From: Clostridiales bacterium GWD2_32_19
GTDB lineage: Bacteria > Bacillota > Clostridia > Lachnospirales > UBA12420
Assembly (NCBI GenBank): GCA_001795385.1
Contig: MGOU01000023.1
Location: 1 to 55,577 of the forward strand
Direction of reading: 5' to 3'
DNA: 55,577 bases
Shown here: in pieces, positions 1 through 55,577 of the stretch
Position numbering within the stretch: the stretch's first letter is position 1
How the letters are laid out: every line of letters starts with the position of its first letter
Notes under the pieces: model-generated
What the model was told of the DNA's origin: nothing
Databases searched by the model: none
What the model saw: only the letters and a program-made list of their open reading frames with translations
Position numbers and translations under genes: made by a program

Positions 1-189
1 CTTCTTTATTGGAAACAGATAATCGGAATTTTTGATTGCAGCTTTTACTCGTTCTTTTGACTCCTTAATAGCAGAGTCAGGTAGTCCAACCAAATCAAAG
101 TTGGGTAATCCATCTGCTATATCGACCTCTACGTCGATTATAAAACCATTTATGCCGTGGAGTCCACAGCTGAAAACTTTTGAAAACAT
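1..189 (-). CDS. comM: ComM/YifB Mg-chelatase-like AAA ATPase, N-terminal part (runs off the window)
   Basis: Only the first 63 codons lie in the window; the gene continues past base 1. The reverse-strand product starts MFSKVFSCGLHGING and continues through GLPNFDLVGLPDSAIKES and KERVKAAIKNS, which is the conserved start of the YifB/ComM family (an N-terminal Lon-protease-like fold ahead of an AAA ATPase; in other bacteria a helicase that helps integrate transformed DNA). The ATG at 187-189 follows a good RBS (GAAAGGATG on the minus strand). It is the only one of three comM 5' ends here that continues into the conserved VGLPDS block, so it is the working or most recent copy. The partner ends lie near 1031-1138 and 2540-2649. 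Confidence 0.9.
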   Translation of the reverse strand, partial: MFSKVFSCGLHGINGFIIDVEVDIADGLPNFDLVGLPDSAIKESKERVKAAIKNSDYLFPIKK

Positions 190-229
190 TAGAACACATC
201 CTTTCGAGTTAGAATTTTGTAGAAATCTA

Positions 230-257
230 TTGAATATATTTTCCTATGTGTTATAAT
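230..257 (+). promoter_or_regulatory. Sigma-A-type promoter for the 303-920 gene
   Basis: TTGAAT (230-235) and TATAAT (252-257) are separated by 16 bp, about 45 bp upstream of the start codon. A related sequence (TTGAAT, 17 bp, TATTAT) lies at 1175-1203 upstream of the next cargo gene, in the same place relative to the second comM copy. Confidence 0.55.
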
Positions 258-302
258 ATCAATAATTAAACAAGAAATATTATATACTAAGGAGATGGAT
301 AA

Positions 303-920
303 ATGAATTTTGATACGATTATGAATATGATAATCAAACCCATTGTTAGTTTAATTCCAATAATTGTGATGTTGTTAATTATTACTATTATTATAAATTT
401 TACTTCTAAAAAGGGATTAAAAATAGATAGCAATATTAATGCGAAGATAGTATTACTTATAACTGTTTTAAGTACCATATTTGCTCCGTTAAGTATTGCT
501 ATATATTGTACATATAAAATTTGCAAAAATGGTGATTGTAGCAAACAATCTTTATTAATATATGGTATAATAGGTATATTTTTAGAAAGAGTTTTAGCTT
601 TTTTTGTACCGTTACATGACAATGATTCAAACAGACTTGCTATTATTATATTGATTAGTGTGGGATTAGCTGTATATGAGATTGTGCTTTCAGTTTTGAT
701 ATATGTAATTGCAAAGTATAAAAAAATTATAACACATCAAATAGTAATATTAGAATTAGCATATATTATAGTAACTATAGATGCAATTTTAGTGCCATTG
801 AGGGGCGATTATATATTATACTTAATAATGCCATTGATATTAAGCCTACTATCAGCAATTGGGTATTTAAGCATATATAAAAAATATACCGAAATGAGTA
901 ATATGAACCCTTATATTTAA
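303..920 (+). CDS. Multi-pass membrane protein, function unknown
   Basis: A 205-residue, very hydrophobic protein. The segments near residues 12-32, 47-70, 84-103, 112-136, 145-163 and 168-190 look membrane-spanning, giving roughly five or six helices joined by short charged loops. The ATG follows AAGGAGATG with normal spacing. I recognise no family. It is transcribed divergently from comM (113 bp between starts), has its own promoter, and is closed by a small intrinsic terminator at 922-942. It sits alone between two comM 5' ends, so it is probably cargo of an integrated cassette. Its relation to the similar-sized membrane protein at 1237-1887 is positional; I see no clear sequence match. 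A defence or immunity role is possible but nothing in the sequence proves it. Confidence 0.7.
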   Translation: MNFDTIMNMIIKPIVSLIPIIVMLLIITIIINFTSKKGLKIDSNINAKIVLLITVLSTIFAPLSIAIYCTYKICKNGDCSKQSLLIYGIIGIFLERVLAFFVPLHDNDSNRLAIIILISVGLAVYEIVLSVLIYVIAKYKKIITHQIVILELAYIIVTIDAILVPLRGDYILYLIMPLILSLLSAIGYLSIYKKYTEMSNMNPYI

Positions 921-921
921 G

Positions 922-944
922 ATACTCGCAAGAGTATTTTTTAA
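922..944 (+). terminator. Intrinsic terminator after the 303-920 gene
   Basis: The stem ATACTC/GAGTAT with a GCAA tetraloop is followed by a run of T, two bases after the stop codon. Confidence 0.6.
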
Positions 945-1138
945 ATCCTGTAAAATAGTAGCCGAAGGTTTTGAAATAATTTGCAAATTTCAGAAAGCCT
1001 TATTCTATAAGCATTTTTAGTCGAGATTAAGTAGCCTACTTTCTCAAAGTTGGGTAATCCATCTGCTATATCGACCTCAACATCTATTATAAAACCATTT
1101 ATACCGTGGAGTCCACAGCTGAAAACTTTTGAAAACAA
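941..1138 (-). pseudogene. Truncated comM 5' end, copy 2
   Basis: The reverse strand reads MFSKVFSCGLHGING through ADGLPNF, like the real comM start, then leaves the family (EKVGYLISTKNAY) and ends after 65 codons. The real comM start codon is replaced by TTG (1136-1138); an RBS-like CGAAAGGA lies upstream. About 108 bp (1031-1138) match comM, and the similarity continues upstream for about 50 bp (TTTCG, ATTTTGTA, TTGAATATATT in the same order as at 201-240). Several differences from copy 1 are synonymous codon changes in the Asp-Val-Glu-Val stretch. This suggests the copy was once part of a functional gene from a related lineage and is not a fresh duplication. Confidence 0.8.
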
Positions 1139-1174
1139 TTTAATCAGTCCTTTCGGTTATATTTTGTAATTTAA

Positions 1175-1203
1175 TTGAATATATTAGTAAATTATGTTAT
1201 TAT
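1175..1203 (+). promoter_or_regulatory. Promoter for the 1237-1887 gene
   Basis: TTGAAT (1175-1180), 17 bp, TATTAT (1198-1203), about 30 bp before the ATG. It lies in the interval shared with the comM copy 1 upstream region. Confidence 0.5.
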
Positions 1204-1236
1204 AAACTCACGACTTACAACAAGGAGGAAAATATT

Positions 1237-1887
1237 ATGCATAAATTATTTTATAAACCAGAAGAAGTAATACAACAAAATGTTATTTTAAATCAAGGGG
1301 AAACAAAGTTTACAAATAAGCATATGTTGATGCTTATATTTTCTATAGCATTTACAGTGATAAATGTTGGATTAATAGCACATTCAAAAAGTGTAAATCT
1401 TATATTTACCCCACATGTTATATTTAGAGGTATTTCAGATGTAATAATATTGTTAATTATAGGGTCGTATATATTAAACATTATAACTTCTATTGTAGTT
1501 TGTAAATCTCAAACATATAAGGAAAGTACAATTATTCAAATTTATTTGCTTTTTCCTGTAGTAATAGTAAATCTATTTTTTAATGTAATGGCATTACTAT
1601 CAGAATTGATAGCAAGAGATAATACTGATATATACATAAATTTATTAATGTCAATAGGAGTATTTTGGATTATTGTAGCTGTATATTTTATTTACCTTAA
1701 CATAAAAGTAATCCGTGTAGTAAAGGATATATACTTTTATTGGGATATGCCAAGATATTTTTTGTTTATTGGGGTTTCAATATTTGTCCTGATTGGAAAC
1801 ATTGATTTAATATCTTCTGGGCTTAACTCGGAAAGTAGAGAGGCAATTAAATCCGATATTAATATTTCAAGTTTCATAAACAAATAA
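1237..1887 (+). CDS. Multi-pass membrane protein, function unknown
   Basis: A 216-residue protein with a hydrophilic N-terminus (about 28 residues) and roughly five hydrophobic stretches (about residues 30-48, 62-86, 96-122, 132-160 and 171-190), then a polar tail. The ATG has an excellent RBS (AAGGAGG). No family was recognised; the layout is like small YIP1-type membrane proteins, but the sequence does not establish this. It stands alone between comM copy 2 and the RAYT unit, divergent from the comM fragment, repeating the arrangement of the 303-920 gene. Probably cassette cargo. Confidence 0.7.
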   Translation: MHKLFYKPEEVIQQNVILNQGETKFTNKHMLMLIFSIAFTVINVGLIAHSKSVNLIFTPHVIFRGISDVIILLIIGSYILNIITSIVVCKSQTYKESTIIQIYLLFPVVIVNLFFNVMALLSELIARDNTDIYINLLMSIGVFWIIVAVYFIYLNIKVIRVVKDIYFYWDMPRYFLFIGVSIFVLIGNIDLISSGLNSESREAIKSDINISSFINK

Positions 1888-1919
1888 TATTAAACAAAAG
1901 CAAAAGTTTTTTATGAAAT

Positions 1920-1942
1920 GTAGCTCAGGGGATTGTCTCCTG
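1920..1942 (+). repeat. REP sequence (left end of RAYT unit)
   Basis: It starts with GTAG and then an imperfect hairpin, CAGGGGA-TTG-TCTCCTG. It points toward the transposase gene and is the inverted partner of the REP at 2501-2524. A GTAG head plus palindrome is the hallmark of REPs processed by RAYT transposases. Confidence 0.7.
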
Positions 1943-1980
1943 TTGTTTTTATTCCACGATGAGAGTCATAAACCTTCGCA

Positions 1981-2478
1981 CTACAAATAATTATTCATGT
2001 GGGTATCTTTTTCTAATTCCCATGCTATCGGATTTTGTTCTATGTATTTACGTATTTCATATAATTCCTTTTCATTTCTGATAATATGTTCAAAATAACT
2101 TATTTGCCATATCTTTTTGTCGAATTTTTCCCAACCGAGTTCTTTAACACCTTTAATATATTCATTTGTTGATAAAGATTTAAAAGCACAAACAATATCG
2201 TGGATTGAAATTTCAGCGTTGTTTTTTATTTGCACTATGCCGTGAATATGATTAGGCATGATAATAAATTTGTCCAAGTTAATATTACTAAATCTGACTG
2301 TTAAATCATTCCAAAATTCTTCAACCATTAATCCTTTTTCATTCATATATATGACACTATCAACGACTGTACCAAATAAATGTTTTTGTGCATGTGTGCA
2401 TATAGTTATAAAATAAAATCCATCATCAGAATAATCGTAATTTTTTAGATGAACTCTTTTAGTGTACTTAACTTCTAT
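1981..2478 (-). mobile_element. REP-associated tyrosine transposase (RAYT, Y1 family), start codon damaged
   Basis: The best open frame with an ATG starts at 2346 (121 aa). The frame is open further upstream, and translated sequence before that ATG is family-like: TKRVHLKNYDYSDDGFYFIT, then ICTHAQKHLFG. Reading back, the natural start lies behind an AAAGGATG ribosome site but is ATA (2476-2478) where ATG is expected. Catalytic features are present: the HUH motif in IMPNHIHGIV and the Tyr of KYIEQNP near the C-terminus, the nucleophile of Y1 single-strand transposases. The gene is bracketed by inverted GTAG REPs (1920-1942 and 2501-2524), giving a 605-bp unit. Translation from ATA would be weak, so the element may be inactive. 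The annotated extent includes the upstream frame. Confidence 0.8.
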
Positions 2479-2500
2479 AAAATCACATCCTTTCGAGAAT

Positions 2501-2524
2501 GCGGGAGATAAACCCCCGCGCTAC
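2501..2524 (-). repeat. REP sequence (right end of RAYT unit)
   Basis: Read on the minus strand it is GTAG followed by a hairpin with arms GCGGGGG and CTCCCGC. The GTAG supplies the TAG stop of comM copy 3, so the RAYT unit directly abuts that fragment. Confidence 0.7.
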
Positions 2525-2649
2525 TTTTGGGTATGGTTTATGCCAATCACAATATCAAAGTTGGGTAAACCATCTGCGATATCGACTTCTACATCTATTA
2601 TAAAGCCATTTATACCGTGGAGTCCACAGCTGAAAACTTTTGAAAACAT
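2521..2649 (-). pseudogene. Truncated comM 5' end, copy 3
   Basis: A 42-codon minus-strand frame identical in peptide to comM for its first 32 residues (MFSKVFSCGLHGING to GLPNFD), then IVIGINHTQK and a stop inside the REP of the RAYT unit. The ATG is intact and preceded by AGAGGTA. Upstream sequence differs from copies 1 and 2. It is divergent from the restriction-modification methyltransferase 289 bp away. All three copies break from one another just after the codons for GLPNF. Confidence 0.85.
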
Positions 2650-2877
2650 GAATATACCTCTGTTTACATTATTACTCCTATTTTATAACAAAAAAATATC
2701 AATGTCTATAAAACTCGAATTAAGTGTATGTTTTTGCGAGCGAATGGTATGAAAACTTGTGTAGAGTATCGTTCGTTACGAACATCATGCATTTGGTGTA
2801 AGGATTTGACAAAAATAACATTTTGAAAAACAAAAAAGGTAATGTTGTAAGTATTTATAAAAAGTTTTTTAAGCATA

Positions 2878-2906
2878 TTGAGTTTTTTTGGTTTTTATTG
2901 TATAAT
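2878..2906 (+). promoter_or_regulatory. Promoter of the methyltransferase gene
   Basis: TTGAGT (2878-2883), 17 bp, consensus TATAAT (2901-2906), about 31 bp before the ATG. The 2650-2877 interval otherwise shows no gene, only AT-rich sequence. Confidence 0.65.
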
Positions 2907-2937
2907 CATAGAATACTTTTAATATTGGGGGTAGCTT

Positions 2938-4020
2938 ATGTATAATATTATAGATTTTTTTTCTGGTGCAGGTGGATTAGGATTTGGTTTTAAAAAAACA
3001 GGGGATTTTAATATAGCACTAGCGACAGATTTTTGGGATACTGCGATCGAAACATATAAGGAAAACAATCCTAAAACAAAAACATTAGTTGCAGATATGT
3101 TTGAATTAGAAAGTGCTAAGATAAAAGAACTTACAGGGTTAGATGAGTTTGATTTATTTATTGGAGGACCTCCATGTCAAGGGTTTTCAACAGTAGGTAA
3201 AAGAGATAGTTCAGATAGAAGAAATACTCTTTTTAAAGAATATTTAAGGATTGTTGGAGATTTGAAACCTAAAATTGTAGTGATGGAAAATGTAAAAGGT
3301 ATACTTTCTATGGATTCAGGAAGTGTTAGGAAATCAATTATTAATGAATTTAACAGTAAAGGCTATAGATTAGAGTATAAAATTCTTAATACATCTGACT
3401 TTGGTGTTCCGCAAGAACGAGAAAGGGTTATATTCATTGCTGTAAGAAAAGATTTAGATATACCCATAATTTTTCCAGAGCCGACAATAATAGATATGAA
3501 AAATAAGATTACATTAAAAGATGCTATTTCTGACTTGCCAAAATTAGACTCAAATCAGCACAAACAAGCATATGAGGTCAAACCTTTAAATGATTATCAA
3601 AAACTTATGAGAGCTAATTCAACTAACTTAAATAATCATCAATATGGTGGTGTTTCAGATAAATTGGCTAAAATGATGACATATATACCAGAGGGTTTAA
3701 GCGCGTGGGAAGTTGACATTCCTGAAGACTATAAGCCTGTTAGTGGATACGGTAATACATATGCTAGATTGGATTATAATAAACCTGGGATGACTATTAC
3801 TAGAAATTTTGCTTGTATATCATCATCTAGGTGTATACATCCAGAGCAAAACAGGGGATTGTCTGCTAGAGAAGCAGCTAGAATTCAAAGTTTTCCTGAT
3901 CAGTATTCTTTTTGTGGTAACAAGACAGATATTTCTATTCAAATTGGTAACGCAGTTTCTCCTATATTAGCTGAAGCTATAGCCGATTCCATTAAAAAAA
4001 TGCTATCAGAAATTAAATAA
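2938..4020 (+). CDS. DNA (cytosine-5-)-methyltransferase of a type II restriction-modification system
   Basis: This 360-residue enzyme transfers a methyl group from SAM to C5 of cytosine within a specific site, protecting host DNA from the partner endonuclease. Motifs appear in order: I (DFFSGAGGLGFGF, residues 6-18), IV with the catalytic Cys (GGPPCQGFS, about 77-85), VI (ENVKG, about 117), VIII (QERERV, about 155), IX (RLSAREAARIQSF-like, as GLSAREAARIQSFPD), and X (GNAVSP, about 340). The target recognition region lies near 190-290; its specificity cannot be read. The start follows GGGGGTAG. The gene converges on the HNH endonuclease with an 8-bp stop overlap, inside a perfect 28-bp-arm palindrome that encodes the same last residues in both proteins. 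Island location, next to comM fragments, suggests acquisition by transfer. Confidence 0.95.
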   Translation: MYNIIDFFSGAGGLGFGFKKTGDFNIALATDFWDTAIETYKENNPKTKTLVADMFELESAKIKELTGLDEFDLFIGGPPCQGFSTVGKRDSSDRRNTLFKEYLRIVGDLKPKIVVMENVKGILSMDSGSVRKSIINEFNSKGYRLEYKILNTSDFGVPQERERVIFIAVRKDLDIPIIFPEPTIIDMKNKITLKDAISDLPKLDSNQHKQAYEVKPLNDYQKLMRANSTNLNNHQYGGVSDKLAKMMTYIPEGLSAWEVDIPEDYKPVSGYGNTYARLDYNKPGMTITRNFACISSSRCIHPEQNRGLSAREAARIQSFPDQYSFCGNKTDISIQIGNAVSPILAEAIADSIKKMLSEIK

Positions 4021-4046
4021 TTTCTGATAGCATTTTTTTAATGGAA
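3987..4046. terminator. Perfect 28-bp inverted repeat spanning both convergent stop codons
   Basis: The arms (3987-4014 and 4019-4046) are exact reverse complements around a 4-bp centre (AAAT). T tracts on both strands make it a bidirectional terminator. It also encodes SIKKMLSEI at the C-terminus of both the methyltransferase and the endonuclease. Confidence 0.9.
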
Positions 4047-4789
4047 TTTACAAACATTCGGTCATCTTTATTTTCCCATATAATATGTTCTAACATTTCA
4101 ATTTGTGTTTCTTTATCTGATTTTAATACAAATTTTGGGTCTGCAATAGCTGTAACTCGGCCAGTATCATCATATATAAAGTAGTTTCTATCTGGTCTAT
4201 TGCACTTTTCACATTGTGGTATTATATTACCTTCAGTTAGTGGTTTGGAAGGATTCTTATGCCCTTGTTGCAAATTAGTAATTGATGAAGGATAGTATCT
4301 ATTTGGCTTACCATCTTCGGAACCACAGGTTGCACATTTGTTCTTGTATTTATCTAATAAGTATAGCCAGTAATCTTCATGTTCGATAAACTCTCTTTTT
4401 TCTTTTTTAAAGTAGGGATAAGGCTTATCTAAAGTTAATAAAACATACTCTCCTGAATTTAACCCTAATTTTTTAGCTTCGATATCTCCTCTTGTTCCAG
4501 AAATTATATACCATCCACTTTGCTGGGCTAAATGTCTTGCTTGCTGAACATCATTAGGATAAATACCCATATAGTTTAAAAATTCAGTTAAGTCCTTTTT
4601 TGATACTTTTTTACCCATATTGTCATATAAATAAAATAAAACTAATGCGTTTATAGTATAGTTATACCCACTATAAAGATTTACTTTAGTTACACCTTTT
4701 TTATTTAAAAATTTACACCACTTTTCTGTAATAGCAGTGAAGTTGTTTTCAATATATGTATCAGTATATTTGTCAAATCTATTATCCAT
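4013..4789 (-). CDS. HNH-type restriction endonuclease (probable type II partner)
   Basis: A 258-residue protein if started at the ATG at 4789, which follows GAGAGG at good spacing. An upstream in-frame alternative at 4828 would add 13 residues but has no RBS. The C-terminal third carries an HNH zinc-finger nuclease: CATCG, then QQGHKNPS with the expected His, then GNIIPQCEKCN, which supplies the second Cys pair and the Asn. The N-terminal two thirds (DKYTDTYIENNF..., VQQARHLAQQSGWYI) are probably the DNA-recognition or winged-helix part. Its position opposite a C5 methyltransferase and behind a small XRE regulator is the classical C-R / M arrangement. Recognition sequence unknown. The last residues, NSIKKMLSEII, are encoded by the shared palindrome. 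Confidence 0.85.
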   Translation of the reverse strand: MDNRFDKYTDTYIENNFTAITEKWCKFLNKKGVTKVNLYSGYNYTINALVLFYLYDNMGKKVSKKDLTEFLNYMGIYPNDVQQARHLAQQSGWYIISGTRGDIEAKKLGLNSGEYVLLTLDKPYPYFKKEKREFIEHEDYWLYLLDKYKNKCATCGSEDGKPNRYYPSSITNLQQGHKNPSKPLTEGNIIPQCEKCNRPDRNYFIYDDTGRVTAIADPKFVLKSDKETQIEMLEHIIWENKDDRMFVNSIKKMLSEII

Positions 4790-4799
4790 AAATACCTCT

Positions 4800-4892
4800 C
4801 TATTCAAACATTGACTTACATTTTTCAAATTGACTAAATGGAGCTATGTTTTTAATTTTTATTTCACTTGCAGGTTTATTACCATTAAACAT
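4800..4892 (-). CDS. Possible 30-codon ORF or leftover coding segment upstream of the endonuclease
   Basis: The minus strand reads MFNGNKPASEIKIKNIAP and on to a TAG 10 bases before the endonuclease start; the frame is open about 13 further codons upstream (KTNINEKYDNKFN). Composition looks protein-like, but the ATG has no convincing RBS. It may be a small leader gene, or a remnant of a longer gene between regulator and endonuclease. Weakly supported. Confidence 0.3.
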   Translation of the reverse strand: MFNGNKPASEIKIKNIAPFSQFEKCKSMFE

Positions 4893-5002
4893 GTTGAATT
4901 TATTATCGTATTTCTCATTAATGTTTGTTTTTTATATAGTAATCGCCACCTTTATTATAAACTGCATAACTTATCACATATTAAACAGGTTATGGAAGTA
5001 AT

Positions 5003-5212
5003 CTAAAAAATAAATAATTGGTACACTTCAATATTGAGTGAAGTTGCTATTTTTTGAATATTACCAAGTGATATACTCCTATGACCTCTTTCTACATCGC
5101 TAATATAAGTTCTATGTAAACTAGCAATTTCAGCAAGTGTTTCTTGAGAAAGCTTAGCAGATATACGATATTTTCTTACATTAGCTCCAAATTTTTGGCA
5201 TATATTTTCCAT
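5003..5212 (-). CDS. XRE-family HTH regulator, probable controller (C) protein of the R-M system
   Basis: A 69-residue single-domain protein with a Cro/C1 helix-turn-helix: LSQETLAEIASLHRTYISDV (about residues 20-39), ERGHRSISL, then IQKIATSLNIEVYQLF. Length and domain content match C proteins of type II R-M systems, which delay endonuclease expression after entry into a new host and regulate their own promoter. It lies upstream of and co-directional with the endonuclease (211 bp to its start). The start has a GTGAGGTG ribosome site. Three direct repeats containing AATAAGTC lie 35-75 bp upstream and overlap the likely promoter, a good operator candidate. A generic XRE repressor remains possible. 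Confidence 0.8.
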   Translation of the reverse strand: MENICQKFGANVRKYRISAKLSQETLAEIASLHRTYISDVERGHRSISLGNIQKIATSLNIEVYQLFIF

Positions 5213-5244
5213 AAAAACACCTCACATTCATAATAACATATATC

Positions 5245-5285
5245 GACAATAAGTCTACATACAATAAGTCTACATACAATAAGTC
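5245..5285 (-). promoter_or_regulatory. Triplicate 15-bp direct repeat, probable operator of the XRE gene
   Basis: Three copies of AATAAGTC at a 15-bp period (5248-5255, 5263-5270, 5278-5285), the first two followed by TACATAC. The first also forms the near-palindrome GACAATAAGTC. On the minus strand this reads GACTTATTG repeated, over the likely -35/-10 of the regulator gene (TTGTAT near 5262 and a TATATG-like -10). Confidence 0.55.
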
Positions 5286-5414
5286 ACAAAATGCTACTCT
5301 TTTTTCATATTAGAAGGAGCTAAGTTAACAGTTATTTTATGATAGAAAATAATTAATGCTACAAGGACATAGGTAACTGTAAAGTTTAATAAAGTATATT
5401 ATTTTGTAAATAAA

Positions 5415-5572
5415 CAATGAACCTCCCCGCAGCAAGCTGACGGGGTATCATGTTGTCATTGCGAGGAACGAAGCAATCTCTCTTTTGTCTTTTAAAGAAC
5501 GGGATTGCTTCGTTCCTCGCAATGACAAATTTAGCACGCAGCAGAGCTGCAGGAAATTGACCCTAAGAGATT
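5415..5572 (+). repeat. Repeat family A, copy A1 (158 bp)
   Basis: Three hairpins in a row: CCCCG...CGGGG near the left end, a long central inverted repeat (CATTGCGAGGAACGAAGCAA paired with its complement), and GCAG...CTGC near the right end, closing with TTGACCCTAAGAGATT. Nearly identical, in reverse orientation, to copy A4 at 50569-50726. The rest of the 5290-5747 gap holds no gene that I can see, only the recJ promoter. Confidence 0.85.
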
Positions 5573-5643
5573 TTAAAAAGTATTCAAGGAACTGTTAGTT
5601 ATAGGACTTTACATACAGAGTTACCTTTTTATTACAAAAGACC

Positions 5644-5672
5644 TTGACAAAAGTTGATAAAAAAATTATACT
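5644..5672 (+). promoter_or_regulatory. Promoter upstream of recJ
   Basis: TTGACA (5644-5649), 17 bp, TATACT (5667-5672), 76 bp before the start codon. Confidence 0.6.
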
Positions 5673-5747
5673 GATTAGTAATGATTGATGTAGAATAAGC
5701 AATAATTAAGAATGATAAATTTAAAGAAATTTTAAAGGGGAATACGC

Positions 5748-7844
5748 ATGATAAAAGGCAAGTATGATTGGAATTATGTAGATAGTATAGAATTTGTCTG
5801 TGATAGAGATATAAATCAGACTGAGATTATTCAAAGGCTTTTATATAATAGAGGTATAAAGGGTAAGGAAAATGTAGAAAAGTTTCTTAATCCTACCATT
5901 GCACAGTTTTACGACCCGTATTTACTAAATGATATGGATAGCGCGGTGACTAGAATTATAGAAGCTGTAAATATTAATGAAAGAGTAGCCATATATGGTG
6001 ATTACGATGTAGATGGTATAACAAGTACATCTATACTCTATTTATATCTGAAAAAATTAGGTGCAAGTGTAGATTATTATATACCTAATAGATTAGAAGA
6101 AGGTTATGGTATAAATAAAAATGCATTGGATATATTGAAAGATAGTGGGGCGAGTCTAATAATTACTGTGGATACAGGTATATCAGCATTAGAACAAGTA
6201 GAATATGCCAAGATGATAGGCATAGAGATTATTATAACTGATCACCACGAATGTCAAGAAATAATACCAAATGCATTTGCAGTTATAAACCCCAAAAGAC
6301 CTGATTCTACATATCCATTTAGCGATTTGGCAGGGGTTGGTGTTGCATTTAAACTGATACATGCATTAGCTATAAAAGTGGGTAATGTAGATGACATATG
6401 GGAGTATCTTGGTATTGTGGCAATAGGTACGGTAGCAGATATTGTGCCACTCACAAGTGAAAACAGGGTTATAGCGAAGTTTGGGTTTGAGAAGATAAAA
6501 GTAACTACAAATGTGGGTCTAAGGGCCCTGTTAAAAGAAGTAGGTTATAAAGATACAACAAATATAACATCAGGATTTATTGGATTTATATTAGCACCCA
6601 GATTAAATGCAGCTGGTAGGATAGACGACGCAAAAAAATGTGTAACGCTTTTTGTAACTGATGATGAAGAAGAAGCAAGTTCTATAGCTAAAGGATTAGA
6701 AAAAAATAATCAAGATAGGCAAAAACTAGAGCAACGGATATTAAATGAAGTAATTGAGTGTGTACAAAATGATGAAAGATATAGCAAATCAAAAGCAATT
6801 GTTATTGCAAAAGAAGGATGGCATCATGGAGTTATAGGTATTGTTGCATCTAAAATAGTTGATAAATTTTACAAACCAACTATTTTACTTAATATAGAAG
6901 ATGGTAAGGCAACAGGTTCAGCTAGAAGTATAGCTGGATTTAGTATATTTGAATGTGTAGGCAGTGGAAAAGAATTTTTAACCAAATATGGTGGACATCA
7001 GATGGCAGCAGGTCTTTCTTTAGATATGAATAATTTTGAAAATTTTAGAAAAGAAGTAGAGTGCTATGCTGAGGAAACGATATCAACTGAAATGTTGGTA
7101 CCTAAGATAAAAATAGAAGGTGAACTAAAAGATAAGGATATAACAATAAATTTTATAAAAAATATAGAAAAATTAGAACCGTATGGAATGGGAAATTCTC
7201 AACCAAATTTCTCGTTTTGCGGTGAAATAGAAAATTTTAGACTTTTAGGTAAAGAAAGTAGTCATTTAAAGTTGAAAATTAGACAAAATAATGTTATAAT
7301 AGATGCAATAATGTTTAATTCATCAGAACATTTTAAAAAACTTGATAATGAAATGGATATAATGGTTGCAGGAAACTTGCAAATAAATGAATGGAATGAA
7401 AATATAATTCCACAAATTATTATAAAGGATATTAAGAGTGAAATATGTAAATTATATGATGTATACAATATTTTTAAAAGCATAGAGCATGGAAAATTAG
7501 ATGAAATTAGTTGTAAAAAAATAAAAAATCTAGTTTGTAATGTAGAAGAATTAAATATTTCAAGGACCGATTGTGCACAAGTGTATAAATATTTTCACAA
7601 TAAAAAGAAAGAAGGTAAAGTTACTGAAAATATTGATAATATAATAGGTATACTAAATATGAATATATTTAAGATTTTAGTTATTATGGATGTATTTAAA
7701 GAAATGAAGTTAGCTAGAGTTAATATTTTGGGCGATAACTTGGTGGAGTTTGAGGTCTTAAATAGTAGTGAAAAAACAGATTTAACTAAATCAGAATTGC
7801 TTATAAAATTGAATGAGTGGCTAGCAAATTTGAAATTTAGTTAA
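5748..7844 (+). CDS. recJ: Single-stranded-DNA-specific exonuclease RecJ
   Basis: A 698-residue DHH-family 5'-3' exonuclease acting in recombinational and mismatch repair. Visible are the DHH-domain metal motif YGDYDVDGITSTS (about residues 83-95), the ITDHHE motif (about 164-169), PRLNAAGRIDDA (about 284-295), and the DHHA1 signature GGHQMAAGLSLD (about 415-426), followed by an OB-like region (about 450-560). The last ~130 residues extend beyond the minimal RecJ core, as in many Firmicute RecJ proteins. The ATG follows AAAGGGG. It opens the housekeeping block after the R-M island, with an HD-GYP gene next. Confidence 0.95.
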   Translation: MIKGKYDWNYVDSIEFVCDRDINQTEIIQRLLYNRGIKGKENVEKFLNPTIAQFYDPYLLNDMDSAVTRIIEAVNINERVAIYGDYDVDGITSTSILYLYLKKLGASVDYYIPNRLEEGYGINKNALDILKDSGASLIITVDTGISALEQVEYAKMIGIEIIITDHHECQEIIPNAFAVINPKRPDSTYPFSDLAGVGVAFKLIHALAIKVGNVDDIWEYLGIVAIGTVADIVPLTSENRVIAKFGFEKIKVTTNVGLRALLKEVGYKDTTNITSGFIGFILAPRLNAAGRIDDAKKCVTLFVTDDEEEASSIAKGLEKNNQDRQKLEQRILNEVIECVQNDERYSKSKAIVIAKEGWHHGVIGIVASKIVDKFYKPTILLNIEDGKATGSARSIAGFSIFECVGSGKEFLTKYGGHQMAAGLSLDMNNFENFRKEVECYAEETISTEMLVPKIKIEGELKDKDITINFIKNIEKLEPYGMGNSQPNFSFCGEIENFRLLGKESSHLKLKIRQNNVIIDAIMFNSSEHFKKLDNEMDIMVAGNLQINEWNENIIPQIIIKDIKSEICKLYDVYNIFKSIEHGKLDEISCKKIKNLVCNVEELNISRTDCAQVYKYFHNKKKEGKVTENIDNIIGILNMNIFKILVIMDVFKEMKLARVNILGDNLVEFEVLNSSEKTDLTKSELLIKLNEWLANLKFS

Positions 7845-7893
7845 GTATTGTGTATTTGTGCTGAGAATTGTATTTATACGGGGGTGTAATTTT

Positions 7894-8958
7894 ATGAGGG
7901 CAATGAGCATTGATAGGTTGAAAGGTGAAGAAAAATTAGGTAAAAATGTATATGATGATCATGGTAGTATTCTTTTGACTGCAGGAACAAAGGTAAGTGA
8001 TAAATATGTAGATAAATTGAAACTAAAAGGATATATACAGGTATATGTAGAAGATGAAGTATCAGGTGGAATAGAAGTAGATGATATGTTGCGTGAAAAG
8101 ACCAGACGACAAAGTAGACAAGAAATAAAGCAACAATTTAATAACTATTTAGATAAGAAAGATATAGATATTGAAAGAATAATGAAGTGTGTAGATCAAA
8201 TAATGGACGAGATATTGTCTAGTAAAGAAATTATTTTTAATATAAATGATATACGTACTAAGGATGAATATACATATGCTCATTCAGTTAATGTTTGTGT
8301 TCTGGCTGTTACAGTAGGAGCGCATATGAATATTAATATGAATAGACTTAAAGAGCTTGCTATCGGGGCTATATTACATGATGTTGGGAAAATATTTGTA
8401 CCACATGAGATTCTTAATAAAGCAGGGAAATTAAATGATGCAGAGTTTGATTTCATGAAGAAACATCCTAAATTAGGATATGATATATTAAATCAAAAAC
8501 CTCAAATAACTCCTATATCAAAAAATATAGTGCTTATGCATCATGAAAAAATGAATGGTACAGGATATCCATTAGCAGTAGAAAGTGCACAGATACATCA
8601 ATTAACTAGACTTGTTACCGTGTGTGATATGTATGATGCCATGACTTCAGATAGACCATATAGAAAAGCTATGAAAGCCTATGAAGTAATTGAATATTTA
8701 ACACATTTAAGCACAACGGAACTCGATAGAGAAATGGTGGATGCATTTAGACGATTTGTGGCACCTTACCCATCAGGAGTAATTGTTAGACTTAATAATG
8801 GTCATAAAGCGATAGTTGCATTACAAAATAAAGATATGTTGACTCGTCCTATTGTGAGAGTATATGAAGATGAAAAAGGAAATAAGCTAATGAGTACTTA
8901 TGAAATAGACTTAAAAAAGAATTTGACTATATTTATAAATGAAACATTAGATGAATAA
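7894..8958 (+). CDS. HD-GYP domain protein, probable cyclic-di-GMP phosphodiesterase
   Basis: A 354-residue protein from the ATG at 7894, which follows GGGGGTG; an upstream GTG (7858) has no RBS. The N-terminal ~75 residues (MSIDRLKGEEKLGKNVYDD, then LLTAGTKVSDKYVD) form a small sensory-type domain seen ahead of HD-GYP modules. The catalytic domain shows HSVNV, LHDVGK (about residue 165), HHEKMNGTGYP (about 222-232) and DMYDAMTSDRPYR. The GYP signature and HD metal ligands are intact, which predicts hydrolysis of c-di-GMP. It lies 55 bp upstream of rel. Substrate is inferred from the family. Confidence 0.9.
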   Translation: MRAMSIDRLKGEEKLGKNVYDDHGSILLTAGTKVSDKYVDKLKLKGYIQVYVEDEVSGGIEVDDMLREKTRRQSRQEIKQQFNNYLDKKDIDIERIMKCVDQIMDEILSSKEIIFNINDIRTKDEYTYAHSVNVCVLAVTVGAHMNINMNRLKELAIGAILHDVGKIFVPHEILNKAGKLNDAEFDFMKKHPKLGYDILNQKPQITPISKNIVLMHHEKMNGTGYPLAVESAQIHQLTRLVTVCDMYDAMTSDRPYRKAMKAYEVIEYLTHLSTTELDREMVDAFRRFVAPYPSGVIVRLNNGHKAIVALQNKDMLTRPIVRVYEDEKGNKLMSTYEIDLKKNLTIFINETLDE

Positions 8959-9013
8959 AAAAAGTGTAGCAAATTATAATAATATTTGTGTTATTGATTG
9001 GAGTTGATTATAT

Positions 9014-11251
9014 ATGCCGTCTGATAGATTTGAAAAGTTGATGAACAAGATAAAAGAATATCATGATTTTGGAGACCTTGCTATGGTAGAAAAGGCTTAC
9101 AGGGTTGCTTATGATGCACACAAAGATCAGCACAGAATTTCGGGTGAACCATATATAATACATCCAATTGAGACCGCATATATACTTGCAGATTTGGAAC
9201 TTGATTTAGAGACAATAACCGCTGCAATTTTGCATGATGTGGTGGAGGATACTACATATACATGTGAGGAAATAAAGGAACTATTTAATGAAGAGATAGC
9301 GGAACTCGTAAATGGGGTTACAAAACTTACAAAAATAGATTATCTTAAAACCGAAGAACAGATAAAGGCACATAGCAAAGAGGATATTCAAGCAGAAAAT
9401 TATCGTAGAATGTTTATGGCTATGGCTAAGGATATAAGGGTTATACTTATAAAGTTAGCGGATAGATTACATAATATGCGTACTTTAAAACATATGCCAG
9501 AGCATAAGCAAAAGCAAAAGGCACAAGAAACACTTGACATATATGCAGCACTTGCGAATCGTCTGGGTATCTCAAAAATAAAGATTGAACTCGAAGATTT
9601 ATCATTTAGATATTTATATCCAGAAGAGTATTATAATATAGTTAAACAAATAAAATCTAAAAAAGAAGAGCGTACAAACTATGTAGAAGATATAATAAAA
9701 GATTTACAAGAAAAGATTACACAAGCAGAGGTAAAAGTTGATATACAAGGACGAGCAAAGCACTTTTATAGTATATATAAAAAAATGAAAAATGGAAGCA
9801 AAAGTATAGATGAAATATACGACTTATTTGCAGTAAGACTCATAGTAGATAGTGTAAAAGACTGCTATGGTGTTCTTGGTATTGTTCATGAATTGTATAA
9901 ACCAATGCCAAATAGATTTAAGGACTACATTGCAATGCCTAAGCCCAATATGTATCAATCTTTACATACAACTCTTATTGGTCCAGATGGACAGCCTTTC
10001 GAAATACAAATAAGAACTTGGGATATGCATAGGACATCAGAATATGGTATTGCTGCACATTGGAAATACAAAGAAGGTAATGCAAATAAAAAAAGTGAAG
10101 ATGGAATGGAACAGAAGCTAGCATGGCTGCGTGAAATTCTCGAATGGCAAAAAGATATGTCTGACAGTAGAGAATTTATGAGAAATCTAAAAGGTGACCT
10201 TGTCATGTTTAATGATGAAGTTTTTGTATTTACTCCAAGAGGAGATGTTATTAGTCTACCAAAAGGCTCTACACCTATTGACCTTGCGTATCATATCCAC
10301 ACAGTGATAGGAAATAAAATGGTTGGAGCAAAGGTTAATGATAGGATAGTTACTATAGATTATGTACTCAAGATTGGAGATAGGGTAGAGATACTTACAT
10401 CCCAAAATTCAAGAGGTCCTAGTAAAGACTGGATAAATATAGTAAGGACTTCTGAGGCTCGAAATAAAATTAATCAATGGTTCAAGACAGAGCTAAAAGC
10501 TGAGAACATGGAAAAAGGAAAGTTATTGTTTGAAGAAGCAGCAAAGCGAAAATGTATTGATGTGAGCAAAATTTTGAAATCTGAGTGGATGGAAGAAATA
10601 CTTAAAAAATACGGTTTGCAAAAATGGGATATGGTTTATGCTTTGATAGGACACGGAGATTTAAAAGAAAGTCATATACTAAATAGATTATTTGATAAAT
10701 ATAAAAAGGCAAATGAGAAAACACTTACAATAGATGAACTTATTGAAAAAAACCGACAAACTGTTAAAAAAGTTATAGCTAAAAAAAGTCATAGTGGTAT
10801 TACTGTAAAAGGAGTAGAAGATTTAGCCATAAAATTTTCTAAATGTTGTAGTCCTGTACCTGGAGATGAGATAATAGGTTATATAACTAAAGGAAGAGGT
10901 ATTTCTATACACAGAACAGATTGTAAAAACATTATGAATCTATCAAGTATTGAAAAATCTAAATTAATAGAATCTGAATGGGAAGACTATGAACAAGAAG
11001 GCTCTAACAATTTATATTTAGCAGATCTTATTATAATGGGTGAGGAAAGAGAAGGATTTTTCTTTGATGTATCTAAGGCTGCAGCAGACATGAAAGTCTC
11101 GCTTAAAGCAGTAAGTGCAAAAGCTACTTCCCCAAATGAAGCATACGTAAGTATAACGGTTGAAATAAAAGGAAAGAATCAACTTGACACTTTTATAGCT
11201 AAATTGAAAAATATACGAGGGGTTAGAGAAATAAATAGGGTTAGTGGTTGA
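9014..11251 (+). CDS. relA: Bifunctional (p)ppGpp synthetase/hydrolase Rel
   Basis: 745 residues, the normal size for Firmicute Rel. Domains in order: HD hydrolase (PYIIHPIETAYILADL, then ILHDVVEDT; about residues 45-150), synthetase (about 240-350, with NRFKDYIAMPKPNMYQSLHT and QIRTWDMHRTSEYGIAAHW), TGS (VFVFTPRGDVISLPKGSTP, about 395-455), zinc-finger-type CSPVPGDEIIGY with Cys-Cys just before it, and a C-terminal ACT domain. The RFKD motif in the synthetase is the form seen in bifunctional Rel proteins and not monofunctional RelA; the HD residues are intact. It controls the stringent response, sensing uncharged tRNA on the ribosome. ATG start with GGAGTTG upstream. Confidence 0.95.
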   Translation: MPSDRFEKLMNKIKEYHDFGDLAMVEKAYRVAYDAHKDQHRISGEPYIIHPIETAYILADLELDLETITAAILHDVVEDTTYTCEEIKELFNEEIAELVNGVTKLTKIDYLKTEEQIKAHSKEDIQAENYRRMFMAMAKDIRVILIKLADRLHNMRTLKHMPEHKQKQKAQETLDIYAALANRLGISKIKIELEDLSFRYLYPEEYYNIVKQIKSKKEERTNYVEDIIKDLQEKITQAEVKVDIQGRAKHFYSIYKKMKNGSKSIDEIYDLFAVRLIVDSVKDCYGVLGIVHELYKPMPNRFKDYIAMPKPNMYQSLHTTLIGPDGQPFEIQIRTWDMHRTSEYGIAAHWKYKEGNANKKSEDGMEQKLAWLREILEWQKDMSDSREFMRNLKGDLVMFNDEVFVFTPRGDVISLPKGSTPIDLAYHIHTVIGNKMVGAKVNDRIVTIDYVLKIGDRVEILTSQNSRGPSKDWINIVRTSEARNKINQWFKTELKAENMEKGKLLFEEAAKRKCIDVSKILKSEWMEEILKKYGLQKWDMVYALIGHGDLKESHILNRLFDKYKKANEKTLTIDELIEKNRQTVKKVIAKKSHSGITVKGVEDLAIKFSKCCSPVPGDEIIGYITKGRGISIHRTDCKNIMNLSSIEKSKLIESEWEDYEQEGSNNLYLADLIIMGEEREGFFFDVSKAAADMKVSLKAVSAKATSPNEAYVSITVEIKGKNQLDTFIAKLKNIRGVREINRVSG

Positions 11252-11303
11252 TGTAAAGAATAAAGAACAAAAATTATTTAGATAAAAAAGGGAGACAAAC
11301 GAA

Positions 11304-12767
11304 TTGAAAAAGTATTTATTTACAACGCAAGAAGATATGGAAGATAAGGGATTAAAAGAATTAAAAAATCTAGAGGTTAGTGCAAAGTTTTATGAATGGG
11401 TTGATTCTGGAATAGGTGTTATTGATGCAGAGGAGACTATAATATTAAGAATAAAAGAAAACTTTCCTATATTTGTAAGACATATTCATCCAGTAGATGA
11501 TATACTTTTCATGTCGAATAATGAAGCAGATATCGAGACATTAAAGGAATATGTTGAAAAGAATATTGAAAAGCTAAATGTAAATGATACTTTTTCAGTT
11601 CAAACTAGACTTTTAAAAGGTGGTAAATGGAACTACACGAAATATGTGATAAATAGTTCATTATCTAAGATTCTAGAAGATAAGAACTTTGTACAAGACA
11701 CAAAAAAACCAAAACAAATTATATCAATAACAGTGAAGAAAGATAAGGCATATGCAGGAATATCAAAGGCAAAAGATAATATTAGTAATTGGACGGGTGG
11801 GGAACATAGATTTAAAGTGGAAGAAGATCAATTAAGTAGAGCTGAATTTAAGCTATTAGAGGCGATTGAATGCTTTAATATAAACACAGATAAAATAAAT
11901 AATGCTTTGGATATCAATTTTGGGCAAGGTGGTTGGACTAAAGTATTATTAGAGTATGGTATGCTAGTAGATGCTATAGACTCTGCAGAACTCGATAAAG
12001 AATTAGTTAAAAATAATAAATTGAAACACTATAGTATGAGCATAGGACAATTTGTAAAAAAAGAATATAATGTAAAATATGATCTTATAGTAAATGACAT
12101 GAAGATGGATAGCGTAAAGTCAAGTGAACACATGAAATCTGTGGGGAAATATCTTGCTGATAATGGTATAGTTATTATGACTCTAAAACTCCCAAAAGGT
12201 AATTTTAGTAGAACCCTAAATGATGCGATAAAGAGTATAAAAGAAGTATATACAATAAGCAGAATAAAGCAACTATTTAATAATCGCTCAGAAGTAACTT
12301 TGATGCTTAGAAAAGCAAAGGGAACTGATGGAGAAGATAACACATATACGAAGACAGTTAAAAGCAAGCCATTAGTAAGAAAAGATGTTGAGCGTGGTAA
12401 TAATGGAAATACATCAGAGAATGGTACTAGTGAGCAAAAAGGATCAATGAAAAGAGATGCTAGAAGAGTGTCAGGTACTGGAAAAAGATTAGCCACTAGA
12501 CCAGTTAGTAAGGATGCTAGTAGACCTGAAAGTAAGGAAGCAAAGAAAGGCGTTAACACTCGATCTACAGGAAAACCAGAAAATAAAAAAGAAGAAATAA
12601 AGGGTAAGAGAGAGTATAAAAAACCATTTGGAGTTAAAAAAGATGGTAAAAATTCATTTGCAGGCAAAAGAGATAGTAAGAAAGTTTTTGGACCGAATAG
12701 AAAAGAAACAGGAAAACCAGCAAACAAAGGTATCAAAAAGCCAGGGTATAAAGGAAAACGCGATTAG
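11304..12767 (+). CDS. RlmM/FtsJ-like SAM-dependent rRNA 2'-O-methyltransferase with long basic tail
   Basis: 487 residues starting from TTG behind AAAGGGAG. The N-terminal part (about 1-170) resembles a THUMP-type RNA-binding region (VRHIHPVDD, TFSVQTRLLKG). The central part (about 170-340) is a Rossmann methyltransferase: SRAEFKLLEAIE, NALDINFGQGGWTKVLLEYG (the SAM loop), YDLIVNDMKMD and GIVIMTLKLPKG. This layout is that of RlmM-like 23S rRNA ribose methyltransferases; the exact target is inferred. The last ~145 residues are an unstructured Lys/Arg/Gly/Ser-rich tail with repeated RDSKK-, GKPxNK- and KKPxG-like pieces, probably RNA-binding. Next gene is an RluA-type pseudouridine synthase, consistent with rRNA modification. 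Confidence 0.8.
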   Translation: MKKYLFTTQEDMEDKGLKELKNLEVSAKFYEWVDSGIGVIDAEETIILRIKENFPIFVRHIHPVDDILFMSNNEADIETLKEYVEKNIEKLNVNDTFSVQTRLLKGGKWNYTKYVINSSLSKILEDKNFVQDTKKPKQIISITVKKDKAYAGISKAKDNISNWTGGEHRFKVEEDQLSRAEFKLLEAIECFNINTDKINNALDINFGQGGWTKVLLEYGMLVDAIDSAELDKELVKNNKLKHYSMSIGQFVKKEYNVKYDLIVNDMKMDSVKSSEHMKSVGKYLADNGIVIMTLKLPKGNFSRTLNDAIKSIKEVYTISRIKQLFNNRSEVTLMLRKAKGTDGEDNTYTKTVKSKPLVRKDVERGNNGNTSENGTSEQKGSMKRDARRVSGTGKRLATRPVSKDASRPESKEAKKGVNTRSTGKPENKKEEIKGKREYKKPFGVKKDGKNSFAGKRDSKKVFGPNRKETGKPANKGIKKPGYKGKRD

Positions 12768-12913
12768 TGAAAAAATGAATCATAGTAATAATTAGTTTTA
12801 TATTATTTGTTTTTCTATTATGCCATTTCGCTCAGGATGACAATAAAACAGATAGTCCAAAAACAAGTAATAAGCAATTGAATGCTGCTTATAACGAAAG
12901 GAATGATAAAACA

Positions 12914-13891
12914 GTGAAAGAAATTATAATAAACACTAGGGATAAAGGTCAAAGAATTGACAAATATTTATCTAAATACTTTAGTGACCTTCCTACAAGT
13001 TTTTTATATAAAATGTTTAGAAAAAAGAATATCAAGTTAAATAGTAAGAAGATAGAGGGAAATGAGATTTTACAAGAAAAAGATTTGATTGAGGTTTTCT
13101 TTAAAGATGAAACTTTTTATAAATTTAAAAATGGTGAAGGTGCTCCCGAATACAATACAACTCGTGATATACAGCTTAATGTAGTTTATGAGGATAAAAA
13201 CATGATGGTAGTAAGCAAAGAGGATAATCTTTCTGTACACTCAAACGATGACGAGGAAGAAAATACTTTGATAGACATTGTTACTAAATATTTGCATGAC
13301 AGAAATGATGAGGAATATTTAAGATCAAAGGATACAGGGTTTATGCCAGCTTTATGCAATAGGCTTGATAGAAATACTAGAGGACTAGTATTAATAGGCA
13401 AAAATTATATAACAACTAAGACAATAAATGAAATGATAAAAAATAGAGAAGTAGAAAAATATTATATAGCTGTTGTAAGTGGGAAAATGCCGGAATACGA
13501 AGAAAAAACACTTAGAGGGTTTATAATTAAGAACTCGAAAAGTAATACATCAACAATTATAGACAAAGAAATTGAAGGTAGTAAATATGCAGAGACTAGA
13601 TATAGAGTACTGAGGTCCCAAGACGATTACTCTATACTTGAAATTAATCTTATAACGGGTAGAGGGCATCAAATAAGAGCACATATGAAAAGCATAGGAC
13701 ATCCTATTATTGGGGACTCAAAATACGGAGAAAACACAGTAAATAGATTGTTCAAAAGAAACTACGATGTTAAAACTCAATTATTATTTGCATACAAAAT
13801 AATATTACCAAAGGGATTATGTGAAAAGCAGGAAATAAAAATTAGCTTTGATGATATTTTTCCAGGAAAACTGAAAGAACTATTAGATTAG
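12914..13891 (+). CDS. RluA-family 23S rRNA/tRNA pseudouridine synthase
   Basis: I place the start at GTG 12914 (product begins MKEIIINTRDKGQRIDKYL, behind AAAGGA); a TTG at 12878 is in frame but lies in intergenic-like sequence. The 325-residue product has an N-terminal S4-like RNA-binding region (about 1-75), then the catalytic core with CNRLDRNTRGLVLIGKN, containing the catalytic Asp of the RLD motif, and LITGRGHQIRAHMKSIGHPI, typical of RluA/RluC/RluD enzymes. Which uridine is modified cannot be told. Between this gene and the preceding one, at about 12817-12846, lies a fragment of a widespread intergenic repeat (CGCTCAGGATGACA). Confidence 0.9.
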   Translation: MKEIIINTRDKGQRIDKYLSKYFSDLPTSFLYKMFRKKNIKLNSKKIEGNEILQEKDLIEVFFKDETFYKFKNGEGAPEYNTTRDIQLNVVYEDKNMMVVSKEDNLSVHSNDDEEENTLIDIVTKYLHDRNDEEYLRSKDTGFMPALCNRLDRNTRGLVLIGKNYITTKTINEMIKNREVEKYYIAVVSGKMPEYEEKTLRGFIIKNSKSNTSTIIDKEIEGSKYAETRYRVLRSQDDYSILEINLITGRGHQIRAHMKSIGHPIIGDSKYGENTVNRLFKRNYDVKTQLLFAYKIILPKGLCEKQEIKISFDDIFPGKLKELLD

Positions 13892-13934
13892 TCAAGGATT
13901 AAGAGAAAAACCAAATTCAAAAGGTTGTGATTAT

Positions 13935-14657
13935 ATGAATTTATCAGCTCGTCTATTATCTATAGCTAACAAAGTAAACCAAAGTTCAAACATAATAGAT
14001 ATAGGTACAGATCATGGATATGTACCTATATATTTGTGCGAAAAAAATGTAATACAAAAGGCTGTAGCCTCTGATGTTAGTAAAAGTTCATGTGATAAGG
14101 CAAGCAAAAATATATTAGAACACTCCCAAGACACGCGAATATCAGTCATAAAATCTGATGGTCTAAACAGTATAGATACAATGGGATTTGATACAGTTGT
14201 GATATCAGGAATGGGCGGTAAATTAATTGGGAAAATAGTAGACGATAGTGTAGATAAATTTAGTAATATTGAGTATTTGATAGTGCAACCTCAAACGGAT
14301 GTAGAATATGTAAGAAGGAAATTACATGATGTAGGCTATAAAATTACTGATGAAGATATTGTTTTGGAAGATGAAATATATTATAATATAATTGTTGGTA
14401 AAAAGGGAAATGAAATCTATGAAAAAGAAATTGAATACTTGTTTGGAAAGGTATTAATTGATAGAAAAGATAAAATGCTGAAAAGTCTTTTAGAATATGA
14501 AATAATAAAATCCAGGGATATAATAAAGTTACTAAATGAGTCAAAAACAGAAAATGCAATGAATAGAATAAATAATATAAACAAATACATAATATTATTA
14601 GATGAAACAATCAATAGTATATTGATTAAGGAGGGGTTAGATGAGTGCTTTATGTAA
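13935..14657 (+). CDS. trmK: tRNA (adenine(22)-N(1))-methyltransferase TrmK
   Basis: 240 residues. The SAM-binding loop is IDIGTDHGYVPIYL (residues 21-34), with ISGMGGKLIGKI (about 95) and LIVQPQTDVEYVRRKLHD (about 115-132), all typical of the YqfN/TrmK family that methylates A22 of tRNA. The C-terminal ~80 residues form the usual helical coiled-coil extension. Good RBS (AAAGGTTGTG). The stop overlaps the start of the nif3-family gene by 17 bp, the standard trmK-nif3 pair of Firmicutes, implying translational coupling. Confidence 0.95.
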   Translation: MNLSARLLSIANKVNQSSNIIDIGTDHGYVPIYLCEKNVIQKAVASDVSKSSCDKASKNILEHSQDTRISVIKSDGLNSIDTMGFDTVVISGMGGKLIGKIVDDSVDKFSNIEYLIVQPQTDVEYVRRKLHDVGYKITDEDIVLEDEIYYNIIVGKKGNEIYEKEIEYLFGKVLIDRKDKMLKSLLEYEIIKSRDIIKLLNESKTENAMNRINNINKYIILLDETINSILIKEGLDECFM

Positions 14658-15444
14658 AGATATAATTGTTCAGCTAGAAAAGATTGCACCTGTGAGTCTA
14701 TCAATGAACTGGGATAATGTAGGTTTACAGTTAGGAAGACTTGACAAAAATATAGATAAAATATTGGTGACATTAGATATAACAAAAGAAATAATAGATA
14801 TGGCTATTCATGAAGATATAGACTTTATAATTTCTCACCATCCACTGATTTTTAAAGGAATAAAAAGTGTAACTGCAGATGATTATTTAGGGCGTAATAT
14901 ACAACAACTGATAAAAAATGATATTTCAGTTTACGCAATGCATACAAACATAGATATTTCCAAACATGGATTAGCAACAAAACTGGCGGAAAGACTTGAA
15001 CTAAAGCATCTTACAATTTTGGAAGAAACCAAAGAAGAAAATGGTGTAATGCAAGGGGTCGGACGAATAGGGGAATTTCAAAAGCCTATATCATTTGAAA
15101 CACTGGTAACTACTTTAAAAAACATCTTAAAATGCGATACAATTAGATACTCAGGAAATAAAAATAAATTGATTAGGAAAGTGGCGATTTGTCCTGGTAG
15201 TGGTATGGATTTTATGAAGAAAGCTTACAGTAAAAATGCCGATGTATACATAACAGGAGATTTGAAGTATCATCAAGCTTTGGAAGCGAAAGAAATGGAT
15301 TTTTTGGTAATAGATGCAGAGCATTATTATACTGAAAAAATATTTGAAGAGATAATTCAGGAATATTTAGAGGGATATGCACATCAACGCAGAATCGAAA
15401 TAATATGTCCTTACTTTGAAGAAAGTCCAATAAAATATATATAG
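14641..15444 (+). CDS. Nif3-like dinuclear metal center hexameric protein
   Basis: 267 residues of the NIF3/YqfO family. Metal-binding signatures: SMNWDNVGLQLG, DFIISHHPLIFKGI (HH ligands, about 62-75), YAMHTNIDISKHG (about 101-113), and the C-terminal DAEHYYTEK. Firmicute members often carry a PII-like insertion; this one is the short, insertion-free form. Biochemical role is unsettled in the literature (GTP cyclohydrolase I type 2 is a common but doubtful label). The start overlaps trmK and uses the RBS AAGGAGGGG located inside the trmK 3' end. Confidence 0.92.
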   Translation: MSALCKDIIVQLEKIAPVSLSMNWDNVGLQLGRLDKNIDKILVTLDITKEIIDMAIHEDIDFIISHHPLIFKGIKSVTADDYLGRNIQQLIKNDISVYAMHTNIDISKHGLATKLAERLELKHLTILEETKEENGVMQGVGRIGEFQKPISFETLVTTLKNILKCDTIRYSGNKNKLIRKVAICPGSGMDFMKKAYSKNADVYITGDLKYHQALEAKEMDFLVIDAEHYYTEKIFEEIIQEYLEGYAHQRRIEIICPYFEESPIKYI

Positions 15445-15483
15445 GCAATGCACTATTAATTCATTTCAAGGAGGAATATAAAG

Positions 15484-17148
15484 ATGGAAGATATAGTATA
15501 CGTGTATGTAAACGAAAAAGAAAAAAGACATTATAAGAAAGGTACAACATTACTTGAAATAAGTAAAGACTTCAAGGATGATTATAAAACATTGATAGTG
15601 CTAGCGAAGATAGATAATGAGCTGTTTGAGCTTAATGTAAAAGTAGATGTGGATTGTAATATAACCTTTTATGATTTGACTAGTGCTGATGGTAGAAGAG
15701 TGTACATAAGAAGTATGACTTTTGTTCTAAATATGGCTATATTAGAATTGCATAAAGAGTGCAAACTTATGGTATATCACTCTATTGATGAAGGTTTATA
15801 TTGTGAAATAAAGGATGAGTATGGGAATTTCTTATCAGAAGGCGAATTAAATAAGATTGAAGAAAGAATGGGTGAAATAGTTGCAAGGAATTTTATTTTT
15901 GAAAAGATTACATTAACTAAGAAACAGGCAATTGCAAAGTTTGCAGAAAACAAGACACTTAAGAAAATAAAGTTGTTTAAATATAGAAACGCATCAGAAG
16001 TAAATTTATATAAGCTAGATTGGTTATATGATTATTATTATGGATATATGGTGCCAAGCACAGGGTATTTGCAACAATTTAAACTTACAAATAAGATACC
16101 AGGTTTTATTTTGAACGATCCTTCAAATTGTAATGAAGAATGTAAAGTCAAAATTAACAATTCTGAAAAAATGTTTAATGTATTTATGGAATCGGCAAAG
16201 TGGGCAGAAATTTTGGGTGTAAATACAGTTGCTGATTTAAATGATACTATTTCAAGTGGACAAATAGGGGAACTAATACTTATATCAGAGGCAATACAAG
16301 AGAAAAAAATAGGCATTATTGCTGATATGATACAAAAAAGAGAATCTAAAGTAGGTGTTGTGCTTATAGCAGGACCATCTTCGTCTGGAAAGACAACATT
16401 TTCAAAAAGATTATCAATTCAATTAAAAGCAGATGGATATAGTCCACATGCTATATGTCTAGATGATTATTTTATTGATAGAGAGCATACTCCAATTGAT
16501 GAGGACGGAAAGCCTGATTTTGAAGCGCTTGAAGCACTAGATACTGAGTTGTTCAATCAAAATGTAAATGACTTGTTAGCAGGTAAAGAAGTAGATATGC
16601 CATCGTTTAATTTTAAAAAAGGACAAAGAGAATATAAAGGCAATATAATGAAAATGAAAAGCAACGATATACTCGTGATTGAAGGTATTCATGGTTTGAA
16701 TCCAAAATTAACACAAAATATAGCTAATGACAAGAAATTTAAAATATATGTAAGTGCATTAACACAAATAAACCTTGATGAGCATAACCGAATACCAACT
16801 ACGGATAATAGATTACTCAGAAGAATAGTACGCGACAATAATTTTAGAGGATATAGCGCAGTAAGAACCATTGATATGTGGACACAGGTAAGAAAGGGAG
16901 AAGAAAAAAATATATTCCCATATCAAGAAGAAGCAGATGTAATGTTTAACTCTGCAATGGTATATGAAATAGCGGTGCTAAAACAATATGCAGCACCTTT
17001 GTTATATAACATAGATGAAACTATGCCACAATACGCAGAAGCGAAAAGATTACTAAAATTCTTAGACTATATACTAGGAATAGACAATGACAGAATCCCA
17101 TCAAACTCACTTGTGAGGGAGTTTATTGGTGGAAGCTGTTTTGAATAA
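15484..17148 (+). CDS. TGS-domain nucleoside kinase (uridine kinase-like)
   Basis: 554 residues. The N-terminus (about 1-65) is a TGS/ubiquitin-like domain, followed by a region resembling the second domain of threonyl-tRNA synthetase (about 70-200, with YHSIDEGLYCEI). The C-terminal half is a P-loop kinase: IAGPSSSGKTTFSKRLS (about 297-313), CLDDYFIDREHTP (about 328-340), DILVIEGIHGLNP (about 397-409), and the lid RRIVRDNNFRGY. This fusion is common in Clostridia and annotated as uridine/nucleoside kinase; the substrate is inferred. Start ATG with AAGGAGG. A shortened family A repeat and an intrinsic terminator follow. Confidence 0.88.
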   Translation: MEDIVYVYVNEKEKRHYKKGTTLLEISKDFKDDYKTLIVLAKIDNELFELNVKVDVDCNITFYDLTSADGRRVYIRSMTFVLNMAILELHKECKLMVYHSIDEGLYCEIKDEYGNFLSEGELNKIEERMGEIVARNFIFEKITLTKKQAIAKFAENKTLKKIKLFKYRNASEVNLYKLDWLYDYYYGYMVPSTGYLQQFKLTNKIPGFILNDPSNCNEECKVKINNSEKMFNVFMESAKWAEILGVNTVADLNDTISSGQIGELILISEAIQEKKIGIIADMIQKRESKVGVVLIAGPSSSGKTTFSKRLSIQLKADGYSPHAICLDDYFIDREHTPIDEDGKPDFEALEALDTELFNQNVNDLLAGKEVDMPSFNFKKGQREYKGNIMKMKSNDILVIEGIHGLNPKLTQNIANDKKFKIYVSALTQINLDEHNRIPTTDNRLLRRIVRDNNFRGYSAVRTIDMWTQVRKGEEKNIFPYQEEADVMFNSAMVYEIAVLKQYAAPLLYNIDETMPQYAEAKRLLKFLDYILGIDNDRIPSNSLVREFIGGSCFE

Positions 17149-17164
17149 ATAAAGAGGGCTTGTT

Positions 17165-17214
17165 GATCTCTTTGGGTTTAATTTCCCCTCGGCTTGCCAC
17201 GGGGAGATTCATTA
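17165..17214 (+). repeat. Repeat family A, deletion form (A6)
   Basis: It joins the two outer ends of family A (GATCTCTTTGGG... and ...CACGGGGAGATTCATT) with the central CATTGCGAGG hairpin missing. Confidence 0.6.
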
Positions 17215-17228
17215 ATGAAACAGTGATT

Positions 17229-17262
17229 GAGGGATCTAATGGTTTATAAGATCCCTCTTTTT
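17229..17262 (+). terminator. Intrinsic terminator
   Basis: The 9-bp stem GAGGGATCT/AGATCCCTC is followed by TTTTT, downstream of the nucleoside kinase. Confidence 0.8.
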
Positions 17263-17341
17263 AGTGAAAGAACTTGAAAAATGTAAAAATATGGGTTATG
17301 ATCAAAAGATGCTAAAAACGGACATGAATGGAGGAAAAGCT

Positions 17342-17773
17342 ATGTTTGATAAAAGATATGATATTGTAAAATCTTCGTTAGTAATGGCGAATCTTCATGT
17401 ATTTAGGGAAGGTGGAATAGAAGGAGAATATAAATATTATGAAACAGATAAAGATATACCGTTTGTAGAGGGCGTTATTGAAAGTATAGATTATAATGGA
17501 CTTGTAGAAGTAGGACCTTCTAGAGAAATTACAAATTTGACGAACGAATTTACCTCCATTTTAATAAGAGAGGAAAGTTTAGATGAAATCATACCAACTG
17601 ATTATTGTAAAATATGTGTAAAGGCGCTTAGAAGGCATGATGAAGCTAAAGTTGAAGTTTTTGATGATATAAGAAATGCATTACTAGAGAATGTGGAATA
17701 TTATAAAACACTAGAATCACAATCAAGTGAAGAAATACATGTTTCTAAGTTTGTAGATCATGGAATGGAATAA
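17342..17773 (+). CDS. Conserved-looking hypothetical protein, 143 aa
   Basis: The ATG at 17342 follows AATGGAGG; earlier in-frame starts lie within or next to the terminator. The product (MFDKRYDIVKSSLVMANLHV...) is soluble and acidic, with no signal peptide or membrane segment. Predicted alpha/beta pattern; a single Cys in DYCKICVKALRRHDEAK gives a Cys-x-x-Cys pair that could bind metal but has no partner pair. It is followed by a bidirectional terminator. I do not recognise the family. Confidence 0.65.
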   Translation: MFDKRYDIVKSSLVMANLHVFREGGIEGEYKYYETDKDIPFVEGVIESIDYNGLVEVGPSREITNLTNEFTSILIREESLDEIIPTDYCKICVKALRRHDEAKVEVFDDIRNALLENVEYYKTLESQSSEEIHVSKFVDHGME

Positions 17774-17814
17774 AAATGCAAGAGCTAGTACCCCATGAAT
17801 GTGAAATATTACAA

Positions 17815-17843
17815 TAAAAAAATAGAGCCATTTGCTCTATTTT
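17815..17843. terminator. Bidirectional terminator between convergent genes
   Basis: The stem AAATAGAGC/GCTCTATTT with a CATTT loop has A and T runs on both sides. It serves the 17342 gene and the opposing SPFH gene. Confidence 0.75.
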
Positions 17844-17852
17844 GGAGTTCTT

Positions 17853-18824
17853 CTATTTTTTACCACTCAACATTTCTTTTACACCAGCTATTGATCCAAG
17901 TAATGATACCGCTTCTGATGGTATTATTAGCTTTGCTGAATTAGATTGAGCCATTTTTTCTAATGCTTCAATACCTTTTATACTAATTACTGCTGCAGAA
18001 GGGTCAGCAGCTTTGATTGCATCTAATACTACTTTGTTTCCTTTTGCTGTAGCTTCCTGAACTAATATTATAGCTTCGGCTTCTCCAGTAGCTCTTAAAA
18101 TTTGAGCTTCTTTTTCACCTTCAGATCTACGAATATTAGATTCTTTGTCGGCCTCTGCATTAAGGATGGCTGCTTGCTTTAGTCCTTCGGCTGTAGTAAT
18201 GGCTGCTAGTTTTTGACCTTCAGCCGTAAGAATTGCCTCTCTTTTTAGTCTTTCAGCACGCATTTGTCTTTCCATAGAATCTTGTATATCTCTTGGTGGC
18301 ATTATGTTTTTAAGTTCAACACGATTTACTTTTATACCCCAAGGGTCTGTAGCTACATCGAGTATTTCACGTAATTTAGTATTAACTATATCCCTTGAAG
18401 TCAGTGTTCCATCAAGATCAAGGTCTCCTATTATATTACGAAGAGTAGTAGCAGTTAAATTTTCTATTGCATTTAGTGGATTTGATATTTGATATATAAA
18501 ATTAACTGGGTCAGTAACCTTAAAATAGATAACTGTGTCTATTTGCATAGCAATGTTATCTTTTGTAATAACTGCTTGAGGCGGGAAATCTATAACTTGC
18601 TCTCTAAGGTCAATTACAGCTTTCATATTATCAAGGAACGGAATAAGAAAGTTTACACCTGTTTCAGCTTTCTTATGAAATTTACCTAATCTTTCAATTA
18701 GACCTATTGTTGATTGTGAAATTATTTTAACACTTGCGATGGCTACAATAATAACAAATAGAAAGATACCACCAAACATCATTAAAATCGGATCTTGAGA
18801 ACTCATACTATTTAATAAAACCAT
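17853..18824 (-). CDS. SPFH/band 7 (stomatin-like) membrane protein
   Basis: 323 residues. One N-terminal membrane helix (about 14-36), then the SPFH domain (GLIERLGKFHKKAETGVNFL, DLREQVIDFPPQ, VYFKVTDP-like as IYFKVTDPVNFIYQ), then an Ala/Glu-rich coiled coil (about 190-265, with AEGQKLAAITTAEGLKQAAI). This is the QmcA/stomatin type that builds oligomeric scaffolds in functional membrane microdomains. It is followed, upstream on the same strand, by an NfeD protein 50 bp away, the classic SPFH-NfeD partnership. The start has a strong RBS (AAAGGAGGAG). Confidence 0.93.
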   Translation of the reverse strand: MVLLNSMSSQDPILMMFGGIFLFVIIVAIASVKIISQSTIGLIERLGKFHKKAETGVNFLIPFLDNMKAVIDLREQVIDFPPQAVITKDNIAMQIDTVIYFKVTDPVNFIYQISNPLNAIENLTATTLRNIIGDLDLDGTLTSRDIVNTKLREILDVATDPWGIKVNRVELKNIMPPRDIQDSMERQMRAERLKREAILTAEGQKLAAITTAEGLKQAAILNAEADKESNIRRSEGEKEAQILRATGEAEAIILVQEATAKGNKVVLDAIKAADPSAAVISIKGIEALEKMAQSNSAKLIIPSEAVSLLGSIAGVKEMLSGKK

Positions 18825-18873
18825 TTAATACTCCTCCTTTTTAGTTCCTTATTCATAATTGAAAGGAACTTTT

Positions 18874-19311
18874 TTATTCGTTTACTTTGGAAACGACAAC
18901 TTTAACACCTTTTATTTCTTCTACTTTTACTACTGAATCATTAGATATGATTTGCCCGTCTTTAGACACAGCAGACCATACTTCACCCCGTATTGAGACC
19001 TGGCCTTCATTAAGAGCAGGATTAATCTCTAGTATAACAGTACCTTTTGAATCAATAATAGAATCAAGATTGGTTTTGTGGTTATGCTTTGAATCTAAAA
19101 ACTTTTTTACAAAAGGCCTAGTATATAGGACTAAAGTGAAAGAAACTAGTAAGAAAACAGAAAGTTGACCATATAATGATACATTTAGTAGGTCAAAGAT
19201 ACATGCTAACATAGCACCTACAGTAAACCATATTAATATAAATGCGTTCGTAGCTAGTTCTAAGACAGCAAATGTAAGTGCTACAATAATCCAAATAATC
19301 CATAATTCCAT
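18874..19311 (-). CDS. NfeD family membrane protein
   Basis: 145 residues from the ATG at 19311 (MELWIIWIIVAL), which follows GGGTGGTGA; an upstream alternative start at 19338 would only add a poorly supported 9 residues. Three hydrophobic helices in the first ~75 residues precede an OB-fold C-terminal domain (KGTVILEINPALNEGQVSIRG is split here: KGTVILEINPAL, then EGQVSIRGEVW). NfeD OB domains pair with SPFH proteins; this one is first gene of the minus-strand operon, immediately before the stomatin-like gene. Role inferred as membrane-microdomain organisation. Confidence 0.92.
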   Translation of the reverse strand: MELWIIWIIVALTFAVLELATNAFILIWFTVGAMLACIFDLLNVSLYGQLSVFLLVSFTLVLYTRPFVKKFLDSKHNHKTNLDSIIDSKGTVILEINPALNEGQVSIRGEVWSAVSKDGQIISNDSVVKVEEIKGVKVVVSKVNE

Positions 19312-19574
19312 AAAATCACCACCCTTCGTAATACACAATTTATAGTGTATATTTATTTTATCTACCCTGAAAGGATAGAGTGTAAAATATAAAATTCAAT
19401 TACTTAGTTGTTACTAATATATATATCTTTCATTGTATCAAATTATGAGATTTTTTGCAATATATAAAAATATATTTAATAAATGTAATAATTGAAAATA
19501 TTGTAAATATAATTTACTAGAAGAGATTGTCACGCATTTTACGCTGCAATCATAATAAGAGGAGGAATAAATAG

Positions 19575-21053
19575 ATGGAAAATTTCAATATATACAAAGA
19601 CATAGCAGAAAGAACAAATGGTGATATTTACATAGGTGTTGTAGGCCCAGTTAGAACGGGAAAATCAACATTCATAAAGCGTTTTATGGATTTGTTTGTA
19701 ATTCCAAACATAGAAAATAATTTTGCAAAAGAGAGGGCTCAAGATGAATTGCCACAAAGTTCTGATGGAACTACTATAATGACGACAGAACCAAAATTTA
19801 TACCAAATGAGTCAGCCTTGGTAACTTTAAACGATGACATAAGTTTTAAACTTAGGATGATAGACTGTGTAGGATATGTAGTAAAAGGTGCTAATGGTCA
19901 TTTTGAAGGCGAAAATCCTAGGATGGTACATACACCATGGAGCGAAGATGACATGCCGTTTGAAAAAGCTGCAGAAATGGGTACATATAAAGTAATATCA
20001 GATCACTCAACAATAGGGTTAGTTGTAACAACAGATGGCAGTATAACAGGTATTCCACGTGAAAATTATGAAGAAGCAGAAGAAAAGACAATAAGTCAGC
20101 TAAAGGCCATAAACAAGCCGTTTGTAATTTTGCTAAATTCTAGAACACCACATTCAGAGAGTGTTCAAAATCTGGCAAAAATAATGACAGAAAAACACGG
20201 CACATATGTAATGCCAATAAATTGTTTGCAACTTAAGAGAGAAGATGTTACAAATATACTTGAAAAGATACTATATGAATTTCCAATGCAAGAGATGAGA
20301 ATAAACTTTCCAAAATGGTTAGAAGGTATGGATGATAATTATTGGTTAAAGAAAAATTTGATAGATTATTTAAAGGTAAGTTCTGAAAAAATGATGAAAA
20401 TATCTGATGTAAAAAAAGCAGTAGATGATTACTCAGAAAGTGATTATGTAAAAAAGACATATTTGAATTCTATAGATTTAGCACAAGGAGTAGCAAATGT
20501 AGATTTATCTCTACTTGATGAGTTGTTTTATGAGGTAATTAGTGATACTGCAGGGATACAAATAAGTAGCGATACCGAGCTAATTAGCATACTAAAAAAA
20601 CTTGCAGATATAAAGCAACAATATGAAAAAGTTTCATATGCTTTGGCAGAAGTGGAACAGAAAGGTTACGGTATAGTAATACCAAAACTTGAGGAGCTTA
20701 CACTAGATGATCCACAAATAATAAGACAGGGCAATAAATTTGGGGTTAAACTAAGAGCTCGAGGACCTTCTCTTCATATTATAAAAGCAAATATAGAAAC
20801 AGAGATTTCACCAATTGTAGGAACAGAGGAGCAAAGTCAGGATTTGCTTGACTATCTTACAGGCGAGGTAGAGAAAGACCCAAGAAAGATATGGAATTCG
20901 AATTTGTTTGGAAAACCTCTGCATGAACTTGTAAGTGGGGAATTACAAAGCAAGATAAATAAAATGACATATGATTCGCAGGAACGCTTGCAGGAGACCT
21001 TACAGAGAGTGATTAATGATGGTAGTGGAAATTTGATTTGTATAGTGTTGTAA
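19575..21053 (+). CDS. spoIVA: Stage IV sporulation protein A, spore coat base-layer ATPase
   Basis: 492 residues, the family's normal length. The N-terminal Walker A is GVVGPVRTGKSTFIKRF (about 22-38), with a Walker-B-like RMIDCVGYVV (about 95) and LLNSRTPHSE for base contact, a TRAFAC-like ATPase. The middle and C-terminal regions continue to the conserved ending SGNLICIVL. SpoIVA polymerises on the outer forespore surface as the basement of the coat and is made in the mother cell. It is the main evidence that this organism forms endospores. RBS AGAGGAGG. The region just upstream (about 19530-19556, CATAATAA-like -10) could be a sigma-E promoter, but the match is weak. Confidence 0.97.
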   Translation: MENFNIYKDIAERTNGDIYIGVVGPVRTGKSTFIKRFMDLFVIPNIENNFAKERAQDELPQSSDGTTIMTTEPKFIPNESALVTLNDDISFKLRMIDCVGYVVKGANGHFEGENPRMVHTPWSEDDMPFEKAAEMGTYKVISDHSTIGLVVTTDGSITGIPRENYEEAEEKTISQLKAINKPFVILLNSRTPHSESVQNLAKIMTEKHGTYVMPINCLQLKREDVTNILEKILYEFPMQEMRINFPKWLEGMDDNYWLKKNLIDYLKVSSEKMMKISDVKKAVDDYSESDYVKKTYLNSIDLAQGVANVDLSLLDELFYEVISDTAGIQISSDTELISILKKLADIKQQYEKVSYALAEVEQKGYGIVIPKLEELTLDDPQIIRQGNKFGVKLRARGPSLHIIKANIETEISPIVGTEEQSQDLLDYLTGEVEKDPRKIWNSNLFGKPLHELVSGELQSKINKMTYDSQERLQETLQRVINDGSGNLICIVL

Positions 21054-21125
21054 ATGGGTTAATTGCTTTAAAAAAAAAGTAATCTATGAACAGAGATTTT
21101 AGATTATTAGTGTTTGAAATAAAAT

Positions 21126-21167
21126 AAAAATCTATCAAAATAACTGCTGATAGATTTTTATTTTTAT
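21126..21167. terminator. Terminator after spoIVA
   Basis: The 12-bp stem AAAAATCTATCA/TGATAGATTTTT has T-rich flanks and lies between spoIVA and the convergent 21179-21487 gene; it works in either direction. Confidence 0.75.
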
Positions 21168-21178
21168 AGTAATTTTTA

Positions 21179-21487
21179 TTAAGAATCAAATTCAATTGAA
21201 ATCTCTTTTGGCAAAATAGATTCATGTATTAATGCATTGGTAGAACCGTTAAAAACACGGGTTATGAAGTTTTCATCAGTTTGTCCCACTACCTCTACTA
21301 TTGTGTCTCCAATTTCTGCTTTATTGCTGATACCGGAGAAGCCATATTTAATTTCTTCACCATTTGTTTTTTGATATTCTGGATCAACCGCAACGACTAT
21401 ACCTTCATTACTTTCTATAGTTCCATCAGGATTTTCCAGAGGTTCATCAAATTTAGAAATAACATTTCCTTCGCATACTATACCCAC
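21179..21487 (-). CDS. Hypothetical protein, 102 aa
   Basis: A minus-strand frame with a ribosome site (AGAGGTG, 12-13 bases before the ATG). The product is acidic and beta-rich (GIVVAVDPEYQKTNGEE, then AEIGDTIVEVVGQTDENF), with no membrane segment. It stands alone between the spoIVA terminator and the sbcD promoter, on the opposite strand to both. No family recognised; sequence character and RBS favour a real gene over a chance frame. Confidence 0.55.
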   Translation of the reverse strand: MGIVCEGNVISKFDEPLENPDGTIESNEGIVVAVDPEYQKTNGEEIKYGFSGISNKAEIGDTIVEVVGQTDENFITRVFNGSTNALIHESILPKEISIEFDS

Positions 21488-21611
21488 ACTAGCACCTCTT
21501 TTTGTCTTATTTTGATTGTTTACTTTATTGTATTATATACCATAATTTTACATATGTCAATAATATATTAAATATTTTACATTTTTTGTATTTAAAAAGT
21601 AATAAAATTAC

Positions 21612-21640
21612 TTGAATTTTTTTATTTTATAGAGTAAAAT
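21612..21640 (+). promoter_or_regulatory. Promoter of sbcD
   Basis: TTGAAT (21612-21617), 17 bp, TAAAAT (21635-21640), about 33 bp before the preferred start. Confidence 0.5.
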
Positions 21641-21672
21641 GGAAATATAGATTAAAAATGGAGTTGAATGGT

Positions 21673-22962
21673 ATGGGAGACAGTATAAGGTTTATACATT
21701 GCAGTGATATACATCTGGGAGCTAATCCTTATGGTATAGAGGAAAGATTTGAAGATATGGGAAGAGCTTTTATGCAGGTTGTGGCTTGTGCAATCAGTGA
21801 AAAGGTTGATTTTGTTTTGATTGCGGGAGATTTTTTTCATCAAAAAAATCTTAATGCAAAAACATTAGAGCAAGCTGTGAATTTACTTGAGCCACTCAAA
21901 GATGCAGGTATACCTGTATATATGACTGAGGGTAATCATGATATGGCCACATACACCAATATTTATAGTTGGCTTGATTTCTTGTGTCAAAAAGAGTACA
22001 TATACCTGCTAAAGCCTGATACAGATGAAGAGGGAGCACAGGTGCTTATGGAGAAATCATCGGTATCAAAAAGTGGAGGTATATATGAAACAGATACTTG
22101 CTACATAGTGGGTCTAGGATATCCGGGAGCAACGGCGGGGATTATGATAAATAAGCTTTCAGCATTTATTCCAGATAATGGGGTGAAACCAGTAATTATA
22201 ATGTTACATACAGGAATAGATAAATTCTTGACTGAGGGTATGGGCGGACTTAGAGAAGAGGAGCTCACTCCTGTAACCCTAAAAAGTGACTACATAGCAT
22301 TAGGACACATACATACTAGATATGACAATAAAGACATGAAATACTATAATCCAGGATCGATAGAAAATGTGAAGATAGAGTCGCTTACAAAGAATAAAGA
22401 GAATAGAGAAAAAGGGTTCTATCTAGTAGACTTGGCAAAAGGCACAAGAAATGTGGAGACTGAATTTAAAAAAGTGGACATACGAAACTCGATCAATATA
22501 GAGGTTGACATAACAGGATTAAGTAGCCAAACAGAAGGTATAGTGACTAAAATAAAAACAGAAGTTGATAAAATACATACAAATAATGATGACATAATAC
22601 TAAATATCAAGCTTGTAGGAACATTGATTGATGGAGTAACCGTTTTAGATATAAACGCTCTAAAAAAGGAAGTAAAAACACTGATAAATGTTATATATAT
22701 TGAGATATTAAATAACTTACAAGCAAAAAATTCAGGTGAACTAACGCTAAAAGAAAATCAAACAAGAGAAGAGATTGACAGAGAAGTATTACTGAAACTT
22801 ATAGAAAATGAAGGCTTTGATGAAAAGGACGCAGAGAAACTGCTAAATATTGTGATGCACATAAAAGAACAAGCTACGGAAGGTTCTATAACTATGGACA
22901 TGCAAGAGGGAATGGATATAAAGGGTCTTGTAGAGAAATATGTAGAAGGTGACTTATTATAA
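21673..22962 (+). CDS. sbcD: Nuclease SbcCD subunit D (Mre11-like)
   Basis: A metallophosphoesterase nuclease that with SbcC cleaves DNA hairpins and blocked ends. Motifs: IRFIHCSDIHLGANPYG (start), DFVLIAGDFFHQKN, YMTEGNHDMA, LHTGID and LGHIHTRYDN, covering the Mre11 metal ligands (DxH, GD, GNHD, H, GHxH). The ATG at 21673 has GGAG nine bases upstream; an ATG at 21658 in the same frame is the alternative. About 429 residues. SbcC is normally next door; here it starts 2.3 kb later because a GNAT, exonuclease III and NUDIX block lies between. A family B repeat begins 17 bp after the stop. Confidence 0.92.
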   Translation: MGDSIRFIHCSDIHLGANPYGIEERFEDMGRAFMQVVACAISEKVDFVLIAGDFFHQKNLNAKTLEQAVNLLEPLKDAGIPVYMTEGNHDMATYTNIYSWLDFLCQKEYIYLLKPDTDEEGAQVLMEKSSVSKSGGIYETDTCYIVGLGYPGATAGIMINKLSAFIPDNGVKPVIIMLHTGIDKFLTEGMGGLREEELTPVTLKSDYIALGHIHTRYDNKDMKYYNPGSIENVKIESLTKNKENREKGFYLVDLAKGTRNVETEFKKVDIRNSINIEVDITGLSSQTEGIVTKIKTEVDKIHTNNDDIILNIKLVGTLIDGVTVLDINALKKEVKTLINVIYIEILNNLQAKNSGELTLKENQTREEIDREVLLKLIENEGFDEKDAEKLLNIVMHIKEQATEGSITMDMQEGMDIKGLVEKYVEGDLL

Positions 22963-22978
22963 CCATTAAACTAAAGAA

Positions 22979-23047
22979 GATAGTGATAAAATACATTGAA
23001 TAAAAAGGGATATGTAGTATTTAGTACTATAAATATTTTACACTACC
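22979..23047 (+). mobile_element. Repeat family B, copy B1, with target-site duplication
   Basis: A 69-bp MITE-like element. Ends: GATAGTGATAAAATA and, inverted, GGTAGTGTAAAATAT. It is flanked by exact direct repeats CTAAAGAA (22971-22978 and 23048-23055; the match runs 11 bp as CTAAAGAAGAT). The internal part folds as a hairpin around AGTACT. It lies between sbcD and the RBS of the GNAT gene. Other copies are at 24680-24739, 35308-35387, 38042-38104 and 40755-40825, all in the same orientation relative to the next gene. Confidence 0.8.
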
Positions 23048-23070
23048 CTAAAGAAGATGGAGGAGATTAC

Positions 23071-23667
23071 ATGAAATACTTTAAGAAGATAGAAGGGGAA
23101 AAGGTTTTTATTTCTCCTATAAATCATGATGATTATGAAGTTTTTACAAAATGGAAAAACGATTTGGAAGATGTAGTTATGATGGGTTGGGATAGGGTAA
23201 GTTATGGTGTGTTGATGGAGAAAAATAATTTAGAAAATATAGCTAAAAATCCTGAAAACTATCAAATGTGTATTGTGTTAAAAGAAACTGAACAACTTAT
23301 TGGATATATATCGTTATTTGATGTAGACAATATAAATAGAACAGCGAAATTAGGAATGCAAGTAGGAGAAAAAGAATACAGGGGAAAAGGATATGGTGAA
23401 GAGGCCCTTGAATTAATATTAAGTTTTGCATTTAAAATGTTAAATATAAATAATGTAATGTTGTTTGTTTATGAATTTAATGATAAGGCTATAAATTTAT
23501 ATAAAAAAGTTGGATTTAAAGAAATCGGTAGAAGACGACAAGCATTTTATGTTAACAGGGTATATTTTGATGAGATTTTTATGGATATATTAAGTGATGA
23601 ATATAAATGTAAGTATTTAAATAACTTGCCAAAAAAAGAGGTAATGGTTAAACCGATAGGTATGTAA
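23071..23667 (+). CDS. GNAT family N-acetyltransferase (RimJ/RimL type)
   Basis: 198 residues from the ATG at 23071 behind GGAGGAG; sequence before it belongs to the family B repeat. GNAT core: KVFISPINHDDYEVFTKW, GYISLFDVD, GMQVGEKEYRGKGYGEEAL (motif A, the acetyl-CoA loop R-G-K-G-Y-G), and AINLYKKVGFKEIGRRRQAF (motif B). This is typical of the RimJ/RimL-like subgroup, which acetylates protein N-termini or small amines; substrate unknown. Part of the block separating sbcD from sbcC. Confidence 0.88.
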   Translation: MKYFKKIEGEKVFISPINHDDYEVFTKWKNDLEDVVMMGWDRVSYGVLMEKNNLENIAKNPENYQMCIVLKETEQLIGYISLFDVDNINRTAKLGMQVGEKEYRGKGYGEEALELILSFAFKMLNINNVMLFVYEFNDKAINLYKKVGFKEIGRRRQAFYVNRVYFDEIFMDILSDEYKCKYLNNLPKKEVMVKPIGM

Positions 23668-23810
23668 TTATGTTACATATGTAAGACAGAAAATAGATAA
23701 GATGTATGTATAAACTGTGTTTAACTTAGGTTATATGAGGATAGAGATATTGTTAATATTGTCTTATAAAAGAAATTGACTTTCAAGCCTAAAATAATGG
23801 AGGTATATTA

Positions 23811-24572
23811 GTGAAAATTATATCTTGGAATCTTAATGGAATAAGATCAGCAAATAAAAAAGGTTTTTTAGATTGGTTAACAGAAGTTTCAGCTGACTTG
23901 ATTTGTTTTCAAGAAACCAGAGCGACAGAAGAACAAATCAATGAAATAATTCCTAATATTGAAGGGTATAATTTGTACTTTAATAGTGCAAAAAGATTAG
24001 GCTATAGCGGCACAGGATTGATTTATAATAATAAATACATTAATATAAGTTCCCAAATATATATAAATAAATTTGATGAAGAGGGACGAACAATTATTAC
24101 TGAGTACCCTGAATTTGTATTAATAAATTCATATGTACCAAATGGAACCAGTAGATTAGAGTTTAAGCTAGAATACATAGACGAGCTATTAAAAATATGT
24201 GAACAATTAATTGCAGGTGGTAAAGAAATAATATTATGTACTGATTTTAATATAGCACATGATGAGATTGACTTATCACATCCAAAAGAGAATAAAAGAC
24301 GATCGGGATTTCTTGATGTTGAGAGAAAGATGTTTGATAAATTATTAAATATAGGTTTTATAGATACATACAGATATCTAAATCCAGATAAAAGAGAGTA
24401 TTCATGGATATCTTATAAAGCCAGAACTTTAGGTGGAGACTTTGGATGGAGATTTAGGTTTGATTATATATTTGTTACAAAGAATCTAATACAGAATGTA
24501 AAAAAAGCAATGATACATAATGATGTTTTTTATAGCGATCATTGTCCGATTGAATTAGAAATTGACATGTAG
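23811..24572 (+). CDS. exoA: Exodeoxyribonuclease III / AP endonuclease
   Basis: 253 residues, GTG start behind TGGAGG. EEP-fold nuclease motifs: SWNLNGIRSA (residues 5-14), DLICFQETRA (about 31-40), GYSGTGLIYN, SYVPNG, CTDFNIAHDEIDL (about 143-155), FGWRFRFDYIFV and SDHCPIELEI with the catalytic Asp-His. These match ExoIII/Xth enzymes that cut abasic sites and degrade 3' ends in base excision repair. Located with sbcD, sbcC and two NUDIX genes in a DNA-repair and pool-cleaning neighbourhood. The sequence FGWR in place of the usual longer aromatic loop is within family variation. Confidence 0.93.
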   Translation: MKIISWNLNGIRSANKKGFLDWLTEVSADLICFQETRATEEQINEIIPNIEGYNLYFNSAKRLGYSGTGLIYNNKYINISSQIYINKFDEEGRTIITEYPEFVLINSYVPNGTSRLEFKLEYIDELLKICEQLIAGGKEIILCTDFNIAHDEIDLSHPKENKRRSGFLDVERKMFDKLLNIGFIDTYRYLNPDKREYSWISYKARTLGGDFGWRFRFDYIFVTKNLIQNVKKAMIHNDVFYSDHCPIELEIDM

Positions 24573-24602
24573 AAGTAGAAAACAAAACACACCCTCCTAG
24601 AG

Positions 24603-24739
24603 GACCCCTATGTCTAGGTTTGCACAATACACAAACCAAGTCTTAGGATGTCGCAATGACAGGGAGGGGGAAGAAAATACTGATAAAATATATTAAATAT
24701 AAAGAGATAGTTTTAGTACTATAAATATTTTACATTACC
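24603..24739 (+). repeat. Composite of family C hairpin and family B element (C1+B2)
   Basis: Bases 24607-24660 match the long palindrome seen complete at 40674-40740 (CTATGTCTAGGTTTGCAC, spacer, CAAACCAAGTCTTAGG, then GTCGCAATGAC); its left arm is replaced by other sequence. It is joined by AGGGAGGGGGAAG to a family B copy (about 24674-24739) that has lost part of its middle hairpin. The same C+B junction occurs at 40674-40825. Confidence 0.75.
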
Positions 24740-24760
24740 AAATAAGAGGAGGTAAATTAT

Positions 24761-25168
24761 ATGAATGAACATCCAAAAGTAGGTTTAGGTGTATTTGTAA
24801 TTAAAGAAGGGAAAATACTTATGGGAAAACGTAAGAGCCCGCATGGAGAAGGCACATGGGGATTGCCGGGTGGGCATTTAGAAATGTTTGAGACATGGGA
24901 AGAGTGTTCTAGAAGAGAAGTATTGGAAGAAACAGGTGTAATGATAAAAAGCATAAAGTTTGGAACAGTAACAAATGATATTTTTGAGAATGAAAGCAAG
25001 CATTATATAACTATTTTCATGCTTTCTGAGTATTGTGATGGAGAAGTAGAAATATTGGAGCCAGATAAGTTTGAAGAGTGGAAATGGATGGATTGGGATG
25101 AGTTTCCTGATAATTTGTTTCTACCCTTGATTAATTTAAGAAAAATAGATTTTAATCCTTTGACATAA
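24761..25168 (+). CDS. NUDIX hydrolase (8-oxo-dGTPase-like)
   Basis: 135 residues with RBS AGAGGAGG. The NUDIX box is GLPGGHLEMFETWEECSRRE continuing VLEETG, a complete GX5EX7REUXEEXGU (about residues 33-55). The N-terminal VGLGVFVIKEGKILMGKRK and WEEC-type helix resemble MutT/MTH2-like nucleotide-pool sanitisers; substrate not determined. Its context, between exonuclease III and sbcC, fits removal of oxidised nucleotides. Confidence 0.88.
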   Translation: MNEHPKVGLGVFVIKEGKILMGKRKSPHGEGTWGLPGGHLEMFETWEECSRREVLEETGVMIKSIKFGTVTNDIFENESKHYITIFMLSEYCDGEVEILEPDKFEEWKWMDWDEFPDNLFLPLINLRKIDFNPLT

Positions 25169-25194
25169 ATGTAAAAGTGTAAAAATAGCATTAA

Positions 25195-25242
25195 AAGACA
25201 AAATATTTGCTACTTGCGAATGCTTTGTTTTTTTGGTATAAT
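25195..25242 (+). promoter_or_regulatory. Fused terminator-promoter, family E copy E3 (upstream of sbcC)
   Basis: An imperfect hairpin (ACAAAATATTTGC pairing with GCGAATGCTTTGT) is followed by TTTTTTT. The -35 TTGCGA (25214-25219) lies inside the hairpin; a 17-bp spacer leads to TATAAT (25237-25242). It closes the NUDIX transcript and starts sbcC transcription about 40 bp before the start codon. Confidence 0.75.
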
Positions 25243-25282
25243 CTAGAATATAGATAATTAAGACCTTTTAGGAGTTGAACTT

Positions 25283-27892
25283 ATGAAAATAAAAAAGATA
25301 GAGCTTGTAAATATAAAGAGGTATGATTCTATAACTATAGAGCTTTCAGATGGTGTTAATTTTATATCTGGGAAAAATGGGGCTGGTAAGACCACTATAA
25401 TAGAAAGCATAGGTTTTGCTTTGTTTGATTATAAAATATCTAAGCAAAACTTTGATCAATATTTCATAAGAAAAGGTGAAAAAAAAGGTCAGGTTCGAAT
25501 AGAATTTTTAGATAAAAATGGTGAAGAATACATAGTAGACAGAAAAATTTCTACTTCAGGTGCAAGTAATAGTTGGACCATAAAGAAATTTGATGGCACT
25601 GACGAGATAGCTATAGTCTCAAAGGATGATGAGGTACGAGCATGGCTTAAAGATCATTTAGAGTTTTATCCTGATGATAACATATCTGATATATATACGA
25701 ACATAGTTAGCGTTCCGCAAGGGGAGTTCACCGTTGCTTTTTTAGAAAGTGAAAAGGCAAGGAAATTCATATTTGATCCTATTTTTAACTTGGAAAGCTA
25801 CAGGCGTGCTTATGAGAATGTACAACTTGAGAGAGGAATTACTAGTGATATACGAAAGATAGAAAATGAGATAAACGTGAAAGTCGGAGAGACTAAGAAG
25901 CTAGATGAGATTACTACAGAGTGCGAAAATATTAAAAAGTTATGTAAGTCAGAGAAAGAGATTTTTTTGGTAAAGAAAAAAGATTTTGAGGTAGTAAAAC
26001 ATGAGTATGAAACATTAGATAAGCAAAAACAGGTGTATCAGAAATTAGAAAATGATATGAGGATAACAGAAGTACAAATAGAAAAATTGGTAGGATACAT
26101 AAAACAAAAAAGTGCGGATATAGATAGTTCAAAAAAGGCTATGATGGTATTAAAAGAAAATGAAGAAAAATATAATGAATACTTGAAAGTAGAGCTTGAA
26201 AAAAAGGCATGTGAAGATATATATAAGGAGTTTTTAACTTTAAAAGAAACAATGATACAAACGGATGAGCGGATAGAAGCAGGTAATTCAAAGATAAAGG
26301 AAAGAGAAAAGTTTATTGCAGAAGAAAGGCAAGAGTTGCTTACGAAAAAGCAAGAGCTTGTTAAACAAAATAATGTGAAAGAAGCCTTGAGGGGTGTGCT
26401 AAGTACAAAAACTGAAGAGTTAGCGAAGAGTGAGCAAGAGCTAAATTTGATGAAAAATAATGTTGAATATATATCAGAAAATATTATTAAAATGAGACAT
26501 TTAAAGAAAGATATTTTAAAACTGATTAGAAACTTTGAAACACCTAAAAGAGAGCTAAAGAGACTTGAAGATATAAAAACTGCGGCAAAACTTATAGAAA
26601 CTGATGAAAGTGCAAATGAAAGCATACACATAAATGTAAATATTATAAATTCTAAGGCAAATGAACTAATAGTAGGAAAAATAGCAGAAACAAAAGAGTC
26701 AGATGAGCAATTGAAAAATATAACAGCTCAAATAGAAATATTAAAGGAAAACATTTTATTGAAAATGAATACAGAAGAGGATAGTGAAAATATAGATGAA
26801 GATGAGATATACGGTAAGTATAAATCAAAATATGAAGCTTTGAGTAAAAAACATGCAGATGAAAGTATACAATATGAAAGACAAAAAGAGGAACTCATAC
26901 AGATGGAAAGGCAATTAACAAAAGATAAAGAAGAGTATTTAATAAAACAGACAAAAATAAAAGAATCAGAGGATGAGAAAAATAAGTGGGTTATTGCGTT
27001 AGATAAACTCAAATGCGATAAACAACAAAAGACATCAAATACTGAAAAATATAAAGATATAGAGATGAAGGTTGCTGGAAATGATAAAAAAATAACTGAT
27101 TTAAAACCAATGTATGAATTATATATAGTAAATAAGGTTGAAGCTAGCAAATATGATAAACAAGTAGGGGATTATAAACTTTTTGAAGTAGATAAAAATG
27201 AGAAAGATATGATGATGAAAAAGCTTATTTTAGAGACAGAGGAACTATCAAAAAGCTTTGATAAAGATAAATATGAAATAGCAAAGGTAAAGCACGAAAT
27301 AGCAAAGCAAGAGTGTATAAAGGGAGAAGAGCAGTTGAAAGTTTTGGACCAACAATATAATAAATACACAAAAGAAATAGAATATTTAAAACAAGTAAGG
27401 CAAACTATTAAAGAAAGCCAGATAGAAATAAAAAAATTAGAAAAAATAAATGAAGTAATCAAAAAAATAAGAAATATAATAAAGGGTGCTCCTGAACATA
27501 TAGCACAAGTGCTTATAAAAAAGATAAGTACAAAGGCATCACAGATATACACTCAAATAGCAGTTGACAGTAGCAAGCTAGAGTGGGAAAAAAACTACGA
27601 AATAGCATTGTATGATATATTAAATGGAGCAGAAATAAGAAAAGAATTTAAACAGCTATCAGGTGGAGAACAAATAACAGCAGCACTATCGATACGTATA
27701 GCACTGTTAGAGCTCATGACTAAGCTAGGCATTGGTATACTAGATGAACCAACTATAAATATGGATACAAGTCGTCGAGAGAGACTTGCAGAAGTAATAG
27801 AATCAGTAGGAACAAATTTTAGACAACTCATTATCGTTAGCCATGATGACACATTTCAAAGTGTAACGGAAAATGTAATAATGTTAAATTAG
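25283..27892 (+). CDS. sbcC: Nuclease SbcCD subunit C (Rad50-like SMC ATPase)
   Basis: 869 residues. N-terminal ATPase half with Walker A FISGKNGAGKTTIIESIGFA (about 29-48) and Q-loop SVPQGEFT; long coiled coils (about 170-720); C-terminal half with signature LSGGEQITAALSIRIALLEL, Walker B IGILDEPTINMD and the H-loop IIVSHDD. It is short for the family, and no Cys-x-x-Cys zinc hook is visible at the coiled-coil apex; the few cysteines are isolated. Partner of SbcD, which lies 2.3 kb upstream and separately promoted. RBS TAGGAGTTG. Dimer closure by a hook-independent contact is inferred. Confidence 0.92.
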   Translation: MKIKKIELVNIKRYDSITIELSDGVNFISGKNGAGKTTIIESIGFALFDYKISKQNFDQYFIRKGEKKGQVRIEFLDKNGEEYIVDRKISTSGASNSWTIKKFDGTDEIAIVSKDDEVRAWLKDHLEFYPDDNISDIYTNIVSVPQGEFTVAFLESEKARKFIFDPIFNLESYRRAYENVQLERGITSDIRKIENEINVKVGETKKLDEITTECENIKKLCKSEKEIFLVKKKDFEVVKHEYETLDKQKQVYQKLENDMRITEVQIEKLVGYIKQKSADIDSSKKAMMVLKENEEKYNEYLKVELEKKACEDIYKEFLTLKETMIQTDERIEAGNSKIKEREKFIAEERQELLTKKQELVKQNNVKEALRGVLSTKTEELAKSEQELNLMKNNVEYISENIIKMRHLKKDILKLIRNFETPKRELKRLEDIKTAAKLIETDESANESIHINVNIINSKANELIVGKIAETKESDEQLKNITAQIEILKENILLKMNTEEDSENIDEDEIYGKYKSKYEALSKKHADESIQYERQKEELIQMERQLTKDKEEYLIKQTKIKESEDEKNKWVIALDKLKCDKQQKTSNTEKYKDIEMKVAGNDKKITDLKPMYELYIVNKVEASKYDKQVGDYKLFEVDKNEKDMMMKKLILETEELSKSFDKDKYEIAKVKHEIAKQECIKGEEQLKVLDQQYNKYTKEIEYLKQVRQTIKESQIEIKKLEKINEVIKKIRNIIKGAPEHIAQVLIKKISTKASQIYTQIAVDSSKLEWEKNYEIALYDILNGAEIRKEFKQLSGGEQITAALSIRIALLELMTKLGIGILDEPTINMDTSRRERLAEVIESVGTNFRQLIIVSHDDTFQSVTENVIMLN

Positions 27893-27910
27893 AAAAAGGA
27901 GTGACTAAAG

Positions 27911-28369
27911 ATGGGGATGACAACTATATGCTATATAAGAAAAGATGGTAAAACTCTTATGTTACACAGAACTAAAAAAGTAAATGACATAAGTAAAGAT
28001 AAGTGGTTAGGGTTAGGTGGTAAATTTGATAAGGGTGAATCACCAGAGGACTGTATTAAAAGGGAAGTATTAGAAGAAAGTGGGTTAAAACCTATAAATC
28101 TAAAACTAAGAGGGCATATAACATATCCAGCCTTTGATGGAAAGAATGATGAGTATATGTTTTTATTTACAGCTGATGATTATGAGGGTGATATTATAGA
28201 CTCTCGGGAAGGAAATTTGGAGTGGGTAGATAATGATAAAGTGTTTGATTTAAACATATGGGAAGGGGACAAACTATTATTTAAATGGATGGAACAAGAT
28301 AAATTCTTTACATCTAAGATGAATTACATTGAGTCGAAGCTTGAAAGTTATGAGGTAATATTTTATTAG
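27911..28369 (+). CDS. NUDIX hydrolase (8-oxo-dGTP diphosphatase-like)
   Basis: 152 residues, 18 bp after sbcC, ATG behind AAAAGGAGTG. The start MTTICYIRKDGKTLMLHRTK and the NUDIX box GLGGKFDKGESPEDCIKREV continuing LEESG are intact, with the WLGLGGK signature of MutX/MTH1-type 8-oxo-dGTP diphosphatases. This is the second NUDIX gene in 3 kb; the two are different subfamilies. Likely cotranscribed with sbcC. Confidence 0.9.
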   Translation: MGMTTICYIRKDGKTLMLHRTKKVNDISKDKWLGLGGKFDKGESPEDCIKREVLEESGLKPINLKLRGHITYPAFDGKNDEYMFLFTADDYEGDIIDSREGNLEWVDNDKVFDLNIWEGDKLLFKWMEQDKFFTSKMNYIESKLESYEVIFY

Positions 28370-28403
28370 GTTAAAGTATTATAGTTAATAAATAGTCAAA
28401 ATA

Positions 28404-28565
28404 AATGAACCTCCCCACAGCAAGCTGACGGGGTATAATGTTGTCATTGCGAGCGTTTTTTGCGAAGCAATCTCATCTTTTTAAAACGAGATTGCTTCGT
28501 CGAAAGAACCTCCTCGCAATGACAAGAACGCGGCAAGCCGGCAGGGAATTAAACCCAAAGAGATT
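28404..28565 (+). repeat. Repeat family A, copy A2
   Basis: Same three-hairpin plan as A1 (TGAACCTCCCC...GACGGGG, CATTGCGAG...CTCGCAATGAC, GGCAAGCCGGCAGGGAATT), ending AAAGAGATT. It is more diverged than A1 and A4. Located between the NUDIX gene and the small membrane protein. Confidence 0.8.
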
Positions 28566-28605
28566 AAACTTTTACACTAATAATAATTTAAGGAGGTGTG
28601 GTTTT

Positions 28606-28830
28606 ATGCAAAACAATATGGGAATGAATAATACAATAGCAGTAACATTGTTTTTTATCTTATTGCCTTTTATTATGCTTTTTATGGATCAAAATAACTC
28701 TAAGATGAAAGTCTTTTTAGTGATAGTAACTTATGTAGCTATATTAGGTGCTTTTTATACAGGATACATCTATACAACACCAGTAGGTGAGTGGATAGAA
28801 AAAGTAGCTAAGAGTTTATCAATAGGGTGA
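28606..28830 (+). CDS. Small two-helix membrane protein, 74 aa
   Basis: The ATG at 28606 follows AAGGAGGTG. Reading further upstream in the same frame only translates the repeat. MQNNMGMNNTIAVTLFF... has two hydrophobic helices (about residues 10-28 and 35-56) and a short amphipathic tail (GEWIEKVAKSL). Placed between a repeat and the alaS promoter; single-gene unit. No family recognised. Confidence 0.7.
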   Translation: MQNNMGMNNTIAVTLFFILLPFIMLFMDQNNSKMKVFLVIVTYVAILGAFYTGYIYTTPVGEWIEKVAKSLSIG

Positions 28831-28837
28831 AAAATAC

Positions 28838-28866
28838 TTGTATATATTAAATGTGTATGGTATAAT
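28838..28866 (+). promoter_or_regulatory. Promoter of alaS
   Basis: TTGTAT (28838-28843), 17 bp, TATAAT (28861-28866), 39 bp before the start. The leader is too short for a T-box, so tRNA-sensing control of the kind common for Firmicute aminoacyl-tRNA synthetases is absent here. Confidence 0.65.
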
Positions 28867-28904
28867 ATAGAAAATTTTATCTAAATTACGGAAGGGTGAT
28901 ATGT

Positions 28905-31541
28905 GTGCAGAAATTTGGAGCAAATGAATTACGAAAAAAATATTTGGAGTTTTTTGAAAGCAAGGATCATTTGAAAATGAATAGTTTTTCTTTGGTGCCT
29001 CAAGAAGACAAATCTTTATTGATTATAAACTCGGGTATGGCACCACTTAAGAAGTACTTTGCTGGAGAGGTGACTCCACCAAATAAGAGAATGACTACGT
29101 CTCAAAAATGTATAAGAACATTAGACATTGATGAAGTAGGAAAAGATGCGAGACATCTATCATTCTTTGAAATGATGGGTAACTTTTCATTCGGAGATTA
29201 TTTTAAAACAGAGGCGTTACAGTGGTCATGGGAGTTTTTGACAAAGGTTTTAGAAATGCCAGTAGATAAGCTATATCCTTCTATATATCAAGATGATGAT
29301 GATGCATTTCGCATATGGAACGAGGTTATAGGTGTTCCAAAAGATAAAATAACGAGACTAGGTAAAGATGATAACTTTTGGGAAATAGGTGTAGGACCAT
29401 GCGGACCATGCTCAGAGATATATTTTGACAGGGGCGAGAAGTATGGTTGTGGTTCAGCTGATTGTAAAGTAGGATGCGATTGTGATAGATATATGGAAAT
29501 ATGGAATAATGTATTTACCCAATTTAGCAAGACAGAAGATGGAGCATACGTTGAACTTGAAAACAAAAATATAGATACTGGTATGGGGCTAGAGAGACTT
29601 GCTGTAGTTATGCAAGATGTGGACTCTGTATTTGACATAGATACAATGAAACAGATTAGGGATAAAATATGCGAGATAGCAAAAGTAACATATGGCACAG
29701 ATGTTAAACAAGATGTTTCGATAAGAGTTATAAATGACCACATAAGAGCAGTGGCTTTTATGACTTCTGATGGGATACTACCTTCTAATGAAGGGCGCGG
29801 ATATGTGCTTAGGAGATTACTAAGACGTGCGGCAAGGCATGGCAGGATTTTGGGCATAGAGGGTATGTTTCTTACAGAGGTAGCAAAAGTAGTTATAGAA
29901 AATTCTAAAGAAGCTTATTCAGAGTTAGAAGAAAAGAGAGAACATATACTTAAAATAATAAAAGTAGAGGAAGAAAAATTTGATACTACCATTGACCAAG
30001 GTATGAACATATTAGATGACTATAAAGACGAACTTATAAAAGAAAAGAAAACTACTCTTAGTGCAGAAAACACTTTTAAACTATATGATACATACGGGTT
30101 TCCTATTGAACTTACAAAAGAAATACTTGAAGAATATAAAATAAATGTTGATGAATCTGGTTTTAATGTGCTGATGGAAGAACAAAAACAAAGAGCAAGA
30201 GATGCAAGAAGTGAAACAACATTTATGGGAAAAGATTCTACAGTATATAATAAATTACCGGCAAGTATTGAAACAAAATTTGTAGGGTACACTGAAAATA
30301 ATTTAACATCTAAAATAATTGCAATGACTAATGAAACTGATCTAATAGATATTGCAAAAGCTGGGGATAATGTATCTATAATTGTGGATACAACACCATT
30401 TTACCCTGAAGGTGGTGGACAACATGGCGACATTGGGACTATATCAGGTAAGGATTTTAAAGCAAAAGTACTTGAAACTAAAAAGGTGTTAGGAAATAAA
30501 ATTGCACATATATGTAAGATAGAGAATGGACAAGTTAAAGTAGGAGATGAAGTAAGTCTAAAAATAAATGTTGAAAAGAGACTTCAAACTGCTAGAAATC
30601 ATACAGCTACTCATTTGCTTCAAAAAGCATTAAGAGAGGTGTTAGGTAATCATGTCGAACAATCAGGTTCTGATGTTTCTTCTGATAGACTAAGGTTTGA
30701 CTTTACTCATTTTGAAGCTATAACGAATGAGCAACTTGTTAAGATAGAGAACATAGTGAATGAGTCAATTCTATCAGGCCTTGCAGTTGACATCTCAGAA
30801 ATGAATATTAGTGACGCCAAGAAAATAGGTGCAATGGCACTTTTTGGTGAAAAGTATGGAGATAAAGTTAGAGTAGTAAATATATCAGATTATAGTATAG
30901 AACTCTGTGGAGGTACACATATAGCCAATACTGTGAATATAGGATTATTTAAGATACTAAGCGAGTATAGTGTATCATCAGGCGTGAGAAGAATAGAGGG
31001 GCTAACAGGAACGGGTGCCGTGGAGTACTACAAAGAGCAAGAAAAGTATTTGAAGATGGCGTGTGCATTATTAAAAGCACTTCCAAATGAAGTAGCAAAG
31101 AAGATAGAAGATATACAAAATGATTTGAAAAATGCAAATAAAGAAATAGAAAAGATTAGAGAAAAAATGGTAAATGCAGACTTCGAAACGATACTAAATA
31201 CAAGAGAAATATTTAATTCAGTAAGAGTAGTTAGATATGTATTTTCTGATGTTAGCATAGATGAGATGAGAACTATGGCTGATAATATAAAAGATAATAT
31301 AAAGTCAGGAGTTATAATACTTGGAAGTGTATCAGGGGAGTATGCTAATCTTCTAGTAGTTGTGACTGATGATTTAATTGCCAAGGGATATCATGCAGGT
31401 GTGATGATAAAGGAAATGGCTCAAATAATAGGTGGAAAAGGCGGAGGACGTCCAAATATGGCACAAGCAGGAGGACGAGCAACTGTAAATATTATAGATG
31501 CGATAGAGAAAGGGATTGAATTAATAAAAGGTATTAAGTAG
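28905..31541 (+). CDS. alaS: Alanine-tRNA ligase
   Basis: About 878 residues, the standard size. I prefer GTG at 28905 (MQKFGANELRKKYLEFF) behind GAAGGGTG; GTG 28896 lies inside that ribosome site. Domains: class II catalytic core (HLSFFEMMGNFSFGDYF, WEIGVGPCGPCSEIYFDRG), tRNA-binding middle, editing domain with the HTATHLL and CGGTH zinc ligands (about residues 562-566 and 668-672), and a C-terminal C-Ala domain containing GGKGGGRPNMAQAGG, a DHHA1-type glycine-rich motif. Charges tRNA-Ala and clears mischarged Ser/Gly. Next to it lie a family D element and the yceD-rpmF operon. Confidence 0.97.
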   Translation: MQKFGANELRKKYLEFFESKDHLKMNSFSLVPQEDKSLLIINSGMAPLKKYFAGEVTPPNKRMTTSQKCIRTLDIDEVGKDARHLSFFEMMGNFSFGDYFKTEALQWSWEFLTKVLEMPVDKLYPSIYQDDDDAFRIWNEVIGVPKDKITRLGKDDNFWEIGVGPCGPCSEIYFDRGEKYGCGSADCKVGCDCDRYMEIWNNVFTQFSKTEDGAYVELENKNIDTGMGLERLAVVMQDVDSVFDIDTMKQIRDKICEIAKVTYGTDVKQDVSIRVINDHIRAVAFMTSDGILPSNEGRGYVLRRLLRRAARHGRILGIEGMFLTEVAKVVIENSKEAYSELEEKREHILKIIKVEEEKFDTTIDQGMNILDDYKDELIKEKKTTLSAENTFKLYDTYGFPIELTKEILEEYKINVDESGFNVLMEEQKQRARDARSETTFMGKDSTVYNKLPASIETKFVGYTENNLTSKIIAMTNETDLIDIAKAGDNVSIIVDTTPFYPEGGGQHGDIGTISGKDFKAKVLETKKVLGNKIAHICKIENGQVKVGDEVSLKINVEKRLQTARNHTATHLLQKALREVLGNHVEQSGSDVSSDRLRFDFTHFEAITNEQLVKIENIVNESILSGLAVDISEMNISDAKKIGAMALFGEKYGDKVRVVNISDYSIELCGGTHIANTVNIGLFKILSEYSVSSGVRRIEGLTGTGAVEYYKEQEKYLKMACALLKALPNEVAKKIEDIQNDLKNANKEIEKIREKMVNADFETILNTREIFNSVRVVRYVFSDVSIDEMRTMADNIKDNIKSGVIILGSVSGEYANLLVVVTDDLIAKGYHAGVMIKEMAQIIGGKGGGRPNMAQAGGRATVNIIDAIEKGIELIKGIK

Positions 31542-31575
31542 TAAATTATATAAGGTCAAATGATCTTGCAAAATT

Positions 31576-31733
31576 TAGGGGTTGGTTCCTTCTTTTTAGG
31601 AACTGTCCCCACGAAAAACAAATACAGAGAAAGATATTAAAACTTAACCAAGAACTAAAGGGATATAGTATAAAAGTTTATGAATTTAAAAGTTAATAAA
31701 AGGGACAGTTTCTAAAAGAAGGAACTGACCCTA
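31576..31733 (+). repeat. Repeat family D, copy D1 (158 bp, terminal inverted repeats)
   Basis: Left end GTTGGTTCCTTCTTTTTAGG followed by AACTGTCCCC; right end is its reverse complement with few mismatches (GGGACAGTTTCTAAAAGAAG, GAACTGACCC). Each end also folds on itself (GTTCCT...AGGAAC). The interior is AT-rich and noncoding. It is like a non-autonomous element of IS200/RAYT type. It fills most of the 294-bp gap between alaS and yceD. Relatives lie at 55085-55117 and 55249-55396. Confidence 0.8.
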
Positions 31734-31778
31734 AAAGATATAAATGATATAAAAAAAAAGAAAATTAGGGTTTATATA

Positions 31779-31807
31779 TTGACAAAAAAAGGATAAGCAT
31801 GTATAAT
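31779..31807 (+). promoter_or_regulatory. Promoter of the yceD-rpmF operon
   Basis: Consensus TTGACA (31779-31784), 17 bp, consensus TATAAT (31802-31807), 28 bp before the start codon; the strongest-looking promoter in this region. Confidence 0.75.
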
Positions 31808-31835
31808 GATGAAGTAACTTTTTGGGGGAGATATA

Positions 31836-32321
31836 ATGATAATTAACATTTCAGATTTAATGAAAAGAAGTAATATAGATGCAATAAATGTGGATTTTGA
31901 AGAGAAAATCGATGTTATTGAGATATACGGTAAAATAATTAAAATTTTAGAACCTATAAAAGTTACTGGAATAATTACTACGGATGGAGAGATAGCTAAC
32001 TTTATTGGTCAAGCTAATTTGAAATTCCAAACAGAATGTGATAGGTGTATGAATGATTATAAAAGGGATTTTACTATGGAAATAGAAGAAAAGTTTACGA
32101 ATGATTCATATTCTGAGGATGAAACTGAATATTATCAAATGAATGATAATAAAATAGATTTCACACCTGTTATAAATCACAACTTACACATGAATATGCC
32201 TATAAAATTTCTTTGTAGTGAAGACTGTAAAGGAATAATAGATAGAGGTGAAATCAATAAAAATGAATTTTCACCATTTGCAGATTTAAATAAAATGTTT
32301 AAAAACCAAGGAGGTAGATGA
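31836..32321 (+). CDS. yceD: YceD/DUF177 family protein (large-subunit rRNA accumulation protein)
   Basis: 161 residues. Shows the conserved Cys pair with spacing CDRCMNDY and a second Cys-x-x-x-Cys (FLCSEDCKGI) typical of DUF177, ending SPFADLNKMFK. It always accompanies rpmF in many bacteria and plants and is linked to 23S rRNA accumulation. One base separates its stop from the rpmF start, so the two are translationally coupled. RBS GGGGGAG. Confidence 0.92.
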   Translation: MIINISDLMKRSNIDAINVDFEEKIDVIEIYGKIIKILEPIKVTGIITTDGEIANFIGQANLKFQTECDRCMNDYKRDFTMEIEEKFTNDSYSEDETEYYQMNDNKIDFTPVINHNLHMNMPIKFLCSEDCKGIIDRGEINKNEFSPFADLNKMFKNQGGR

Positions 32322-32322
32322 A

Positions 32323-32508
32323 ATGGCATTACCAAAACATAAACATTCGCACTCAAGAAAATTACAAAAACAAGCAAGCGTTATGAAAATGACAGCTCCA
32401 AACTTAGTAAAATGCAAGAGTTGTGCAGAATTAATGGAATCACATAAAGTTTGTAAAGCATGTGGAAAATATGATGGAAAACAAGTAATAGAAATGGAAC
32501 AAAAATAA
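32323..32508 (+). CDS. rpmF: 50S ribosomal protein L32
   Basis: 61 residues. Begins MALPKHKHSHSRKLQKQ, with the zinc ribbon CKSCAELMESHKVCKACG (two CxxC pairs). RBS AAGGAGG lies within the end of yceD. This zinc-binding form of L32 suggests the organism may also keep a Cys-less alternative elsewhere, which cannot be seen here. Followed directly by a terminator made from an intergenic repeat. Confidence 0.97.
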   Translation: MALPKHKHSHSRKLQKQASVMKMTAPNLVKCKSCAELMESHKVCKACGKYDGKQVIEMEQK

Positions 32509-32510
32509 AA

Positions 32511-32560
32511 AAGATTCTTCGTCGTGTCATCTTGAACGGTAGCGAAGGATCTCTTTTTTT
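32511..32560 (+). terminator. Terminator after rpmF built from a family F repeat
   Basis: The stem AGATTCTTCG/CGAAGGATCT is followed by CTTTTTTT. The sequence TCATCTTGAACGGTAGCG is a version of a widespread intergenic repeat; a fragment in the other orientation is at about 12817-12846. Confidence 0.65.
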
Positions 32561-32572
32561 ATTTAAAATCAC

Positions 32573-32601
32573 TTGATTTGTAGAAAGAAAAAGGTTATAA
32601 T
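32573..32601 (+). promoter_or_regulatory. Promoter of glyA
   Basis: TTGATT (32573-32578), 17 bp, TATAAT (32596-32601), 56 bp before the ATG. Confidence 0.65.
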
Positions 32602-32657
32602 TAACAAGTCGAATTAGATAGTTACATAAGAATAAATTATATAAAAGGGGTGTTTAT

Positions 32658-33896
32658 ATGTATAGTATAGAAGAACTAAATAAAGTTGATAGTGAACTCG
32701 CAGAAGCGATTTTGCTTGAGAAGGCAAGACAAAATGATAAGATAGAGCTTATAGCGTCAGAAAACTTTGTTTCGCCTGCTGTAATGGCTGCGCAAGGTTC
32801 GTGGCTTACAAATAAATATGCAGAAGGGTATCCTGCTCATAGATACTACGGTGGTTGTGAGTATGTAGATGTTGCAGAAAATTTAGCGATACAGAGAGTT
32901 AAAAAATTGTTTGGTGCAGAACATGCTAATGTTCAGCCACACTCGGGTTCTCAAGCGAATCAGGCTGTGTTTTTTGCGATGTTAGAACTAAATGACACTA
33001 TACTTGGAATGAACTTATCACATGGGGGGCATTTGACGCATGGAAGCCCAGTAAATATATCAGGAAAGTATTTTAATATCATTTCGTATGGTGTGGACAA
33101 GAATACTGAAACAATAGATTATGATGAAGTTAGAAGGCTGGCTATAGAAAATAACCCTAAACTTATAATAGCAGGAGCATCTGCATATGCTAGAGCAATA
33201 GACTTTGCAAAATTTCGTGAGATAGCGGATCTTGTGGGAGCTTATTTGATGGTAGATATGGCACATATCGCTGGACTTATTGCTGCAGGATTACATGAAA
33301 GTCCAGTACCTTATGCTGATTTTGTGACAAGTACAACTCACAAAACACTCAGAGGACCAAGGGGTGGGCTAATACTTTGCAAAGAAAAATACGCTAAAGC
33401 TATAGACAAGGCTATATTTCCTGGACTTCAAGGTGGGCCTCTTATGCATGTTATTGCAGCAAAAGCAGTTGCGTTCAAAGAAGCATTATATCCTGAATTT
33501 AAAGAGTATCAAGATCAAATAATAAAGAATGCAAAGACATTATCAGAGGAACTAGTAAAAAGAGGATTTAGGATAGTTTCTGGTGGTACAGATACTCATC
33601 TTATGGTAGTTGATGTAAAAATTAAAGGTATAACAGGAAAATTAGCAGAGACTTTACTTGATGAGGTAGGAGTGACCTGTAATAAAAACACGATACCTTT
33701 TGAGACAGAAAGCCCTATGGTTACGAGTGGTATAAGACTAGGGACGCCAGCCGTAACGACAAGAGGAATGAAAGAAGAAGATATGAAGATAATAGCAGAA
33801 ATTATAGATATGACCTTGACTGATTTTGATGGAAGTAAAGAAAATGTAAAAGACATGGTTAAAAAATTAGTTGAGAAGTATCCGTTGTATAAATAG
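32658..33896 (+). CDS. glyA: Serine hydroxymethyltransferase
   Basis: 412 residues, full length. Family features: [54 protein letters not shown], and the PLP-lysine motif [14 protein letters not shown] (about residue 225). Interconverts serine and glycine, charging tetrahydrofolate with one-carbon units. ATG behind AAAGGGGTG. It appears to lead a transcript with the M50 protease 14 bp later. No glycine riboswitch or other structured leader is visible in the 56-base leader. Confidence 0.97.
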
Positions 33897-33910
33897 GAGG
33901 ATGATTTATT

Positions 33911-34552
33911 TTGGGAGATTTATTTAGTATAGAGGCATTGGAACAAATGTTATATGCTTTGCCAGGTATAATACTCGGCTTTTCTTTGCACGAATTTTCA
34001 CATGCATATGCTGCACATAAATTAGGAGATGATACTGCTAAAAATATGGGTAGACTAACACTAGACCCTGTGGCTCATATAGATCCAGTAGGATTTATTA
34101 TGCTAATATTATTTCATTTTGGTTGGGCGAAACCTGTACCAGTAAATACTAGAAACTTTAAGCATCCTAAGAGAGATGATAATATAGTCTCAATAGCGGG
34201 ACCTATATCTAACTTTTTATTGGCAATATTACTTGCAGGAGTTATAAAATTATTTTATGTTTTCAATGCACCGGATACTTTTTTAGTAAATATAATTACC
34301 CAAGTATTAGTACTTGGTGTTGTAGTTAATATTGGACTCGGAATATTTAATCTTCTACCTATTCCACCACTTGATGGTTCTCATTTATTGGTTAATTTAT
34401 TACCAACAAAATATTCAAATATATTAATGGAACATTATAACACTATAATTATAATAATGTTAGTTTTGATGTTTACAGGCGTTTTTGGATATGTTATAGG
34501 ACCAGCTATAAATTGGGCTTTAGGAATTGTTTTTGGTATATATGGGATTTAG
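33911..34552 (+). CDS. Site-2 protease family (M50) membrane metalloprotease
   Basis: 213 residues from TTG at 33911 behind AGGAGG. Zinc site HEFSHAYAAHKLGDD (the HExxH variant HEFSH, about residues 25-29) and the second metal-ligand motif NLLPIPPLDGSHLL (about 150-163, Asp ligand). About five to six membrane helices. This short form lacks a PDZ domain and matches the YwhC-like clostridial group commonly next to scpA. Substrates unknown. Its 3' end leads straight into scpA (13 bp). Confidence 0.92.
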   Translation: MGDLFSIEALEQMLYALPGIILGFSLHEFSHAYAAHKLGDDTAKNMGRLTLDPVAHIDPVGFIMLILFHFGWAKPVPVNTRNFKHPKRDDNIVSIAGPISNFLLAILLAGVIKLFYVFNAPDTFLVNIITQVLVLGVVVNIGLGIFNLLPIPPLDGSHLLVNLLPTKYSNILMEHYNTIIIIMLVLMFTGVFGYVIGPAINWALGIVFGIYGI

Positions 34553-34565
34553 TGAGGTGAGTCAC

Positions 34566-35306
34566 ATGAGTGTTAACATAAAAATAGAAAAGTTTGAAGG
34601 TCCTATGGATCTTTTGTATCGTTTAGTTGAAAAAAACAAACTTGATATAAAGGATATACCTATTGCAGAAGTAACAGAACAGTATATGGAGTATGTATCA
34701 AGTATGGCTGTACTTGATATGGATAATGTAAGTGAGTTCATGCTAATGGCGGCAACTCTTATAGCGATAAAGTCAAAAATGTTGTTGCCAAAAATTAATG
34801 ATAATGATAATGATGAAGACCCAAGAGAAGAGTTGATACAAAAGTTACTTGAGTACAAAAAATATAAAGAAGCTTCAGAAGGGCTTATTAGTCGTGAAGA
34901 GTTTAGTAAAATATTATACAAAGAGAAAAGTGATGTAGAAAAGTATTCAACAGTAAAAAAAGTTAGAGCAGAAGATGTTTTAATAGGTATAACCTTAAAA
35001 GACATCACTGAGGCTTTTGCAAGAATTTTGAAAGTAAATAATATTAAAATAGACAATATTAGAGCAGAGTTTAAAAGCGTAAAAAGAGATTTACATACAA
35101 TAGAGCAAAAGATAGATTTAATACTAGAGAGATTAAGTAAAGAACAAAATATTGAATTTGAAGAACTGTTTAAATACGAAGCAGAAAAACTAGAAAAGGT
35201 AGTGACATTTTTAGCATTACTAGAACTTATAAAAATGAGGAAGATAATAATAAATCAAGATAAAATGTTTGGAAAAATAATTATAAGTGAATATTTACAT
35301 GGCTAA
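34566..35306 (+). CDS. scpA: Segregation and condensation protein A (kleisin)
   Basis: 246 residues. I choose ATG 34566 (MSVNIKIEKFEGPMDLLYRL), preceded by GAGGTGAG; an upstream start at 34527 lies inside the protease gene. The N-terminal helical domain is typical (FEGPMDLLYRLVEKNKLDI, AATLIAIKSKMLLP), and the C-terminus is winged helix (TFLALLELIKMRKIIINQD). ScpA bridges SMC heads and binds ScpB in chromosome condensation. The stop codon falls inside the 8-bp target duplication of repeat B3. Confidence 0.96.
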   Translation: MSVNIKIEKFEGPMDLLYRLVEKNKLDIKDIPIAEVTEQYMEYVSSMAVLDMDNVSEFMLMAATLIAIKSKMLLPKINDNDNDEDPREELIQKLLEYKKYKEASEGLISREEFSKILYKEKSDVEKYSTVKKVRAEDVLIGITLKDITEAFARILKVNNIKIDNIRAEFKSVKRDLHTIEQKIDLILERLSKEQNIEFEELFKYEAEKLEKVVTFLALLELIKMRKIIINQDKMFGKIIISEYLHG

Positions 35307-35307
35307 C

Positions 35308-35387
35308 GATAGAATATAATACTGATAAAATATATTGAATAAAAAGGGATAGTGTAGTATTTAGTACTATGAATATTTTACGCTACC
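35308..35387 (+). mobile_element. Repeat family B, copy B3, inserted between scpA and scpB
   Basis: An 80-bp element from GATAGAATATAATACTGAT to GCTACC, flanked by exact TGGCTAAC duplications (35300-35307 and 35388-35395). Removing element and one duplication restores a tight scpA-scpB junction (stop codon, then TAAGGAGGAG, then ATG). Contains the internal hairpin with TAGTGTA and TTACGCTA arms around AGTACT. Confidence 0.88.
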
Positions 35388-35411
35388 TGGCTAACTAAGG
35401 AGGAGTATTTC

Positions 35412-35912
35412 ATGAATGACATACATAACATAATCGAAGCAATACTCTTTGTTTCAGGTGAAGCGATAAATATAAATAACATTGCACAAACTGTGGGTAA
35501 AGATTTAAATGAAACAAAAAAGATAATGGTAGAGCTAGTAGAAAAGTATAATAGTGGTAACAGAGGACTACAAATTATACAAATAAATGATGATTTTCAG
35601 CTTGCGACACGACCAGTTTATTTTGAAAACATTGCAAAATTATATCAAAAGATAGAAAGACCTAAGATAACGCCAGCACTTATAGAAACACTTGCAATTA
35701 TAGCTTACAAGCAACCTATTACAAGAAACGAAATAGAAAGCATACGTGGAGTAAAAAGTGATAATGTTATTAATAAACTTATAGAGTATAATTTAGTAGA
35801 GGAGATGGGTAGACTAGAAAAGATTGGTAGACCACTTTTGTTTGGAACAACGGATAATTTTTTAAGATATTTTGGATTCAAGTCACTACAGGAGTTACCG
35901 AAGGTAGAGTGA
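35412..35912 (+). CDS. scpB: Segregation and condensation protein B
   Basis: 166 residues, two winged-helix domains: IHNIIEAILFVSGEAININ (start), LATRPVYFENIAKLYQ, and LIETLAIIAYKQPITRNEIE with IRGVKSDNVINKLIEYNLV, the most conserved ScpB block. Partner of ScpA in the SMC complex. RBS AAGGAGGAG. The RBS was originally next to the scpA stop; a family B repeat now separates them. Confidence 0.96.
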   Translation: MNDIHNIIEAILFVSGEAININNIAQTVGKDLNETKKIMVELVEKYNSGNRGLQIIQINDDFQLATRPVYFENIAKLYQKIERPKITPALIETLAIIAYKQPITRNEIESIRGVKSDNVINKLIEYNLVEEMGRLEKIGRPLLFGTTDNFLRYFGFKSLQELPKVE

Positions 35913-35916
35913 AAGT

Positions 35917-35956
35917 CCCCTCTCCCTTTGTTGCAGGGAGAGGGTTAGGGTGAGGG
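35917..35956 (+). repeat. Repeat family G (G1): CCCCTCTCCC hairpin
   Basis: CCCTCTCCCT pairs with AGGGAGAGGG, then TTAGGGTGAGGG. A relative (CTCCCCTTACGGAGGGGAG, GCTAGGTGGGG) lies inside mutS at 49170-49206. Confidence 0.6.
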
Positions 35957-35973
35957 TAGTTAAAAATGTAGAA

Positions 35974-36816
35974 ATGAAAAAACACATAATAGAATATATC
36001 TATATAATGTTAGGAACTACAATACTGGCTCTAGCTATGAGCCTTTTTTATGAGCAAAATAATCTTGTGACCGGTGGAGTATTGGGAATCGGGATAATAG
36101 TTAAAAGTCTAGCACTAGAGAACTTTGGTTTTGAAGTACCTATTTGGGTTACCAATTTGGTATGTAATATACCATTATTTATAGCTGGTATCTTGGTAAA
36201 AGGAAGCAATTTTGGTGTCAAAAGTCTATTTGCAACCATATATCTATCATTTGCACTTTATTTTACTGATCTTATTAATGTTCCAAAATATGATTTACTC
36301 ATATCTAGTATTTTTGGTGGAGTGTTAAGTGGGATAGGACTTGGATTTGTATTTCAAGCATATAGCACAACTGGTGGTACAGATATGTTAGCAAGTATAT
36401 TAAATCATTTAAAGAGAGAAATATCGGTTGGAAAAATATTGTTTTTTATTGATGGAACGATTATAGCACTGGCGTTTTGGATATTTGGAACAGAGAAGGG
36501 ATTATATGCTGTAATATCAGTTTTCGTTGTGTCAAAAGTCCTTGATGGTATGCTAGAAGGCGTAAAGTTTGCAAAAGCTGTATACATAATATCAGAAAAA
36601 GCAGATGAAATAGGAGAAATGATATTAAGAAAGTTAGAAAGAGGTGTAACAGTATTAAATGGGCAAGGGCTGTATTCAGAAAAAGATAAAAAAGTCCTGT
36701 TTTGCGTAGTAGGAAAAGTGGAAATATTCAAATTAAAAGATGGAATACAAGAAATAGACCCAAAAGCTTTTGTGGTTGTGCATGATGCGAGAGAGGTGCT
36801 GGGTGAGGGGTTTTGA
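35974..36816 (+). CDS. YitT family membrane protein (DUF161-DUF2179)
   Basis: 280 residues if started at ATG 35974 (MKKHIIEYIYIML); an in-frame GTG at 35950 sits in the family G repeat. Five membrane helices in the first ~170 residues (NNLVTGGVLGIGIIVKSL, FQAYSTTGGTDMLASIL are conserved signatures), then a cytoplasmic DUF2179 domain (RGVTVLNGQGLYSEKDKKVL). Function unknown across the family; often suggested as transport. The GAGGG of the repeat lies upstream and may act as its ribosome site, so the repeat may have altered translation. Confidence 0.9.
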   Translation: MKKHIIEYIYIMLGTTILALAMSLFYEQNNLVTGGVLGIGIIVKSLALENFGFEVPIWVTNLVCNIPLFIAGILVKGSNFGVKSLFATIYLSFALYFTDLINVPKYDLLISSIFGGVLSGIGLGFVFQAYSTTGGTDMLASILNHLKREISVGKILFFIDGTIIALAFWIFGTEKGLYAVISVFVVSKVLDGMLEGVKFAKAVYIISEKADEIGEMILRKLERGVTVLNGQGLYSEKDKKVLFCVVGKVEIFKLKDGIQEIDPKAFVVVHDAREVLGEGF

Positions 36817-36856
36817 TAGTTTTGTAATAATTGTGATAAAATAGATATAAAATGAG

Positions 36857-36896
36857 AAACTCTTGATTATATATAAAATATGTCAAGAGTTTTTTG
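36857..36896 (+). terminator. Terminator after the YitT gene
   Basis: The 10-bp stem AAACTCTTGA/TCAAGAGTTT is followed by a T run; the loop is AT-rich (16 bases). Confidence 0.75.
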
Positions 36897-36931
36897 CGCA
36901 TTAAAATAAATATGTGGTTTTAAAAAAGATA

Positions 36932-36960
36932 TTGCAAAAACAGTAAAAATATGGTAAGAT
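36932..36960 (+). promoter_or_regulatory. Promoter of the 37015 gene
   Basis: TTGCAA (36932-36937), 17 bp, TAAGAT (36955-36960), about 55 bp before the start. Confidence 0.5.
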
Positions 36961-37014
36961 ACAAGAAAAAATAAAATATGACAATAATCTACATAAAAGG
37001 AGAATGATGTTGTA

Positions 37015-37959
37015 ATGTCAAAAAAGAGAAATCCTGAAAGCTTGGAATTATCAGAAAGAGAATATTTACAATTGACGAATATCTTTTTAAACAGTAGATT
37101 ATTTTTTTTCAACACTTTCAAGCATATTTTTACAGAACATGTTCTTTTTACAGATTTTACAGATAAGAAGATAGATATTAATAAATCTTTTTTTGCAGAT
37201 CCATATCAAATCTTATCTCTATATTATTTATCAGTAGATGCTTTCTTCAAAAAGATTTCAAAATCTTGTGAATTAGCAGATGAACCAATTAAGGATGTAA
37301 GACTGTACGAAAAATTTCATAATAGTGAGATTAGATACACTTTATATGGTGAATTTAATAGTGCTATTGGACATAAATATAAAGATAGGGAGAAAGGCGT
37401 AAAGATTAACCAAAAAATATTCGTTCTTCAAATAGATGATTCTGGAAAAGTTATAAGTATGTATACTACTAAAAAGATTGAGGAGAATTTTAATAATAGA
37501 GATAATCCTTGTGAGATAAATATTGATAGTAAATTAACCCTTGAACAAATGAATGTAGGAGCTGAAATTCACGATAATAATGAAAAAGACACTACTGAAA
37601 AATTGAGGTATGTGGATTTGGTGGATATTGCTCAAGGAGAGTTGGAACAGAACTATACACATAAAGAATTTAGAGATAATGCTTTTAACTCTTTGGCTAG
37701 ATGTATATCTAGAAAAGAAGCAAAGCTTTTGGAACTAGAAGACGCTGATAAAAGTAAAAGTGAGGAAGATAGGAGAAAAAAAGAGATATATGACTTGAAA
37801 ATTTCGCAAAGATTACTATTAGAAGGTAACAGTAGTATTCTCCCAGATACAATAACTAATGTTGTCAATGAAAATATAAAAAATTTATCTCAATTACATA
37901 ATCTGGATAAGGTTCATGGAGCTACGATGGAACCTAGTGAAAGCCTAGATCAAATTTAA
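37015..37959 (+). CDS. Hypothetical protein, 314 aa
   Basis: ATG behind AAAGGAGAATG. Soluble, charged, no signal peptide. The N-terminus is Lys/Arg rich (MSKKRNPESLELSERE); the middle (about 90-180) looks beta-rich (IRYTLYGEFNSAIGHKYKD, KIFVLQIDDSGKVISMYTT); residues about 220-275 are a charged helix (SRKEAKLLELEDADKSKSEE). No family recognised. Own promoter, and closed by a fused terminator-promoter (E1). Its general build (short helical start, beta middle, charged rest) is like the orphans at 49566 and 50840, but I see no firm sequence match. Confidence 0.7.
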   Translation: MSKKRNPESLELSEREYLQLTNIFLNSRLFFFNTFKHIFTEHVLFTDFTDKKIDINKSFFADPYQILSLYYLSVDAFFKKISKSCELADEPIKDVRLYEKFHNSEIRYTLYGEFNSAIGHKYKDREKGVKINQKIFVLQIDDSGKVISMYTTKKIEENFNNRDNPCEINIDSKLTLEQMNVGAEIHDNNEKDTTEKLRYVDLVDIAQGELEQNYTHKEFRDNAFNSLARCISRKEAKLLELEDADKSKSEEDRRKKEIYDLKISQRLLLEGNSSILPDTITNVVNENIKNLSQLHNLDKVHGATMEPSESLDQI

Positions 37960-37965
37960 CAAAAA

Positions 37966-38009
37966 CAAAGCATTTGATACTTGCAGATGCTTTGTTTTTT
38001 TGTTATAAT
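37966..38009 (+). promoter_or_regulatory. Fused terminator-promoter, family E copy E1
   Basis: The hairpin CAAAGCAT/ATGCTTTG is followed by TTTTTTT. The -35 TTGCAG (37981-37986) lies in the hairpin loop and 3' arm; a 17-bp spacer, TATAAT (38004-38009). Followed by TATCGAAATATA, shared with E2. Confidence 0.8.
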
Positions 38010-38041
38010 ATAAATATATCGAAATATAGTTGAAAAGTAAG

Positions 38042-38104
38042 GATAGATATATTGAATAAAAAGGGATAGTGTAGTATTTAATACTATGAATATTTTACAC
38101 TACC
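38042..38104 (+). repeat. Repeat family B, copy B4
   Basis: A 63-bp version (GATAGATATATTGAATAAA ... TTTTACACTACC), lacking about 17 bp near the left end. No clear target duplication. It ends 24 bp before the start codon of the 38128 gene. Confidence 0.75.
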
Positions 38105-38127
38105 AGTATACCTAAGGAGGGTAAAGT

Positions 38128-38856
38128 ATGAACAAATCAAAAATAGTAATTATGGTATTATTGAGTGTGATAGTAATTTTACAGGTGGCAATTTTGTTTA
38201 AACCAAGTGAGAAACGAGAAGATGAGAAAATTAGTGAAAAGTCTTCTGTTGCTTTAAATACATTTGCTAAAAATAACCAAACTGATGTTCAAAATAAAGT
38301 CGTAAGTAATAATGAAAGTGAAAGTAAAGATAGTCAAATAAGCGATAGTGATACTATAAAATCAAATAGTACAAATACTAATAAAGTAGAAAATAATAAT
38401 ACTACAGCAGACAATAATACAAATCCAATTGCAAATCTAAAATTAGAGGGCAGTTGGAATATTAAAAATGACAAAGAAATTGGTACACATTCTAATATGA
38501 AAATAAGCAATGTTGTACTTGGAAATGAGTCGGAAACTGACCAAGTAATTCCCTTAAGCTTTGATTTTGATATAAGTGCAGACTATGCGTATACAATTCC
38601 AGGTACCAACGAGGTTAGTGGGCATGAGGGAAGGGAAAGTGGTAAAGCGGAATTATATGCGATTGACTCGGAAAAATATCTATGCAATTTTACATATGTT
38701 AGTAAAGAATATCCTGATTATCTAATCGATTTTACAGTGAACAAAGATAATACAATAACAATAAAAGAAGTGAACAAAAATACAGGAAATGAATATGGTA
38801 GTACTCCAATGGCTGGAACTAATGTTAGATTTATTGGAACATATTATAGAAAATAA
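38128..38856 (+). CDS. Membrane-anchored extracellular hypothetical protein, 242 aa
   Basis: ATG behind AAGGAGG. N-terminal Lys residues and one hydrophobic helix (IVIMVLLSVIVILQVAILF, about 5-23) act as a signal anchor; no lipobox Cys. A low-complexity Asn/Ser/Thr/Asp linker follows (about 45-105), then a beta-rich C-terminal domain (LEGSWNIKNDKEIG, TNVRFIGTYYRK) of about 135 residues, reminiscent of lipocalin-like lipoprotein domains but not assigned. Exposed on the outer face of the membrane. The promoter is E1, with a family B repeat in its leader. Confidence 0.72.
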   Translation: MNKSKIVIMVLLSVIVILQVAILFKPSEKREDEKISEKSSVALNTFAKNNQTDVQNKVVSNNESESKDSQISDSDTIKSNSTNTNKVENNNTTADNNTNPIANLKLEGSWNIKNDKEIGTHSNMKISNVVLGNESETDQVIPLSFDFDISADYAYTIPGTNEVSGHEGRESGKAELYAIDSEKYLCNFTYVSKEYPDYLIDFTVNKDNTITIKEVNKNTGNEYGSTPMAGTNVRFIGTYYRK

Positions 38857-38929
38857 CTAATATAATTAAAAGGGTACTTCAAATTATTCTGTACCATAAC
38901 AAATTAATAATTTTAAAATATAATTTTTA

Positions 38930-38973
38930 GAAAGCATTTGCTACTTGCAGATGCTTTTGTTTTTTGATATAAT
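38930..38973 (+). promoter_or_regulatory. Fused terminator-promoter, family E copy E2
   Basis: The hairpin AAAGCAT/ATGCTTT is followed by TGTTTTTT; -35 TTGCAG (38945-38950), 17-bp spacer, TATAAT (38968-38973). It drives the miaB remnant and the peptidase gene behind it. Confidence 0.8.
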
Positions 38974-39017
38974 AGAAGGTGTATCGAAATATAAGATAAA
39001 ACATAAGATGGATGAAT

Positions 39018-39160
39018 ATGAAAAGAGAAAATATAGCTATTGTTAGAGAAGAACTATAAAAATAATTGAAGCATATAGATGTACTACAAGCAAAGCTTAA
39101 GGGTAAAGATTTATACTACTTCTTAGATACCTTTGGTTGTATTATGAATTAAGAAAAAAC
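39018..39160 (+). pseudogene. Decayed 5' fragment of miaB
   Basis: It reads MKRENIAIVREEL, stop, K, stop, LKHIDVLQAKLKGKDLYYFL, DTFGCIMN, stop, EK. This aligns without any gap to the start of the intact miaB at 41461 (MNRENIAVNDEELKKQ..., IDNLRYELKGKELFYYIETF, GCLMNEK) over about 50 codons, with three nonsense codons (TAA at 39057, another TAA two codons later, and TAA near 39153). After that the similarity stops. It lies between terminator-promoter E2 and the C1 peptidase gene. Confidence 0.88.
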
Positions 39161-39242
39161 GAATATTAAAATACCTGAAATCATTGATTTAAAAGAATTG
39201 TTTTAATTTAAGGAAGAGCAATTATACTAAGGAGGCATTTAC

Positions 39243-40571
39243 ATGGAGATGCAAATTGGAGAAGAAATGTTAAAAGGTTTTTCAGACCAGTATAATCTAG
39301 ATAAAAATAATAAGATAATGGAAAATATTATAGCTAACATAGGTGTGAAAAATGTTTTAATGAACAATAGTGTTAAAAATGCGGCTATAGATACTTTTAA
39401 TATTGATTTAGGAAAAGTATTGATAACTGATCAAAAGAATTCATTAAGATGTTGGATATTTGCAGGGCTTAATATGTTTAAAAGATATATTGCAAATAAT
39501 CTTAATATTAATGCTACTGAGTTTGAACTTTCACAGAATTATTTAGGTTTTTATAACAGATTAGAAGTGGCAAACAATACATATGAAACAATTATAAAAC
39601 TTGCGAATAGAGAACTTTCAGATAGAGAATTGCATCATATGATTTCAATTTATACTATACCGGAAGGTGGACATTGGAGTATGTTTGTTGCACTGGTAAA
39701 TAAGTACGGGATAGTTCCAAAAGAGGTTATGCCTGAAACTATTGATAGTCAGGATCCTGATGAGATGAATAGGATATTAAATGAGAAAGTTAAAAAAGAT
39801 ATATTTATTTTAAGAAATATGTTGGAAAGTGGAGAAGGTATAGATAAGATTAGGGAAACTAAAATATCAATGCTACAGCAACTTTATAGCATTCTCAGTA
39901 AAATATTAGGCGAGCCACCGAAAAAGTTTAACTATGAATATAAAGACAAAGAGGGAGTATGTAATATAATAAAAGATATTACACCAATACAGTTTAGGGA
40001 TAAATATCTTGATAAAAATTTAGATGATTATGTTTCATTAGGGAATGTGCCAATGTATAACAAAGAATATTATAAAATGTACAAGGAAAAATTTTTTGGA
40101 AATATTCATGAAAATAGCAACATGGTGTTTTTGAATTTACCTATTGAGGATGTTAAAAATCTATGTCTGAAGCAATTGAAGGATAGAGAGCCTATCTGGT
40201 TTGCTTCTGAGATAGTAAAGATGAGAGACAAGGGAAATGGAATTTTTGATTCCAATTTGTATGATTATGAGGGTATATTTGGAATTAAAAAGATGTCTAA
40301 GGAAGAAAATTTAAATAGTAGTGATATTATTCTTAATCATGCAATGGTATTCGCAGGAGTAAACATAGAAGATGAAAAACCTACAAGGTGGAAAGTGGAG
40401 GATAGTTTAGGATCGGAAATACATAAAAATGGATATTATGTGATGAATGATAATTTTTTTGATGATTTTGTGCTACAAGTTATAATTAATAAAAAACATT
40501 TATCACAAGAGCAATTAGATTTATTAAATCAAGATTCAATTTTATTCGATATGTGGGATCCAATGGGGTGA
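39243..40571 (+). CDS. pepC: C1-family aminopeptidase C / bleomycin hydrolase-like protein
   Basis: 442 residues, the family's usual size; ATG behind AAGGAGG. Papain-type active site: DQKNSLRCWIFAGLNMFKRY (Gln and catalytic Cys; usual consensus QGxSGRCWxFAALN) and LNHAMVFAGVNIEDEKPTRW with the catalytic His. The third triad position, normally Asn in KVENSWG, is Asp here (KVEDSLGSE). The C-terminal residues DPMG resemble the family's self-processing tail. A cytosolic hexameric peptidase is expected. Between a miaB remnant and a Cys/His protein, in a repeat-rich stretch. The Asn-to-Asp change and the missing Gly in SGRCW may reduce activity. Confidence 0.85.
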   Translation: MEMQIGEEMLKGFSDQYNLDKNNKIMENIIANIGVKNVLMNNSVKNAAIDTFNIDLGKVLITDQKNSLRCWIFAGLNMFKRYIANNLNINATEFELSQNYLGFYNRLEVANNTYETIIKLANRELSDRELHHMISIYTIPEGGHWSMFVALVNKYGIVPKEVMPETIDSQDPDEMNRILNEKVKKDIFILRNMLESGEGIDKIRETKISMLQQLYSILSKILGEPPKKFNYEYKDKEGVCNIIKDITPIQFRDKYLDKNLDDYVSLGNVPMYNKEYYKMYKEKFFGNIHENSNMVFLNLPIEDVKNLCLKQLKDREPIWFASEIVKMRDKGNGIFDSNLYDYEGIFGIKKMSKEENLNSSDIILNHAMVFAGVNIEDEKPTRWKVEDSLGSEIHKNGYYVMNDNFFDDFVLQVIINKKHLSQEQLDLLNQDSILFDMWDPMG

Positions 40572-40673
40572 TGTCTGAAACTATAATATTAATGAATAGA
40601 TTTGTATTTATTAAATGCAGTAAGGAAAAGGATAGTGTCAAAAGTTTTATGAAAAAATGAAAACTTCAAATTT

Positions 40674-40825
40674 GTCATTGCGACATCCTATGTCTAGGTT
40701 TGCACAATACACAAACCAAGTCTTAGGGTGTCGCAATGACAGGGAGGGGGAAGATAATACTGATAAAATATATTGAATATAAAGTGATAGTGTAGTATTT
40801 AGTACTATGAATATTTTACACTACC
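40674..40825 (+). repeat. Composite of family C palindrome and family B element (C2+B5)
   Basis: Bases 40674-40740 form a long imperfect palindrome from GTCATTGCGACATCCTA to GTCGCAATGAC, with inner arms GGTTTG/CAAACC. AGGGAGGGGGAAG joins it to a family B copy (about 40754-40825) ending CACTACC, 24 bp before the next start codon. The whole composite recurs at 24603-24739. Confidence 0.78.
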
Positions 40826-40848
40826 AGTTGAAAATGGAGGAGGAAATT

Positions 40849-41436
40849 ATGGAGCTGAGGACATTTTTGAAAAATCAAAACATTGTTAATGAGAAAGACT
40901 TATTTGAATACTTAAATAAAAATGAGTTTCAATGGGGACTTATTATTGATGGCGAAAAGACCGGAAATATCACTTCACAAACATATACTAAACTGTGGAA
41001 ATTAAAGAATTTTCAACAAATGGTCAGGGATAGGATAGCAATTTGCTGGGATTATGCTAATTTTGAAAAACAGGTGTTTAATGGGTTAGGGATGAAAAGT
41101 AGTACCTATATTATTGTGCATGATAACGACATGGAAAACAATCCTTCTCATGCATTTACAGTCATTGAAGAGGAAAAAAACATTAAATTAGTTGAGTATT
41201 CTTTTATAAGGCACGCAGGAATATACGATATGGATTCTCTAAATGATATTATTGATATGCAACTTAGATGGCGTTTTGAAATGCCAAACGACGCACATTT
41301 AAAACACCTAGATGTCAAAGTTTACAAAGTTCCTAATGAATTAGCTGAAAATATGATATTTACTGAATTAGTGAGTCAAAAAGAAAATTGGGAAGTTGTA
41401 TTAAAAAAGGATAGGGACGAGCAAATACAAGATTGA
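40849..41436 (+). CDS. Hypothetical protein with transglutaminase/papain-like Cys-His pattern, 195 aa
   Basis: The start is ATG 40849, immediately after the perfect GGAGGAGG; upstream in-frame sequence is repeat. Residues RIAICWDYANFEKQVF (Cys about 69) and NPSHAFTVIEEEKNIKLVEY (His about 99, then an acidic residue after a strand) are spaced like the Cys-His-Asp/Glu of transglutaminase-like cysteine peptidases. This is my inference from pattern, not a recognised family. It lies between the PepC-like gene and miaB (24 bp to miaB), so it may be cotranscribed with miaB. Confidence 0.6.
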   Translation: MELRTFLKNQNIVNEKDLFEYLNKNEFQWGLIIDGEKTGNITSQTYTKLWKLKNFQQMVRDRIAICWDYANFEKQVFNGLGMKSSTYIIVHDNDMENNPSHAFTVIEEEKNIKLVEYSFIRHAGIYDMDSLNDIIDMQLRWRFEMPNDAHLKHLDVKVYKVPNELAENMIFTELVSQKENWEVVLKKDRDEQIQD

Positions 41437-41460
41437 TATAATGAAGGAAGGGAAACATAT

Positions 41461-42879
41461 ATGAATAGAGAAAACATAGCAGTTAATGATGAAGAGCTAA
41501 AGAAGCAATTAGTGACAATAGATAACCTTAGGTATGAGCTTAAGGGTAAAGAATTATTCTATTACATAGAAACCTTCGGTTGTCTTATGAATGAGAAGGA
41601 CTCAGAGAAACTATCTGGGGTACTCAGAGAAATAGGTTATGTAGAAACACAATCAATAAAGCAAGCAGATTTTATTCTTTATAATACTTGTTGTATAAGG
41701 GATAATGCGGAGAGGAAAATTTATGGGCGAGTGGGTAATATTAAGGGGCTGAAACAAAAAAAACCTGATTTGATTGTTTCTATATGTGGGTGTATGATGC
41801 AGCAGGAGCATGTACTAGAGAAATTGCAAAAAAAATATAAAAGAGAAGTTGATATAATTTTTGGAACTCACAATATATATAAATTAGCGGAGTTACTTTC
41901 AACTCGCATGGAAGTAGGGCATCAGATAATAGATATTTGGAGGGAACATAAAGATATAGTTGAAGATCTCCCGAGTGTGAGAAAGTATAAACATAAAGCT
42001 GCTGTTAATATAATGTATGGGTGTGATAATTTTTGTTCTTATTGTGTAGTGCCTTATGTAAGAGGAAGAGAAAGAAGTAGGGATAGTGGAAGTATAATAC
42101 AAGAGATAAAAGATTTAGTAAACGATGGTGTGAAAGAGGTAATGCTACTGGGGCAAAATGTTAATTCATATGGCAAGGGATTATCTGAGGATATTACATT
42201 TGCTAAATTGTTAAGGGAAGTAAATAAGATAGAAGGGTTAAAGAGAATACGATACATGACCTCGCATCCAAAAGACTTTACTGATGAGGTAATATATGCG
42301 ATAAGAGACTGCGAAAAGGTTTGTAATTATGTTCACTTACCTATCCAGTCAGGGAGTACAAAGGTTTTAGAAGAAATGAATAGAAAATATACAAAAGACC
42401 ATTATTTAAATCTTGCTGAGAAGATAAAGAAGGAAATAGATGGTGTAGCAATTACGACAGATATCATAGTTGGTTTTCCATGTGAGACAGAAGAAGATTT
42501 TCTAGAAACACTTGATGTGATAAGGAAAGTTGGGTATGACAGTGCATTTACATATATATACTCAAAAAGAACTGGTACAAAAGCTGCAACAATGGGAGGC
42601 GAAGTATCTGCAGAAGTAATAAATGAAAGATTTAACAGACTTATATTAGAAACAGATAAAATACAAAAAGAGAACAATGCAAAAAGGAATGGCATAACAT
42701 ATAAAGTTTTAGTTGAAGAATTGAGCAAAAGTGATAGTAAACTTCTGACGGGTAGGACAGAACAGAATATATTGGTGCATTTTGAGGGAGACGAAAGTCT
42801 TATAGGGGAATTAGTGGATGTAGAGATTTTTGAAACTAAGGGACATTATTTGAACGGAAAGCTGAAAACTGAAAGTTGA
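41461..42879 (+). CDS. miaB: tRNA-2-methylthio-N6-dimethylallyladenosine synthase MiaB
   Basis: 472 residues. N-terminal UPF0004 domain with cysteines in YIETFGCLMNEKDSEK, NTCCIRD and ICGCMMQQEH; the radical-SAM cluster motif YGCDNFCSYCVVPYVRGRE (CxxxCxxC, about residues 186-193); YVHLPIQSGSTKVLEEMNR; and a C-terminal TRAM domain. Adds the methylthio group to A37 of tRNAs. ATG behind GAAGGAAGGG. The last codons (LKTES) lie in an AAACTGAAAGTTGAAAGT-type repeat, so the C-terminus has been rewritten by repeat sequence. It lies upstream of the fic remnant; mutS is 4 kb downstream rather than adjacent. Confidence 0.95.
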   Translation: MNRENIAVNDEELKKQLVTIDNLRYELKGKELFYYIETFGCLMNEKDSEKLSGVLREIGYVETQSIKQADFILYNTCCIRDNAERKIYGRVGNIKGLKQKKPDLIVSICGCMMQQEHVLEKLQKKYKREVDIIFGTHNIYKLAELLSTRMEVGHQIIDIWREHKDIVEDLPSVRKYKHKAAVNIMYGCDNFCSYCVVPYVRGRERSRDSGSIIQEIKDLVNDGVKEVMLLGQNVNSYGKGLSEDITFAKLLREVNKIEGLKRIRYMTSHPKDFTDEVIYAIRDCEKVCNYVHLPIQSGSTKVLEEMNRKYTKDHYLNLAEKIKKEIDGVAITTDIIVGFPCETEEDFLETLDVIRKVGYDSAFTYIYSKRTGTKAATMGGEVSAEVINERFNRLILETDKIQKENNAKRNGITYKVLVEELSKSDSKLLTGRTEQNILVHFEGDESLIGELVDVEIFETKGHYLNGKLKTES

Positions 42880-42944
42880 AAGTAGACACAGGTACGCCGG
42901 TGACTAACTGATTCATAAATATAAATAAGAAGGGGCGAAATTCT

Positions 42945-43673
42945 ATGTTTGGTACTATAGATAAAAAGAGGGCGATATTGGACTCAAAACGTCCATTGCC
43001 AGAAAATACAGTTAAAAGCATACGGGAAGAGCTAATGCTACAACTTAATTATAATTCAAATGCAATAGAGGGAAATACTATTACTTTAAGAGAAACAAAG
43101 GTTGTACTTGAGGGCATAACAATAGGTGGAAAATCACTGAGGGAGCATTTAGAAATAATAAATCATAGGGATGCATTTTGGTATATAGAAGAAATAATAA
43201 AGAATAAAGAAAATTTAACGTAGTGGGATATAAAAAGTATCCATAAACTTGTGCTAAAAGAAATAGATAACAATAATGCAGGTTTGTATAGAAAAGAGAA
43301 TGTTATTATTTCAGGTGCAAAACATATACCACCAGACTTTACTACTTTAAATAGTGAAATGGAGCTTTTTATAAAATGGTATAAAGATAACAAAGATAGA
43401 TTGCACCCAATAGAACTAGCAAGTTTGGTGCATATATTATTTGCTAAAATACATCCCTTTATAGATGGTAATGAAAGAACTTCTAGATTATTATTAAATA
43501 TGGAACTTATAAAACAAGGATATCCTATCGTTGTAATAAAGAATGAACATAGAGTAGAATACTATAATGCACTGGATAAAGCACACTCAGAGGGTAAATA
43601 TGAAGATTTTATAAATATAGTTGCAAAAGCAATCGAAGAAAGTTTGGATTTGTACCTGAAATTAATCTCTTAA
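42945..43673 (+). pseudogene. Fic-domain protein interrupted by an amber codon
   Basis: Frame from ATG 42945 (behind AAGGGGCG) runs 92 codons, hits TAG (43221-43223), then continues in the same frame as WDIKSIHKLVLKEI to 43673. Family members usually have Glu-Trp-Asp there, so the TAG probably replaced GAG. The N-terminal inhibitory motif SNAIEGN is intact ([S/T]xxxE[G/N], the class II arrangement). The Fic active-site loop reads HPFIDGNERTSR; the normal glycine after Asn is Glu (GAA instead of GGA). A Fic enzyme would AMPylate a target protein; here both the stop and the glycine loss point to inactivation. The final codons and stop come from repeat A3. Confidence 0.88.
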
Positions 43674-43785
43674 GGTCAATTCCCTGCAGCTCTGCTGCGT
43701 GCGTCCTGTCATTGCGAGGTACGAAGCAATCTTGTACTTAAGCTAAAGGAGAGATTGCTTCGCAAAAAGATGCTCGCAATGACAA
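43660..43785 (-). repeat. Repeat family A, copy A3 (partial)
   Basis: Reads AATCTCTTAAGGTCAATTCC, then GCAGCTCTGCTGC, then the CATTGCGAGG...CTCGCAATGAC hairpin. The CCCCG...CGGGG end is missing. It overlaps the 3' end of fic and provides its stop. Confidence 0.78.
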
Positions 43786-43840
43786 ATAGAAAATTTAACT
43801 TTAGAGTAGAATTAAAATAAAACTGGAGGCGTAATGTGTT

Positions 43841-44884
43841 ATGGAGTCAAAAAAAGTTGTGGTAATAGGTGGAGGTACAGGTCAGTCGATTTTTCTTAGA
43901 GGGCTCAAAAACTATACAGATCAAATAACAGCAGTTGTAACGGTAGCAGATAGTGGTGGAGGATCGGGTGTTCTAAGAGAAGATATGGGTATGTTACCAC
44001 CTGGAGATATAAGAAACTGCTTACTCGCACTTGCTAATACTGAGCCTGTCATGCAAGAAGTGATGCAGTATAGATTTGAAACTGGTAAACTTAAAGGTCA
44101 ATCATTTGGTAATTTATTTATTGCTGCTATGTTGGGTATATCAAATAGTTTTGAGGAAGCAGTAATTAAGATGTCTGAGTTTCTTGCTGTAAAAGGTAGG
44201 GTAATGCCAGTAACGCTTGAAGATGTTCATCTAATCGCAGTTCTTGATAATGGAGCTATAGTAAAAGGTGAAGATCAAATACCACATGAATGTCTGAAAC
44301 ACAAAGCAAAGATTGAGAAACTAAGATTTAACATTCCTAATGTAAAACCGTATCCACCAGTGCTAGAGGCTATTATTGAAGCAGATATTATAGTTATAGG
44401 ACCTGGTAGTCTGTACACAAGTATATTACCAAACTTATTAGTTGAAAATGTGGTAGATGCACTAAGACAGTCAAAAGCCCAAAAAGTTTATGTGTGTAAT
44501 GTAATGAGTCAACCAGGTGAAACACAAGGATATACAGTTATTGATCATATGAATGTAATAGAAGAACATATAGGAAAAGGAGTAATAAATACTTTTATCG
44601 TAAACAATAAAATTCTTAACGAAGAGCAAGTACACAAATATGAAAACACTGATGCAGAACAAATACTTCTAGATGCAGAACAAAGGGAAAAGCTAGATGA
44701 AAGAGGTATAAATTATGTAGAAGGTGATGTAATAGAATTTTTCATGGGTTACATACGTCATGATGCTGATAAACTTTCCATGTTAGTGATGAACATAGCA
44801 GATAACAATGAGCAATCAGAAGACATAGCACAGATTATTAATTTATCCGATATGATTACAGAAGACAATGCAAAACTTGCGTAA
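43841..44884 (+). CDS. yvcK: Gluconeogenesis factor YvcK (CofD-like)
   Basis: 347 residues. Begins KKVVVIGGGTGQSIFLRGLK, with VTVADSGGGSGVLREDMGML and PPGDIRNCLLALA, VIGPGSLYTSILPNLLV and NVMSQPGETQGYT, all family landmarks. Binds UDP-sugars and, in other Firmicutes, is needed for peptidoglycan synthesis and growth on gluconeogenic carbon sources. Usual neighbours rapZ and whiA are absent; instead repeat A3 is upstream and an HD hydrolase 19 bp downstream. Start ATG 43841 with CTGGAGGCG. Confidence 0.95.
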   Translation: MESKKVVVIGGGTGQSIFLRGLKNYTDQITAVVTVADSGGGSGVLREDMGMLPPGDIRNCLLALANTEPVMQEVMQYRFETGKLKGQSFGNLFIAAMLGISNSFEEAVIKMSEFLAVKGRVMPVTLEDVHLIAVLDNGAIVKGEDQIPHECLKHKAKIEKLRFNIPNVKPYPPVLEAIIEADIIVIGPGSLYTSILPNLLVENVVDALRQSKAQKVYVCNVMSQPGETQGYTVIDHMNVIEEHIGKGVINTFIVNNKILNEEQVHKYENTDAEQILLDAEQREKLDERGINYVEGDVIEFFMGYIRHDADKLSMLVMNIADNNEQSEDIAQIINLSDMITEDNAKLA

Positions 44885-44903
44885 GCAAAGAAGGAGAAAG
44901 ACT

Positions 44904-45464
44904 ATGAAAATAGATATAATACAAAAGATATACAAAATTGAAGAAGATGTGTGTATAAAGAACAACAGAATTGAAGCATGGAAGCACCATATACTCCAAG
45001 TTGCCAAGTATTCACTTTTGATGGCTGAAAAACTGGAAGCAGATAAAGAAATAGTTGAGATAGCAGCATTACTACACGATCATGCAAGTATAATAAATGA
45101 AGAATTATATCAAGATGAACATCATATACATGGTGCTAGACAGGCAGATGAAATATTATCGGAATTAAACTACCCAAGAGAAAAGATAGATTTAGTTAAA
45201 AAGTGTATATTTTCACATAGAGGCAGTAAGGCATATGAAAAGTTAACTAATGAAGAGAAATGTGTTGCAGATGCAGATGCAATGGCTCATATAAATCACA
45301 TACCATCATTGTTGTACTGGGCATATGTAGAAAAAGAAATGGATACAGAAGAAGGAGTAAAACTGGTAAGTAATAAGATTGAAAGAAGTTTTAATAAAAT
45401 GAGTAAAGAAGCACAAGAAATCATGAAAGAAAAATATGAATTGGCGCAAAAGATATTGGAATAA
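44904..45464 (+). CDS. HD-domain phosphohydrolase
   Basis: 186 residues from ATG 44904 behind AAGGAG; the in-frame start at 44868 lies inside yvcK. HD residues: HHILQVAKYS, LLHDHASIINEELY (the HD pair, about residue 53), HHIHGARQADEIL, CIFSHRGSK and VADADAMAHI. The layout is that of small stand-alone HD hydrolases (COG1418-like) acting on nucleotides or similar phosphoesters; substrate unknown. Likely cotranscribed with yvcK. Confidence 0.85.
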   Translation: MKIDIIQKIYKIEEDVCIKNNRIEAWKHHILQVAKYSLLMAEKLEADKEIVEIAALLHDHASIINEELYQDEHHIHGARQADEILSELNYPREKIDLVKKCIFSHRGSKAYEKLTNEEKCVADADAMAHINHIPSLLYWAYVEKEMDTEEGVKLVSNKIERSFNKMSKEAQEIMKEKYELAQKILE

Positions 45465-45535
45465 GTATAAAATTATTTCTAAAAAATGGTCTCTAACTTC
45501 TGAACTCTGATATATAAAAATAGAGGAGTGTTGGA

Positions 45536-46750
45536 ATGAATTATAGTGATAGAGATATCAAACGAAACCTGTTTATATTATATGTGACAGCGATTTTGAT
45601 AGGGCTAGAACTAGGGATAAGAGATTTTTCAACGACATTGCAGGTTTTGTTTGAAAAAGTAGGCGGGGATAACTTATTAATACTAATTAATCAATTTAGT
45701 TTTTACTCGTTTATATTATGTATATTTTTGGTAGGAATAAACTTAAGCAAAATTAAATTGAAAAAGAAGATTGCATTTATGGAAGCATTAACATTTTCCG
45801 GATATTTCCTTATTGCAATTTTACTATACTTTGATAAGCTTTCTGCTATGATTTTGTTTGTAATATTTATGTGTAATAATATTATAAATAGGTTATTAAT
45901 AGTTATGTGGTTAGAATTTAAAATGAAGTTGGTATCAAATGAAGGATTTAAAAAGCTACTTGGAAATGCCATTTTCTTTCAGATGATTGCCATTATGATA
46001 GGTATGAGCGTATCTTATCTTATAATAGGCAAGGGATATCCAAATAATTTTATTGTATTATTTTTAATAGTTTCAGTAATAGGTTTTAGTGTTTGTACGA
46101 TGTATTTATTAATAAAAGAGCCTAATAACGCATCAATTGATGCACATACTGAAGAAATAAAATGGAAAGATATAAAAAGTTGTATGAAAGAGAAAAACTT
46201 TATTAATATGATGATTTCAAAAATTATGTTTAACTTGTCTTTTGGTATAGTTGTATTATACGCTTTTTATGCTATAAAGCATGGCTATCCAGCGGAACGA
46301 ATAGTACTCATGGGGCTCATTTCTTATATATTTCAAGCAGTAGCAGGAGCTATTGTAGGAAATTTTAGATTCACTAATAAATCTGCTATACTTTATGGTA
46401 CATTTTTTGCAATAGCGAGTATACTTACAGTATTTGTTTTACATAATATGTATCTAGGATTTGGACTCTTAGGATTTTCAGAGCCACTTATTCATATAGG
46501 ATATTATGGTTTTATTAATTCAGTAGCAAAGAATAAAAAACATATATATTTGACTTTCGAGACGATTATACATTTTGTAATTGGAATATCGGTAGCCATG
46601 TTTGGAGTACTAGCGGCAAGATTGGGCTATGAGAATAGTTCATATATTGCAGTGGCATTTCTTTTAGTAGCGTGTATATTTACTTATATGTTGGAGGATG
46701 AAGAAGATGGCGAAGTTAACACCAATGATGCAGCAATACATGGAGATTAA
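45536..46750 (+). CDS. MFS-like multi-pass membrane transporter
   Basis: 404 residues with about twelve hydrophobic helices, split by a hydrophilic loop (residues 198-220, EPNNASIDAHTEEIKWKD) between the halves, the usual MFS plan. Conserved MFS sequence motifs are weak, so substrate and exact family are open. ATG behind GAGGAGTG. The last 44 bases overlap the start of mutS, whose RBS (GGAGG) lies in its final codons, so the two are translationally coupled. The acidic C-terminus (EDEEDGEVNTND) is a consequence of this overlap. Confidence 0.75.
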   Translation: MNYSDRDIKRNLFILYVTAILIGLELGIRDFSTTLQVLFEKVGGDNLLILINQFSFYSFILCIFLVGINLSKIKLKKKIAFMEALTFSGYFLIAILLYFDKLSAMILFVIFMCNNIINRLLIVMWLEFKMKLVSNEGFKKLLGNAIFFQMIAIMIGMSVSYLIIGKGYPNNFIVLFLIVSVIGFSVCTMYLLIKEPNNASIDAHTEEIKWKDIKSCMKEKNFINMMISKIMFNLSFGIVVLYAFYAIKHGYPAERIVLMGLISYIFQAVAGAIVGNFRFTNKSAILYGTFFAIASILTVFVLHNMYLGFGLLGFSEPLIHIGYYGFINSVAKNKKHIYLTFETIIHFVIGISVAMFGVLAARLGYENSSYIAVAFLLVACIFTYMLEDEEDGEVNTNDAAIHGD

Positions 46751-49370
46751 AGAAAAAAATAAAGATACCATACTATTCTTTAGGCTTGGAGATTTTTATG
46801 AAATGTTTTTTGAAGATGCTAAACTTGCATCAAGAGAACTGGAAATAACACTTACAGGCCGAGATTGCGGTCAAGACGATAAGGCACCCATGTGTGGAGT
46901 GCCTCATCATGCTGCAGAAAACTACATAGCTAGATTAGTTGATAAAGGATATAAAGTGGCTATATGTGAGCAGGTAGAGGACCCAAAAGAAGCAAAGGGT
47001 ATAGTTCGTAGAGAAGTTGTGAGGGTAATAACACCAGGAACTGTTATAGATACTGAAAAGCTAGACCAATCTAAAAATAATTACATAGCAAGTATTTTTA
47101 GGAAAGAAACTAGTTATGGGCTTAGTTTTATTGATGTGACGACAGGTGAGTTTAAAGTTACAGAGCTAGTCAATATAACTAGTAATACAAAGGTTTTTGA
47201 TGAGATAGCAAAATATAATCCATCTGAAATAATAATTAATGAAGAAGTACATAAAGACACCATTTTTGTAAATGAAATAAAGCAAAGGTTTAATTCATTT
47301 ACAAATCTATATGAAGATTGGAATTTTGAAGCTAAGACCTGTTATAAATTACTTACAGGTCATTTTAAAGTTACTTCGTTAGATGGTTTTGGAGCTAAAA
47401 GTTACACAGTAGGAATAAGCTCTGCTGGTGCACTCATTCAGTATTTGAAAGAAAATCAAAAAACTGATTTAGGGCATATATATAAGTTAACTCCGTATCA
47501 AACGAATGAATATATGTTGATAGATATATCGACAAGGAGAAACTTAGAATTAGTTGAGACAATGAGAGAAAAAACTAAAAAAGGATCGCTACTTTGGGTA
47601 CTTGACAAGACCAAAACTGCGATGGGAGCAAGACTGATTAGAAAATGGATAGAACAACCACTTATAAACGAAGGCGATATTACTAGAAGATTGGATGCAG
47701 TTGCCAAGTTAAAGGACGCGCCTATGAGTCGTGATGAGATAAAAGAAGTACTCACTGAGGTATATGACCTCGAACGACTGCTAAGTAAAGTAGTTTATAA
47801 TACAGCCAACGCAAGAGATTTAAATGCGATGAAATCATCAATATCACACTTGCCAGAGTTAAGAAATATATTGAGTGGTTTTAGATGTGATTACCTAGAA
47901 AATATATACCAAAAAATAGATGTACTCAGTGATATATGTACGCTCATTGATGAATCAATTGAAGAAAATCCACCATTTTCTATGAAAGATGGTGACATAA
48001 TAAAATTAGGTTACTCTGATGAGATAGACAAGCTAAGAAGCGCCAAAAAGAACGGGAAAGACTGGATAGCGAATCTAGAGGCAGAGGAAAAAGAAAAAAC
48101 AGGTATAAAAAACCTGAAAATACGTTATAACAATGTCTTTGGATATTATATAGAGATAACAAACTCGAATTTGAATAATGTGCCAGATAGATATACAAGA
48201 AAGCAAACGCTTGCCAATGCTGAAAGATACACATTGCCAGAGCTAAAAGAAATAGAAAACATGATTTTAAGTGCAGAGGAAAGAGTTATAAAACTCGAAT
48301 ACGAAGTATTTAATAAAGTGCGTGAACAAATACTCACACAAGTAGATAGGATACAAGAAACATCGGGATTTATAGCTGAGACTGATGTACTAACATCACT
48401 TGCCGAAGTTGCAGAAGCACAAAATTATTCGAGACCAATAGTCAAAAAAGGTAATTTTATTAATATTGATAAAGGACGACACCCAGTTATTGAGAAGATA
48501 TTAGTTTCAGATGACTTTATTGATAATGACACACTACTAACGACAGAAGATAACATGATAATAATTACAGGACCAAACATGGCAGGAAAGTCTACTTATA
48601 TGAGACAAGTAGCACTCATAACCCTCATGGCACAGATAGGAAGCTTTGTACCAGCAAACAATGCTGAGATAGGTATTGTAGATAGAATATTTACGAGAGT
48701 TGGAGCATCTGACGATCTAGCATCTGGGCAAAGTACCTTCATGGTGGAAATGTCAGAAGTAGCAAACATACTAAACAATGCAACAAATGATAGTCTACTC
48801 ATATTAGATGAAATAGGACGAGGGACAAGCACATTTGACGGACTTAGCATAGCTTGGTCAGTAGTAGAGTACATACAACAAAACATAAAAGCCAAAACAT
48901 TATTTGCAACACACTATCACGAGCTAACCGAGCTAGAAGGAAAACTAGAAGGAGTTAAAAATTATAGAATTGCAGTAAAAGAAAATGGGGATGACATAAT
49001 ATTTTTACGTAAGATAGTACGTGGAGGAACAGATAACAGCTACGGCATACAGGTAGCCAAACTAGCGGGACTCCCAATGTCAGTAATAAATAGAGCAAAT
49101 GAGATACTTAATGTAGAACTGAAAGTGGAAAGTAGAAAATTGAAATTGGAAAAAGACGGTAAGCAAATGCCTCCCCTTACGGAGGGGAGGCTAGGTGGGG
49201 TGCCTTTTGTAGATGTGGTACCAGCGTGTACGCCCAATAGCGCTCAGATTACACTCTTCACTGATAATAAATACGATGACTTGATAGATGAGATAAAAAA
49301 TATGGATATAAACAATATGACTCCTATGGAAGCTTTGGCGAAACTTGTGGAGCTTAGGGATAAAATATAA
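46707..49370 (+). CDS. mutS: DNA mismatch repair protein MutS
   Basis: 887 residues from ATG 46707 (MAKLTPMMQQYMEIK), 9 bases after GGAGG; ATG 46698 directly abuts the RBS. Mismatch-reading Phe-x-Glu loop: FFRLGDFYEMF. ATPase: ITGPNMAGKSTYMRQVALIT (Walker A, about residue 620), DEIGRGTSTFDGLS (Walker B), and ATHYHELTELE. Between the ATPase end and the C-terminal dimerisation helices (YDDLIDEIKNMDINNMTPME) lie about 40 residues (about 803-843) encoded by two intergenic-type repeats fused in frame. Recognises mismatches and recruits MutL; no mutL follows here. Overlaps the MFS gene by 44 bp. Confidence 0.97.
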   Translation: MAKLTPMMQQYMEIKEKNKDTILFFRLGDFYEMFFEDAKLASRELEITLTGRDCGQDDKAPMCGVPHHAAENYIARLVDKGYKVAICEQVEDPKEAKGIVRREVVRVITPGTVIDTEKLDQSKNNYIASIFRKETSYGLSFIDVTTGEFKVTELVNITSNTKVFDEIAKYNPSEIIINEEVHKDTIFVNEIKQRFNSFTNLYEDWNFEAKTCYKLLTGHFKVTSLDGFGAKSYTVGISSAGALIQYLKENQKTDLGHIYKLTPYQTNEYMLIDISTRRNLELVETMREKTKKGSLLWVLDKTKTAMGARLIRKWIEQPLINEGDITRRLDAVAKLKDAPMSRDEIKEVLTEVYDLERLLSKVVYNTANARDLNAMKSSISHLPELRNILSGFRCDYLENIYQKIDVLSDICTLIDESIEENPPFSMKDGDIIKLGYSDEIDKLRSAKKNGKDWIANLEAEEKEKTGIKNLKIRYNNVFGYYIEITNSNLNNVPDRYTRKQTLANAERYTLPELKEIENMILSAEERVIKLEYEVFNKVREQILTQVDRIQETSGFIAETDVLTSLAEVAEAQNYSRPIVKKGNFINIDKGRHPVIEKILVSDDFIDNDTLLTTEDNMIIITGPNMAGKSTYMRQVALITLMAQIGSFVPANNAEIGIVDRIFTRVGASDDLASGQSTFMVEMSEVANILNNATNDSLLILDEIGRGTSTFDGLSIAWSVVEYIQQNIKAKTLFATHYHELTELEGKLEGVKNYRIAVKENGDDIIFLRKIVRGGTDNSYGIQVAKLAGLPMSVINRANEILNVELKVESRKLKLEKDGKQMPPLTEGRLGGVPFVDVVPACTPNSAQITLFTDNKYDDLIDEIKNMDINNMTPMEALAKLVELRDKI
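49116..49206 (+). repeat. Intergenic-type repeats absorbed in frame in mutS
   Basis: Bases 49116-49150 (GAACTGAAAGTGGAAAGT...) match the repeat at the end of miaB (42857-42886); 49170-49206 (CTCCCCTTACGGAGGGGAGG) are a family G hairpin, like 35917-35956. Together they code for the MutS linker VESRKLKLEKDGKQMPPLTE. Confidence 0.7.
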
Positions 49371-49433
49371 TTCTTGAAAAATATAAAAAACAAAGATTAA
49401 TAGTAAGCACAACACTATGAATGATGAAAAATT

Positions 49434-49456
49434 GTAGGGTTGGAATACCTGCGACA
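49434..49456 (+). repeat. REP-like sequence
   Basis: GTAGGGTTGGAATACCTGC: a GTAG head with a short GGT...ACC stem, comparable to the REPs bordering the RAYT unit. Confidence 0.35.
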
Positions 49457-49459
49457 AGG

Positions 49460-49522
49460 GCTTATTGAAAATGCAAATATTTTCAATAAGCTCTTGACAT
49501 AATATGTAAAATAATATAGCAT
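49460..49522 (+). promoter_or_regulatory. Hairpin followed by promoter of the 49566 gene
   Basis: A perfect 13-bp stem (GCTTATTGAAAAT/ATTTTCAATAAGC) is followed after two bases by TTGACA (49494-49499), a 17-bp spacer and TAGCAT (49517-49522). The promoter is nearly identical to that at 50761-50789. The hairpin probably also limits readthrough from mutS. Confidence 0.65.
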
Positions 49523-49565
49523 AAGGATAATAAAAAACAGTATTTTAATATATTGGAGGATAAAA

Positions 49566-50321
49566 ATGATGAATAATAATGATAATAAAAAAGCTATAAG
49601 TGAATTAAGTGATTTAATGGATGAAATGTCAAAAGCATATGAAATATATAATGATTTTAAATTTTCGATGGTCACTGGAATGAGTGTTATGTCAGACTAT
49701 GATTATGAAAATATTTTTTGTGTAAAGTTAATGCAAGATTTTAATAAAATATTAGATTTACTAGGTGCACCAAAGGAATTGAAAAGTCAACCTGATATTA
49801 TGTATGAATGTTTTCATTTCTTTGATTTTAGCCATAAGAATAGCTCTAAAAATATTTATAAAGACGAAAAAGGAAGTTTAGTAATTGGGCGTACTTATAA
49901 AGAAGATGAATCGAATCCATATCTTGGTATTCATAATGTGGAGTTTGAAATTTTTGTTGTAGATAATAAGTTGGTTACTGTACATAGTATTAAAGAAAAT
50001 GAAAATAAACCAGAAAAAAGTATTCATGTAGATAAATATAAATCAGATGAAAAAATGGGATATGAAATATCACAGGTAAGTATAGTACCTTGTGATGGAA
50101 GAAATACAGATTTATTGACTGTAAAAAATTCTAAAATTTATGAAAATCCTCGAAGTGCATTTGTTCCTAGAATACAAAGTATTTCAACACATCGTGAATT
50201 GGCAATGAGAACAGCTGACTTCAGTATAGAATTATTGACATGTGAACCTGATAAATTTTATATTGAAGTTGAGGAAAAAATTATGGATATTCAACAAGAA
50301 ACTGAAGATATACTTTCTTAG
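49566..50321 (+). CDS. Hypothetical protein, 251 aa, with in-frame extension after an amber stop
   Basis: ATG behind TTGGAGG. Begins MMNNNDNKKAISELSDLMDE: short helical start, then a beta-rich middle (SLVIGRTYKEDESNPYLGIH, NVEFEIFVVDNKLVTVHSI), then a helical end. No signal peptide or membrane helix. The frame ends with TAG (50319-50321) but stays open for 44 more codons (NNDIYRLFEVSMVVADSAPQ ... EEEFTGEVKEINRNMEEEL) to TAG at 50454, so the gene was probably about 296 codons. The Met-Asn-Asn-Asn-Asp start and the promoter match the 50840 gene, suggesting paralogy. Unknown function. Confidence 0.65.
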   Translation: MMNNNDNKKAISELSDLMDEMSKAYEIYNDFKFSMVTGMSVMSDYDYENIFCVKLMQDFNKILDLLGAPKELKSQPDIMYECFHFFDFSHKNSSKNIYKDEKGSLVIGRTYKEDESNPYLGIHNVEFEIFVVDNKLVTVHSIKENENKPEKSIHVDKYKSDEKMGYEISQVSIVPCDGRNTDLLTVKNSKIYENPRSAFVPRIQSISTHRELAMRTADFSIELLTCEPDKFYIEVEEKIMDIQQETEDILS

Positions 50322-50456
50322 AATAATGATATTTATAGATTGTTTGAGGTATCTATGGTAGTCGCTGACTCTGCACCTCAATTAATGGAATGCCCAGAAG
50401 AAGAATTTACAGGTGAAGTTAAAGAGATAAATAGAAATATGGAAGAAGAGCTGTAG
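50322..50456 (+). pseudogene. In-frame 3' extension of the 49566 gene after an amber codon
   Basis: 44 open codons in the same frame, with acidic, protein-like composition (CPEEEFTGEVKEINRNMEEE). Either a nonsense mutation has cut the gene or readthrough occurs. No ribosome site or start marks it as a separate gene. Confidence 0.5.
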
Positions 50457-50568
50457 GAGAAGTGAGTGGAAGTTTTAAAAGTTGGGAGGCAGTTATATTG
50501 CCTTTTTTATAGTTATAAGATACTAATAAAAGTAGTCTTTACGAGGTGAATAATTATTGAGTCAATTT

Positions 50569-50726
50569 AATCTCTCAGGGTCAATTCCCGGCAGCTCTGC
50601 TGCGTGCTAAATATGTCATTGCGAGGAACGAAGCAATCCCGTTCTTTAAAAGACAAAAGAGAGATTGCTTCGTTCCTCGCAATGACAACATGATACCCCG
50701 TCAGCTTGCTGCGGGGAGGTTCATTG
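50569..50726 (-). repeat. Repeat family A, copy A4 (inverted twin of A1)
   Basis: 158 bp, reverse complement of 5415-5572 with only a few differences. A possible 5-bp flanking duplication GTCAA (50561-50565 and 50726-50730) overlaps the end. Confidence 0.88.
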
Positions 50727-50760
50727 TCAAAAGGATACTGTGATTTACTCCCAATATATA

Positions 50761-50789
50761 TTGACATAATTTGAAAAATAATATATAAT
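50761..50789 (+). promoter_or_regulatory. Consensus promoter of the 50840 gene
   Basis: TTGACA, 17 bp, TATAAT, all consensus; spacer TAATTTGAAAAATAATA is almost the same as that at 49500-49516. Confidence 0.8.
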
Positions 50790-50839
50790 TTGGAATATTA
50801 ATGGCGAAAAAATATTTAATTATATAGGAGGAATAAAAA

Positions 50840-52111
50840 ATGAACAATAATGATTCGAATAATCTAGAAAGTTTAAAAATAGCATTTGATATGGCTTGTA
50901 AATCTAAACTGGGGTCTAAAGAATATGTAGTGTGGAGAGGTATGACTTTATTTTTATTAGGAGCTACGGGTTGCACTGAACTTCATAAGTATACACCTAT
51001 AGATGCATTAGATTATGTTATTAAATGTTGCAAAGAGGGTAATAAGGAAGATGATTTGAAATTTGAAGAGAGCTCTAAAGGGCTAGTTATTACTCATTCC
51101 ACAAAAGAACACCAAATTGTTTTGCAGAGTGATAACAAGGAGAGTTTTCTGTTAAAAAAGCAAAACAAAGATGGCTCAGCATCGGCCAATTTATATAATT
51201 CTATTGATGTAAAAGAGAAAAAAATGCTAACAGAGCTTGTAAGTAAAGTTAGTGTTGATAATGTAGTTACATTTGTTGAGAATTTTTATATAAATAACAA
51301 ATGGGTTTGCTCCGAAGAAAACTCAAAATCTTCAGGAGTTTATAATGTACCAGAAGGTATAGATTATAAACTTGAGTTGGCCACATCAATAGTTAAATTG
51401 GAAGAATTTAGAGACTTATCAGATGAGGAATTTGGGGCTTGTGTAATGAAAAAAATAGAGGAAATAGTAGCCATAAAACAAGAGGAAAAAAATGATAAGA
51501 TAAAACAAGCTAAAGCACTAGAAAAAATATTAAATTATATGCATGAAATTAAGACAATGAGTGATACGGGGAGTATAGAAAGTAAAAAGGATTTTAAAGA
51601 AGATTTAAATTTATTTTTAGATGTAGTAGCAAAAGGTGTTAGAATAGATAAAAGATTGATAAAAAATGTAGTCGGTTACCTAAATAATAACTTTGTGCAA
51701 GGGATTGGTGAAAGAATAGAAGTTAGCCTTAATGAGAGTGGAGGTATAAGAGTTAGTACAAAGTCTAATTTACTTATTAGCACTCTTGATATTAATAGTA
51801 GTAATTGTATGTATATGCTTAAAGCAGAAAAAGGTGATGGAAATCCCAATCTTCATAATTGTATTGATATGTATAAGTATGAAATAATTAATAGTACGAA
51901 GATAAAAGAAACTGAAATATATAATGATCCAAATGAAATAATTGGACAAGTTACTTTAATAAATGATGCTGATGGCAGTAATGAAACAGTTAAAGAACCA
52001 CGAGTACGGATCCCAATAGATGGATTGAATATTTCGCTTTCTAAACTGGAAGAAGAAATGTTAAAAGTATTGGAACCTTCACTTAACGAACAAGTAGATT
52101 TGGTGGTATAG
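50840..52111 (+). CDS. Hypothetical protein with internal duplication, 423 aa
   Basis: ATG behind TAGGAGG. Soluble, acidic. Residues about 72-150 and 293-370 appear to be two copies of one beta-rich module: KKQNKDGSASANLYNSIDV in the first aligns with KAEKGDGNPNLHNCIDM in the second, each preceded by a strand (LVITHSTKEHQIVLQS; IRVSTKSNLLISTLD). A charged helical stretch (about 195-260) joins them. The start MNNNDSNN and the promoter resemble those of the 49566 gene, and NPYLGIHN there recalls NPNLHN here. Strong own promoter and terminator. Family not recognised. Confidence 0.7.
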   Translation: MNNNDSNNLESLKIAFDMACKSKLGSKEYVVWRGMTLFLLGATGCTELHKYTPIDALDYVIKCCKEGNKEDDLKFEESSKGLVITHSTKEHQIVLQSDNKESFLLKKQNKDGSASANLYNSIDVKEKKMLTELVSKVSVDNVVTFVENFYINNKWVCSEENSKSSGVYNVPEGIDYKLELATSIVKLEEFRDLSDEEFGACVMKKIEEIVAIKQEEKNDKIKQAKALEKILNYMHEIKTMSDTGSIESKKDFKEDLNLFLDVVAKGVRIDKRLIKNVVGYLNNNFVQGIGERIEVSLNESGGIRVSTKSNLLISTLDINSSNCMYMLKAEKGDGNPNLHNCIDMYKYEIINSTKIKETEIYNDPNEIIGQVTLINDADGSNETVKEPRVRIPIDGLNISLSKLEEEMLKVLEPSLNEQVDLVV

Positions 52112-52166
52112 ATAAAATTTTAAAGAGAACTTATTAAAATCTCAGAATCGTAAGAGCTTTTCAAAA

Positions 52167-52203
52167 TAAAAAACAAGTAAGCAACTTACTTGTTTTTTAT
52201 TTT
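52167..52203. terminator. Bidirectional terminator
   Basis: The 12-bp stem AAAACAAGTAAG/CTTACTTGTTTT with a CAA loop and T/A runs both sides, between the 50840 gene and the convergent small ORF; it overlaps the small ORF's stop. Confidence 0.8.
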
Positions 52204-52337
52204 GTACCTTGACCTCTAGCTCTTGCAAAATGTGTAGTAGCGTCAGAGCTAATCTCCTTTGTGTCAGTACTTTTGGCTAATAATTTCAGATTATCATTTT
52301 TTACTTTCGAAGTATCAATTTTATTTTTATCACTCAT
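52197..52337 (-). CDS. Small ORF, 46 aa, function unknown
   Basis: Reverse strand: strong ribosome site (AAAGGAGTG) six to seven bases before ATG 52337. Product MSDKNKIDTSKVKNDNLKLL..., ending HFARARGQGTK: hydrophilic, basic at the end, no membrane helix. Terminators lie on both sides (52167-52203 and 52395-52430). The 404-bp gap between its neighbours otherwise holds nothing. The RBS and neat packaging make it more than a chance frame. Could be a small sporulation or regulatory peptide; no evidence decides. Confidence 0.6.
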   Translation of the reverse strand: MSDKNKIDTSKVKNDNLKLLAKSTDTKEISSDATTHFARARGQGTK

Positions 52338-52394
52338 CAAATCACTCCTTTATAATTAGTATGTGCAAATTTTAAAATATAATTAGTGATGGTT

Positions 52395-52430
52395 AAAATA
52401 CAAGTAAACAAATTTACTTGTATTTTTTTT
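52395..52430. terminator. Hairpin terminator upstream of glgP
   Basis: The stem AAAATACAAGTAAA/TTTACTTGTATTTT is followed by TTTT; it resembles the one at 52167 (CAAGTAA core). Confidence 0.7.
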
Positions 52431-52515
52431 GCATGTCATGGAATAATATAGATTATAGCAGTATTAGAGATAAAAAAAATAAAGACTGAGGTTTATAGAT
52501 GAGAGGAGAGTATAT

Positions 52516-55068
52516 ATGAATTTTGAGAAGATTATTGTTGTGCCTAAAATTCCAGATAAATTAAAGATGTTGAAAGTTATAGGTTATAATATCTGGTGGA
52601 CTTCAAATAGTAAAGCTAAGGATATGTTTAGTCAGATAGATGAGGAACTGTGGGAAGGCACGAACTATAACCCGGTCAAGTTACTTAATAATGTATCAGA
52701 AGATAAACTAACAGCTATATGCGAAAATGAAAATTTTATAAATTTATATAATGATGTAGTGAATGAATTTGAGAGCTACATAAAAAAGAAAGATACTTGG
52801 CAAGAGAATAATTATAAAAATTATAAAAAAGATGCCATAGCCTATTTTTGCGCGGAATATGGTTTGCATGAAAGTATACCGATATACTCAGGTGGGCTTG
52901 GGGTACTTGCGGGTGATCATTTAAAATCGGCAAGTGATCTTGGAATACCTATTGTTGGCGTAGGTCTTTTATATCAGAACGGTTATTTTATACAAAATAT
53001 ATCAAAGGATGGGGAACAAAGAAATATTTATACTACGAATGATTTTACTGATTTACCAGTAAAACCAGTACATGATTATAATGGAGAAGAAATAAGGGTA
53101 AGTATAGATATAGATGATATAGAGGTATTGGCTAAAGCATGGGAAATAGAAATAGGGATAAATAAATTATATTTGTTAGATACCAATATCCCTGAAAATG
53201 ATGGTGAAAATAGAGATATAACTGATTCTTTATATGGAGGAGATTATAATCAAAGAATAAAACAAGAGATGCTACTTGGTATAGGAGGGGTTAAATTACT
53301 CGAAAAGTTAGAGATTACTCCGTCTGTGTGGCATATCAATGAAGGTCACTCTGCCTTTTTAGTTTTTGAACGAATTGCACAAAGCATGAAGAATGCTGAT
53401 ATTGATTTCTATGAAGCATTGGAACTAGTGAGGTCAAATGAAATATTTACAACACATACTCCAGTCCCAGCAGGAAATGATATGTTTCCATTTAGTTCGA
53501 TAGAAAGATATTTTAAAAATTATATAAATATGTTTAAAATAACGAAAACAAGCTTCTTTGAGCTAGGTGAGTATACCTCTAACTATTGTGATAAGCTTTT
53601 TAGTATGACAGTGCTAGCATTAAAAACATCGATCTATTCCAATGCTGTTTCACAGTTACATGGCGTTGTATCTCGCGAATTATGGAAAGGGGTATGGAAT
53701 AATGTGCCTACAGAAGAGGTGCCAATAGATTATATAACAAATGGAATTCACAGCTTTACATGGCTTGCACCAAATATAAAAAATTTGTTTGGTCAAAATT
53801 TTGAAACATTGTATAGGCAAAATATAGATGCAAAAGAGGTTTGGAATAAAATATATGATGTGCCTAATGATTCAATATGGCAAGCTCATTTTGAGAATAA
53901 AAGAAAGCTTATGGAATTAGCAAAGAAAAGAGTAGGTATACAAAGAGAAAGGGAATATGCAAGCGATAATTTTTGTAATATATTAAATATAAATGAGAAT
54001 GTGCTAACCATAGGATTCGCTAGAAGATTTGCAACTTACAAAAGAGCAAACCTGATATTTAGGGATATAGAACGATTGAAAAAAATAGTAAATAATCAGG
54101 AAAGGCCTGTTCAAATAATATTCGCAGGAAAGGCCCATCCAGCTGACGCGCCTGGGCAGGAAATTATCAAAAACATATATGAATTATCAATGCAACCAGA
54201 TTTTATAAATAAGATAATATTTATAGAAAATTATGATATGAATATAGCAAGGCACATGTTGCAAGGTGTTGATGTATGGTTAAATACGCCAAGGCGTCCT
54301 TATGAAGCCTCAGGTACTAGTGGACAAAAAGCTGCAGCAAATGGAATTTTAAACTTTAGTGTGCTAGATGGTTGGTGGTGTGAGGGATATAATAAGGATA
54401 ATGGCTGGGCTATAGGTGATTATCGTAAGTTTGAATCAACAGAAGAACAAGACTTTGAGGAAAGTAAGATATTGTATAATATATTGGAAAATGAGATTAT
54501 ACCAATGTACTATGAGAAAAACGACAGAGGATATTCGGATAGATGGGTTGCAATGATGGAAAAATCGATGGTAACATTAGCATCAAACTTTAGTATGCAT
54601 AGACAAGTAAAGGAATACTATGAAAAGTTTTACATTAATTGCATTAAAAATAAGAATATACTTTATGAAGATAATGCGCATGTTATTAAAGAGATGTGTG
54701 AGTGGAAAGAAAAAGTTTATGCAAATTGGAATAAGATTGATATAAGGACTGTTCAAACTGCATCACAAAGCAGGGCAGAATATGGTGAGGAAATAATACT
54801 ATCTGCAAATGTAAAACTAGAAAATTTATCAGAAGATGATGTTATAGTGCAGGCCTATATAGGGATAATGGATGATAACGATAATATAGTAGAATACAAG
54901 ACAGTACCTATGTATAAGCAAGACGACATGGATGGAAACTATTATCAATATGAAACCAGTGTAAAACTCGATTTTATAGGGAAGATTGGATATACGGCAA
55001 GAGTAATACCAAATAACAGCTATACAGATAATCATATAGAAATGGGACTTATGAAATGGGCTGAGTAA
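52516..55068 (+). CDS. glgP: Alpha-glucan (glycogen) phosphorylase, GT35
   Basis: 850 residues; ATG behind GAGAGGAG. N-terminal DUF3417 (VIGYNIWWTSNSKAKDMF, about 20-37), then the phosphorylase core: FCAEYGLHESIPIYSGGLGV, LAGDHLKSASDLG, HINEGHSAFL, ITNGIHSFTWLAP, GFARRFATYKRA, PRRPYEASGTSGQKAAANG with the PLP lysine, and LDGWWCEGYN. This is the short alpha-glucan phosphorylase class that releases glucose-1-phosphate from glycogen or maltodextrin. The C-terminal ~22 codons are duplicated downstream next to a repeat (55152-55228). Stands alone, with its own terminators around it. Confidence 0.95.
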   Translation: MNFEKIIVVPKIPDKLKMLKVIGYNIWWTSNSKAKDMFSQIDEELWEGTNYNPVKLLNNVSEDKLTAICENENFINLYNDVVNEFESYIKKKDTWQENNYKNYKKDAIAYFCAEYGLHESIPIYSGGLGVLAGDHLKSASDLGIPIVGVGLLYQNGYFIQNISKDGEQRNIYTTNDFTDLPVKPVHDYNGEEIRVSIDIDDIEVLAKAWEIEIGINKLYLLDTNIPENDGENRDITDSLYGGDYNQRIKQEMLLGIGGVKLLEKLEITPSVWHINEGHSAFLVFERIAQSMKNADIDFYEALELVRSNEIFTTHTPVPAGNDMFPFSSIERYFKNYINMFKITKTSFFELGEYTSNYCDKLFSMTVLALKTSIYSNAVSQLHGVVSRELWKGVWNNVPTEEVPIDYITNGIHSFTWLAPNIKNLFGQNFETLYRQNIDAKEVWNKIYDVPNDSIWQAHFENKRKLMELAKKRVGIQREREYASDNFCNILNINENVLTIGFARRFATYKRANLIFRDIERLKKIVNNQERPVQIIFAGKAHPADAPGQEIIKNIYELSMQPDFINKIIFIENYDMNIARHMLQGVDVWLNTPRRPYEASGTSGQKAAANGILNFSVLDGWWCEGYNKDNGWAIGDYRKFESTEEQDFEESKILYNILENEIIPMYYEKNDRGYSDRWVAMMEKSMVTLASNFSMHRQVKEYYEKFYINCIKNKNILYEDNAHVIKEMCEWKEKVYANWNKIDIRTVQTASQSRAEYGEEIILSANVKLENLSEDDVIVQAYIGIMDDNDNIVEYKTVPMYKQDDMDGNYYQYETSVKLDFIGKIGYTARVIPNNSYTDNHIEMGLMKWAE

Positions 55069-55312
55069 GGAGAAGCTGGAAAAAGGGGACGGTTCCTTCT
55101 TTCTAGGAACTGTCCCCACAAATAAACAAAAACAGAATAAGATATAAAACTTATACTGCAAGAGGATACCAAATAACAGCTATAAAGATAATTATATAGA
55201 AATGGGACTTATAAAATGGTCGGAGTAATGAGAACTGGAAATTGTAAAGGGGTCGGTTCCTTCTTTTTAGGAACTGTCCTCATAAAACAAAAACAGAATA
55301 AGATATAAAACT
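54991..55312 (+). repeat. Tandem duplication (about 160 bp) of the glgP 3' end plus a family D arm
   Basis: Unit 1 (54991-55151) covers the last codons of glgP, the stop, and a D left arm; unit 2 (55152-55312) repeats this. The second copy still reads IPNNSYKDNYIEMGLIKWSE then TAA, against IPNNSYTDNHIEMGLMKWAE in glgP. Confidence 0.85.
55085..55117 (+). repeat. Repeat family D, left arm only (D2)
   Basis: GGGGACGGTTCCTTCTTTCT followed by AGGAACTGTCCCC; the partner right arm is missing, replaced by the duplicated glgP end. Confidence 0.75.
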
Positions 55313-55396
55313 TATTAAAGAAAAAGACATAATATAAAAGTCTACAAATCTAATGTTAATAAAAGGGACAGTTCCTAAAAAGAAGGAACCGACCCT
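55249..55396 (+). repeat. Repeat family D, complete copy (D3)
   Basis: Left arm GGGGTCGGTTCCTTCTTTTT, AGGAACTGTCC; right arm GGGACAGTTCCTAAAAAGAA, GGAACCGACCC, nearly perfect inverted repeats around an AT-rich 85-bp interior. Confidence 0.85.
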
Positions 55397-55420
55397 AAAA
55401 GACATAAAAAGAGCATGTTT

Positions 55421-55470
55421 AAGAGATTAAAATAAGGGTATGATTAATCATACCCTTATTTTAATCTCTT
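55421..55470. terminator. Perfect 23-bp-arm palindrome
   Basis: Arms 55421-55443 and 55448-55470 are exact complements around TTAA. The core is ATTAAAATAAGGGTATG. It lies between D3 and the last family A copy and could stop transcription in both directions. Confidence 0.7.
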
Positions 55471-55577
55471 AGGGTCAATTCCCCGTAGCTCTGCTGCGTG
55501 CGTCCTGTCATTGGATGTCGAAACCACCAGCGGAGCTGGTGAGAATAGAGTAAGCAGTAGCGATGAGGATGACAAAA
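55465..55577 (-). repeat. Repeat family A, partial copy at the window edge (A5)
   Basis: AATCTCTTAGGGTCAATTCC and GCTCTGCTGCGTGCG match family A, then CACCAGCGGAGCTGGTG hairpin and AGCGATGAGGATGACA, a different interior. Continues out of the window. Confidence 0.6.

Follow-up and report, generated by a model that had tools for sequence, protein, structure and literature searches.

The convergent methyltransferase (M) and putative endonuclease (R) genes of a restriction-modification (R-M) cassette from Clostridiales bacterium GWD2_32_19 overlap tail to tail inside a perfect inverted repeat (positions 3986-4047), and their products share a nine-residue ending. The window, that is, the whole stretch of DNA analysed here, comprises the 55,577 nucleotides of contig MGOU01000023.1. 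We hold it to be likely that the repeat serves as a terminator common to the M unit and the (C-)R unit, and that its M-derived arm was reverse-copied onto R. This is the best explanation of the sequence, its predicted fold and the comparison with homologues, from which we infer both termination and the mechanism of copying.

The R-M cassette and its surroundings

M (2938-4020, + strand) is a C5-cytosine DNA methyltransferase of 360 aa, which matches Pfam PF00145 (4e-77) and TIGR00675 (3e-68) and has 3g7u as its closest solved relative. R (4013-4789, - strand) encodes a putative HNH restriction endonuclease of 258 aa, read from the ATG at 4789 in an open reading frame that extends to a TTG at 4828. 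The R sequence alone produced no match in Pfam or NCBIfam; weak HNH matches were found in 6 of 16 members of the R family (best E 0.014), and the 16-member alignment has invariant C152, C155, H177, C193 and C196. The fold of R resembles HNH domains of a Cas9 (E 0.03), EcoKMcrA (0.3) and PacI (0.7), none of these resemblances being significant by E-value alone.

Members of the R family adjoin C5 methyltransferases in most of 18 homologous loci. Their distribution is scattered and takes in Clostridia, Bacteroidales, Parcubacteria and archaeal MAGs, and a search of 96 relatives and of 391 genomes from the class returned effectively no R relatives outside the bacterium's own genome. Viral relatives are only 31-38% identical and were left out of the comparison of protein tails. 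A phage or plasmid origin of R was considered and rejected, with no phage match and two distant matches to Thermus plasmids.

A gene for a small HTH protein of 69 aa (5003-5212, - strand; Pfam HTH_3, 7e-14) lies 213 bp upstream of the R start codon on the same strand, and its position and HTH fold make this protein a candidate controller (C) protein. In a genome of the same genus (G001) the 5' end of comM, a gene named from its translated 5' fragment, is directly beside recJ, and R is absent from both this genome and G002; the R-M cassette is therefore an insertion of accessory DNA that separates comM from recJ. The comM 5' end is present in three direct copies (86-240, 1044-1185 and 2543-2649; 88-95% identical) bounding successive comM-recJ modules, an arrangement that looks like stepwise insertion with duplication of the comM 5' end. 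The comM-recJ insertion also contains an IS200-like or REP-associated Y1 (RAYT-like) transposase gene at 1981-2346 (- strand).

A perfect palindrome holding both stop codons

The palindrome is 62 bases long, with two fully complementary 30-bp arms (3986-4015 and 4018-4047; 100%) separated by a 2-nt centre, AA (4016-4017). The first-pass annotation had rightly described a perfect palindrome at this place, but with a slight under-count of its extent (28-bp arms and a 4-bp centre, 3987-4046). The longest perfect arms (loop of at most 10) reached just 9-13 bp when the window was simulated in 20 first-order Markov versions, which argues that the palindrome is not a product of chance.

Long perfect hairpins are common in the host genome, with 23 perfect palindromes having arms of at least 15 bp in ~397 kb. 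The 30-bp arms are the longest in the genome sample, other perfect hairpins having arms of, among others, 28, 27, 27, 27, 26 and 25 bp. Near the end of the window, positions 55420-55471 form a perfect palindrome of 52 bp that consists of two 26-bp arms without a loop, and no called gene ends within 200 bp of it. A REP-like imperfect inverted repeat (attgcgaggaacgaagcaatc...) lies at 5453-5528, and similar-looking sequence is also found after 55471. The element at 3986-4047 is present in one copy in its own genome and was not found in viral contigs, and a mobile or repeated element was rejected on this account; the earlier suggestion that the repeat had spread was not borne out.

Both stop codons of the convergent pair fall within the palindrome. 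The M stop (TAA, 4018-4020, + strand) and the R stop (TAA, 4015-4013, - strand) delimit a gene overlap of 8 bp (4013-4020), as had been noted at first pass, and mirror each other exactly about the centre of the palindrome, with the two codon grids in register (phase 0). The C-termini are ...ADSIKKMLSEIK in M and ...VNSIKKMLSEII in R. Because the stops lie in opposite arms and the frames are in register, both proteins end in SIKKMLSEI, the common ending recognised in the first-pass annotation, followed by K in M and I in R; this last difference is due to the 2-nt centre alone. In the predicted structures the SIKKMLSEI region belongs to the last helix of M (342-357; block pLDDT 97/92) and to an extra end helix of R (244-257; 91/82).

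Since the genome is a draft of 47 contigs, the palindrome could in principle be an assembly artefact, a foldback chimera of two unrelated ends. We regard the probability of this as negligible, given that both genes are full length, that M and R are also convergent in independent genomes (L001, L014 and L016) and that hairpins of similar size occur throughout the genome.

A predicted terminator at the convergent junction

From its sequence anatomy, the palindrome is most likely a bidirectional intrinsic terminator. A hairpin core with 16-bp arms (4000-4033, both strands) is placed between A7 (3993-3999) and T7 (4034-4040) on the + strand, with the same layout on the - strand, and on each strand a U tract directly follows the core stem on its 3' side. 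The core RNA has a predicted fold of -18.2 kcal/mol with 15 bp, and the whole element of -38.5 (+) and -38.2 (-) kcal/mol (z -14.4 and -11.5). This anatomy supports, as a prediction, the earlier proposal of a bidirectional terminator lying within the coding sequence of M and R alike. Whichever side RNA polymerase comes from, it would form a hairpin of 15-16 bp followed by seven U and stop there; this would end each mRNA and keep M transcription out of R and vice versa. The terminator stem would double as code for the nine residues at the end of each protein.

A stem preceded by an A-tract has been described for bidirectional terminators, with enrichment in Firmicutes (PMC12207403, PMC1852404), and in Gram-positive bacteria upstream A-tracts mark such terminators (PMC12207403). 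A consensus terminator scan of positions 2700-5750, which counts at most 20 pairs and needs a T run just outside the stem, returned 0 sites. It probably missed the element because the longer stem pairs the T tract as well; TransTermHP uses a special rule since the A and T tails of bidirectional terminators pair together (PMC1852404).

The closest described layout is that of the type II R-M system Csp231I, where C is upstream of R on one strand, M is convergent and a predicted Rho-independent terminator lies between R and M (PMC4824078). However, the Csp231I terminator occupies a 152-nt intergenic region (PMC4824078), whereas here it is inside overlapping coding ends, and the C protein of the present cassette is a candidate only. 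Bidirectional intrinsic terminators of convergent genes in TransTermHP and Term-seq surveys similarly combine a hairpin and A/T tracts with tail-to-tail genes (PMC1852404, PMC12207403); compared with these, the stem described here is 30 bp long, perfect and coding for both protein ends. No paper on convergent genes that have a palindromic bidirectional terminator came up in a literature search. The element at 3986-4047 is a neat variant within a familiar class and not a new mechanism.

Against the terminator reading, the core is AT-rich and perfect pairing extends 7 bp past the A/T tracts, beyond what termination needs. This continued pairing, the centre of only 2 nt and the many long perfect palindromes in the genome, among them the one at 55420-55471 with no gene stop nearby, would fit a palindrome that is mainly a mutational by-product of template switching or inverted duplication at abutting genes, with incidental terminator features. 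We consider this unlikely in view of the A7/T7 tracts on both sides and of the homologous loci, in which hairpins of unrelated sequence recur at the same convergent junction. In these loci, with M facing R or some other gene, the junction hairpins are perfect in L014 (13-bp arms), L016 (18 bp, GC-rich), L009 and L010 (12 bp) and L017 (13 bp), and imperfect but in register, with overlapping genes, in L001 and L011. As the position recurs and the sequence does not, a hairpin at the convergent junction of M is not accidental. The first-pass annotation had argued that homologous pairs with unrelated C-termini and no palindrome would make the case a local accident; most homologous pairs do have unrelated C-termini, but the junction palindrome recurs, in unrelated sequence.

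Similar arrangements were found elsewhere in the host genome, which was sampled as stretches totalling ~743 kb. Both stops of a close convergent pair fall inside a perfect hairpin in 4 cases in this sample, a count that is approximate since genes were called as longest ORFs: the M-R pair of the window, L049 (17-bp arms), L069 (13 bp) and L080 (27 bp). In L049 (11689-11728) the genes for a 136-aa protein and an RsmI-like methylase overlap by 4 bp and, as in the M-R pair, have both stops and C-termini in the hairpin; they differ from it in being out of register (phase 1) and in ending in unlike peptides (QNKNEQD and LKTKMSN).

The M and R transcript hairpins are complementary to each other, loops included, and the mRNA of the endonuclease is under antisense control in other R-M systems (Eco29kI, PMC12707154). 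It is nevertheless quite improbable that the stability of the two mRNAs is coupled through a 3'-3' antisense duplex, a pairing raised as possible at first pass, or through RNase III processing: folding of each arm on itself (-38 kcal/mol) takes precedence, termination would leave little transcript overlap, and homologues with non-overlapping genes retain hairpins.

Origin and meaning of the shared ending

The two proteins differ in how far homology reaches into their ends. With the window excluded, the profile of the M relatives aligns as far as residue 358 of 360, spanning SIKKMLSE, and the relatives have C-terminal helices such as AIADSVKDCL and ALKDSIKRYL. In contrast, the corresponding R profile ends at residue 240 of 258, leaving a tail (residues 241-258 plus the stop; 4013-4069, - strand) that includes SIKKMLSEI; R relatives mostly end earlier, with variable and unrelated tails. 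The arm peptide is thus native to M and foreign to R. This answers a homologue check proposed at first pass and makes it likely that the arm was copied onto R by inverted duplication, as that annotation had suggested, or by template switching.

On the evidence of the sequences, the direction of copying was most likely from M to R. The arm would have been part of M ancestrally, coding for the end of its conserved last helix. Through a short inverted duplication, most simply a template switch during replication, the 3' end of M was probably reverse-copied over a short range onto the 3' end of R, or an older imperfect hairpin was perfected. The copied stretch would have lengthened R by ~18 residues, with the R frame falling by chance (1 in 3) in the register that yields the same peptide. 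Template switching can make perfect hairpins in a single event (PMC8794818) and homogenises the arms of inverted repeats in coding DNA (PMC8604942). Such template-switch hairpins and coding palindromes are likewise perfect inverted repeats, some of them in coding DNA (PMC8794818, PMC8604942), and coding palindromes are also known from the mitochondria of Nematomorpha (PMC6649704). The known examples lie within one gene or RNA, whereas here each arm is part of a different gene, the two being encoded on opposite strands.

No R-M pair by which the copying could be dated was found in a close relative (same species or genus). In L001, a MAG contig, the overlapping genes end in KKFLSGIFR (R) and KDFLSENTR, so a SIKKMLSEI-like tail of R may predate a single recent copying event. 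The overlapping pair of L011 ends in KKSDQD and KKNDQS and involves a different M. As the hairpins of L001 and L011 are imperfect and in register, an older imperfect hairpin in the R-M lineage, perfected later, is possible. In L011 (226-1931) the R homologue is accompanied by two C5 methyltransferase genes, of which the second, less related one makes the in-register overlap with R.

Nine identical residues, helical in both models, might be taken for a tag selected in M and R alike, serving for instance in localisation, proteolysis or interaction. This is extremely unlikely: the peptide is absent from R homologues, in-register reading has a chance of 1/3, and L049 has the same architecture with different peptides. 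The out-of-register L049 pair indicates that the common peptide hinges on register, as expected in one case out of three. The shared M-R peptide is a local by-product, with no inferred function of its own.

Alone, the case at 3986-4047 leaves knowledge of R-M systems and of termination unchanged. It presents one non-coding signal written into the coding ends of two opposed genes, the original owner of which is revealed by homologues. Collected, such cases would make it possible to estimate directly how frequently C-termini are rewritten by template switching at shared terminators. We suggest, tentatively and with considerable doubt, that convergent R-M pairs may repeatedly build their terminator from the coding end of M, template switching then adding M-derived C-terminal peptides to R, as in the window and perhaps in L001 and L011. 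If true, this would mean that genes on opposite strands exchange protein tails by a small and recurring route.
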